From positions 1-44,674 of the forward strand of contig JBDLIA010000019.1 in NCBI GenBank assembly GCA_039715185.1: a stretch of DNA of 44,674 nucleotides. The letters run 5' to 3'. Positions 1-44,674 of the stretch are shown piece after piece. The translations under genes and the position numbers were made by a program. The first letter of the stretch is position 1. Each line of letters starts with the position of its first letter. The DNA is from Gemmatimonadota bacterium. GTDB lineage: Bacteria > Gemmatimonadota > Gemmatimonadetes > Longimicrobiales > RSA9. The notes below the pieces were generated by a model. The model ran no database searches, was not told where the DNA came from, and saw only the letters and a list, made by a program, of their open reading frames with translations.

Positions 1-980
1 GCCACGGCCAGAGCCGAGGTGCCTCCGCCGATGTTGGCCTGCGAGGCGACGGCCGCGGTTTCCGGATCGATACGCAGCAGGCGCGCGCCCGCGAAGGTGA
101 ACAGCCCGTGCACGGCGACCAGCGTGGTCGCGAAGCCCAACAGCAGCAGCCCGGTGCGCCCCAGGCCCACCAGGCGGACCACGTCGCAGAACGCCCCGAT
201 CACCGCCAGGAACAGGTAGACCGCGAACATCCCCAGCACACGCGTGCCGCGCAGCGTCGCGAAGACCGGGAACTGCGCCAACGCGAGCGCGAGCGCGGTC
301 AGAATCAGGATAGACGGCACGTTCCAGCCGGCGTCCGCGAGCGCGGCGGACGCGTAGTTGGAGAGGTAGAGCGCGGCGAAACCCAGTCCCAGCAGGATCG
401 CGAGGTCCAACGGGTGGACCGTTTCCGTGTCTTCCGCGACGCCGGTGACGTCGTAGTCGGGATCGGCCGCCGGTTGGGAGCCCTCGCGCGTGCGCCATAA
501 CGGCAGCACCAGCCGGGGCAACGCCAGGGTGGCCATCATCCAGACCGCGGTGAGGATGTTGTCCACCACCACGGTGCCCGCGAACAGCGTCCCGTCCCGA
601 ACCACGTCGTAGCCCAGCGCGACCGCGTTGAAGTTGATCGACCCGCCTATGTAGGTGCCGACCATCACCCCCACCGACCCGATCAGAAAGAGCGCGATGA
701 TGGGCAGACCGGCCTTCAGCACTTCCCGGAGGCTGATGGGCAAGACCAGCCAGAAGATCGCGAGCGGCGCCAGGTAGGCGAAGATGGCGTCGTAGACCGG
801 CACCGGCGCCTCGGCGCTCGAGCCCGCCGGTATCCACCCCAGGTTGGCGACCACCGCCGTGACGAGGATCACCAGCAACGCAGTGCCGAAATGCCGGAAG
901 AAGGTACGCCGTACCAGATACTCGGTCGCGACCACCAGCGCGCACAACGCCGCCAGCACGTACAGGGAATCGTGCGTCAT
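1..980 (-). CDS. DUF819 family membrane protein (partial, C-terminus outside window)
   Basis: The reading frame runs from an ATG at 980 to the window edge without a stop, giving about 326 residues. The translation is mostly hydrophobic with repeated membrane segments. It carries a motif reading GGSINFNAVA and a nearby VVVDNILTAVW segment, and ends in view with ASQANIGGGTSAL. These match the DUF819 (YjcL-like) family of integral membrane proteins, which resemble transporters but have no firmly established substrate. The family is usually near 380-420 residues, so roughly the last fifth is missing here. It is divergent from the ArsR-like regulator gene, 129 bp away, so the two may share a regulatory region. 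The family call is made from memory of the motif; transport function is inference. Confidence 0.78.
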   Translation of the reverse strand, partial: MTHDSLYVLAALCALVVATEYLVRRTFFRHFGTALLVILVTAVVANLGWIPAGSSAEAPVPVYDAIFAYLAPLAIFWLVLPISLREVLKAGLPIIALFLIGSVGVMVGTYIGGSINFNAVALGYDVVRDGTLFAGTVVVDNILTAVWMMATLALPRLVLPLWRTREGSQPAADPDYDVTGVAEDTETVHPLDLAILLGLGFAALYLSNYASAALADAGWNVPSILILTALALALAQFPVFATLRGTRVLGMFAVYLFLAVIGAFCDVVRLVGLGRTGLLLLGFATTLVAVHGLFTFAGARLLRIDPETAAVASQANIGGGTSALAV

Positions 981-1074
981 CGCTCCTCGCGGGACTGTCG
1001 GCGGCCGGGATTCGGGCGCGCACAATAGATCCGCGGCGATGCGCCGGCCAGTCCACGCCGGGCACACAAACGTC

Positions 1075-1103
1075 TTGACAAAAAATACTTGTCAACGCAT
1101 CAT
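1075..1103 (+). promoter_or_regulatory. Sigma70-type promoter and palindrome before the ArsR-like gene
   Basis: A perfect -35 hexamer TTGACA lies at 1075-1080. Seventeen bases later, 1098-1103 reads CATCAT, a four-of-six match to the -10 consensus. The ATG at 1110 is only 6 bases past the -10, so a transcript starting at the usual distance would begin at or next to the start codon and be leaderless. The -35 is also the left arm of a perfect inverted repeat, TTGACA (1075-1080) and TGTCAA (1090-1095) with a 9-base spacer, a plausible autoregulatory operator for the regulator encoded just downstream. Operator function is inferred from position. Confidence 0.55.
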
Positions 1104-1109
1104 GGGGAC

Positions 1110-1748
1110 ATGACGACGACGAGCGCAACCACCGAACCGACCCCGATCGCCTTCCTGGAGGGGCTGGAAGGCGCGGTGCTGCTGAGGGATCCCGAGCGGC
1201 GCAGGCTGGTCGACGAGCTGCGCGAGCTGCCCGATTCTGCGGCCGGCCTGGCTCAGCGCCTGGGTCAGACCCGCCAGCGGCTGAACTACCACCTGCGGGC
1301 GCTGGAAGAGGCCGGGGTGCTGGAGCTGCACCAGGAGCGGCTGAAGGGGAACTGCCTCGAACGGATCCTCCGCCCCACGGCGACCAGCTATCTGGTCGAC
1401 CCGGGGGTGGTGGACGGCGTTCCGGCGCCAGACTCCGCGGGCGACAGGGCCTCCGCCGCGTTCCTGCTTGCGCTGGCCGCGCGCGCCGTGGCCGAGCTCG
1501 GTCGGCTGTGGCGGAGGGCGGGTCGCGAGCGCAAGCGCCTGGCGACCGCCGGAATCGAGTCGCGCGTGCTGCTCGCGCGCCCCGCCGACATGGAAGCGTT
1601 CGTCGCCGATCTCACCGACGCCGTCGCCGACGTGGTGCGGCGGCATCACGACGACCGTGCAGGGGCGCGACCTTTTCGCGTCCTAGCGGCCGCCTATCCG
1701 GAACCGGCCGTGGACAACCCGGCCCAAGACGAAGGACGGATGCAATGA
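1110..1748 (+). CDS. ArsR-like winged-helix transcriptional regulator
   Basis: The 212-residue protein has an N-terminal winged-helix region (about residues 15-90): a helical stretch, then GLAQRLGQTRQRLNYHLRAL as recognition segment, then the EEAGVLELHQERLKG wing. The QTRQRLNYHLRALEEAGVL pattern is typical of ArsR-like helix-turn-helix proteins. No metal-binding cysteine pair is visible, so it is probably not a metal sensor. The remaining residues form an alanine/arginine-rich helical domain of unknown ligand. The ATG at 1110 is preferred over an in-frame TTG at 1089 because the promoter places the transcript start there. Its TGA overlaps the ATG of the following SRPBCC gene (ATGA, 1745-1748). 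ArsR-SRPBCC pairs are a common arrangement; the regulated genes are not known. Confidence 0.8.
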   Translation: MTTTSATTEPTPIAFLEGLEGAVLLRDPERRRLVDELRELPDSAAGLAQRLGQTRQRLNYHLRALEEAGVLELHQERLKGNCLERILRPTATSYLVDPGVVDGVPAPDSAGDRASAAFLLALAARAVAELGRLWRRAGRERKRLATAGIESRVLLARPADMEAFVADLTDAVADVVRRHHDDRAGARPFRVLAAAYPEPAVDNPAQDEGRMQ

Positions 1749-2542
1749 ACGACGTACGGAGTGCGCCCGCCGAGGCCGAGCAGGCCGCCGCGAGCGAAGG
1801 ACGGTCCGCGATCGGCGAGGTGCGTATCGACGCCCCGATCGAGGACGTGTGGCAGGCGCTCACGGACCCGGTCGAGCTGGCTCGTTGGTTCCCGCTCAAC
1901 GCAAAGGTAGAGCCGGGGCCCGAAGGCTCGATCTGGATGTCCTGGCTCAACGAATTCGTGGGAACGAGCCGCATCCTGGCTTGGGAGCCACCTACGCGGC
2001 TGCTGACGACGTGGGGCGAGGTCGATGGCGGGCTGGAGCCCGGGCAGCGCACCGAGTACGTCCTTCGAGCCTCGGGCGGAAGCACCTTCCTGAGGGTGGT
2101 CACGTCGGGCTTCAGCGACGACCCGTCGTGGGACGCCTGGCTGGAGGGGACGCGGCGCGGCTGGCGCTTCGAGCTGTCCTCGCTCAAGCACTACCTGGAG
2201 AGCCACCGCGGGCAGGATCGCGAGGTGGTCTACCTGCGCCGGCGCGTGGCGCTTTCGCAGGCCGTAGCATGGGAGCGGCTGACCGGGCCCGGAGGCCTGG
2301 ATCCGAGCTCCTTCGGGGGAACCGCAGTCGACGAAGAGCCGCCGGTGCAGTATGCCGCGCTGACCGAGCGGCCGCGGGGCCTTCTGCGGATGTCCATGGA
2401 GCCGTGCCACGACGGGCCGGATGGCCGCGACGTCACCCTCTGGCTGTCCGTCTGGGGAGACCACGGCGCGGACCTGAACGCGCTGAAGTCCGACTGGACG
2501 GACAGGCTCGAGCGACTGTTTCCGGAGGGCAGGTTCGCCTGA
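1745..2542 (+). CDS. SRPBCC (AHSA1-like) domain protein
   Basis: This 265-residue protein begins with a typical SRPBCC/AHSA1 fold signature: GEVRIDAPIEDVWQALTDP at about residues 20-40, followed by LARWFPLNAKVEPGPEG, then strands ending in FLRVVTSGF and an amphipathic last helix around GWRFELSSLKHYLESH. SRPBCC proteins form a deep hydrophobic pocket and bind small lipophilic ligands; the substrate here is unknown. About 100 residues follow the canonical domain, with strand-like stretches that may be a second, degenerate copy of the fold. Translation is coupled to the upstream ArsR-like gene by a 4-base overlap, so the two proteins are made together and probably act in one response. Confidence 0.82.
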   Translation: MNDVRSAPAEAEQAAASEGRSAIGEVRIDAPIEDVWQALTDPVELARWFPLNAKVEPGPEGSIWMSWLNEFVGTSRILAWEPPTRLLTTWGEVDGGLEPGQRTEYVLRASGGSTFLRVVTSGFSDDPSWDAWLEGTRRGWRFELSSLKHYLESHRGQDREVVYLRRRVALSQAVAWERLTGPGGLDPSSFGGTAVDEEPPVQYAALTERPRGLLRMSMEPCHDGPDGRDVTLWLSVWGDHGADLNALKSDWTDRLERLFPEGRFA

Positions 2543-2584
2543 GGCTCCGGCCCCTCCCCGCTCCCAGCGATGGGACGTTTGACC

Positions 2585-2623
2585 GGGCGCCTCCGCCGGA
2601 CCATGCTCCGGACGGGGGCGCCC
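2585..2623 (+). terminator. Strong stem-loop after the SRPBCC gene
   Basis: The outer arms GGGCGCC (2585-2591) and GGCGCCC (2617-2623) are perfect complements. Inside them CCG/CGG and CCGGA/TCCGG pair around a CCATGC loop, with one wobble and one bulge. It lies 42 bp beyond the SRPBCC stop. There is no T-tract after it, so it may be a Rho-assisted or bidirectional end rather than a classical intrinsic terminator. Confidence 0.4.
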
Positions 2624-2696
2624 GTCTCGTCGTGGGCGCGTGACGGCCAGGACCCGACCTTCCAAACGGCGGTGGCGCACCGCAGGAGTCGCGCAG

Positions 2697-3263
2697 GTGA
2701 GATCGAGCCAAGGCGCCACGGCGTGGGCGTTCGCGGCGGCGGCAGCGGTCGTGACAGCGGCGCCCTGTGCGCTGGGCGCGCAGCAGCCGGCGGACACCGC
2801 GGCCCCGATGGCCGGATTCGAGCGCCTGATCGGGGCGTGGCGTTCGGGGTCCACGGTGCAGGTCTTCGAATGGGGCCCCGGACGGCTCGCGGTGCGCGCG
2901 CGCTCGCACCTTACGGCCGAGGAGGGCTCCCGGCAGGTCAGCGAGGGCCTCTTCCTGCACGACCCGCTGCGCGACGAGGTGCGCGGGTACTTCGTCGCCG
3001 TCGAGATGCCCGTTTCGTACTTCGAATACTCCGTGGACTGGCAAGGCGACGTCCTGGTCGCCGAACTCACCACCACGGACGTGGAAGGGCGGACGCAGCG
3101 GTTCATCGAGCGCTGGAGCTTCGTGGAGGCGGACCGGTTCCTCTGGACGCTTCTGGCGGGCGCGGACGGCGCCGACTCCGCGCCCATCATGAGCGCGGAG
3201 TTCGAACGCGTCGTCTGGCCGCCGGAGAATCTCGACGAGGACGCACCCGAAGGAGAGCGGTGA
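2697..3263 (+). CDS. Exported protein of unknown function
   Basis: With the GTG at 2697 the protein has 188 residues. It begins with a short basic stretch and a hydrophobic run (AWAFAAAAAVVTAAP) ending in ALGAQ, a normal signal peptidase I site, so the mature protein should be periplasmic. The start is chosen because AGGAG lies 8 bases upstream (2684-2688); a GTG at 2640 would add a charged extension before the signal peptide. The mature part (GFERLIGAWRSGSTVQVFEWGP, then beta-strand-like segments) resembles small beta-barrel proteins of the DUF1579 or lipocalin type. That likeness is weak and no catalytic residues are evident. It is separated from the upstream pair by a stem-loop and converges on the VOC gene. 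Confidence 0.7.
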   Translation: MRSSQGATAWAFAAAAAVVTAAPCALGAQQPADTAAPMAGFERLIGAWRSGSTVQVFEWGPGRLAVRARSHLTAEEGSRQVSEGLFLHDPLRDEVRGYFVAVEMPVSYFEYSVDWQGDVLVAELTTTDVEGRTQRFIERWSFVEADRFLWTLLAGADGADSAPIMSAEFERVVWPPENLDEDAPEGER

Positions 3264-3327
3264 GCTCGCCGGATCTCGCTGGTGGACAGGCCTCGCTGGC
3301 TGTTCGAGCGGTTGGCGTCGCCTCGGC

Positions 3328-3747
3328 TCAGGCGTCGCCCCCCTCTTCCGCCAACGGGGCCGCGAATCCGACGAGCGTCCCGCAGGGTGCCATGACGAAG
3401 ATCTCGTCCATGCCGTAGAAGGTCTGCCGCCTCGGCACGACGACATCCGCGCCTGCCAGCGCCGCCACGACAGGATCCAGGTCGTCCACCTTGATGAACA
3501 GCGTGGCGACGCCGGCGGCGAGCCTGTCGGCCAGTCCCGGGTGCCCGGGCGCTTCGGCCTCGAGGTCGTCCTGGATGCTCGCGCGCGACTGATACATCAC
3601 CACCACGTCACCCTTCTGCAGCATCGCGAACCCCGTCCCTTCACCATGCGGCACGGTTGCCACCACCTCGAACCCGAAGCGGTCGGTCCAGAAGGGCAGG
3701 CAGGGGTCGACGTCATCGACGGTGATGAGAGGCGTAACGTCGTTCAT
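3328..3747 (-). CDS. VOC family (glyoxalase/bleomycin-resistance fold) protein
   Basis: The 139-residue product has the two beta-alpha-beta-beta-beta modules of the vicinal oxygen chelate fold. The first starts with LITVDDVDPCLPFWTDRFGFEV and ends with GDVVVMYQSR; the second starts with VATLFIKVDDLDPVVAAL and ends with EIFVMAPCGTLVGFA. Family members bind divalent metals or small ligands and include glyoxalases, dioxygenases and antibiotic-binding proteins. This sequence alone does not say which. A GGAGG sequence sits 8 bases ahead of the ATG. The gene is single, between a convergent exported protein and the receptor gene downstream on the same strand. Confidence 0.85.
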   Translation of the reverse strand: MNDVTPLITVDDVDPCLPFWTDRFGFEVVATVPHGEGTGFAMLQKGDVVVMYQSRASIQDDLEAEAPGHPGLADRLAAGVATLFIKVDDLDPVVAALAGADVVVPRRQTFYGMDEIFVMAPCGTLVGFAAPLAEEGGDA

Positions 3748-3843
3748 TGGGCCGGCCTCCGAAGGCGGGGTCGAGCGTGAGCAAAGGGGCCGGCAGGGCG
3801 ACGCCCCGCCGACCCCATCGAGGTCGATGCTCAGCGCACGGTC

Positions 3844-6591
3844 CTACCCACCCAGCTCGAACCGCACCCGGGCGTAGTAGAAGCCGCCGTTCATGCCGAA
3901 CTGCGTGACCCGGCGGCTGAACGGGAAGTTGCCGTTGCTGATGTTGGCGTCCTTGGTGTGCCCGTCCGGGAAGGTGTTGAAGATGTTATTGGCGCCCACC
4001 TGCAGCATGACGCCCTCGGCGAGATCGACGCCGATGTCGGCGTCCACCAGGAACTTGGCGCCGAAGTCTTCGTCGTTGTCAGGATTCGTAGGCCGGTACA
4101 GAACCTCGCCGAAGAAGTTGCCGCGCAGGCCCACGTTGACGTTGCCTCGATCCCAGCGCGCCGACGCCGTGGCGTTCTGCTTGGGCAGCGCGGTCTCGAG
4201 CCGGTTCTGCTCCTCGCGGTTGAACAGCACGACCGCGATCGCCGAGTCGACTCCCGCGGTGAAACGGTCGGCCATCGTCTGCGGGACGTTGATCGCCGTC
4301 ACCTCGGTGTCGGTGATGTTGGCCGACCCGGTCAGGTTCAGCGTGCCGCCGTTCCAGTCGGTGACGTAGTTGATGACCAGGTCGCCGCCCACCGTCCGCG
4401 TGTCGACCGCGTTGGCGAAGAACTGCGCCTGCCCCACGCCCAGCGACGCAAACGGCGCGAGGATGTCCGCCACGTCATCCCCGATGTCGTCGTTGCCGTC
4501 CGAGAAGCGGCTGGTCAGCACGACGCGGTCGTCGATCGTGATGTAGTAGAAGTCGCCCGTGACCGACACGTTGCTCGCCGGGCGCCACGTGAATCCGCTG
4601 GACACGTTGATCGACGTCTCCTCGGTGAGCTCCGGCACGCCGAACGCCTTGGTGACCGGGCTCACGTTGTTGGCGGTGAGGACCCGCGCCGGGACCAGCT
4701 CGTTGGTGGCGGGATCGATCACGAACTGGGTGCTGACGGCGTTGAACCAGATCTGGTTCAGCGACGGCGCGCGGAAGCCGTTGCTGACGGCGGCGCGCAG
4801 CGCGAAGTCCTCGGACAGCTCGGCGCGCGCTGCGATCTTGCCCGCGAACGTCTCGCCGAAGTCGCTGTAGTTCTCGAAGCGGCCGCCCGCATCCAGTTGG
4901 AAGGCGTCCGAGAACTGGGTCTCGAGGCCTATGTAGGCCGCGACGCTGTTGCGGCTCCGGTCCACCTCGGCGGCCGTCTGGAAGCCCGGGAATACCTGCG
5001 AGCCGGACTGCTTGGGCCCGCCGCTCGAGGTCGTGTCGAAGTCGACCCCCGGAACGCTGCCGCCGTTGCCCAGCGAGAACGACTCGAACTGGCCCGCGCC
5101 GAGCTGGTAGTTCTCCATCCGGAACTCGCCGCCGGCCACCAGCGAGAGCGACTTCACCGCGCCCTCGGTGTCGATCAGGCGTACCGCGTCGAAGTTCCCC
5201 GTGGTCTCCCTATAGGCCAGGTTGCCCGCGTCGAAGGACGTGGGGCTCGCGGCACCGAGCGAGGCGTTGTTCGTGTTCTCGATGTTGAACCGGAAAGAGT
5301 TCTGTCCGTGCGCCACGCTCAGATCGAAGTCCCAGGCGCCCTTCCTGCCGCGCAGGCCGCCGGTGAAGGCGCGGTCCGTGACCTGGGTGTGGATCTCGGG
5401 CAGGAAGCCGTTCGGGAAGATCTCGAAGACGACCCGATCTTCCTGGATGGGCCGCCTGTAGAAGCCGGTCGCGATGCCGTTTCTCTGCGTGGCCCCGCCG
5501 AACACGTAGAGCTCGGCGTCGTCGGACACGGGGTAGGCGCCGTTGAAGAACGCGTGCCCCACGATCGCCTCGCCCTGCCCCGTCTTCATGCTCATTTCTT
5601 CGCGGGTAAGGCCGGCGGCGGCGATCGCGACGTCGTCGGCTTGGCGATCGTCGAAGAAGAGGGCGCCCTGGAACGGGTCGGACCGGTCGGTCCGCTCGCG
5701 GTTCAGGAACTCGCCGGTGACGTTGAAGTAGCCGGCGTCGCCGACCGGGAAGCCGAAGTTGGCGTCTGCCTTCACCTGCTCGCCGTCGCCTTCGCCCGTC
5801 AGCCCCGTCTGGACGTTGCCCACGAACGCGTCGGTCTGGCGCTTGAGCACGATGTTGATGACGCCCGCGATTGCGTCCGAGCCGTACTGCGACGAGGCGC
5901 CGTCGCGCAGCACCTCGATGCGCTCGACCGCGGCCATCGGGATGGCGTTCAGGTCGACGCCGACGGTGCCCCGCCCGAAGGTGCCGTTGACGTGGGTCAG
6001 CGCGCTGTGGTGCCGGCGCTTGCCGTTGATCAGCAGCAGCACCTGGTCGGGCCCGAGGCCCCTGAGGCTGGCCGGGTCCACGTGGTCGGTGCCGTCCGAG
6101 ATGGTCTGCTTCGACGCGTTGAAGGACGGCACGATGTCGCGGATGACCTGCGCCAGCTCGGTCTGCGGCGACTCCTGAATCTCCGCCGCGGTGATGATGT
6201 CGACCGGCACGGTGGTCTCCAGCGCGGAGCGCTGCGTGCGCGTACCGGTGACGACTATCTCGTCGATGCTGAGCGCGCCCACCGATAGCTGGAAGTCCAC
6301 CGTCTGGCTTTCACCGACGCCCACCGTGACGGTGCTTTCGCCGGCCTGGTAGCCCAGATACTGCGAGCGGATCGTGTAGGTGCCGGGCGGAACCCGGAGC
6401 GTGTAGCGCCCGTCCGAGCCGGTCAGGACGCCGCGCGCGGTGCCGACCACGAAGACCGGCGCCCCCACGAGCGGCTGCTGGGTTGCGGCGTCCACGACCA
6501 GGCCGGAAATCGTCGCCCCCTGTGCGGCCCCGGGTGACGCTACGGCGAGCAGCGAGAGAACGGTCAGCGTCAGATGCCGGATGCGTCTCAC
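3844..6591 (-). CDS. TonB-dependent outer-membrane receptor with carboxypeptidase-regulatory-like domain
   Basis: The 915-residue precursor starts with a signal peptide (RIRHLTLTVLSLLAVASPGAAQG). Residues about 27-110 form the carboxypeptidase-regulatory-like beta-sandwich (ATISGLVVDAATQQPLVGAPVFV). The plug domain follows, with the TonB-box-like stretch IDEIVVTGTRT, then LRGLGPDQVLLLINGKRRH and the IEVLRDGASSQYGSDAIAGVINIVLK signature. The rest is a beta-barrel rich in aromatic residues. Receptors of this class import iron chelates, vitamins, peptides or glycans using proton-motive force through TonB; the substrate cannot be read from the sequence. The GTG at 6591 is chosen because AGGAGG lies 5 bases before it; a GTG at 6597 would overlap that ribosome-binding site. 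No partner SusD gene is adjacent. Confidence 0.93.
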   Translation of the reverse strand: MRRIRHLTLTVLSLLAVASPGAAQGATISGLVVDAATQQPLVGAPVFVVGTARGVLTGSDGRYTLRVPPGTYTIRSQYLGYQAGESTVTVGVGESQTVDFQLSVGALSIDEIVVTGTRTQRSALETTVPVDIITAAEIQESPQTELAQVIRDIVPSFNASKQTISDGTDHVDPASLRGLGPDQVLLLINGKRRHHSALTHVNGTFGRGTVGVDLNAIPMAAVERIEVLRDGASSQYGSDAIAGVINIVLKRQTDAFVGNVQTGLTGEGDGEQVKADANFGFPVGDAGYFNVTGEFLNRERTDRSDPFQGALFFDDRQADDVAIAAAGLTREEMSMKTGQGEAIVGHAFFNGAYPVSDDAELYVFGGATQRNGIATGFYRRPIQEDRVVFEIFPNGFLPEIHTQVTDRAFTGGLRGRKGAWDFDLSVAHGQNSFRFNIENTNNASLGAASPTSFDAGNLAYRETTGNFDAVRLIDTEGAVKSLSLVAGGEFRMENYQLGAGQFESFSLGNGGSVPGVDFDTTSSGGPKQSGSQVFPGFQTAAEVDRSRNSVAAYIGLETQFSDAFQLDAGGRFENYSDFGETFAGKIAARAELSEDFALRAAVSNGFRAPSLNQIWFNAVSTQFVIDPATNELVPARVLTANNVSPVTKAFGVPELTEETSINVSSGFTWRPASNVSVTGDFYYITIDDRVVLTSRFSDGNDDIGDDVADILAPFASLGVGQAQFFANAVDTRTVGGDLVINYVTDWNGGTLNLTGSANITDTEVTAINVPQTMADRFTAGVDSAIAVVLFNREEQNRLETALPKQNATASARWDRGNVNVGLRGNFFGEVLYRPTNPDNDEDFGAKFLVDADIGVDLAEGVMLQVGANNIFNTFPDGHTKDANISNGNFPFSRRVTQFGMNGGFYYARVRFELGG

Positions 6592-6664
6592 GGTCACCTC
6601 CTAGCGTTGGGAGAGTCCACGCCTCGACCCAGCCCGCACGGGCGCCGGTGCGAGATTGCCCTGC

Positions 6665-6695
6665 TGGCCGCCGCGCGCGTCCCGAGCGGCGGCCA
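6665..6695 (-). terminator. Stem-loop between acyl-CoA synthetase and receptor genes
   Basis: Perfect 10-base arms TGGCCGCCGC (6665-6674) and GCGGCGGCCA (6686-6695) flank an 11-base loop, 9 bp past the stop codon of the acyl-CoA synthetase gene. No T-tract follows. It could end the acyl-CoA operon or act as an mRNA-stabilising hairpin. Confidence 0.4.
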
Positions 6696-6703
6696 AGGCT
6701 GCA

Positions 6704-8869
6704 CTAATCGTTTCGCCTAAAACCACTTGCGTCAACCGCGATCACGCCGTCGGCGTATACGAACAACGGATTGACCTCCACTTCCGCGACATCCACGTGG
6801 GCGCTCAGGCAACGAGCGACGCCCCTGGCGACCGCCGTGACCGCGGCGAGATCGGCGCGTGCGGTGCCACGATAGCCGAACAGTACGGGACCGCGCCGAA
6901 GACCGCGGCAGAGGTCGATGACCTCGGCTTCGGACACCGCTCCATCCGCCCCGAGCGGGAGCAGCCCGACGTCTCCAAGGAGTTCTACGTCCGTGCCGCC
7001 CAAGCCGAGCGTCAAGATCGGCCCGTAGCTCGGGTCGCGGCGCGCGCCCACGATGAGCTCGGCGATGGGCGCGGGGTGCTGCGGCGAGATCAGCGCGCCG
7101 TCGACTTCGACCGGCAGCCCGGCTCGGCGCAGAAACGCCTCGGCGGCCGTCCGGCACTCCCGGAACGCCGTGAGGAGGCCGTCGACGTCGTCCAGGCCCA
7201 GGCGCACCGCGCCAGCCTCGGTGCGGTGCGGCAGGTGCGGGGACACGACCTTCAGGACGCGCCGGCCGTCGTGCTGCGGCAGCGCCCGGATCGCGGCCTC
7301 GTCCGCGCACAGCGCGGCCTCGCCGAAGGGAACGCCCTGGGCGGCGAGGAGCTCGCGCGCCTCGGTCTCCGAGAGCGCCGCCGCGGACCTGTCCGCGGGA
7401 GACCGCCTCTCGACCTTCGGCGCGAGCACCGCCGGCGCGGCCGGCGACGCCAACGGGGCACCGCGCTGCCACACCGCGGACACGGCGCGCAGCCCGGTCT
7501 CCAGAGAGGCGGTCACGGGCACACCGTCTTCGATCAGCCGTCGGAGGGGCGCCGGCCCCCGCGCCGCGTATAGCGAGTGAACGACCAGAGGAACGGCGCC
7601 GGCGCGTGCCGAGGCCGAGATGGCGCGCGCGGCGCGCAGCTCCTCCCCCGCGAGGTCGGCCGAGAACCGGATCGCGTATCCTCCGAAGAGACCCGTCACG
7701 AAGAGCGCCGCGCAGCCGGCGTCGCGCGCGATGAGCTCTACCGCGCGGGCCAGCACGGCCGGCTCGCGGTCCGCCGCGCCGGCCACGTCGATCGGGTTCG
7801 ACACCGCTGCGGCCGGGCCCAGCAGGGCGCGCAGCGCCTCCTCCGTACGCCCGTCCAGCGCCGCCAGCGGGACCTTGTTTGCGGCGAGCTCGTCGGCCGC
7901 CAGCGTGGCGTGGCCGCCGCCGTCGGAGAGCACGACCACACCGACGGTGCGCTCGCCCCCGGTCCGACGCCGGACGGACGCGGGGGCGGGCGCCTGGAGC
8001 GCCAGCGCCTCGGCCACCGTGAGCAACTCGTCCGAGCGGCGCACCTCCACGATGCCGGCGGCCCGGGCCACGGCGCTGAAGACGTCGTAGGATCCAGCCA
8101 GGGCCCCCGTGTGCGACAGCGCGGCTCGTCGCCCCGCGTCGTGCTTTCCTCCTTTCAGGGCCACCACCGGTTTCCGCTCGGACACTCGCCTGGCCACCTT
8201 CGCGAAGGTCTCTCCCTCTCGCATCCCCTCGACGTACAACGCGATCGCCCGCGTGGGCTCGTGGTCGCCAAGGAAGTCCAGGTACTCGTGGATGGCCACG
8301 TCGGCCTCGTTGCCCGGGCCTACATATACGGAGATGCCGAGCGGCCCGGTCGAGGCCGACGTCATGAGGTCGAGCGCGAGGTTGCCCGATTGCGAAACCA
8401 CCGCGAGGCCGCCGGGCGGGTGCGGCTCGCCGCCGACGAGCTGCAGGCGCCGATGGGTGTTGACCAGACCCGACGTGTTCGGCCCCACGATGCGGATACC
8501 GGTGTCCTTCGCGGCGGCCACCAGGCGGGCCTCCAGGTCGGCCCCTTCCGGCCCCGACTCGCGGAAGCCCACTGCCGGAACGACCGCCCCGCGCACGCCC
8601 GCCTCTCCGAGCGCGCGCGCTGTCTCGGGCACCTTGGCGGCGGGTAGCGCCAGGTAGGCCAGGTCCGGCGTCGACGGCAGCTCATCGATCGAGCGCGCGA
8701 CGGGCAGACCCAGCAGCCCTCCGCCCCTGGGGTTCACCGGGAGGATGTCACCCTTGAAGCCCGCGTTCAGCAGGGCCGCGACGGCGTGGTGGCCGCGCTT
8801 ACCGGGGTCGGCCGAGGCCCCGACGATCGCCACCGATCGGGGCTCGAAGATCGGACTCAGCGGGTGCAC
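6704..8869 (-). CDS. ADP-forming acetate/acyl-CoA synthetase, fused alpha-beta
   Basis: This 721-residue enzyme has the ACD (NDP-forming acyl-CoA synthetase) domain order. Residues about 8-130 are a CoA-binding Rossmann domain (VAIVGASADPGKRG, NPRGGGLLGLPV). Next comes a succinyl-CoA-ligase-like domain with VVSQSGNLA and the phosphorylated-histidine motif SHTGALAG (His253), and from about 490 a C-terminal ATP-grasp domain (SETEARELLAAQGVPFGEA...VLKVVSPHLPHRTEAG). The family interconverts acyl-CoA plus ADP and phosphate with the free acid plus ATP. It may produce ATP from CoA-thioester breakdown or activate acids; the acyl group is unknown. The GTG start lies 18 bases after the enoyl-CoA hydratase stop, so the two are probably one operon. 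Confidence 0.9.
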   Translation of the reverse strand: MHPLSPIFEPRSVAIVGASADPGKRGHHAVAALLNAGFKGDILPVNPRGGGLLGLPVARSIDELPSTPDLAYLALPAAKVPETARALGEAGVRGAVVPAVGFRESGPEGADLEARLVAAAKDTGIRIVGPNTSGLVNTHRRLQLVGGEPHPPGGLAVVSQSGNLALDLMTSASTGPLGISVYVGPGNEADVAIHEYLDFLGDHEPTRAIALYVEGMREGETFAKVARRVSERKPVVALKGGKHDAGRRAALSHTGALAGSYDVFSAVARAAGIVEVRRSDELLTVAEALALQAPAPASVRRRTGGERTVGVVVLSDGGGHATLAADELAANKVPLAALDGRTEEALRALLGPAAAVSNPIDVAGAADREPAVLARAVELIARDAGCAALFVTGLFGGYAIRFSADLAGEELRAARAISASARAGAVPLVVHSLYAARGPAPLRRLIEDGVPVTASLETGLRAVSAVWQRGAPLASPAAPAVLAPKVERRSPADRSAAALSETEARELLAAQGVPFGEAALCADEAAIRALPQHDGRRVLKVVSPHLPHRTEAGAVRLGLDDVDGLLTAFRECRTAAEAFLRRAGLPVEVDGALISPQHPAPIAELIVGARRDPSYGPILTLGLGGTDVELLGDVGLLPLGADGAVSEAEVIDLCRGLRRGPVLFGYRGTARADLAAVTAVARGVARCLSAHVDVAEVEVNPLFVYADGVIAVDASGFRRND

Positions 8870-8887
8870 TGGTCGCGCGGTGTCAGG

Positions 8888-9676
8888 TTACTCGCCGCGA
8901 AACACCGGGTCGCGGCCCTCGGCGAAGGCCCGCACGCCCTCCTCCCAGTCCTCCGACGCCATGCACTCGGCGAGCGCCTCGGCCTCGAGTTGCAGCGCCG
9001 TCCCGGGGTCGGCGCGCGCGGCGCGATCGAGCACGCGCTTGGCGAGCCGCAGGGAGATCGGAGCGTTTGCCGCCAAGGACGCCGCTAGTCCGAGCGCGAT
9101 CGCCAGCGCGGCCTCGGCGGACTCGGCCAGCCGGTTCGAGAGGCCGAGGTCGTGCGCTTCCAGGCCGGTGAAGAAGCGACCGAGAAGGATCAGCTCGGAC
9201 GCGCGCGCGTAGCCCACACGGCGCGCGAGCGTATAGGAAGTGCCGCCGCCGATGAACGTGCCCAGCGCCACCTCGGGGAAGCGCAGCTTGGCGTCCGCCG
9301 CCACGACGAGCAGGTCGCAGGAAAGCGCCAGCTCCAGTCCCGCGCCTATGGCGTGCCCGTTGACCGCGGCCACGACCGGCTGCGGGAGCGTCTGGATCGC
9401 GCGGTAGACGCGCTGCCCGGTGTCGATGTAATCGCCGCGCTCGTCGGCGGTCGGTCTGCGCTCGCCGTAGGCCTTGAGGTCGGCCCCGGCGCAGAAGGCG
9501 CGGCCGGCGCCGGTGAGCACGACCGCGCCGACCTCGCCGTCGGCCGCGGTATCAGCCAGCAGGGCCTCGAGCGTGCGGTACATGTCGATGCTCACCGCGT
9601 TCAGCCGATCCGGCCGATTCAGGCGAACCGTGCGCACGCGGTCCTCGGTCTCGAAGACGACCGGAGCGGAGGTCAC
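8888..9676 (-). CDS. Enoyl-CoA hydratase/isomerase (crotonase family)
   Basis: The 262-residue protein shows the crotonase fold throughout. The oxyanion-hole segments are RAFCAGADLKAYGE and NGHAIGAGLELALSCDL. The two glutamates expected in hydratases are present, in GAGLELAL and in FPEVALGTFIGGG. These enzymes add water across the double bond of trans-2-enoyl-CoA in beta-oxidation or related acyl-CoA catabolism. The GTG start at 9676 overlaps the TGA of the upstream flavoprotein gene (GTGA), so translation is likely coupled. The gene is followed 18 bases later by the ADP-forming acyl-CoA synthetase, suggesting a short acyl-CoA route. Exact substrate chain length is not predictable. Confidence 0.92.
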   Translation of the reverse strand: MTSAPVVFETEDRVRTVRLNRPDRLNAVSIDMYRTLEALLADTAADGEVGAVVLTGAGRAFCAGADLKAYGERRPTADERGDYIDTGQRVYRAIQTLPQPVVAAVNGHAIGAGLELALSCDLLVVAADAKLRFPEVALGTFIGGGTSYTLARRVGYARASELILLGRFFTGLEAHDLGLSNRLAESAEAALAIALGLAASLAANAPISLRLAKRVLDRAARADPGTALQLEAEALAECMASEDWEEGVRAFAEGRDPVFRGE

Positions 9677-11400
9677 GCGCTCGCCGGCGAAGCCGCGGGC
9701 CGCTGCCCGGAGGCGCCTGCGCCGTCTGTCCGCCCCCTCTCGCGCGTGTCCAGGACGTGCTGGACGAACTGAATGGCCATCGCGCCCTCGCCCACGGCGG
9801 AGGCGACGCGCTTCATCGACCCGGCGCGCACGTCTCCGGCTGCGAAGACGCGCGGCAGGCTGGTCTCCAGCAGATAGGGCGGGCGTTCGAGCGGCCAACC
9901 CGGGGGCTTGCCCCCGTTCGATGAGAGGTCCGTGCCGGTGAGGATATAGCCTTGCTGATCCCGCTCCACCGCGTCCGCGAGCCATTCGGTGTGAGGCTCG
10001 GCGCCTATCAGCACGAAGAGCGCCGCCGTCTCGAGGCGCTCGGTCCGGCCGCTTGCGCGCTCCCTGACGGTGATCGCCTCCAGCCGCTCGCCACCGTTCG
10101 CGTCGACGACCTCGACGCCCGTCCGAACGCTGATCCTGGGCGACTGCTCGAGCTCGGTGATCAGGTACTGGGACATGCTCTGCTCGAGCGATTCGCCGCG
10201 CGCGAGGACGGTCACCGACGCGGCGTACTTGGCCAGATTGACGGCCGTTTGTCCGGCCGAGTTTCCTCCGCCCAACACGCACACGCGCTGATCCTGCATC
10301 GCGCGCGCCTCGCTGGCGCCCCCGCAGTAGAACACGCCCGCGCCGATGCGCTCCTCGATCTGGGGAATATCCAGGCGACGCCAGACCACTCCGGGTGCCA
10401 GTATCACGGCCCGGGCGCCGACCTCCCGACCGACCGCGACCCGGATGCGGAGCTCGCCGTCCTCCTGTCGCAGTCCGGTGGCCTCCCGCGCGAAAACCAT
10501 GTTGGCGCCGAACAGCCAGGCCTGCTCGCACGCGCGACTCGCGAGGTCTTGCCCGCCGATCCCCCAGGTGAAGCCCGGGAAGTTGCGGATCCGGGAGCTC
10601 ATGCCGGCCTGACCGCCCGAGACGGACTTCTCTAGAACCAGGGTGTCGTGACCCTCCGACGCCGCGTAGACGGCCGCGGTCAGGCCGGCGGGACCGGCCC
10701 CTACGATCGCTACGTCGTAGGTCCTGTCGCCGGGCAGGGTGCCGCCGCCGAAGCCCGCGATTAGCTCGGCGTCGGTGGGCTGGACCCAGACCCGGCCGTC
10801 GTGCCGCATCACGACCGGCAGCCGGGATTCGTCGACGCCGGCTTCTTCGAGCAGCTCGCGGCCCGCTGCGGAGTCGTCCTCGTAGAACCCGAAGGGCATG
10901 TTGATGCGGCTGAGCATGTCCCGGATCTCCAGAGCGCGCGCGCTCTGTTTCGGTCCGACGACGCGGTACATCATGAAGCTCGGTTCGTGCCCGGCCGACC
11001 ACGACGCGAGGAACTCGCTGACCGCCGGATAGAGCGCCTGTACCGGATTCCAAGGCCGCGCCAGGTGGTAGTCGATCTGGCCGAGGGTCATCGCTTCCAC
11101 GGTGGGATTCTCCGCCGTGTAATCCCGCTCGATCAGTAGGATCCGCTTGGCGTGCTGGTGAACGGCGTGTGCGCGGGTCAGGAAGTCGACGCCGGACAGC
11201 CCGGCCAGCTCCTGATCGGCGATCAGGAGCGCGACTGGAGCCGACTCGGACGCCAGCGACCCGAGGGTTGCCATCCCCGCCTCCGGGTCGCGCGCGGCGA
11301 GGATCCGGCAGTCGTTGCCAAACCTGCGCTCCAGGTCGCTCTGCAACTGGCCCAGGACGGACTCTTCGGAGACCGCCAGGAAGATTATCGGTTGTTCCAT
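9673..11400 (-). CDS. Fused response-regulator / thioredoxin-reductase-like flavoprotein
   Basis: The 575-residue protein has three parts. Residues 1-130 resemble a receiver domain, with a probable phosphoacceptor Asp62 (IADQELAGLSG); the conserved receiver lysine near the end appears as arginine in HLARPW. Residues about 140-215 look like a thioredoxin/glutaredoxin fold without a CXXC. From about 228 there is a two-dinucleotide-binding flavoprotein, with GAGPAG at 234-239 for FAD, GGGNSAGQTA for NAD(P)H and VFAAGDVRAGS near the end. The redox CXXC of thioredoxin reductase is reduced to CGGA (only Cys359), so it cannot work as a standard disulfide reductase. Fusions of this design are known in other bacteria; their role in redox sensing is unresolved. 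It heads a coupled cluster with the enoyl-CoA hydratase. Confidence 0.87.
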   Translation of the reverse strand: MEQPIIFLAVSEESVLGQLQSDLERRFGNDCRILAARDPEAGMATLGSLASESAPVALLIADQELAGLSGVDFLTRAHAVHQHAKRILLIERDYTAENPTVEAMTLGQIDYHLARPWNPVQALYPAVSEFLASWSAGHEPSFMMYRVVGPKQSARALEIRDMLSRINMPFGFYEDDSAAGRELLEEAGVDESRLPVVMRHDGRVWVQPTDAELIAGFGGGTLPGDRTYDVAIVGAGPAGLTAAVYAASEGHDTLVLEKSVSGGQAGMSSRIRNFPGFTWGIGGQDLASRACEQAWLFGANMVFAREATGLRQEDGELRIRVAVGREVGARAVILAPGVVWRRLDIPQIEERIGAGVFYCGGASEARAMQDQRVCVLGGGNSAGQTAVNLAKYAASVTVLARGESLEQSMSQYLITELEQSPRISVRTGVEVVDANGGERLEAITVRERASGRTERLETAALFVLIGAEPHTEWLADAVERDQQGYILTGTDLSSNGGKPPGWPLERPPYLLETSLPRVFAAGDVRAGSMKRVASAVGEGAMAIQFVQHVLDTRERGRTDGAGASGQRPAASPASA

Positions 11401-11420
11401 GCGTCCCCCGGGCGAGTGCG

Positions 11421-12596
11421 TCAGCCCGATGCCATGGGCACGAAGTAGGTGCGATCCGCCCAGCTGAAGGTCATGCGGCCGCCCGACTCGTCGCCCTCGA
11501 TGCCGATCGTGAAGCGCTCGAAGGGCTCGGCGCTGGTCTCCCACTCCATCGGTACGCGCACGAAGTCCTGGGCCTCGTCGTACACAGTACCCCACTGGCC
11601 GGTCTGCGAGTTGATGATCAGCTCCGCGCTGTCGCTGGTGTAGGTGGACCACAGCGTGTACTCGCCCGCCGGGATCGTCGCCCCGCCGATCTGCACGTCC
11701 GCCGTCGTCCAGAACATCGTGGCCGAGTTGGCTCCGGTACGCCACGTCACGTCGTACGGAACCAACGCCCCCCAGATCTCACGGCCCCGCATCGCGGGCT
11801 GCGAATACGCCACCTCCAACTCGCTCCCGGCGACCGCCGCCCGCGTGGTGTCGGCCGGCGACGGCACTCCCAGTCCCTCTCCAGCCGCGTCTCGCGCGCC
11901 GAAGTCCGCCGCCAGCGCTTCCAGATCGAGCGCGGTCGACGCCGCGTCGGACTCCAGCTTCACGGTCGTTTCGCGTCCGGTGACCCTCTCGAGCACGCCA
12001 TCGGCCGAGCGCACCACCAGGATCGGGTTGCCGAAGTACAGAACCGCGACGGTGTCCCCGCCCCGCCTCACGAGCCCCGAACCCGTGGGCCGACTCGCCA
12101 GCGGATTGATGAAGCTCAGCGGCAGCTCGTCGGCGTCGGCGAGGCGCTTCGTGACCAACTCCAGGATGCTGGGAGGGGCCGGGATGTTGGGCGGAATGGG
12201 CGTGGCGCCTGGCGGCAGGGATATCGCCGACCTGGTGGTGTCGGAGCCGGTAACGACCACGACGTCCGCGCTGTCGCCGCGAGCCGTGTACTCGTAGGAT
12301 CGCGCGGACCCCGCACCGGCGTTGGTTGCGGGTGTCGACAGCGTGCCGGTGAGCCGTCGGATCCCGCCCTCGCCGTCCAGCTCGGCGGTGTAGCTGTGCA
12401 CCCGCGTGAGGGGAGTGCGCACGATCCAGGTGCCTTCGATACGATCCCCGGTGACCGTAAAGCGCTCGATACTGATGGTGTCGGCTCCGAGCATCTGCAC
12501 GAACGTGCGCTCCAGGCCGGTGTCAGCGGCCGGGGCGCAGGAGGTAGCCACGACGGCGAGCGCCGCGGCGAGCACGTAAACGGGAATGGGACGCAT
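11421..12596 (-). CDS. DUF2911 lipoprotein
   Basis: The product has 391 residues and opens with a lipoprotein signal peptide (VYVLAAALAVVATSC, lipid-modified Cys20). The ATG at 12596 has a full AGGAGG ribosome-binding site 8 bases upstream, which fixes the start. The N-terminal half is beta-rich and measures like a repeat of long strands. The C-terminal half, from about residue 245, matches DUF2911 (REIWGALVPYDVTWRTGANSATMFWTTADVQIGGATIPAGEYTLW, then FTIGIEGDESGGRMTFSW). DUF2911 proteins are exported, common in Bacteroidota and Gemmatimonadota, and have no known activity. It stands 21 bases ahead of the flavoprotein gene on the same strand and may share its transcript. Confidence 0.85.
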   Translation of the reverse strand: MRPIPVYVLAAALAVVATSCAPAADTGLERTFVQMLGADTISIERFTVTGDRIEGTWIVRTPLTRVHSYTAELDGEGGIRRLTGTLSTPATNAGAGSARSYEYTARGDSADVVVVTGSDTTRSAISLPPGATPIPPNIPAPPSILELVTKRLADADELPLSFINPLASRPTGSGLVRRGGDTVAVLYFGNPILVVRSADGVLERVTGRETTVKLESDAASTALDLEALAADFGARDAAGEGLGVPSPADTTRAAVAGSELEVAYSQPAMRGREIWGALVPYDVTWRTGANSATMFWTTADVQIGGATIPAGEYTLWSTYTSDSAELIINSQTGQWGTVYDEAQDFVRVPMEWETSAEPFERFTIGIEGDESGGRMTFSWADRTYFVPMASG

Positions 12597-12757
12597 GCGA
12601 ATAGCCTCCTGGCTGAGGGTCGAGGCGACGGTACGCGTAGTCGAGCGGGGCGGCAAGCCGCGCCAATTCGGTGGGCGGCTCAGGCGGGCGTGGCCTTACC
12701 TCAGCTTGGCCCACGGCGCGGCCGGACTCCTCGCGGACGCCATCCTGGCCCGAGCGC

Positions 12758-14269
12758 TCAGCGCACGATGACCGGCTGGGCGGCGGTGGGGGTCGCCGCG
12801 CCCCCCGCCGGGTCCGCCGACCCGCCCTCGACGGCCGCGCTAGCGGCGGCGAGCTGGTCGGCCAGCGCCGCCGCCCCGGTGCCTCCGGCGGCGCGTTTGC
12901 GCGCCACCGACCGCGCGGGATCCAGCAATTCAGCCAGCCGCAAGCCTGTCGCGCGCGGGCCGAGCTCCGCCAGCGCATCGTCCCCCAGCGCCGCCAGGGG
13001 CACGCCGCCGGCCTCCGCCCGGCGTACGAGCGCGCCCACCGCCCCGTGCGCTTCCCGGAACGGCACGCCCCGCTCCACGAGGGCGTCCGCCACGTCGGTC
13101 GCCAGCATGGCCGAGTCGACCGCGGCTGCGCACCTGCCCGCGTCCATGGCCAGCGTGGCCACCGTTCCCGTGACCGCCGGCAGAACATCCGCCAGCGAGT
13201 CGAAGGCCCGCAGCAGCGCCTCCTTGTCCTCCTGCAGGTCCTTGTTGTAGCCGCTGGGCAGCGCCTTGAGCATCGACAGCAGGCCGGTCAGGTCGCCGAT
13301 CGCGCGAGCCGCGCGCGCGCGCGCCAGCTCCAGCGCGTCCGGATTGCGCTTCTGCGGCATCAGTGACGATCCGGTCGAGAAGCGCTCCGAGAGCCTGACG
13401 AACCCGAACTCCGACGACGCGTAGGTGATCAGATCTTCGGCCAACCGGGACAGGTGCACGCCCAGCAGCGCCGTCACGAACAGGAGCTCGGCCGCCCAGT
13501 CGCGATCACCCACGGCGTCGATGCTGTTGGGCGACACGGTGCGAAATCCGAGGACTTCCTTGAGCAGAACGCGGTCCACCGGGAAGCCGCTGCCGGCCAC
13601 GGCGCCCGAGCCGAGCGGCAGCGCGGCGACCCGCTGGCACGCCTCGGCCAGGCGCTCGCGGTCGCGCGCGAGCGGCCACAGGTGAGACAGGAGCCAGTGC
13701 GCGGCCGACACCGGCTGCGCGCGCTGCAGGTGGGTGTAGGCGGGCATCAACAGGTCCGCGCTGGCCTCGGCCTGCGCCAGCAGAGCGCCCTGGAGTCGGG
13801 CGATCTGCCCATCGAGCCTGCTGGCGGCGCCCAGCGCCCACAGCCGGGTGTCGGTGGCGACCAGGTCGTTGCGCGAGCGGCCGGTGTGGAGCTTGCCGGC
13901 GAGCTCGCCCAGCTCTTCGCCCAGTAGCCGCTCGACCAGGGTGTGGATGTCCTCGTCCGGCGCCGCGGCCCAATCGTGCTCGGACCAGGCGCCCAGTCGG
14001 CTCCTCACGGCGGCGAGTCCGCCGCGCAGGCTGCGCGCCTCCGGCTCGCTGAGCGCGCCCGCCTTGGCGAGCGCCGTGACCCACGCCTGGCTCGCGCGCA
14101 GGTCTTCGCGCCAGAGCCGGCGGTCGACCGGCAGCGACCGGTTCAGCCGGTCCAGCTCTGGCGCGGGGCCCTCGGAGAACCGGCCGCCCCACATGCGGTG
14201 CGTCGTGTCCACCCGCGCAGGTTCCGGGGTGGCCGACCCCGTACCGCCGGCGCCCGGGCGGGCGCTCAT
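12758..14269 (-). CDS. argH: Argininosuccinate lyase
   Basis: ArgH splits argininosuccinate into arginine and fumarate, the last step of arginine synthesis. The 503-residue sequence has the expected landmarks: MWGGRFSEGP at about 26-35, TGRSRND at 129-135, the catalytic histidine in AYTHLQRAQP (His180), and the fumarase/lyase superfamily signature GSSLMPQKRNP at 300-310 with the catalytic serine. The family usually starts at the MWGGRF motif, so this protein has about 25 extra N-terminal residues if the ATG at 14269 is used. That ATG overlaps the argG stop (ATGA), which favours it, although an internal start is possible. A low-complexity alanine/glycine tail of about 25 residues ends the protein. 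Last gene of the arginine operon. Confidence 0.96.
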   Translation of the reverse strand: MSARPGAGGTGSATPEPARVDTTHRMWGGRFSEGPAPELDRLNRSLPVDRRLWREDLRASQAWVTALAKAGALSEPEARSLRGGLAAVRSRLGAWSEHDWAAAPDEDIHTLVERLLGEELGELAGKLHTGRSRNDLVATDTRLWALGAASRLDGQIARLQGALLAQAEASADLLMPAYTHLQRAQPVSAAHWLLSHLWPLARDRERLAEACQRVAALPLGSGAVAGSGFPVDRVLLKEVLGFRTVSPNSIDAVGDRDWAAELLFVTALLGVHLSRLAEDLITYASSEFGFVRLSERFSTGSSLMPQKRNPDALELARARAARAIGDLTGLLSMLKALPSGYNKDLQEDKEALLRAFDSLADVLPAVTGTVATLAMDAGRCAAAVDSAMLATDVADALVERGVPFREAHGAVGALVRRAEAGGVPLAALGDDALAELGPRATGLRLAELLDPARSVARKRAAGGTGAAALADQLAAASAAVEGGSADPAGGAATPTAAQPVIVR

Positions 14270-15618
14270 CTCGCGGCCCCCGCCGACGCCGCTCGCGGCC
14301 GACTCGGCCGGAAGGGCGCCTCCGACTCGGCCGCCGGGCCGAGCGGGGTCGCCTCCGAGTGGCGGGCGACCTCCGAGTGGCGGGCGACCTCCGCCACGTG
14401 TGCGTCGGCGTCGAGCGCGGACCGGCGCCGCAGAGCCTCCACGCGCATGGGCAGCCCGAACAGCCGGATGAAGCCGCCGGCGTCCGCCTGGTCGTAGACC
14501 TCATCCTCGCCGAACGTGACGAAGCGCTCGTCGTAGGCGCTGTTCGGCGAGGAGCGGCCGGTCACCGAGCAGGTGCCCTTGTACAGGCGCAGTTTCACGC
14601 TGCCGCTCACCCGCTCCTGGGTCCTGGCGACGAGCGCGTCCAGCGCCTCGCGCTCGAGCCCCCACCAACGCCCCTCGTAGACGAGGGACGCGTAGCGGTG
14701 CGCCAGCTCGTCCTTCAGCTCCAGCGTGCGCCGGTCCAGCACGAGTTGTTCGAGATCGGAGTGCGCGGCGTAGAGCAGCGTGCCTCCGGGCGTTTCGTAG
14801 ATGCCGCGCGACTTCATCCCCACGAGCCGGTCTTCCACGATGTCGATGCGACCGACGCCGTGCAGCCCGGCCAGCTCGTTGAGCCGCTCCAGCAGCGCCA
14901 CCGGCGCCAGCCGCCGCCCATCGACCGCGACGGCGATGCCGGCCTCGAAGTCTATCGAGACCTCGGCCGGTGCTTCCGGGGCGGACGCGGCCGCGCGGGT
15001 CAGCAGGAAGACGTCCTCGGTCGGGCTCCACGCGGGGTCCTCCAGGGGCCCACCCTCGTGCGACACGTGCCACAGATTCCGGTCGCGCGAGTAGATCTTC
15101 TCGTGCGTGGCGCTCACCGGAATGCGCCGGCTGGCGGCGTATGAGAGGGCGTCCTCCCGGGAACGGATGTCCCACTCCCGCCACGGCGCGATGACGCCCA
15201 GGTCCGGCGCGAGCGCGGCGTAGGTCAGCTCGAACCGCACCTGATCGTTGCCCTTGCCGGTGCAGCCGTGCGCGAGCCAGCCGGCCCCCAGGCGCCTCGC
15301 CAGCTCCACCTGCTTGCGGGCGATGATGGGCCGCGCCATGGACGTGCCCAGCAGGTACTTCCGGCCGTACACGGCGCCGGCGCGCACCGTGGGCCAGACG
15401 AAGTCCGTCAGAAACTCCTCGCGCAGGTCCTCCACGTAGCACGCGCTGGCGCCGGATGCGAGCGCCTTGGCCTCGAGGCCGTCGAGCTCTTCGGCCTGCC
15501 CCAGGTCGGCGGCGAAGCACACCACGTCGAGGCCGTAGTTCTCCTTGATCCACGGCACCACGATGGAGGTGTCCAGCCCCCCCGAGTAGGCGAGTACGAC
15601 GGTGTTGGATTCATTCAC
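14266..15618 (-). CDS. argG: Argininosuccinate synthase
   Basis: ArgG ligates citrulline and aspartate using ATP. The 450-residue protein begins after a GTG start with VVLAYSGGLDTSIVVPWI, the PP-loop ATP-binding site, and later shows GCTGKGNDQVRFE and the ISVSATHEKIYSRD-like segment that bind substrates. The body matches the usual length of about 400 residues; the excess is a C-terminal tail of about 40 residues rich in Ala, Glu and Arg. The tail contains a perfect 18-bp tandem duplication (14352-14369 and 14370-14387) encoding EVARHS twice. Start GTG overlaps the acetyltransferase stop (GTGA, 15615-15618) and the stop overlaps argH, so the operon is translationally chained. Confidence 0.96.
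   Translation of the reverse strand: MNESNTVVLAYSGGLDTSIVVPWIKENYGLDVVCFAADLGQAEELDGLEAKALASGASACYVEDLREEFLTDFVWPTVRAGAVYGRKYLLGTSMARPIIARKQVELARRLGAGWLAHGCTGKGNDQVRFELTYAALAPDLGVIAPWREWDIRSREDALSYAASRRIPVSATHEKIYSRDRNLWHVSHEGGPLEDPAWSPTEDVFLLTRAAASAPEAPAEVSIDFEAGIAVAVDGRRLAPVALLERLNELAGLHGVGRIDIVEDRLVGMKSRGIYETPGGTLLYAAHSDLEQLVLDRRTLELKDELAHRYASLVYEGRWWGLEREALDALVARTQERVSGSVKLRLYKGTCSVTGRSSPNSAYDERFVTFGEDEVYDQADAGGFIRLFGLPMRVEALRRRSALDADAHVAEVARHSEVARHSEATPLGPAAESEAPFRPSRPRAASAGAAR
14352..14387. repeat. 18-bp tandem duplication in the argG 3' end
   Basis: Two identical 18-bp units lie back to back (14352-14369, 14370-14387), followed by a partial third start. They keep the reading frame and encode a repeated EVARHS hexapeptide in the C-terminal tail of argininosuccinate synthase, outside the conserved catalytic core. 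Confidence 0.9.
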
Positions 15619-16166
15619 TGGATGCTCTCCGAGGTAGGCGCCGGAGCCAGGCGCAGCACGGCGATTTCGTCGCAGGCGTCCCTCTTCGGGCAGCCCGCGC
15701 AGTCGACGTCGATCTTCTGCGGCAGCACCGCCCGCTCGATCGTGTGGTAGCCGAGTCGGTGGAAGAAGCCGGGCTCGAGCGTGAGCGCGAAGGTCCGGCC
15801 GATGCCGAGGCGCGCGGCCTCGGCGTGCAGGGCTGCGACGAGGCGTCGCCCTACGCCCAGGCCGCGAGCCGCGTCGGACACCGCGAGTGAGCAGACCTCG
15901 GCCAGGTCCGGCTCGTAGATGCGCAGGGCCCCGCACCCCAGCACGCCCTGGTCGCTCTCCGCGACGATGAACTCGCGCACCGTGCGGTAGAGGTGCGCCG
16001 GGGTCTTGGGGAGCATCAGTCCCAGCGCGGCGTAGCGGTTGATGAGCGATGCCATGTCCGGGATGTCGCCAAAGGAGGCCGGCCTGGTGCCTACCAGCGT
16101 GGCGTCGACGGGCGCGGTGCCCCCGGTCGGGGCGGCCTGCATTCGCTGGGCGATCTGCACGAGCAT
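15615..16166 (-). CDS. GNAT N-acetyltransferase, probable amino-acid N-acetyltransferase (short ArgA type)
   Basis: The 183-residue protein is a single GNAT domain. The acetyl-CoA pyrophosphate loop reads GLGVGRRLV, preceded by AEVCSLAVS and followed by TFALTLEPGFFHRLGY. A cysteine cluster near the end, CAGCPKRDACDE, is typical of the short stand-alone N-acetylglutamate synthases found in many bacteria. Such enzymes acetylate glutamate to begin arginine synthesis. Its position between argD and argG, with 1-base (TGATG, 16164-16168) and 4-base overlaps, supports that role strongly. The substrate is still inference, since other GNATs also occur in such clusters. An internal ATG a few codons in could be used instead. 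Confidence 0.88.
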   Translation of the reverse strand: MLVQIAQRMQAAPTGGTAPVDATLVGTRPASFGDIPDMASLINRYAALGLMLPKTPAHLYRTVREFIVAESDQGVLGCGALRIYEPDLAEVCSLAVSDAARGLGVGRRLVAALHAEAARLGIGRTFALTLEPGFFHRLGYHTIERAVLPQKIDVDCAGCPKRDACDEIAVLRLAPAPTSESIQ

Positions 16167-17338
16167 CAGAGCGCCCCCTCGAGGATTTCGCAGCCGGCGA
16201 TGAGGTCGGCGCGCGAGACGTTGAGCGGGGGCAGGAGGCGCACCACGCTCGGGCCGGCGAGGCACAACAGCAGGCCGGCGTCGCGCGCCGCCTCCACGAC
16301 CGGAGCGGCGGCGCCGGGGAGCTCGAGTCCCCACAGCAGCCCCCTGCCGCGGGCGTCCACGACCGCGCCCCGGCCCACGAGGCCCCGGAAGCGCTGCCGC
16401 AGAAACTCCTCGCCGGCGCGCACGGCCTCCAGGAACCCGGGGGATGCGATTCGGGCGCACACCTCGAGAGCGGCCGAGGCGACCAGTGGCCCGCCGCCGA
16501 AGGTGGTCGCGTGGTCGCCGGGCCGGATCGCCGCCGCGATGTGCTCGCGCAGGACGACGGCGCCCATGGGCAGCCCGCCGGCCAGCGGCTTGGCTATCGT
16601 CATGAGGTCCGGCTCTACGTCCGTCCACTGGTGCGCCCACAGGCGCCCGGTGCGGCCCAGGCCGGTCTGGACCTCGTCGAAGATCAGCACCGCGCCGGCG
16701 GCGTCGCACAGGTCCCGCAGGGTCTGGAGGAAGCCTTCGGCCAGCGGGCGCACCCCCCCCTCCGCCTGGATCGGCTCGACGATTACGGCCGCCGTGCGCT
16801 CCCGCTCGATGGCATCCCCTACGGCTTTTTCATCCAGCGGATCGACGATCCGGACGCCCGGCACGAGCGGGGCGAAGGGCGCCTGGTAGGCCGGACGGTC
16901 GGTCGCCGACAGGGCTCCCAGCGTGCGTCCGTGGAAGCCGCCGGAGAAGGCTACTATGTCGGTCTTCGCGAGCGCCCCCGTGGAGGTGGCCCAGCGACGC
17001 GCGAACTTGAGCGCTCCCTCCACCGACTCGGCGCCCGAGTTGCAGAAGAACACGCGGTCGCCGAAGGAGTGCTCCACCAGCCACGCCGCGAGTTCTTCGG
17101 CGGGTCGCGTGCGGTACAGGTTGGAGGTGTGGATGAGGCCCAGGTCCAGCGCGGCGCGCACCGCCTCCGCCACGCCGGGGTCGCCGTGCCCGAGCGCGTT
17201 GACCGCGATGCCCGCGGTGAAGTCCAGGTACTCCCGACCGGCGTCGTCCACGATGCGGCTCCCCCGACCCGACACGAAGGTCTGGGCCGGCTGCCGGTAC
17301 ACGCCGAGGAGGGGCGACGCGGGGGCGGTGGGGTTCAC
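16166..17338 (-). CDS. argD: Acetylornithine aminotransferase
   Basis: ArgD transfers an amino group from glutamate to N-acetylglutamate semialdehyde with pyridoxal phosphate. The 390-residue protein is full length. It shows YLDFTAGIAVNALGH near residue 40, the phosphate-binding SGAESVEGALKFAR at 101-114, VIVEPIQAEGG around 185-195, DEVQTGLGRTG at 221-231 and the Schiff-base lysine in MTIAKPLAGGLP (Lys250). The GTG start overlaps the argB stop (GTGA, 17335-17338). Some class III aminotransferases in this position act on succinyl derivatives or in lysine synthesis, but the flanking arg genes make arginine the main role. Confidence 0.94.
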   Translation of the reverse strand: MNPTAPASPLLGVYRQPAQTFVSGRGSRIVDDAGREYLDFTAGIAVNALGHGDPGVAEAVRAALDLGLIHTSNLYRTRPAEELAAWLVEHSFGDRVFFCNSGAESVEGALKFARRWATSTGALAKTDIVAFSGGFHGRTLGALSATDRPAYQAPFAPLVPGVRIVDPLDEKAVGDAIERERTAAVIVEPIQAEGGVRPLAEGFLQTLRDLCDAAGAVLIFDEVQTGLGRTGRLWAHQWTDVEPDLMTIAKPLAGGLPMGAVVLREHIAAAIRPGDHATTFGGGPLVASAALEVCARIASPGFLEAVRAGEEFLRQRFRGLVGRGAVVDARGRGLLWGLELPGAAAPVVEAARDAGLLLCLAGPSVVRLLPPLNVSRADLIAGCEILEGAL

Positions 17339-18231
17339 GCGAGCACCTCCAAGCTCGGGGTACCCACCCCACCGCCGGCGGCCGAGGCCGGACGGTCCGC
17401 GCAGGACGTAGGGGGTGCGCCGCCCACGATCCGAGTGCCTCCGCCGCCGAGCGCGGTCAGGCCGCCGATCCGCACGTCCGGTATCCCCCCCGACGCGGCC
17501 TTCGCCGCCGTGGTCAGCTTGGGGATCATGCCGCCTGCCACGGTGCCTTCGGACACGAGTGTCTTCGCTCCGGCCTCGTCGAGCGTGGCGACCGCCCTGC
17601 CCGCGCCGTCGCGGACGAAGGGGACGTCGCTCAGGAACAGGAGGCGGGCCGCTCCCAGCGCCGTTGCCACGGCGGCGGCCACGGCGTCCGCGTTGACGTT
17701 GAGCGGTTCGCCATCCCCGCTCCCCGAGACGGGCGACAGCACGGGTACGAAACCGGCGGTCAGGAGCGCGCGCAGGAGTCGGGGCCGTACGCACGCGACG
17801 TCTCCCACGCGCCCGAGCTCGCCGCCCCGACGCGGGGTCGCCTGGACGGACGCCCCGTCCTCCCCGCTCAAGCCGACCGCGGCCACGGCGGTGGCCGTGA
17901 GCGCGCGCACGATGCGCTTGTTGACCTCCCCGGAGAGGGTCATGGACACGAGCCGCATGGTGGCCCGGTCGGTGACCCGCTGGCCTTCGTGGAAGGTCGG
18001 CTCGACGCCCAGCCGGCGCCCGAGGGCGCTGATCTCCGAGCCCCCGCCGTGCACCACCACGAAAGTCGCGCCCGCCGACGTCGTATCCTCCGCCTCCCGG
18101 GCACCAGCCTCGGACAGCGCGCGCGCGAAGCCGCGCGCCGCCGCGACATCCTCGACGAGGCGTCCGCCGACCTTGACCACGGTGAGCCGCCTCGGACCCG
18201 GAGAGGAGCCTGCGTTCGCGGTCAGGCCCAC
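17335..18231 (-). CDS. argB: Acetylglutamate kinase
   Basis: ArgB phosphorylates N-acetylglutamate. From the GTG at 18231 the protein has 298 residues with the amino-acid kinase fold: VVKVGGRLVED near the N-terminus, FVVVHGGGSEISALGRRLG for the substrate and phosphate, LNVNADAVAAAVA and a late lysine in GGMIPKLTTAAKAA that contacts ATP. The chosen GTG overlaps the end of argC by 10 bases, as in the other junctions of this operon. A second GTG near 18183, directly before VKVGG, would give a protein closer to the usual N-terminus and cannot be excluded. The last 20 residues are low complexity. No arginine-feedback N-terminal helix is obvious. Confidence 0.93.
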   Translation of the reverse strand: MGLTANAGSSPGPRRLTVVKVGGRLVEDVAAARGFARALSEAGAREAEDTTSAGATFVVVHGGGSEISALGRRLGVEPTFHEGQRVTDRATMRLVSMTLSGEVNKRIVRALTATAVAAVGLSGEDGASVQATPRRGGELGRVGDVACVRPRLLRALLTAGFVPVLSPVSGSGDGEPLNVNADAVAAAVATALGAARLLFLSDVPFVRDGAGRAVATLDEAGAKTLVSEGTVAGGMIPKLTTAAKAASGGIPDVRIGGLTALGGGGTRIVGGAPPTSCADRPASAAGGGVGTPSLEVLA

Positions 18232-19337
18232 GACCCCACCCTGGTCTCGAGGCCCGCGGTCTCGGGCCACCCGCACATGAGGTTGAGGTTCTGAACGGCC
18301 TGGCCGGCGGCGCCCTTGAGCAGATTGTCGATGGCGACGAAGACCTGCAGCGCGGGCCGCTCGACCCCGCCGACCTCGGCCAGGCCCAGCGCGGCCCGGT
18401 TGGTGCCGACCACGTCCCGCAGAGACGGAGGACGGTCGCGCAACACGTCGACGAACGGCTCCTCGCCGTAGTCGGCCATCAGGAGCGCCGCGGCGTCCGC
18501 GGCATCCAGGTGCGCCGCCAGCGGCACGTGCAGCGACGCGAGGATGCCCCGCCCGACGGGCAACAGGTGGGGCGTGAACACTATTTCGACGTCTCCCGTG
18601 CCGAGCGCAGACGCGAAGTGGCGCATCTCCGGCTGGTGGCGGTGCGCGTTGCCGACGCCGTACGGGCGGAAGTCCCCGGCCACCTCGGCGAAGAGGAGGT
18701 GGCGGGCCGCGGTGCGCCCGGCTCCGGTTACGCCCGACGCCGCGTTGGCGATGACCGATCCGCCGATCAGGTCGCGCCGGATGAAGGGCGCGAGGCCCAG
18801 CAGCACCGCCGTTGGATAGCAGCCCGGGTTGGCGACGACGCTGGCGTCCCGGATCGCGTCGCGGTGCAGCTCGGTCAGCCCATAAGCGAAAGCGGCCGCC
18901 CCGGTGCTCGGGGCGGCCGCCGTCGCCTGGGCGGCGGGGCAGGGGAGCCCTCCGCCACCGTCCGCGACGGCGCGCCACTGCTCGCGTCGGCGGCGCGCGG
19001 TGAGGTTGGCGAAGCGCTCCCTGTGGGTGGGGAGCCTGAGGTCGGCCGACAGATCCACGGCGAGCCCGGGGCCCAAAGAGCCCAGCCAATCCCCGACGCG
19101 GCCGTGCGGGAGGCACGCCAGCACCGCGTCGCACGCCGACAGATCGGTGTCGGTCAGCGAGGTCAGCGGGAGATCCGGCGCGTCCCGGACGACCGACGCC
19201 AGGGAGGCCCCCGCCTCTCCCTCCGACGTGGCGGCCGCCAGGCGCACGTACGGATGGCCCGCGAGGATCCGGACGACCTCGCGGCCCGCGTAGCCCGTGG
19301 CTCCGAGCACGGCGACCAATAACGACTGTTTATGCAT
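18222..19337 (-). CDS. argC: N-acetyl-gamma-glutamyl-phosphate reductase
   Basis: ArgC reduces N-acetylglutamyl phosphate to the semialdehyde using NADPH. The 371-residue sequence begins with VAVLGATGYAGREVVRILAGHP, the dinucleotide-binding motif. The catalytic cysteine is in NPGCYPT (Cys173), and PHLLPVGRGILAS carries the conserved C-terminal histidine region. About 35 residues rich in Arg, Gly and Ala (113-150) are inserted before the AYGLTEL segment, which most ArgC proteins lack. It is the first gene of the argCBD-GNAT-argGH operon. The start codon lies inside an operator-like palindrome and only 9 bases from the -10 box, so the mRNA probably has almost no leader. Confidence 0.95.
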   Translation of the reverse strand: MHKQSLLVAVLGATGYAGREVVRILAGHPYVRLAAATSEGEAGASLASVVRDAPDLPLTSLTDTDLSACDAVLACLPHGRVGDWLGSLGPGLAVDLSADLRLPTHRERFANLTARRRREQWRAVADGGGGLPCPAAQATAAAPSTGAAAFAYGLTELHRDAIRDASVVANPGCYPTAVLLGLAPFIRRDLIGGSVIANAASGVTGAGRTAARHLLFAEVAGDFRPYGVGNAHRHQPEMRHFASALGTGDVEIVFTPHLLPVGRGILASLHVPLAAHLDAADAAALLMADYGEEPFVDVLRDRPPSLRDVVGTNRAALGLAEVGGVERPALQVFVAIDNLLKGAAGQAVQNLNLMCGWPETAGLETRVGSWA

Positions 19338-19350
19338 CGTCCGGCATAAA
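19329..19350 (-). promoter_or_regulatory. Probable ArgR operator overlapping argC start
   Basis: A perfect inverted repeat, TTTATGC (19329-19335) and GCATAAA (19344-19350) with an 8-base spacer, covers the argC start codon (19335-19337) and part of the -10 box. The ATGCAT-type half-site recalls ARG boxes of actinobacteria and other phyla more than the ATTCAT type of enterics. argR is encoded 3.2 kb upstream. Binding here would block both transcription and, if RNA were made, the start region. ArgR as the ligand is inferred from context. Confidence 0.6.
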
Positions 19351-19375
19351 TAGCCGCCGCCTACCTACGTGTCAA
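19347..19375 (-). promoter_or_regulatory. argC operon promoter (sigma70-type)
   Basis: On the minus strand a perfect -35 TTGACA (19375-19370) is followed after exactly 17 bases by TATTTA (19352-19347) as -10. Nine bases separate the -10 from the argC ATG, which puts the expected transcription start 2 or 3 bases before the start codon. No Shine-Dalgarno sequence can fit, so argC would be translated from a near-leaderless mRNA. Confidence 0.75.
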
Positions 19376-19402
19376 CAGAGTTCTTGCGCAGTAGCCGCCC
19401 GG

Positions 19403-19939
19403 TCAGAAGCCCTGGTAGAGGTAGTACCAGCCATCGCCCAGGGGATGGAACCGGTCCTCGAACATCCGCTCGGGGGGTCCCTCGGGTGCGTGGACCACGC
19501 CGCACGCGTCGACCACTCCGCAGGGCCCGAACACGAATCGTACCTGGCCGCGGAATGCCTCCGAGGATTCCACGCGCAGCCAACCGACTCGGCCGACGGT
19601 CGAGAGGTCCGGGTCGGCCCGGTGGGCCTCGGCGGCCGCCGCGAAGGCGTCGCGGCTAAGCTCGAAGCGGAGTCGAAACAGCGGATTGGCCAGCGGCAAC
19701 CGCGCCAGCGGGAGGAGCGCTACGGCCGCCACGCTTAGCGGCACGATCAGCCAGTATCTGACCGCGCCCAGGCGGAAACGGGCCAGGGTCAGCCCCACCA
19801 GCCACAAGAGCGCGAGACCGAGGCCGCCGTAGACCAGCACCAGATACGCCAGGATCCCGAAGCTCCCGCGGCTGTGGTGGGCGATCAGGCCGACCGCCCA
19901 CAACAACCCCAGCCAGGTCGCGACGCGGGTGACCTCCAA
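19403..19939 (-). CDS. Small membrane protein of unknown function
   Basis: Taking the TTG at 19939, the protein has 178 residues. It has three hydrophobic segments (WLGLLWAVGLIAH, SFGILAYLVLVYGGLGLALLWLVGL, YWLIVPLSVAAVALLPLARL) followed by a soluble domain of about 90 residues with FRGQVRFVFGPCGVVDACGVV and ending GWYYLYQGF. No family is recognised. The start is uncertain: an ATG at 20020 in the same frame would overlap the S9 peptidase gene by 53 bases, and a CTG at 19958 has a GGAGG 8 bases upstream. It follows the peptidase on the same strand and is probably co-transcribed. Confidence 0.68.
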   Translation of the reverse strand: MEVTRVATWLGLLWAVGLIAHHSRGSFGILAYLVLVYGGLGLALLWLVGLTLARFRLGAVRYWLIVPLSVAAVALLPLARLPLANPLFRLRFELSRDAFAAAAEAHRADPDLSTVGRVGWLRVESSEAFRGQVRFVFGPCGVVDACGVVHAPEGPPERMFEDRFHPLGDGWYYLYQGF

Positions 19940-19967
19940 CCCCCGGTCGCGGCCTTTTGCGTCCAGC

Positions 19968-22529
19968 CTATTCGCCTCCGATCGAGCGCTCGAACAGCTC
20001 GTAGATGCGGCGGTACTCATCGGTCCACGAGGTCGGCTCCACGAAGCCGTGGTTCTCGACCGGGTAGAGCGCCATCTCCCAGTCCTCTTTGCCGAGCTCG
20101 ATGAGGCGCTGGGCGAGCCGCACGACGTCGGAGAAGTGGACGTTGGTGTCGTACATGCCGTGCGCGATGAGCAGATCGCCTTCGAGCCCCTCGGCGAAGT
20201 AGATCGGTGAGGACTGCCGGTAGGCCTCCTCGTCCCCGTCGGGCAGGTTCAGGATCCGGCTCGTGTACCAGTGGTTGTAGTGCGCCCAGTCGGTGACCGA
20301 ACGCAGCGCGGCCCCCGCCTGGAAGACGTCCGGCTCGGTAAACAGCGCCATCAGCGTGATGAAGCCCCCGTAGGAGCCCCCGTAGACGCCGATCCTGCTC
20401 GCGTCCACGCCCTCGGTCTCCGCCAGGTAGCGCGCGCCGTCCACCTGGTCCGACAGGTCCCAGCCGCCCATGTGTCGGTAGATCGCGGTCCGCCAGTCGC
20501 GGCCGTACCCGCGCGAGCCGCGGTAGTCGATGTCCAGGACGGTGTAGCCGTTGGCGGCGAGGAAGTGGTGGAACATGTATTCGCGGAAATAGCCCGACCA
20601 CCAGTTGTGGACGTTGTGCAGGTAGCCCGCGCCGTGCACGAAAACCACGCCGGCGCCGTTCGGCTCGGCGCCCACGTCACTGGGACGATAGACGCGCGCC
20701 GGCACGCCCACCCCGTCGCGCGCGGGGACCCTGACGATTTCAGGCTGGATCCAGGGGAAGCCGGCCCACTCCTCGGTGGGCGTGGACGTCAGCCTTGTCC
20801 GAGGCGATCCGGGCGAAGCCGAGGTCACGTACAGTTCCGGTGGAGCATTCGCGGAGGAGTGGACGACCGCCAGCGTGGTCCCGTCGGGAGACGGCGTCGC
20901 GTCGTACGCGCCGCTGCCGTCGACCAGCCGCGTGCGGTCTGAGCCGTCCCAGCCCATCCGCCAGGGGTGCCGGTCGAAGGGCGACGCCTCGCTCGTGTGC
21001 AGCAGGAAACCGTCCCACGACTCCGGAATCTCCAGCCGGTCGACCTCCCATTCGCCCGAGGTCAGGGTGCGCCTGTCCGAGCCGTCGGCGTCGACGGCGT
21101 AGACGTGCGCGTACCCGGTCTCCTCGCTGACGTAGTAGGCGCGCGGCTCGGAGCCGGCGCGCGCGGGCAGCCAGCCGGCGCACGGGCCACCGAAGCCGAA
21201 GCACGGTCCGCCCACCCAGGCTTCGTCCTCGTGCGCATCCAGCAGGGTGAGCGTGCCCGCGACGGGGTCGAGCGAGTAGAGCCTCCAGGTCTTGTAGTCG
21301 AAGTCGATCGCCACCAGGAGCGCGTGGCTGCCGCTCTCGTGCCACTCCACCAGCCTCGCCGCGGCCAGAGCCGGGGCGTCCCCGTTGTCGGCGCCGCCGC
21401 CGCGCCGCGCGCCGGCTTCGCCGCCGGCGGGCGTCGCGCTCTCGCCTTCTCCTTCTTCGTCCTCGCCGGCGTCCGCGTCTTCGCCCTCGCTCTCCCACTC
21501 TACCTGGACCTCGTCGCCTGGCGACTCGCCGCCGCTCAGATCGAGCCACGCGATCCGGCCGGTCGCGGTTTCCAGCAGCGCCAGACGCGTGGCGCTCTGT
21601 TCGTCGCCCACCTTGGCGCGCACCTGGCGGTCCTCGGTGTAACCCGTGTCGGTGATCCACAGCGGCACGTGCGTCCGCTCCGCGTCTTCGGCCGGCTTCT
21701 GCGAGGCCACGATCGCCCAGGTCGCGGTCGGGTCGGCGGTGACGCCGCCGAGACGGTTGCCACGGCCCAGGTAGGCCGGTTGGGCGCGGCGGGCCTCGTC
21801 GCGCTCCTCCCGAGCGTCGTCGCGCTCTTCGCGCAGTCCTTCCACGCGCACGTGCTCGAACAGCTCCTCCTGCTGCTCCTCGAGGAACGCCTTGTGCCCT
21901 TCGGCCTCCTCCGGATCCTCGGGCGCCTCCCCGGTGCGCACGTCGGTCACCTGCCACAGAGGGGCGCCGTCTACGCCAAGCGCGAAGACGTTGTCGTCGG
22001 TGCGGAACAACACCGTGCGTCCGTCGGCGCTGAAGGTCGCGTTGGCTTCGGCGTCCGAGGTGTTGGTGAGGCGTCGCGCGTCGCCCGTGGCGCGGTCCAG
22101 CAGGTACAGGTCGCCATCGACGCTGGTGACCCGCAGCGATCCATCCGGAGAGAGGTCGCCTCCTGCGAGCGAGGCGCCGAGCGTGTCGGCCGCCGCGTCG
22201 TCCAACCGCTCGGGCTCGCCTCCCGCGGCGGGGACGCGGTAGGTCGCCGACTCCTCGTGCCAGGCCGCCCCGCCCGGGAGCCACGAGAAGTAGATCCACT
22301 GGCCATCGTCCGACCAACGCACCCGGGAGGGCGATCTTCCGATCAACTCCGTGCCGCGCATGATGCTGCGGATGGTCAACGGAAAGGCGTTGGCGCGCGC
22401 GGTCGCGGGCTCGTGATCCGCGGTCGCGGCCCGTGTGTCCGCGTCCGGCGCCTGCCCGCTGGTCCAGGCCGGCGTACACAGGGCGGTGGCGAAAGTGGCG
22501 ATGAAGATCAGCGGCGCGTTGCGATGCAT
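19968..22529 (-). CDS. Exported S9 family prolyl-oligopeptidase-like serine peptidase
   Basis: The 853-residue precursor starts with a signal peptide ending near TSGQA. A WD-like beta-propeller follows (repeated SPDGS, SADGR, SPDGTTLA segments), and the last 250 residues are an alpha/beta hydrolase. The catalytic triad is visible as Ser719 in GGSYGG, Asp794 in AHGMYDTNVHF and His827 in ENHGF. Such DPP-IV or acylaminoacyl peptidase-like enzymes cut short peptides in the periplasm and can supply amino acids. Two highly charged insertions interrupt the propeller: a Glu/Arg-rich probable coiled coil around residues 205-250 and a Glu/Gly/Ala-rich stretch around 345-385. It starts 12 bases after argR and may be transcribed with it. 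Confidence 0.93.
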   Translation of the reverse strand: MHRNAPLIFIATFATALCTPAWTSGQAPDADTRAATADHEPATARANAFPLTIRSIMRGTELIGRSPSRVRWSDDGQWIYFSWLPGGAAWHEESATYRVPAAGGEPERLDDAAADTLGASLAGGDLSPDGSLRVTSVDGDLYLLDRATGDARRLTNTSDAEANATFSADGRTVLFRTDDNVFALGVDGAPLWQVTDVRTGEAPEDPEEAEGHKAFLEEQQEELFEHVRVEGLREERDDAREERDEARRAQPAYLGRGNRLGGVTADPTATWAIVASQKPAEDAERTHVPLWITDTGYTEDRQVRAKVGDEQSATRLALLETATGRIAWLDLSGGESPGDEVQVEWESEGEDADAGEDEEGEGESATPAGGEAGARRGGGADNGDAPALAAARLVEWHESGSHALLVAIDFDYKTWRLYSLDPVAGTLTLLDAHEDEAWVGGPCFGFGGPCAGWLPARAGSEPRAYYVSEETGYAHVYAVDADGSDRRTLTSGEWEVDRLEIPESWDGFLLHTSEASPFDRHPWRMGWDGSDRTRLVDGSGAYDATPSPDGTTLAVVHSSANAPPELYVTSASPGSPRTRLTSTPTEEWAGFPWIQPEIVRVPARDGVGVPARVYRPSDVGAEPNGAGVVFVHGAGYLHNVHNWWSGYFREYMFHHFLAANGYTVLDIDYRGSRGYGRDWRTAIYRHMGGWDLSDQVDGARYLAETEGVDASRIGVYGGSYGGFITLMALFTEPDVFQAGAALRSVTDWAHYNHWYTSRILNLPDGDEEAYRQSSPIYFAEGLEGDLLIAHGMYDTNVHFSDVVRLAQRLIELGKEDWEMALYPVENHGFVEPTSWTDEYRRIYELFERSIGGE

Positions 22530-22541
22530 GGGGCCTCCCGG

Positions 22542-23000
22542 TCAGTCCTCGATTCCGGCCAGTTGCCGGATTCGTCTTTCGATCGACTTGCGTTTGCGGG
22601 CATCCCTCAGGATGAGAAGAATGGTGTCGTCCCCCGAGATCGTTCCCAGCAGCTCCTTCCAGCCCTGCCGGTCGAGCGCCACCGCGACGGGCTGCGCTCC
22701 TCCCGTCAGCGTCTTGATGACGACCAGGTTGCCGACGCCATCCACGCCTGTGAAGAGCGCGGGCAGCAGCCGCTCCAGGGTGGGCTTGGGGTCGCCACGG
22801 CCGGGTGACGCCTGGTAGGTGGACCCGCCCTCGGGAAGCGGGACCTTGGCTACGCCAAGCTCGCGCAGGTCCCGCGAGAGCGTCGTCTGGGTCACCTCGA
22901 AGCCGCGCTCGGCGAGTAGGTCGCGCAGCGCTTCCTGGGAAGTCACGCTGCGGGTCCGGATCAGTCGCAGTAGAGCGGCGTGGCGATGCGCCCGACTCAC
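22542..23000 (-). CDS. argR: Arginine repressor
   Basis: ArgR binds arginine as a hexamer and represses arginine synthesis genes. The 152-residue protein has the usual size. Its N-terminal winged-helix domain (residues about 1-70) contains TSQEALRDLLAERGFEVTQTTLSRDLRELGVAKV. The C-terminal oligomerisation and arginine-binding domain contains GVGNLVVIKTLTGGAQPVAVALD and the hallmark GTISGDDTILLI. The GTG at 23000 gives the canonical N-terminus; upstream in-frame starts would add an unusual arginine- and cysteine-rich tail. It is on the same strand as the arginine operon but separated by the peptidase and membrane-protein genes; the likely operator is at the argC promoter. Confidence 0.94.
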   Translation of the reverse strand: MSRAHRHAALLRLIRTRSVTSQEALRDLLAERGFEVTQTTLSRDLRELGVAKVPLPEGGSTYQASPGRGDPKPTLERLLPALFTGVDGVGNLVVIKTLTGGAQPVAVALDRQGWKELLGTISGDDTILLILRDARKRKSIERRIRQLAGIED

Positions 23001-23126
23001 CGTCGCTTGGGGGGGAGGGTTCGCAGGCGCTGCGTCATGCGGTCTCGCTCGTTGTTGATCGCACGGACAACCGACCGGTGGGCGGGCGTGTCCTACACAA
23101 CCGACTCCTCGAACGCGGAACCTAGC

Positions 23127-23933
23127 ATGACGCAAAAACGCACGACAACGGCGGCGCTGCTCCTCCTCCTCGCCGGCACCGGTTGCGCCGCTTCGGCGCA
23201 GGAGCCGGCGCCCGACCTCACCGACAACTCCGGCGGCGCGGAGGCCGCCGCCATCGAATCAGCCGAGCAGCTCGTGCGCGCCATGCACGATCGCTACGCC
23301 GACTCTTGGTATCGCACGCTCTTCTTCAAGCAGACCGTCATCCGCACCCCGCCCGAAGGCGAGCCGCCGCCGGACGAGGTATGGACTGAGTACATGACGC
23401 TGCCCGGCCAGCTCCGCATCGACCTGACCGACGGATACAACGGCAGCGGCGCGATCTTCCGGGGCGACAGCACGTACGTGTTCCGGAACGGAGCGCTGGC
23501 GGTCGTGCGCGATCAGCGAAACGCGCTGCTCGTGCTCGGCTTCGACGTCTACGCGCAGGAGCCCGAGGTCACGCTGGAGATTCTCGGCGGCATAGGCTTC
23601 GACCTGTCCGTGCTGAGGTCGGACACCTGGCAGGGGCGGCCCGCCTGGGTGGTTGGGGCGGCGGAGGGCGATCTCACGACCCCTCAGTTCTGGATCGACG
23701 CCGAGCGACTGCTCTTCACCCGGCTGATCCAGCCGTCTCCGAACGGCGCGGGCATCTCCGACATCCGCTTCGACGACTACGAGCCGCTGGCCGGCGGCTG
23801 GATAGCCCCCACCGTCGTCTTCCTCACCGACGGGCGCGAGACCTTGCGGGAGGAGTACTTCGACGTCGAGGCGAACCCGGACCTCGACCCGGCGCTGTAC
23901 GACCCCGAGGCGTGGGGACCGCCGGCAGGCTGA
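23127..23933 (+). CDS. Exported LolA/LppX-like protein of unknown function
   Basis: The 268-residue protein has a signal peptide (MTQKRTTTAALLLLLAG) with a signal peptidase I site at ASA-QE. A cysteine at residue 18 is not in a good lipobox (no Leu at -3), so lipid modification is doubtful. The mature part alternates beta strands: QTVIRTPP, QLRIDLTDGYNGSGAIFRGDSTYVFRNG, PAWVVGAAEGDLTTPQFWIDAERLLFTRL and YEPLAGGWIAPTVVFL. This is the one-sided barrel layout of LolA/LolB-type outer-membrane lipoprotein-sorting relatives. The ligand is unknown. Parts of this gene are duplicated and decayed at 25081-25198. It is divergent from argR, 126 bp away. Confidence 0.75.
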   Translation: MTQKRTTTAALLLLLAGTGCAASAQEPAPDLTDNSGGAEAAAIESAEQLVRAMHDRYADSWYRTLFFKQTVIRTPPEGEPPPDEVWTEYMTLPGQLRIDLTDGYNGSGAIFRGDSTYVFRNGALAVVRDQRNALLVLGFDVYAQEPEVTLEILGGIGFDLSVLRSDTWQGRPAWVVGAAEGDLTTPQFWIDAERLLFTRLIQPSPNGAGISDIRFDDYEPLAGGWIAPTVVFLTDGRETLREEYFDVEANPDLDPALYDPEAWGPPAG

Positions 23934-23971
23934 GTTCAAACCGTACGCCGCCCGACGGCATCGCAGGGTGC

Positions 23972-25114
23972 ATGAAAAACGATCGCACGAGCGCCACGGC
24001 GCACGCGGCGGCCCTGCTCGCGGTGCTTCTGCTGGCCGGGCCAGCGCCGGCTCAGTCCCCCGCGCAGCCCGACGTCGACACCATCGTCGACCGACACATC
24101 GAGGCCCGAGGCGGGATCGAAGCCATCCGGGCGATCCGCACGCTCGTCTATTCGAAGGGACAATACCGGGAGGGCGATTTCGTCGGCGGCGGCAACTCGC
24201 GCATGGCGTTTCGCCGGCCCTACTACCGCGTGGTCGGAGATCCTTCGAACGCGTCCGGTTTCCTGGAGGGCTACGACGGCGGGAGTTGGGAGTGGTACGG
24301 GAATCCCGGGATCGCCATCCGGACCGTGGGGGCCGCCTCCGGGGCGACCCGGCGCGGAGCGGATTTCGAAGGTCGGCTGATCGACTATCGCGCGAAGGGG
24401 TCCACGGTCGTGCTCGGACCCGTCGCGGAGGTCGAGGGGCGCCCCGCATACCGCCTGACGCTCACCACCCTGGACGGATTCCGGCGCGACTACTTCATCG
24501 ATCGGGAGTCGTATCTGATCGTCGCGGAGCGCTACGCCGCGCCGGTCCACGCGTTCGGAGCCGCCGTCGCCACCGAAGCCCGGATGGAGGACTACCGGGA
24601 GGTAGCGGGTGTGCTCTTCCCGCACCGCTTCCGTGAGAGCGAGATACAGACGGGCCGTACCCTCAACCAGATGCAGTGGGGCCGGATCGAAGCGAACGTC
24701 GAGCTACCCCTGTCGCACTTCAGTCCCCCGGATCCCGAGCGTACACCGCTCCAGAAGGTGCTGGAGGCAATATTCGCAGGCCGCACGGACCCGGACGCCG
24801 TGCTCTGGAGCTACCGCGAGTTTCGGCGCGGCTATCCGGAGGTGGATAGGCGGGCGGGCGTGGAGATGATCGGCTTTCAGATCCTCAAGATGGGGGATGG
24901 CGTAGACGCCGCCATCCGTCTGCTGGAGGTCAACGCGCGCGACTACCCGCTGTCGGCGTCCGCTGCGTTCTCCCTCGCCCGGGCGCTGGAGACGGCAGGG
25001 TATCCGCATACGGCTGCGGCAGAATACCGCCGAGCGGTCGAACTCGACCCGGAGCACGAAGCCGCGCGGCGGGCGCTGGCCCGCCTGGGTGGTGGGGGCC
25101 GCGGAGGGAGATGA
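23972..25114 (+). CDS. Exported protein with LolA-like and repeat regions
   Basis: The 380-residue protein starts with a signal peptide (ATAHAAALLAVLLLAGPAPAQS). Residues about 30-240 resemble the same strand pattern as the preceding gene product (TIVDRHIEARGGIEAIRAIRTLVYSKGQY, LEGYDGGSWEWYG, RPAYRLTLTTLDGFRRDYFIDRESYLIVAE, YREVAGVLFPHRF), typical of outer-membrane lipoprotein-sorting relatives. The last 60 residues are a TPR-like pair ending in YRRAVELDPEHEAARRALARL. The final GGGGRGGR tail and stop codon come from a shifted frame of a decayed copy of the upstream gene, so the natural C-terminus may have been different. It lies 38 bp after its neighbour and is probably in the same transcript. 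Confidence 0.75.
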   Translation: MKNDRTSATAHAAALLAVLLLAGPAPAQSPAQPDVDTIVDRHIEARGGIEAIRAIRTLVYSKGQYREGDFVGGGNSRMAFRRPYYRVVGDPSNASGFLEGYDGGSWEWYGNPGIAIRTVGAASGATRRGADFEGRLIDYRAKGSTVVLGPVAEVEGRPAYRLTLTTLDGFRRDYFIDRESYLIVAERYAAPVHAFGAAVATEARMEDYREVAGVLFPHRFRESEIQTGRTLNQMQWGRIEANVELPLSHFSPPDPERTPLQKVLEAIFAGRTDPDAVLWSYREFRRGYPEVDRRAGVEMIGFQILKMGDGVDAAIRLLEVNARDYPLSASAAFSLARALETAGYPHTAAAEYRRAVELDPEHEAARRALARLGGGGRGGR

Positions 25115-25198
25115 GACACGCCGCAGTTCTGGATCGACGCCGGAACTGAACCCCGCGCTGTACGATCCCGACGCGTGGGGGGCGCCCCAGGGTCAGTA
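25081..25198 (+). pseudogene. Remnant of a duplicate of the exported protein gene at 23127
   Basis: Bases 25081-25142 align closely with 23641-23702 (coding WVVGAAEGD...FWIDA) but with one base lost, which shifts the frame. Bases from about 25146 to 25198 align with the last 51 bases of the same gene (coding NPALYDPDAWG and a stop). The roughly 180 bases between these blocks are missing. The fragment therefore is a truncated, frameshifted copy of the paralogous gene. Its start provides the last codons of the preceding reading frame. Confidence 0.82.
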
Positions 25199-25342
25199 GG
25201 GATCGCGCTGCCTGCTACTCGGCTCCGGGCCCTTTTTCGATGTGGAGGCGGACGACGTAAGGCACGCCGAGCGAATCGGTCATCGTCGTCAGCCCTGGTC
25301 CGACCGTCGACATGGAGTGCGTGACTTCGTAACACAAAGTAC

Positions 25343-25371
25343 TTGACGCAGTCGTGTACCCTGTGAACATT
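25343..25371 (+). promoter_or_regulatory. Promoter candidate giving a leaderless transcript
   Basis: TTGACG (25343-25348) is a five-of-six -35 box. After 17 bases AACATT (25366-25371) is a weak three-of-six -10. The ATG at 25378 is exactly 6 bases beyond, the same spacing as at the ArsR-like gene near position 1075. No ribosome-binding site precedes the ATG. Confidence 0.42.
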
Positions 25372-25377
25372 CGGTCC

Positions 25378-26883
25378 ATGATCGACGAAAGCAGGATCAG
25401 GACGGAGAGCGGCATGAAGGGGGCCGACTCCACCGCCCCCCTCGCGCTGGGGCTGGCGGCCGCGCTGGGCCTTCTGGCCGACGGCCTCTTCCCGGCGGGC
25501 CCGGAGGGTGCCGGGTTCGCCTTATGGATACTCTTCCTGGGAGTCGCGGCCGTTACGGTCGCGCGACGGGTGGACCCGGCCTCGGCCGGTGCCGTCGGCG
25601 GTTGGTCCGCGGTCTCGACGGCGGCTGCCGCTGCTCTGCTGCTCCGGGATACACCCGTCGTGATCCCGGCCATGTGGCTCGTGATGCTCGCTTCCGCGTC
25701 CATGGTGCTCTTGCGCGCGGGCGGCGTCCGGCTATGGACGACCCGGCCGGTCGACCACGTGGTGGGTTTCGCGGCCGTGCCGGCGCGCGCGGCCCTTGGC
25801 ACGATCGCTCTCGCCGTGGACGCGCAGCCACCCCCGGACTCGTCGCGGCGTCGCATCGCGGCCGTACTTCGCGGGGTGGTCCTGGCCGTCCCCCTGCTGC
25901 TGCTGTTCGGTGCGCTTTTCGCAGCCGCGGATGCGGGCTTCGAACGGTACGTCGAGAGGTTCGCGGCGTTATGGCTGGAAGACCTGCTGGCGCACCTGGC
26001 GGTCATCTTCGGCTTCGGCTGGATCGCCGCGGGCCTGCTCTCCGGCGTGCGGGCGAAGCGGCTGCCGAACCCGTTCACCGGCTTCACGCCCCCGCGGTTG
26101 GGTTCGGGCGAGACCGCCGTGGTTCTCGGGTCGTTGGCGGCCCTGTTCCTTACGTTCGTCGGATTCCAGCTCGGCTACCTTTTCGGCGGCCGCGAAGTGA
26201 TCGAAGTGACCTCCGGCCTCACGGTCGCCGACTACGCGCGCCGCGGATTCTTCGAGCTGATGGTCGTGGGCCTAGCCACGGTGGGCGTGCTGCTGGTGGG
26301 CGACGCCCTCAGCTCGGCCCGGCGGCTCTTCCGATGGCTTGCCGCCGTCCTCATCGGCTGCGCGCTGGTGATCCTGGCCTCCGCGGTCCAGCGCCTGATG
26401 CTCTACACGAACGCGTTCGGCCTGACCGTGGATCGCATCACGGCCGCCGTCGTCATGGCGTGGGTGGCAGCGGTTCTAGTGCTGTTCGCGGTGACGGTGT
26501 TACGCGACCGGCCCGGCCGGTTCTCATCCGCTGCCGTGCTCGCCGGGATCGCCGCGGTGTTCGTCCTTGCGCTGATCAACCCCGGTGCCATGGCCGCCCG
26601 GTCCAATCTCGATCGCGCCATGGCGGGCGCACGCGAGGCCGACGTGGCTTTCCTGAGCCACCTGTCCGCGGACGCCGTACCGGCGATCCTGCAGCGGGTC
26701 GACGAGCTGCCTCCGGCCGCGCAATGCGAACTCGGGCGGAGCCTCCTCGACCGATGGGGCGATGCGCCCTACGGCGGGCACGACGATCGTGACTGGCGCG
26801 GCTGGAACGCAGCCCGGTCGGCGGCGCGCCGCGCGGTTCAGGTCTCGGAAGCGCGCTTGACGGCGGCTGCACACGACTGCTGA
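25378..26883 (+). CDS. DUF4173/DUF4153-like integral membrane protein
   Basis: Starting at the ATG at 25378, the protein has 501 residues and about ten or more hydrophobic segments. The middle carries VGFQLGYLFGGREVIEVTSGLTVADYARRGFFELMVVGLA, which matches the conserved stretch of the DUF4173/DUF4153 families (an aromatic YLFGG followed by YARRGFFEL). These are polytopic membrane proteins of unknown function. The C-terminal 100 residues are soluble, with helical LDRAMAGAREADVAFLSHLSADAVPAIL and a tryptophan-rich DDRDWRGWN. A GTG at 25354 in the same frame is a possible earlier start, but it would lie inside the proposed promoter spacer. It converges on thiC. Confidence 0.8.
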   Translation: MIDESRIRTESGMKGADSTAPLALGLAAALGLLADGLFPAGPEGAGFALWILFLGVAAVTVARRVDPASAGAVGGWSAVSTAAAAALLLRDTPVVIPAMWLVMLASASMVLLRAGGVRLWTTRPVDHVVGFAAVPARAALGTIALAVDAQPPPDSSRRRIAAVLRGVVLAVPLLLLFGALFAAADAGFERYVERFAALWLEDLLAHLAVIFGFGWIAAGLLSGVRAKRLPNPFTGFTPPRLGSGETAVVLGSLAALFLTFVGFQLGYLFGGREVIEVTSGLTVADYARRGFFELMVVGLATVGVLLVGDALSSARRLFRWLAAVLIGCALVILASAVQRLMLYTNAFGLTVDRITAAVVMAWVAAVLVLFAVTVLRDRPGRFSSAAVLAGIAAVFVLALINPGAMAARSNLDRAMAGAREADVAFLSHLSADAVPAILQRVDELPPAAQCELGRSLLDRWGDAPYGGHDDRDWRGWNAARSAARRAVQVSEARLTAAAHDC

Positions 26884-26961
26884 GGGGGCGTTCGACATGT
26901 CGTCGCCCGGTGTCGCGCCCAACGCTCGTCGGCAGCGCCTCGGCGTAACGCCGGGTGGGAT

Positions 26962-28845
<1,884 letters not shown>

Positions 28846-28904
28846 TTGGTTGGACTCTACCGGAAGCGCCGGCCGCCGTCAAAACGGAGGCCGGCGCCCG
28901 GGCC

Positions 28905-30326
28905 TCACACCACCACGGCCTTCCAGCGGCCGCGCCGGAACACCACCGCGCTCACCACCGCCAGCGTGGAGAAGGCCACCGTGATCGCCACGAACGCACC
29001 GGTCGGACCGAGGTCGGTGTGGAAGGCGAGGAACCACGCCAGCGGAATCTCCCACAGCCAGAAGCAGACCAGGTTGATCACCGTCGGCGTCCACGTATCG
29101 CCCGCGCCGTTGAACGAGTTCGTCAACACCATCCCGTAGGAGTAGAACACGAAGCCCAGGCTGATGATGCGCAGCGCCGTGACGGCGTGCGCGCTGGTGT
29201 CACCCTCGCCGCCGAACCACCCCACGATCAGCGGAGCCGCGATCACGAAGATCACGCCCACGGTGCCCAGGAACGCCAGGTTCATGCGGCCGGCGATCCA
29301 CACGGACCGTTCCGCGCGGTCTGGGTCCTGGGCGCCGAGCGACTGGCCGACCATCGTGGCCGCGGCGTTGGCCAACCCCCACGCCGGCAGCAGCGCGAAT
29401 AGCACGATCCGGATCGCGATCGTGTAGCCGGCGACCGCTTCGCTGCCGAACTCGGCGACTATGCGCACGAGTCCCACGTAGCTCGCCGTCCCGATGAAGG
29501 TCTGCAGCGTTCCGGTCGCGGACAGCTTGAGCACGCGGCCCATTACGTCCGGCACGACGCGCAGGTGCCGACGGTACACGTGGATCTTGCCGATCCCCTT
29601 CAGGAGCAGCCAGAGCTGCACCAGCACCGCCGTGCCACGGCCGATGTTGGTCGCCACCGCCGCGCCGGTGACGCCGAGCTCCGGGAACGGACCGATCCCG
29701 AATATCAGCAGCGGGTCCAGCACGATGTTGATGGCGTTGGCGAGCCACAGCACGCGCATCGCCACGGCCGCGTCACCCGCGCCCCGGAACGCCGCGTTCA
29801 TCAGGAACAGCAGCAGGATTACCGCGTTGCCGCCGAACATGATGCCGGTGTACGTACCGCCCGTGGCCACCACGGACTCGCTGGCGCCCATCAAGCGCAG
29901 CAGCCGATGCGCGTTCGGCGCGGCGAAGACCGCGATCAGCGCGGACATCGCCACGCCCAGCAGGATGGCCTGACCCGCCGCGCGAGCGGCCCCCTCCGTG
30001 TCGCCCTCGCCCGTCCTGCGAGCTACGACCGCCGTGACGCCGATGCTCAGCCCGATCGCGACGGTGTAGATGAGGGTCATCATGGACTCGGTCAGGCCAA
30101 CCGCGGTCATGGCGTCCGCCCCCCGCCGCGAAACGAAGAAGATGTCCACGACCGCGAACACGGACTCCATGACCATCTCGAGTACCATGGGCACGGCCAG
30201 CAGGACGATGGCCTCTCCCAAAGGGCCCTTGGTCGCGTCCGCCGTGCGGCCGCTGGCTGCCTCCCACACGAGCCGCGCCCAGCCACGCGCCCCTTTTACC
30301 GACCGCGAACCGCCTATATCCGACAT
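28905..30326 (-). CDS. MATE family efflux transporter
   Basis: The 473-residue protein has about twelve hydrophobic segments in two related halves, as in MATE exporters. Signature parts include PLGEAIVLLAVPMVLEMVMESVFAVVDIFFVSRRGADAMTAVGL at the start of the first half and the ALLPAWGLANAAATMVGQSLGAQDPDRAERSVW segment opening the second. MATE proteins expel drugs, flavin or organic cations in exchange for sodium or protons. The ATG at 30326 has a GAGG 6 bases upstream. Only 17 bases separate it from the T-tract of an intrinsic terminator, and the same-strand 37-codon ORF lies before that, so its expression probably depends on read-through or attenuation. thiC is downstream on the same strand. 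Confidence 0.92.
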   Translation of the reverse strand: MSDIGGSRSVKGARGWARLVWEAASGRTADATKGPLGEAIVLLAVPMVLEMVMESVFAVVDIFFVSRRGADAMTAVGLTESMMTLIYTVAIGLSIGVTAVVARRTGEGDTEGAARAAGQAILLGVAMSALIAVFAAPNAHRLLRLMGASESVVATGGTYTGIMFGGNAVILLLFLMNAAFRGAGDAAVAMRVLWLANAINIVLDPLLIFGIGPFPELGVTGAAVATNIGRGTAVLVQLWLLLKGIGKIHVYRRHLRVVPDVMGRVLKLSATGTLQTFIGTASYVGLVRIVAEFGSEAVAGYTIAIRIVLFALLPAWGLANAAATMVGQSLGAQDPDRAERSVWIAGRMNLAFLGTVGVIFVIAAPLIVGWFGGEGDTSAHAVTALRIISLGFVFYSYGMVLTNSFNGAGDTWTPTVINLVCFWLWEIPLAWFLAFHTDLGPTGAFVAITVAFSTLAVVSAVVFRRGRWKAVVV

Positions 30327-30343
30327 GCCTACCTCGATGACTC

Positions 30344-30383
30344 CAAAAGAAAACGGCCCCCCGGCGAGGCGCCGAGGGGCCGT
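30344..30383 (-). terminator. Intrinsic terminator between the 37-codon ORF and the MATE gene
   Basis: On the minus strand, ACGGCCCCTCGGC (30383-30371) pairs with GCCGGGGGGCCGT (30365-30353) with one wobble around a 5-base loop. The stem is followed by TTTCTTTT. It is the most classical intrinsic terminator in the window. The MATE start codon is 17 bases further on. Confidence 0.88.
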
Positions 30384-30411
30384 CGTCCCAAGAAGGAACG
30401 GCGCTCCTAGA

Positions 30412-30525
30412 TCACCCCAAAGCCGGGCTCCACGGCACAACCACCGGCGCGGCCGACGCGTCCCCACCCGGGAACGGATCGGCGCCCATGGCCTGCGGCG
30501 TACGGAGGGTGATCTGCTTGCTCAT
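30412..30525 (-). CDS. 37-residue peptide ORF, possible leader peptide or small secreted/RiPP-like peptide
   Basis: An ATG at 30525 opens a 37-codon frame that begins MSKQITLRTPQAMG and ends VVVPWSPALG before a TGA at 30412. AGAGGA (30535-30530) sits 4 bases ahead of the ATG, one of the better ribosome-binding sites here. A -35/-10 pair lies about 55-80 bases upstream and a perfect intrinsic terminator 28 bases after the stop. Third codon positions are mostly G or C, as in real genes nearby. There is no cysteine and no signal peptide; the middle is Gly/Pro/Asp and Ala rich and the end is Pro/Val/Trp. No known family is recognised. It could be an attenuation leader for the MATE gene, a precursor peptide, or an independent small protein. 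Confidence 0.6.
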   Translation of the reverse strand: MSKQITLRTPQAMGADPFPGGDASAAPVVVPWSPALG

Positions 30526-30579
30526 CAAATCCTCTTGTCGGGGCGGAGGCTCGCGATTCGGCCGCCGCACGAAGCGCCC

Positions 30580-30608
30580 ACGTTACGCAAACGATCCAAC
30601 AACGTCAA
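30580..30608 (-). promoter_or_regulatory. Promoter candidate for the 37-codon ORF
   Basis: On the minus strand TTGACG (30608-30603) is followed after 17 bases by TAACGT (30585-30580). Expected transcription start is near 30573, giving a leader of about 48 bases before the ATG at 30525. The -35 matches five of six and the -10 three of six consensus bases. Confidence 0.45.
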
Positions 30609-30645
30609 CGATCGCAGCAGTGGCCATTCCTGGCGCACACGCAAG

Positions 30646-30676
30646 GCGGCCCCGGTGGCGTGGCCACCGAGGCCGC
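30646..30676 (-). terminator. Stem-loop after the exported repeat protein gene
   Basis: Arms GCGGCCCCGGTGGC (30646-30659) and GCCACCGAGGCCGC (30663-30676) pair over 14 positions with one mismatch around a GTG loop. It lies 63 bp past the stop of the gene at 30739. No T-tract follows on the minus strand, so termination would not be classical. Confidence 0.45.
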
Positions 30677-30738
30677 AATCTATCGAGAACGCCCCTGACT
30701 CGCGGGCGACGACCACATCGCCCGCGCCACGTCCGGCC

Positions 30739-31230
30739 TTACAGCGCCCCGACGAGCGACGCGATCGACGCGCTCTCGGTGTCGGGGAGGAGCGGGGAGG
30801 TGGAAAGCCGCTGCGCCCTTTCGGCGAGCGACCTGGCCCGCGTCGCGTCGCCCTGCTCGATGGCCGCGTGCGCGGCCTCGATGTAGGCGTGCGCCGCGTC
30901 TACCAACGCGCCCCGCGCCAGGGCGAGGTCGCCGGCGTCCGTCAAGGTCTCGCGGGACTTGCCGAAGTCACCCGCCTGGGCGTACACGCGACCTGCGAAA
31001 CGCATGGTCTCGAACGCCGCGGGGTCGTCCTGCGAGCGGTTCTCCGCGGAACGGCGGAGGAGGCTCGCCGCCTCTGCCCAGCGGTGCTGTGAATCGAGCA
31101 GGCTGACGGCTCGGTCGTACAACTCTTCTGCCCTGTCGTTGTCCACCCGGGGCGGCGCGGCGACGGCTGCGGCCGGCGCGGAGGCCAGCGAAATCATCGT
31201 AATGGCCAGAAGGCCGGTCTTGGCGATCAT
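30739..31230 (-). CDS. Exported helical-repeat (TPR-like) protein
   Basis: The 163-residue protein starts with a signal peptide (LLAITMISLASAPAAAVAA). Four helical pairs follow, for example RAEELYDRAVSLLDSQHRWAEAASLLRRSAE, DPAAFETMRFAGRVYAQAGDFGKSRETLTDAG and LVDAAHAYIEAAHAAIEQGDATRARSLAERAQRLS. The spacing and small residues are those of TPR units, which bind other proteins or peptides. No catalytic features are present. GGAG lies 7 bases before the ATG. The gene is single, between the MATE region and the glycosyltransferase; the role is unknown. Confidence 0.75.
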   Translation of the reverse strand: MIAKTGLLAITMISLASAPAAAVAAPPRVDNDRAEELYDRAVSLLDSQHRWAEAASLLRRSAENRSQDDPAAFETMRFAGRVYAQAGDFGKSRETLTDAGDLALARGALVDAAHAYIEAAHAAIEQGDATRARSLAERAQRLSTSPLLPDTESASIASLVGAL

Positions 31231-31441
31231 GTCTATCTCCAGGCTCTAACATTCGGATATTCGAGACCGGGTCTTCGCCCGGCTGGAAACTCTACGGGCG
31301 CGGGGACATCGGGTTTCACCTAATCCCCCGCGAACCCCGCTCGGTGGCGCCGCCGCCGCCTCGCGACAGCTTGTTCGTCCTTCAGATCCGCCCGCCCCGC
31401 CAAGGGTTGCGGTGCGCGTGTCAGGATTGTGTGGAGGGGGC
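31231..31441. other. Intergenic gap without recognised gene
   Basis: Between the exported repeat protein and the glycosyltransferase there is a 211-bp gap. I see no convincing coding frame, RNA gene or terminator. A short hairpin CCGGGTCTTCGCCCGG lies near 31268-31283, which may belong to the leader of the repeat-protein gene. Confidence 0.4.
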
Positions 31442-32452
31442 TCAAGCGACGGCGATGAAGTCCCGGCCCTCGCTCAGGCCGCATGCGCGGGCGGCGAGGC
31501 GGACCCGCTCGCGCCCGCCCGGCTGCGCCACCGCTCCCAGGTGCAGCGCCCCGGCGAAACGGCCGGCCTCCGGCGGCGCCACCACGGAGGCCCCGTGGAT
31601 CGTCTGGCCCACCTTCCGAGGGTCGACCTCGACGAACGCCAGCACGCGCAGCTCGGCCGCGGCTAGCGATCGAGCGAACGCCTTTCCCGTCGGGCCGGCA
31701 CCCCACACGACCACGTTGGGCCGGTCTCGCAGCAGGCTCTTCCGGAGGTGGTGGATCTTGCAGCGTCGAAAGGCCTCGGGGGCATACGAGGAAGACGTGC
31801 GAGACAGCCGTTGGGGGCTGTCCCACCAACGCAGCAGCACCCGCGGCACGACATCGATGGCGCCGCCGCTGCGCCAGATGCGCAGCAACAAGTCGTAGTC
31901 TTCGGGCCAGCCGCGATCCCGGTAGCCGCCCACCTCCGCCGCGGCGTCCGCGCGCAGAAAGAAGGTCGGGTGGGCGATGGGGCATTCCACCCACAGATCG
32001 CGTTGGATGTCGGCGCCGCCGCGAAGGCCGTTCAGCCAGCGCTGATAGCGGCGCGCGCCGTCGGTGACGCGCCCGTGCGAGGCGTACACGACGTGGCACC
32101 CGATCAGCGCCAGTTCGGGCCGCCTCCTGGATAGTTCCTGCTGCGCGGCCAGTCGGTCCGGATGCGCCTCGTCGTCTGCGTCCATACGCGCCAGCCAGCT
32201 CCCGCGAGCGAGCGCTCGTCCCCGTTCGAGCGCGGCGACGAGGCCGTCATGCGGTTGCGACTGGATTCGCACCCGCGGGTCCCCGCGGGCCCAGGTGCGC
32301 AGGATGTCGGCGGTGGAGTCCGTGGAGCCGTCGTCGACCGCTACGACCTCGAAGTCGGTGCAGCTCTGGCGCTGGAGTGAGGCGATGGCGCGCGGCAACG
32401 TGCGCTCGCCGTCATGGACGGGGAGCAGGACCGATACGCGCGGTGCTTTCAG
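31442..32452 (-). CDS. Family 2 glycosyltransferase with C-terminal Rossmann-like domain, unusual start
   Basis: The protein is a GT-A fold glycosyltransferase: VSVLLPVHDGERTLPRAI as first strand, VVAVDDGSTDST (Asp40-Asp41), the metal-binding MDADD (90-94) and WPEDYDLLLRI. About residue 245 onward is an extra domain with VVVWGAGPTGKAFARSL, a nucleotide-binding-like motif fused in some GT2 enzymes. It transfers a sugar from a nucleotide donor; acceptor and pathway are unknown. The frame opens after a TAG at 32482 and contains no ATG, GTG or TTG before the essential first strand. The first such codon (TTG, 32398) would remove that strand. A CTG at 32452 is proposed, giving 336 residues; alternatively the native 5' end was lost when the repeat just upstream inserted. 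Confidence 0.8.
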   Translation of the reverse strand: MKAPRVSVLLPVHDGERTLPRAIASLQRQSCTDFEVVAVDDGSTDSTADILRTWARGDPRVRIQSQPHDGLVAALERGRALARGSWLARMDADDEAHPDRLAAQQELSRRRPELALIGCHVVYASHGRVTDGARRYQRWLNGLRGGADIQRDLWVECPIAHPTFFLRADAAAEVGGYRDRGWPEDYDLLLRIWRSGGAIDVVPRVLLRWWDSPQRLSRTSSSYAPEAFRRCKIHHLRKSLLRDRPNVVVWGAGPTGKAFARSLAAAELRVLAFVEVDPRKVGQTIHGASVVAPPEAGRFAGALHLGAVAQPGGRERVRLAARACGLSEGRDFIAVA

Positions 32453-32479
32453 GGAATCCGCGGGCCGCGGGTCGCCGGC

Positions 32480-32568
32480 CTAGAGTGTGCCGGCGCGGAA
32501 CGTGTGCACCGAGGCGCGGGATGCAGCGCGCGCCGAATGCCTACCGGACTTCGGCAACGGTACACTAG
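32480..32568. mobile_element. 89-bp CTAG-bounded inverted-repeat element (MITE-like)
   Basis: The segment is bounded by CTAG at both ends (32480-32483 and 32565-32568). Inside these, the two ends are imperfect inverted repeats of the form TGTRCCGNNGCNGAA (11 of 15 matching). Bases 32515-32568 match 44576-44629 on the opposite strand at 51 of 54 positions. The structure suggests a miniature element with a 4-bp CTAG target duplication. It supplies the stop codon TAG of the gene ending at 32565 and the in-frame TAG just upstream of the glycosyltransferase. Confidence 0.7.
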
Positions 32569-33194
32569 AGACCGAAGATCGGGCCGCGGCCGGGTGGCGT
32601 CGGGCAGTGGCCATCGCCCGGCCCGGCACCCAGGACGGCGCTGATGTAGCCGGATCGGCTGGCTTTCTCCGCGTCCTGGCCGGACCAGCCCAGCTTGGCC
32701 TGCCGCACGCCGCCCGGCGTGTAGGACGCGGCGCGCGCGGACGCGGCCCGGCGGCTTGCGGGCGTCTCGACGACCGCGCTGGCGAGCAGAAGCGGCGAAG
32801 AAGTGGGCTGCGTGAAGCTGACCAGCACCGGCGGCGCGGCGGACTCGGAGCCGCCGAGTGCGGGCGCCGCGGCCGGCGCACCGGCACCCGCGTCCGTGGC
32901 CTCGCCAGCCGACGCGTTCGCGGGGGATGCGGACGCGGATTGGCTGGGCGCCGGAGCCTCCTGCGCTATCTCGACGATCTGGAGCGCGGCCCAGTCCTCG
33001 GCCACCGATACTCTGTCGCGTTCGTCATCGTCGGAGGAGCCCGGAATTCCGAATCCGACGAAAGCGAACAGCGCGAGGTGGGCCAGGATGGAGGCCGAAA
33101 CCCCCGCTACGATGGCCTTGAGATCGTGGCGCCCGTTGCGCCGAGAACGAGACTGAGACACGGAACCACCTTCCAAGTGTGCCGCCGGGTTCAT
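32565..33194 (-). CDS. Membrane-anchored protein of unknown function
   Basis: The 209-residue protein has a basic N-terminus (SQSRSRRNGRHDLK), one transmembrane segment (AIVAGVSASILAHLALFAFVGFGI) and a periplasmic Ala/Ser/Pro-rich part of about 150 residues with no recognised domain. The layout recalls energy-transducing or cell-division adaptor proteins, but no TonB C-terminal domain is present. Its ATG at 33194 overlaps the stop of the pabB-pabC fusion (ATGA), so expression is coupled to it. A GTG about 10 codons later is another possible start. The stop codon lies within the CTAG end of a repeat element, so the original C-terminus may have been longer. Confidence 0.62.
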   Translation of the reverse strand: MNPAAHLEGGSVSQSRSRRNGRHDLKAIVAGVSASILAHLALFAFVGFGIPGSSDDDERDRVSVAEDWAALQIVEIAQEAPAPSQSASASPANASAGEATDAGAGAPAAAPALGGSESAAPPVLVSFTQPTSSPLLLASAVVETPASRRAASARAASYTPGGVRQAKLGWSGQDAEKASRSGYISAVLGAGPGDGHCPTPPGRGPIFGL

Positions 33195-34993
33195 TCTCCC
33201 GGGGCGGGGCCTCCGGTTTTTGCAACACCGCCCGCGCCGCGTGGGTTCCAGCCTACCGGCACCCATTCGCGCGCGCTGTTGACGAACCAGATCGCCGACG
33301 CCGCCGCTACATCCTCCACGCGAACCGGGCGTTCCTCCACCCGACCGGAGCGCACCAGTTCGTCTCGATAGACCCCCGGGAGAAGTCCAGCGTTAATCGG
33401 CGGCGTGAACAGCGTCCCTCCGAGCTCTACGACCACGTTGCCACGGGTGAACTCCGTGATCTCTCCACGCTCGTTCCAGAGCAGCACTTCACCGCGGTCT
33501 GGGAGGCGCTCGCGCGCCCTCTCATACAGCGTCCGGTCCGAGGTCTTGTGAAACAGGCGTGGGTCCGTCGAGCAGATGGGATCCGCCGCGAGCCCCGCGG
33601 TCAGGGGGACCTTGGGATCGAAGGCCCTGACGGCCGCGCTCGCCCGCCCATCGTGCGCCATCCGTACGCGGATCAGCGCGCTGCCCGCACCGGTAGCCTG
33701 GCAAGCCTCCCGCACGGCCGCGTCCAGAGCCTCCGGGTTGGCGGCGTGCCCCAGGACGCCGGCGGAGCGAATCATCCGCGCTTTGTGTCGAGCCCACCTG
33801 AGCGGCCGGCCGTCCTCCAACCTCAGCGTTTCGATGAGGTCATCCGCGGCGGCCAGCTCGCCGAGTATCGCCGCCTTGCCCAGCGCCTCTTGCCACTCTC
33901 CGCGAGCGGTCGAAGCCCAGGTAACCCCGCCGCCTACACCGTAGCTGATTTCGCCCCGGCGCTGGTCCACGAGCGCGGTGCGTATAGCCACGCTGAACGC
34001 ACAGTCACCGCCCGGGCGAAGCAGGCCGATCGCTCCGCAGTACGCCTGCCTGGGTGAGTCTTCCAGCCGGGCGATCACCTCCGTGGCGGCGATCTTGGGA
34101 GCGCCGGTCACGGACCCGCACGGGAACAGCGCGGCGAAGACGTCCGCCAGCGACGTGCGCGGGCGGCACCGGGCGCTCACGGTGGAGGTCATCTGGTGCA
34201 CCGTGGGGAACGCCTCCACGCGAAACAGGTCGCTCACCTCGACGCTGCCGAATTCCGCGACACGCCCCAGATCGTTGCGCAGCAAGTCGACGATCATGAG
34301 GTTCTCGGCGCGGTCCTTCTCCGAGGCGCCGAGCGCCGCCCCGAGCGCGTCGTCTTCGTCCGTCCACCGACCCCGCGGAGCCGTGCCCTTCATGGGCCTG
34401 GTCGTGATGCGATCCCCGGTCCGCCGAAAGAAGAGCTCGGGCGAGACCGACAGCACGTGGTGGGCGGGAAGACGTACGTAGGCGGAGCAGGGCGCCGCGG
34501 CGACCGAGGCCAGGGTCTCGTAGAAGGCGAGCGGATCCTCCGCGAACGCCCGCCGCAGCCGGAGCGTGTGGTTGACCTGGTACACATCTCCGGCCGCGAT
34601 CAATTCGCGGATCGTCTCCACCGCCACTCGGTGCGTCGCGCGGTCCTCGCTCGTGACCCAGCCTGCGGGGATCTCGGCCGGACCGCTCGGCGGGAATGCG
34701 GGCGTGCGCCCGAGGGGCGCCGCGCGCTCCGGTTGGTCGTACGCCGCGAACCAGGCGAGCGGAACCTCACAACCCGTTCGGACCCTGAACCGCGCGTCGA
34801 ACGCGGGCGCCGCTTCGTATGCCACGAACCCCACGACCCAGCGCCCCCGCAGGGCCGCGTTCTCCGCCGCCGACAGCGCGCTCGTGACGTCCTCCGGGGT
34901 CTCCGCGACGAACAGCTCACGCGGCTCACCGAAAATCAGCCGACCGGGCTCGTCGGCGGATCGGAAGTCGATGATGGCGCTGGGGTCGCTCAA
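33191..34993 (-). CDS. pabB: Aminodeoxychorismate synthase component I fused to aminodeoxychorismate lyase
   Basis: The 600-residue protein joins two folate enzymes. Residues about 1-360 are the chorismate-binding PabB part: SVSPELFFRR, then RPMKGTAPRG with the PabB-specific lysine (Lys202), and AENLMIVDLLRNDLGRV and FPCGSVTGAPKIAA. Residues about 370-600 are a class IV aminotransferase-fold lyase (PabC): LIETLRLEDGRPLRWARHKARM, FHKTSDRTLYERA and ERGEITEFTRGNVVVE...LLPGVYRDELV. Together with a glutamine amidotransferase (PabA, not in the window) it turns chorismate into 4-aminobenzoate. Such fusions are common. It heads a two-gene unit with the membrane-anchored protein. Confidence 0.93.
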   Translation of the reverse strand: MSDPSAIIDFRSADEPGRLIFGEPRELFVAETPEDVTSALSAAENAALRGRWVVGFVAYEAAPAFDARFRVRTGCEVPLAWFAAYDQPERAAPLGRTPAFPPSGPAEIPAGWVTSEDRATHRVAVETIRELIAAGDVYQVNHTLRLRRAFAEDPLAFYETLASVAAAPCSAYVRLPAHHVLSVSPELFFRRTGDRITTRPMKGTAPRGRWTDEDDALGAALGASEKDRAENLMIVDLLRNDLGRVAEFGSVEVSDLFRVEAFPTVHQMTSTVSARCRPRTSLADVFAALFPCGSVTGAPKIAATEVIARLEDSPRQAYCGAIGLLRPGGDCAFSVAIRTALVDQRRGEISYGVGGGVTWASTARGEWQEALGKAAILGELAAADDLIETLRLEDGRPLRWARHKARMIRSAGVLGHAANPEALDAAVREACQATGAGSALIRVRMAHDGRASAAVRAFDPKVPLTAGLAADPICSTDPRLFHKTSDRTLYERARERLPDRGEVLLWNERGEITEFTRGNVVVELGGTLFTPPINAGLLPGVYRDELVRSGRVEERPVRVEDVAAASAIWFVNSAREWVPVGWNPRGAGGVAKTGGPAPGE

Positions 34994-35233
34994 GCCACAC
35001 GGGGTTCGGGGTCACTCGTAACGGTCCGCCGGCGCCGGACAAACTCGCGCTCGACGCCACCGGCGTCACCTACCCCGTCACGGCTGGCTAGGCAAGACCG
35101 TTCCGGGGACGGAGGCCGCTTGCCGGCGCGTGTGCTCCGCGGCGCGTGCGCGGGAAGGCGGAACCACAGCGCACGGCGGCGGGTGTATTGTATGGCAACG
35201 GTATCGAACCATTCGACCCGACCGAGGATGTTC
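34994..35233. other. Intergenic gap between pabB-pabC and htrA
   Basis: A 240-bp divergent gap. No convincing gene is seen. TATTGT at about 35186-35191 could be a -10 for the protease gene but has no good -35, so I do not call a promoter. Confidence 0.35.
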
Positions 35234-36907
<1,674 letters not shown>

Positions 36908-36908
36908 C

Positions 36909-37904
36909 GTGAGGCTCTTTCTACCGGCCGCGGCGTTCGCGGCGGTCGCGCTGTGGGCCTGCGGCGGCTCCGAGCAGAGCGAGAGCGACGCCGCGTCGAG
37001 CGCGGTGCCCGACGCCGCTGCCGAAGTTTCGGGGCTTGCGCCCGCTCTGGACGCCCGGGTGGCCTTCCTGGCCGCTGACCGCGGCGCCGGGTACGAGGCG
37101 GTCTCGGCCCTCGGGCCGGAGGGCGCGGCGCTCCGCGGCGACCGCGAGATCTTCGAAGAAACGCTGCGCTGGGTCCTGGCCGAGGGCATCGACACGCTGC
37201 CCATCGGCGGCGCGGTAGCGCGCATCGGCAGGCGCTTCGTGGGGGCGCCCTATCGTCCGGGCACCCTGGACCCACCGGGCCCGGAGAACCTGGTCGTCAA
37301 CCTGCGCGAATTCGACTGCGTAACGTTCGTTGAAAGCGTGCTCGCCCTTGCGCACGCCACGCGCGCCGATGAGCCGTCGTTCGAGGAGTTCGCGCGCGTC
37401 CTGGAGCGCCTGCGCTATCGGGGTGGGGTGCGGGGCGATTATCCGAGCCGGCTGCACTACTTCAGCGAGTGGCTGGCCGACAACGCGCGCCGGGGCATCC
37501 TCGAGCTCCGGACCCGGACGTTGGGCGGGGATCGCGACCCGGAGCCGATCCACTTCATGACGCGGCACACAAAGGCATACTGGCAACTGGAAGACCCGGG
37601 CACGCTCGACGCCATAGGGCGGATCGAGCGGCGCCTGAGCGACACGCCCCGGCACGAGCTGCCGGAGACGGCTATCGAGGACGCGGAGGGCGGGATCGAG
37701 GAGGGAGACGTGATCGCCGCGACGAGCACGCTGGCCGGCCTCGACGTGGCGCACACCGGGATCGCCGTGGAGGTCGACGGCCGCATCCACCTGATGCACG
37801 CTCCTCTGGTCGGCGACAGCGTTCAGATCAGCCAGGTACCTCTGGCCGTCAGGGTCGGTCGCATTCGCACGCAGGACGGCATCATGGTGGCCCGCCCGCT
37901 GTAG
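36909..37904 (+). CDS. DUF1460 family lipoprotein, NlpC/P60-like hydrolase fold
   Basis: The 331-residue protein has a lipoprotein signal peptide (AAAFAAVALWAC, Cys18). The rest matches DUF1460: GRRFVGAPYRPGTLD, then FDCVTFVESVLALAH with the probable catalytic cysteine (Cys137), RLHYFSEWLADNARRG, and HTGIAV with a probable catalytic histidine near residue 278. Structural work on DUF1460 proteins places them in the NlpC/P60-like superfamily, where members cut peptidoglycan stem peptides or related amides. The natural substrate here is unknown. The GTG start is 1 base after the HtrA stop, so the two envelope proteins are made from one mRNA. Its end overlaps the convergent zinc-ribbon gene by 23 bases. 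Confidence 0.87.
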   Translation: MRLFLPAAAFAAVALWACGGSEQSESDAASSAVPDAAAEVSGLAPALDARVAFLAADRGAGYEAVSALGPEGAALRGDREIFEETLRWVLAEGIDTLPIGGAVARIGRRFVGAPYRPGTLDPPGPENLVVNLREFDCVTFVESVLALAHATRADEPSFEEFARVLERLRYRGGVRGDYPSRLHYFSEWLADNARRGILELRTRTLGGDRDPEPIHFMTRHTKAYWQLEDPGTLDAIGRIERRLSDTPRHELPETAIEDAEGGIEEGDVIAATSTLAGLDVAHTGIAVEVDGRIHLMHAPLVGDSVQISQVPLAVRVGRIRTQDGIMVARPL

Positions 37905-38124
37905 GCGGATCGCGGACGTCGACGGCCGCGGACAGCTTGCACGAAGGGCACACCGCCAGAACCCTGCTGCGCACGTAGGCGACTTCGGGCGGCCGCTGCA
38001 CCCGCGACAGCGCGACCTTGTCGCCGCACCGCGGGCAGGCCGGGACGTCTCCGGCGTGCAACGTCTTCGCCAGGGCCGCGCGCTCTGCGGCCGTGAATCC
38101 GACGGCGTCTACGCGTCTGCCCAC
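37882..38124 (-). CDS. Small zinc-ribbon protein
   Basis: From the GTG at 38124 the protein has 80 residues with two CXXC motifs, CPRCGDK and CPSCKLS, spaced 28 residues apart. That is the spacing of a rubredoxin-like zinc ribbon. The N-terminal part (GFTAAERAALAKTLHAGDVPA) is a short helix. Function is unknown; such proteins often bind nucleic acid or a partner enzyme. Its start overlaps the end of the preceding same-strand gene by 16 bases, and its end overlaps the DUF1460 gene on the other strand by 23 bases. Confidence 0.68.
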   Translation of the reverse strand: MGRRVDAVGFTAAERAALAKTLHAGDVPACPRCGDKVALSRVQRPPEVAYVRSRVLAVCPSCKLSAAVDVRDPPTAGGPP

Positions 38125-38687
38125 CGCTCCCACCGTTGCTCCGCTACGTGATCGCCCGCCGCCGCCGCGAGCTTCCCGAGGGCTCGTGCCGCCGCCGCCG
38201 CGTGGCCCGGACAGCGGTGACGCCGTGCGACGGCGAACCCGAGCCGGTGGCACGCCCCGGTCCCGCCGGGGCCGGGCGCCAGCCGCGCCAGGTCCCGCAG
38301 GCACGTGCACAGGGTTGCGGCCGAGGCCGGGTCGGGGCCCAGCCGTCCGAGGCCCCTCGCCGCCCGGAGCGTCCGTATCGCAATCCCACGCAGCTCTCCG
38401 GCCGCCGAAGCCGCCAGTCGCCGTGCAGCCCGTTCGTGCGGGCGGTCGACCGCCGCGCCCTCGAGCCAGCGTGGCGCGACGCACGCCAGGGTCGACTGGA
38501 TCGCCAGGGCGCTACGCACCGCGGTCGCCGCGCCGTCGCCAAGATCGCGCAGAGGGCCGAGGCTGGCGAGGAGGTCGTAGTCGGTCCCCCAGGGCGCCGA
38601 CTCGGGCCAGGCGTCTGTTTGGGAAGGTCGGCGCTCGCGGACGAAGAGCGTGGTGGGCGGGTGATCGATGCGGGCGAGTCGGGTCAT
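38109..38687 (-). CDS. Protein of unknown function (alanine/arginine-rich, helical)
   Basis: The 192-residue product is mostly helical and very rich in Ala, Arg and Leu. It begins MTRLARIDHPPTTLFVRERRPSQ and continues with GTDYDLLASLGPLRDLGDGAATAVRSALAIQSTLACVAP. Several Cys and His residues are scattered, but no motif or family is recognised and there is no signal peptide. It overlaps the zinc-ribbon gene, which suggests that the two small cytoplasmic proteins work together. The high-GC sequence makes chance frames common, so the call rests on the regular start, the coupling and the lack of a better frame. Confidence 0.55.
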   Translation of the reverse strand: MTRLARIDHPPTTLFVRERRPSQTDAWPESAPWGTDYDLLASLGPLRDLGDGAATAVRSALAIQSTLACVAPRWLEGAAVDRPHERAARRLAASAAGELRGIAIRTLRAARGLGRLGPDPASAATLCTCLRDLARLAPGPGGTGACHRLGFAVARRHRCPGHAAAAARALGKLAAAAGDHVAEQRWERWADA

Positions 38688-38856
38688 GACACACGGTAGG
38701 CGAGGGAAACGTGCCGAACGATGCACGTTCGGCTATCCCGGGGCCATGGCTGGATGGGACATCGTGGCGATGTCGTGAACCGCGTCCTAACTTTGCGCGC
38801 CCTCGAACGCGCAGTCCTCACTAGCAGCGTCGCGAGGCCCCGCGAACCCCAGGTGA

Positions 38857-40107
38857 ATGCCAGCCGTCAGGGTGCCGCCGCTCCTAATACTCGTGTCCGC
38901 CGTGCTGGTGGACATGATCGGCTTCGGGATCGTCATTCCTCTGCTGCCGTTCTACGCGGAGGAATTCGGGGCGAGCCCCTTCGTCGTCACCCTCCTCATA
39001 GCATCCTATGCGGCCACGCAGCTGCTGGCTACGCCCATCTGGGGCCGCATGAGCGATCGGCGCGGGCGGCGCACGCTGTTCATATTCGGGCTGGCGGCGT
39101 CTTCCGTGTCGCACCTTCTCTACGGGTTCAGCAACACCCTGCTGCTGCTGTTCGCGTCGCGCATGACGGCGGGAGCCGCCGGCGGGACCATTTCCATCGC
39201 GCACGCCATCACGGCCGACAACACGTCCGAGGAGGATCGCGCGCAGGGTCTCGGCTGGATCGGGGCGGCGGCGGGACTCGGGGTGATGCTGGGGCCCTTC
39301 ATCGGCGGATACTTCAGCAGCATATGGGGACTGGGGGCGCCGGGATTCATAGCCGCCGGCCTCACCGCGGTGAACGCGCTCGCCGCGTATTTCTTCCTGC
39401 CCGAATCCCGCCCGCGTTCTGTGGCGGCGGGTTTCGCGCAGGGGGAGGCCGCGACGTGGCGCGGCTGGCTCGGGATCCTCACGCGCTACCCTCTCGCGCT
39501 AATGATGGGCGTGTACTTCCTGACTATCTCCTCGCTCAGCGCGCATTTTAGCGTTCTGGCGCTCTACCTCGAGAGGGTGTTCGCGTTCGACGGTGAGGCG
39601 GTCGGCTACGTGATGGCGTTGAGCGGAGCGTGTACCGTGGTAGTGCGCGGGGGCATCCTGGGGTGGATGGTGGGCAGGATAGGTGAGCCCAACACGGCGC
39701 GGTTCGGCGTCGTATTCCTCGGCCTGGGAGTGATGACGGTACCTCTCATGAGCGGGCCGGGCTGGCTTCTTCTGGCCGTGCCCCTGTGGGCTCTGGGGGC
39801 CGGCACGCTGTTTCCGGCGCTCGCGACCATGGTGTCGCGCGCCACGGACGAGCACTCGCAGGGCAGCGTGCTTGGCGGTAGCCAGGTCGTCGGAGGTCTC
39901 GGGCGGGTCATCGGCCCCGTCTGGGCGGGGCTGCTGTTCCAGTCCGCGGGCATAGCGACGCCGTACTGGGTGGGGGTGGTCGCGATCGGCGCGGCCGGCG
40001 TACTCGCGCTCGGCCTGCCGCCGGTGTCGCAGCTGCGTCGCCGCGTAGACCCGGCTACGCTCGCCCGCGCCGAGGCGGAGGAGGCCACCGCCGACGCGCC
40101 GGTGTGA
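38857..40107 (+). CDS. Major facilitator superfamily transporter (DHA1/TetA-like)
   Basis: The 416-residue protein has twelve hydrophobic segments. The first carries LVDMIGFGIVIPLLPFYAEEFGASPF, the second-loop signature GRMSDRRGRRTLFIFGL is present, and FASRMTAGAAGGTISIAHAITADNT matches helix 4. These are marks of the drug:H+ antiporter-1 group, including TetA. A substrate cannot be read from the sequence. The start region lacks a strong ribosome-binding site; AGG at 38851 precedes the ATG by 3 bases. No dedicated regulator is adjacent, though a TetR gene lies 2 kb downstream. Confidence 0.92.
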   Translation: MPAVRVPPLLILVSAVLVDMIGFGIVIPLLPFYAEEFGASPFVVTLLIASYAATQLLATPIWGRMSDRRGRRTLFIFGLAASSVSHLLYGFSNTLLLLFASRMTAGAAGGTISIAHAITADNTSEEDRAQGLGWIGAAAGLGVMLGPFIGGYFSSIWGLGAPGFIAAGLTAVNALAAYFFLPESRPRSVAAGFAQGEAATWRGWLGILTRYPLALMMGVYFLTISSLSAHFSVLALYLERVFAFDGEAVGYVMALSGACTVVVRGGILGWMVGRIGEPNTARFGVVFLGLGVMTVPLMSGPGWLLLAVPLWALGAGTLFPALATMVSRATDEHSQGSVLGGSQVVGGLGRVIGPVWAGLLFQSAGIATPYWVGVVAIGAAGVLALGLPPVSQLRRRVDPATLARAEAEEATADAPV

Positions 40108-40233
40108 GGGAGCGAAGGAGCGCGAGGCGCCCGCCCACGTAGAGACGGCTCGTAGACGGTCGGGTTGCGGGTCCGTCGCCGATCCGCCTATATGGCTGGC
40201 GGATCCAAACGGCTTTTTTCGCAGAGGATGGCG

Positions 40234-40500
40234 ATGTTCTTCGTCGGCCTGATCGTCTGGTTGGCCATCGGCCTGGTCGGTGGCATCCTGGCCCGCGTCC
40301 TGTACTCGACCCGAGACACCGCGGCGGCCCTGACGCTCGTATTTGGCGTATTCGGCGCCTTCATCGGTGGCATGCTCGGCTTGTCCGGATACATCCACCA
40401 CGACGCGACGCCCATGCGCTTCGGGGGGTTGCTGGGAGCGGCCCTGGGCGCGCTTCTCTTCGCCTTCATGTACCACTTCGTGCAGCGTAAGGCGGCTTAG
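40234..40500 (+). CDS. GlsB/YeaQ/YmgE-like small membrane protein
   Basis: The 88-residue protein starts MFFVGLIVWLAIGLVGGILARVLY, close to the GlsB/YeaQ family N-terminus, and has three hydrophobic segments separated by short loops. The family is linked to stress and transglycosylase-associated proteins; its function is unsettled. The ATG at 40234 is preferred because AGAGG (40223-40227) is 6 bases upstream; an ATG at 40228 lies too close. It ends 4 bases before the next gene. Confidence 0.78.
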   Translation: MFFVGLIVWLAIGLVGGILARVLYSTRDTAAALTLVFGVFGAFIGGMLGLSGYIHHDATPMRFGGLLGAALGALLFAFMYHFVQRKAA

Positions 40501-40504
40501 ACCG

Positions 40505-41296
40505 ATGGGGTCTCACGGCTACCGGACGGCCGGGATCCTGACGGCGCTGCTCGTGGTGGCGCCGGGGTTGCAGGCGCAGGAGGCCGGCCGGGAGGACGCG
40601 CAGCTCTACCGCGTGACGCTTCTGCAGGCGGCTCCGGGGCGGCTGCTGGACCTGATCGGCGTACTGCGCGAACGGTTCCCGGAAGACGACCCGGCCTCGC
40701 CGCTGATCATGCGACACTCCCAGGGCGACCGCTGGGACCTCATGGTGCTCGGGCCGAGCGACGCGCTCGAGGCCGGCCTGGAGGGCGCGGCTCCCGTCGA
40801 CTTCCTGCGGCTGGTGCGCGGCTCGTCTCCGGTCCCGGGCACGGCCGGCCCGGAGGCCGCGCCGCAGCCGCTCTCGACCGACCCGCTCGACGAACTGATC
40901 GGCTGGACCGAGGACCATTGGGCCTGGGGCCCCCACGCCGACACCGTGCGCGCGCGCGCCGAGGGCGCCGGCCTGTTCCACATCGAGATGTTCGTGGCGC
41001 TCCCGGGCGAGCGCGGCGCGCTCATCGAGCAGCGCGGCATGGAGAACGAGTATCTGCGCAGGATCCAACGGCCCGACAACCTGCTCTGGGTGCGGCACGC
41101 GGGCGCGGACTGGGATGCGTTCACCATCGGCTTCCACGCCAATCTCCAGGCCTACGCCGAGCCGTCTCCGCTGAGCCAGGAGGAGCGGGACCGGGAAACC
41201 GTCGCGGTGGGGTTTCCCGGCCCCGGCCAGATCGGCGCGTACCTCAGGCGCTTCCTCGCCTGGCACAACGACACGCTGGCGGTGGTCGCCCGCTGA
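40505..41296 (+). CDS. Exported protein of unknown function
   Basis: The 263-residue precursor begins with a signal peptide (GYRTAGILTALLVVAPGLQAQ). The mature part has a strand-helix pattern (LYRVTLLQAAPGRLLDLIGVLRERF, RWDLMVLGPSD, GLFHIEMFVALPGERGALIEQRGMENEYLRRI, DAFTIGFHANLQAYAE) suggesting two ferredoxin-like, dimeric alpha-beta-barrel-type modules. Related folds include small monooxygenases and stress-response proteins, but no catalytic residue is evident. It starts 4 bases after the GlsB-like gene and is co-transcribed with it. Confidence 0.72.
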   Translation: MGSHGYRTAGILTALLVVAPGLQAQEAGREDAQLYRVTLLQAAPGRLLDLIGVLRERFPEDDPASPLIMRHSQGDRWDLMVLGPSDALEAGLEGAAPVDFLRLVRGSSPVPGTAGPEAAPQPLSTDPLDELIGWTEDHWAWGPHADTVRARAEGAGLFHIEMFVALPGERGALIEQRGMENEYLRRIQRPDNLLWVRHAGADWDAFTIGFHANLQAYAEPSPLSQEERDRETVAVGFPGPGQIGAYLRRFLAWHNDTLAVVAR

Positions 41297-41320
41297 GACC
41301 GGGCCGATTCAGCGCCGGCG

Positions 41321-42106
41321 TCACTCCCCGACCAGCGTGGATACCGTGATGGTGCCGTCGGGATTGGGCTGCTCGAAGCGGGCGATGTAGGGGGCGTCAT
41401 CCCACAGCCAGACCTTCCACGGGATCAGGCTCGTCTCCACGACCCAGGCGTCCGCCGTGATGCCGCCGGCCGACACCTGCTCGCGTCCCGTCACGCGCAC
41501 GGTCTCCTGCACGAGCTGGACCGCTCCGCCGGGCGCCATCGCCGCGATGGCCACGCTCGCGGTGTAGCCGTCCTCCAGCGGAAGCGAGCGCAGGAGCACC
41601 GCGTACAGAGACAGGTCGAAGGCGGCCATGGCCTCGGTCCGCGCGGTCAGGGCCGCGCCGTCCGGCGAAGGGATCAGGACCGAGCGCAGCGAGTCGGCTT
41701 CGTAGTCCACATGGATGACGGTGCCGTTCGGCCCGACCTGGTGGGTCCGCAGCGGCGCCATCGTAGCCAGATCGGCGCTCTGAACGCGCACGAGCTCGGA
41801 GACGCCCTGCGCGTCGAAGCGCTCGACCCGTCGCCAGAGGACGGCCCGTTCCCCGCTTCCCATGAGCTTCACCTCGTCGGTCCACGCGCCCGCCGGCGTC
41901 TCCGTGCCGCCGGGGCCCACGCGAGTCAAGGAGAATCGGGCCGCGTACGGCGCCAGCTTCGCGCCGGTGGCGACGCCGCTGCCCGGCTCCACGACGGGGG
42001 CGCTGCTCTGGGAAAGGGCGGGGACGTGGGACGCAGCCGCCGCCAGCCCCGCGAGGATGAGGGACTTGAGCGACGACAGCGCGACGGTCCGTACAAGGGA
42101 GTACAT
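41321..42106 (-). CDS. Exported protein, DUF3108-like
   Basis: The 261-residue protein has a signal peptide (SSLKSLILAGLAAAASHVPALSQ). The remainder is beta rich, with DEVKLMGSGERAVLWRRVERF, TVIHVDYEADSLRSVLIPSPDG, REQVSAGGITADAWVVETSLIPWKVWLWDDAPYIARFEQPNPDG; the last block resembles DUF3108 domains found in periplasmic proteins. AAGGA lies 7 bases before the ATG. It is transcribed divergently from the TetR gene across a 82-bp region that contains tandem palindromes, so it is the most likely target of that regulator. Confidence 0.72.
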   Translation of the reverse strand: MYSLVRTVALSSLKSLILAGLAAAASHVPALSQSSAPVVEPGSGVATGAKLAPYAARFSLTRVGPGGTETPAGAWTDEVKLMGSGERAVLWRRVERFDAQGVSELVRVQSADLATMAPLRTHQVGPNGTVIHVDYEADSLRSVLIPSPDGAALTARTEAMAAFDLSLYAVLLRSLPLEDGYTASVAIAAMAPGGAVQLVQETVRVTGREQVSAGGITADAWVVETSLIPWKVWLWDDAPYIARFEQPNPDGTITVSTLVGE

Positions 42107-42129
42107 ATGAGAATCCTTTCTCGATATAG

Positions 42130-42161
42130 TAGACTCCAGTCTAAGTTTAGACTATAGTATA
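42130..42161. promoter_or_regulatory. Tandem TetR-type operators between divergent genes
   Basis: Two 14-bp palindromes, TAGACT-CC-AGTCTA (42130-42143, perfect) and TAGACT-AT-AGTATA (42148-42161, one mismatch), lie 18 bp apart. Their facing half-sites form a third perfect palindrome, AGTCTAA-GT-TTAGACT (42138-42153). A plus-strand -35/-10 pair (TAGACT at 42130-42135, 17 bases, TATAGT at 42153-42158) is covered by the sites. The local AT richness stands out from the surroundings. The adjacent TetR protein is the natural ligand. Confidence 0.8.
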
Positions 42162-42188
42162 AAAAAAGGGTGTTGTCGAGGGGGTGCA

Positions 42189-42797
42189 GTGGAGTCAGGC
42201 GGACGAAGGGCGGAAAAGAAGGCCGAGACCCGGGCGGCGTTGCTGGAGGCGGCGCTGGAGCTGTTCGAGCGGGACGGCTTCGCCGGCACGACCGTGGACG
42301 CGATCGCCGAGCGCGCCGGTGTCTCTCGCGCGACCTACTTCAACTACTACGAGACCAAGGAAGGAGTGCTGATTGCGTACTACCGGGGCGTCCTCGAAGG
42401 GGAGTTGAACCGGCTCGAGGAGGCGGTAGCGCGGGACACCCCGGCCAGGCGGTTCTTCGAGGAGCAGTTCGAGATGGGGCTTCGCACCGCCCACCGCGAA
42501 GGCGAACGCTTCCGCGTGCTGTTCAGGGAGGTGTTCTCCAACCGCCGCGTCCTGGAGGCGAATCAGGAGCTCGCCGCCCGCGTCACCACCATCTACTTCG
42601 CGGCCATCCAGGGCGCGGTGACCCGCGGCGAGCTCAGGTCGGATCTGGACGTCGCGGGCGCGGTCGGCGTGTTGGGCGCCGTATGGAGCTCCACGCTGGT
42701 CGAGCGGCTGTACACGCCGCTGGACCTGGACACGCTCATCCAGCGCATGCGGGCAAAGGTGGACATCGTTTTTCGCGGCATCGTGGGTTCAGGCTAG
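42189..42797 (+). CDS. TetR family transcriptional regulator
   Basis: The 202-residue protein has an N-terminal TetR helix-turn-helix (residues about 10-57): KKAETRAALLEAALELFERDGFAGTTVDAIAERAGVSRATYFNYYETKEGVL. The C-terminal helical domain (from about 75) would bind an unknown small ligand and form the dimer; no close family match is recognised. GAGGGGG precedes the GTG start. It is divergent from the DUF3108-like gene and probably represses both itself and that gene through the tandem palindromes at 42130-42161. It converges on thiI with a 31-bp gap. Confidence 0.93.
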   Translation: MESGGRRAEKKAETRAALLEAALELFERDGFAGTTVDAIAERAGVSRATYFNYYETKEGVLIAYYRGVLEGELNRLEEAVARDTPARRFFEEQFEMGLRTAHREGERFRVLFREVFSNRRVLEANQELAARVTTIYFAAIQGAVTRGELRSDLDVAGAVGVLGAVWSSTLVERLYTPLDLDTLIQRMRAKVDIVFRGIVGSG

Positions 42798-42828
42798 CCA
42801 GCCGCCTCGCTGACCGCCGGCACCGGGC

Positions 42829-44292
42829 TCAATCCGAGCCGTGCCGTTGCGCCCACTGGCGCAGGGCGCTCGCGCCGCCGCGAAAGGAGTAGGCCTCGTA
42901 GCCGGCGCGCTGCATGCGCTCGGCGATCTGCGCGGTCTGCACTCCCTGCGCGCAGTACAGCACGTAGGTGCCGTCGCGGTCCAGGTCGCCGAAGGTTCGG
43001 CCCAGCTCCCAGTCATCGACCAGGCGCGCGCCCGGCAAGTGCCAGGCCTCGTACTCCCCCTCGCTGCGGCAGTCCAGGATGCTGGCGCCCTCCGGCACCT
43101 CGCTCGTGAAGAGGTAGGGCGCGACCAGATCGGTGGGGGTCAGCCGACGCAGGTCCAGGACGCGTCGCTCGGCCACGGCCCGCTCGACCGTGCCCGGGTC
43201 GAGCAGCGCGTCCTGCGCGTCGACCACGTCCACCGAAGCCGCCGTGACCGGTTTGCCGGGCGCGATGGCGCAGTACTCCTTGACGCGCGCCGACAGCTCA
43301 TCGGTGCCGATGACGCGCGCGCGGGCGATGATCTCCTCCTTGTCGAATCCGATCAAGGGGCGGAATACGGGCAGCGACGCGGCGGGTTCGATGGCCCGCA
43401 GGTTGGTCAGCGTCTGCGATGATACCTGGCCCACAGCCTCCCCGGTCACCAGCACCTCGGCGCCGATCCGGTCGGCGACGATCGACCCCGCGCGGTACAT
43501 GAGTCGCTTCAGCAGCACCTGCCAGTACCGCTCCGCGGCGTGCGCACGCAGGTCGTCCAGCGCGGGCCCGAAATCGATCAGATGAATGCGAGGGCGGGAC
43601 CCATAACTCCACCGGTCCGCGAGCACCTTCATCACCGCCAGCACGGACCGCTCGTAGGCGTCGCCGCCCAGGTTGCAGAAGGCGTAGTCGAGCTCGACCC
43701 CGCGCTTGAGCATCATCCAGGCGGCCACCGCCGAGTCGTAGCCGCCGGACACGAGCGCCAGCGCCCGACCCTCCACGCCCAGCGGCAGACCGCCCGCTCC
43801 GGGCGTGCGTCGCGAGAAGAGGTGCGCCACGTCGTCGCGGACCTCGACCCCGACCGTAACGTCGGGGTTCGACAGGTCCACCCGTCCCGGCCCGTCCAGC
43901 GCGGCGCCCAGCTCGATCTCGATGTCTTTCGAGCGGAAGGGGTGCGTGCCGGACCTGCGCGATCGCACCGCGAACGAACGGCCGAGCACCTCATCGCGGA
44001 ATCGCTCCCCCCCGGCCTCTACGATGCGGTCCAATTCGGCGGGCACGGTGAGCGCGATGGGAGACAGAGACCCCAGTCCGAAGACCCGCCCCAGGTGCGC
44101 CTCCGCGTCCGGTGAAGTGGATCGCACGAAGATCCGGCTCCAGCGATCCTCTACTTCGTACGTTCCGCCGGCCTCTTCCATGGCGTCGCGCAGGTTGCGC
44201 AGCAAGCGCCTGCGGAAGCGCTGCTGGGTTCTACGCGACTTGACGGAGAACTCGCCGGCGAGTCTGAGAAGAAAGCGCTGCTCTGCGTCCAT
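42829..44292 (-). CDS. thiI: tRNA 4-thiouridine synthetase with rhodanese domain
   Basis: ThiI adenylates uridine 8 of tRNA and transfers sulfur to it; in some bacteria it also donates sulfur to the thiamine thiazole. The 487-residue protein has an N-terminal ferredoxin-like and THUMP region (about 1-165), a PP-loop ATPase with SGGYDS (182-187) and a C-terminal rhodanese domain from about residue 385. Cys341 in EYCAIAPGKP and Cys447 in YVLYCAQGVQT correspond to the two catalytic cysteines of the E. coli enzyme. The ATG at 44292 is followed by the usual AEQRFLLRLAGEF; AGGG stands 4 bases upstream. An inverted-repeat element begins 8 bp ahead of the start codon and forms its mRNA leader. thiC is elsewhere in the window. 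Confidence 0.95.
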   Translation of the reverse strand: MDAEQRFLLRLAGEFSVKSRRTQQRFRRRLLRNLRDAMEEAGGTYEVEDRWSRIFVRSTSPDAEAHLGRVFGLGSLSPIALTVPAELDRIVEAGGERFRDEVLGRSFAVRSRRSGTHPFRSKDIEIELGAALDGPGRVDLSNPDVTVGVEVRDDVAHLFSRRTPGAGGLPLGVEGRALALVSGGYDSAVAAWMMLKRGVELDYAFCNLGGDAYERSVLAVMKVLADRWSYGSRPRIHLIDFGPALDDLRAHAAERYWQVLLKRLMYRAGSIVADRIGAEVLVTGEAVGQVSSQTLTNLRAIEPAASLPVFRPLIGFDKEEIIARARVIGTDELSARVKEYCAIAPGKPVTAASVDVVDAQDALLDPGTVERAVAERRVLDLRRLTPTDLVAPYLFTSEVPEGASILDCRSEGEYEAWHLPGARLVDDWELGRTFGDLDRDGTYVLYCAQGVQTAQIAERMQRAGYEAYSFRGGASALRQWAQRHGSD

Positions 44293-44300
44293 CGCCCTAA

Positions 44301-44575
44301 CAGGTCGCTGAAAAAGGGTAGCGAGCCGCGTTGGGAGCGCCACGGGGTCGGCTGCAAGGCAGCGCGACGAGGCGATACCGCTGCGTATCGGGGAGGAGCG
44401 CTAACGACATCAGACGGCCCCGTGCCGCCCCAACCCGAAGGGAGCAGGGGGGTTGCGGGATCCAGCGTTCGTCTCTCCTCGTCGCCATAGCTTAGGCTAT
44501 GCCTCCTCGTCGTTCCTGCCCTGGACGCCCGCAAGCCCCCTGCTCGCGGCCGCACTCCCCTTGTTCAGCGACCTG
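44301..44575. mobile_element. 275-bp MITE-like element with terminal inverted repeats
   Basis: The ends are inverted repeats of 17 matches in 18: CAGGTCGCTGAAAAAGGG (44301-44318) and its complement at 44558-44575. No transposase frame is inside. Internal features include hairpins CGATAC...GTATCG and CATAGC-TTAG-GCTATG. The flanks are CTAA on the left and CTAG on the right, compatible with the YTAR-type 4-bp target of IS5-group elements. The family assignment is inference. Confidence 0.72.
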
Positions 44576-44674
44576 CTAGTGTACCGTTGCAGAAGTCCCG
44601 TAGGCATTCGGCCCGCGCTGCATCCCGCGGATGCGGCGTTGGAACTCCTTGCCGTAGCGACGGCTACGGCGCGT
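44576..44674. repeat. Second copy of the CTAG-TGTACCG repeat, running off the window
   Basis: Bases 44576-44629 match 32515-32568 (opposite strand) at 51 of 54 positions, starting with CTAGTGTACCG. After 44629 the two copies diverge. This copy continues with a near-perfect hairpin (CGCTGCATCC/GGATGCGGCG) and a perfect one (GCCGTAGC-GACG-GCTACGGC). It may be the end of a longer element whose body lies beyond the window. Confidence 0.75.

Follow-up and report, generated by a model that had tools for sequence, protein, structure and literature searches.

The locus described here raises the question of why a gene should end inside DNA that closely resembles part of its upstream neighbour, and whether a third, related gene once stood downstream. 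The window, that is the whole stretch of 44,674 nucleotides that was analysed (contig JBDLIA010000019.1 of assembly GCA_039715185.1, from a Gemmatimonadota bacterium), carries at this place two intact genes and a remnant, all with their features on the forward strand. Gene A (23127 to 23933) encodes 268 amino acids with a LolA-like fold and a hydrophobic N-terminus, and belongs to the family from which the remnant derives. Gene B (23972 to 25114) follows after a spacer of 38 bases and encodes 380 amino acids that combine a LolA-like domain (residues ~30-255) with TPR helices (~259-374). The locus lies between an argR-like gene at about 22542-23032 and a DUF4153 gene. The reading that we favour, with a probability of roughly 78%, is that a lineage-specific duplicate of A stood downstream of B, decayed by deletions, and now ends B out of frame.

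The description of both proteins as LolA-like, made by the first-pass annotation from the sequence alone, is borne out by profile comparison and predicted structures, which agree. Pfam searches with A alone gave no family at E <= 1; five of the 21 aligned members of its family match LolA_like (PF17131, best E 8.2e-07), and comparison of the A family profile with the B family profile gave a probability of 95.6%. The predicted structure of A (pLDDT 85.5) has the LolA-superfamily entry 3buu_A as its best match (E 2.4e-08, TM 0.54/0.62), and in the model of B (pLDDT 76.7) the N-terminal domain matches 9tp6_B (E 7.7e-09) and 3buu_A (E 1.8e-08), with TPR proteins standing lower in the list of matches than the LolA superfamily. 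At the level of Pfam, LolA_like scores 12.5 bits on B, below its gathering cut-off of 30, and TPR_14 scores 28.1 bits at residues 332-372, above its cut-off of 23.5. The superfamily members 3buu (NE2245), 3bk5 and the Porphyromonas LolA3 (9tp6) are thus among the best matches to the two predicted folds; A and B share 11-15% identity with them, and the TPR domain is an addition of B. Judging by the look of their N-termini, both proteins are putatively exported, and the fold suggests that they may serve as carriers of lipids or lipoproteins.

Local alignment places two blocks of similarity to the 3' part of A at and beyond the end of B. The first, at 25078-25142, corresponds to A 23638-23703 (A residues ~172-192) and has lost one base near 25117; the second, at 25140-25199, is homologous to A from 23877 to the stop codon (A residues 251-268), with the local alignment proper pairing 25140-25186 with A 23877-23923. 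Across the 109 gap-free columns 93 bases are identical (85.3%), and the Smith-Waterman scores of 83 and 54 for the two blocks far exceed the maxima of 27 and 26 reached in 500 dinucleotide shuffles of gene A per block, so that the suggested alignment of the end of A with this region proved much better than one of shuffled sequence. The two blocks originally reported stand, with corrected lengths of 65 and 47 bases instead of about 62 and 53 and a CCG common to both at the internal join. Relative to A, the remnant lacks one base within block 1 and a further 176 between it and block 2, a net loss of 177 bases or 59 codons; the frame is shifted only between these two lesions, and block 2 lies again in the frame in which block 1 starts. 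The 5' part of A is absent altogether, and truncation, frameshift and internal deletion make up the disabling lesions. Read directly, the remnant has its own stop, a TAG at 25197-25199, one codon beyond the expected place of the TGA of A. At E <= 1 the remnant is the sole match to A in its own genome besides A, and no third intact copy was found elsewhere in this assembly, which is 96% complete; a promoter and terminator scan returned nothing at the remnant. The comparison supports the proposal that the remnant is a truncated, frameshifted copy of the gene at 23127 from which the middle has been deleted.

The end of B lies within this copy. Codons 373-380 (GGT GGT GGG GGC CGC GGA GGG AGA) are remnant DNA, as is the TGA at 25112-25114 inside block 1, and this terminal stretch at 25088-25114, which encodes GGGGRGGR and the stop, is read one frame off the former A-like frame at 25080. 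The claim that the remnant supplies the last codons and stop of B in another frame is accurate. At the place homologous to this TGA gene A reads GATCTC and contains no such stop, so the TGA of B depends on bases at which the remnant differs from A. The remnant had been taken to start at 25081; homology begins at 25078, and the exact join of B coding sequence to remnant is ambiguous over about 25078-25087 because the expected reading of B (A-R-L after A-L) coincides there with the sequence of A, a coincidence that would amount to microhomology at the join.

The domain boundary of B falls close to this point. The TPR_14 match extends to residue 372 and the final predicted helix to 374. In a set of 395 genomes from the phylum, its own included, we found five others with full-length relatives of B at 40-50% identity; these can be aligned as far as B residue 370-372, beyond which both length and sequence diverge, with one (L064) stopping somewhat earlier in the tail comparison. 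Since the relatives diverge at about the same point, the conserved folded part of B looks complete, and the remnant-derived tail would appear to stand in for a part that varies across the B family. A deletion may well have recreated the C-terminus of B, but its relatives show no conservation beyond residue ~371 in any case.

Whether the remnant was once part of a working gene, here called A', can be approached through its substitutions. The 16 differences from A fall 3, 1 and 12 at first, second and third positions of A codons, a bias that departs strongly from no bias (Fisher p 0.0002) and less strongly from the 1:1:2 expected of a copy decaying from birth beside a constrained A (p 0.038, with a range of 0.025 to 0.048 under other gap placements or one extra column). 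Because the differences lie mainly at third codon positions, A' was probably a translated gene for some time. The idea that a full third paralogue once stood here is thereby favoured in part, clearly against an absence of bias and more narrowly against immediate decay. The return of block 2 to the frame of block 1 could suggest residual translation, although one third of such lesion pairs would give it by chance. The copy also looks young: A shares 29 of 33 residues with the remnant, and none of 20 family members, drawn from 19 genomes (G041 contributes two; a fragment from G035 was left out), shares more than 20 of 33, so the duplication appears to be more recent than the split from every aligned relative. 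A full A' was not seen in the searched genomes because none of them is listed as belonging to the same genus. Duplication of a larger tandem unit, giving A-B-A'-B', was considered and rejected, as positions 25200-25380 show no similarity above shuffles to the A-B region or the A-B spacer; downstream of the remnant there is no homology to that spacer or to B.

These same data bear on the alternatives. A full third gene need never have existed if template switching or patchy, non-reciprocal copying had placed two pieces of the 3' end of A after B in a single event, followed by non-coding drift; only two blocks remain, both short, and neither a duplicated spacer nor the 5' half of A has left a trace next to the remnant, as such an event would have it, but drift after copying predicts about half of the differences at third positions, and with 12 of 16 observed there we regard this course as unlikely. 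The remnant could instead be a diverged allele or orthologue of A acquired by recombination from a near relative, for which the divergence of ~15% with substitutions of a coding type would be equally suitable in the gene of a congener; however, A remains closer to the remnant than any of the 20 aligned family members, and none of the loci of those relatives has A beside B, which makes such an origin quite improbable. It has also to be considered that B took over DNA of the decayed paralogue out of frame and that selection maintains the resulting flexible tail, GGGGRGGR; we think this very unlikely, but if it were true, the death of one gene would have given another gene its working C-terminus. 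Least credible of all is that the remnant is still expressed, through a frameshift near the end of B or a start at 25089 yielding an A'-derived peptide that ends before 25197, since although the frame from 25080 stays open as far as the TAG at 25197 and block 2 has returned to the frame of block 1, in three neighbouring genes the +1 frame has open 40-codon stretches at 429 of 1017 positions, so that openness means little, and the reading between the lesions is not A-like.

Comparison with relatives points to a lineage-specific duplication of A. Gene A is present in 11 of 145 relatives (12 of 146 with its own genome), and an A-type gene occurs in 140 of 395 genomes, own included. No B gene stands beside A in the 20 A loci of relatives that were inspected (those of the 11 relatives and nine named ones, several with short flanks), and no A gene was found near the five full-length B relatives (L064-L068) within the ~1.5 kb of flank available for each. 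At one locus, L050, the A-type gene itself overlaps a weak match to B (26%, E 3e-4), and an open reading frame that follows A in G006 with nearly the spacing of B proved unrelated to it. A DNA search of seven genomes with the remnant region gave short matches only, the best with E 1.5e-4. The first-pass annotation had seen in this locus the record of an ancient gene array; the closeness of the remnant to A over all relatives, together with the lack of any examined relative locus with A beside B, speaks against this, and an ancient A-B-A array common to relatives is not supported by the sequences compared.

Several further observations on the two families were made in passing. In G041 (L045:3852-7150) two genes of the A type, with 52% and 35% identity to A, flank one ATPase-like open reading frame, the end of which has the look of a winged helix, and in G231 (C44:3065-4384) a single open frame of 598 codons contains two A-type matches arranged head to tail and may encode a fused double LolA-like protein; duplication of an A-type gene is therefore not unheard of. 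Full-length relatives of B occur only in five genomes from other families of the class, with none among the 145 relatives, which belong to its own family and order; such patchiness could reflect horizontal transfer. A gene for an OPT oligopeptide transporter adjoins A in G002 and G006, of the same family (L047:1052-3043 and L048:5097-6872), on the downstream side of A in one genome and on the upstream side in the other; none was noticed beside A in the window, and a functional link between the transporter and gene A is possible.

Under the favoured reading, a lineage-specific duplication would have placed a copy of A downstream of B, giving the gene order A, B, A', and this copy would have been translated for a time before it decayed. 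One deletion would then have taken away the original end of B together with the spacer and the opening ~171 codons of A', so that the two genes were fused out of frame. A second, of 176 bases and joined at the CCG common to both sides, would have cost A' its codons ~193-250; a single base would also have been lost from A'. Both the order of these steps and a route through microhomology are inferred. Since then the last eight codons of B would have come from A' DNA, followed by a TGA present only in the remnant sequence, and B may have kept its function, given that the TPR helices stop close to the join.

Pseudogene remnants are left by the decay of nearby duplicates, and the present remnant resembles them in its truncation, internal deletion, one-base frameshift and close similarity to an intact neighbouring copy; it differs in that it also gives another gene its last codons and stop. 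The shift of stop codons is treated in PMC4161906 and reportedly by Vakhrusheva et al. (2011), and de novo protein C-termini by Andreatta et al. (2015; PMC4494051). As in those phenomena, the new terminal codons of B come from DNA that did not formerly encode that gene. The abstract of Andreatta et al. describes the loss of a stop codon in yeast and flies, which differs from the present case, in which a deletion join would have been responsible and the donor DNA would once have been coding in a different frame. The case thus belongs to known kinds, namely pseudogene decay, stop-codon shift and de novo C-termini, and is an ordinary product of duplication and deletion that leaves current views of mechanism and function as they are. 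It offers a clean single example of how the deletion and decay of a duplicate may move the stop codon of a gene and add to it a tail from former coding DNA that is now translated in a different frame, and its main practical value lies in the caution that it advises when gene ends are annotated beside pseudogenes.
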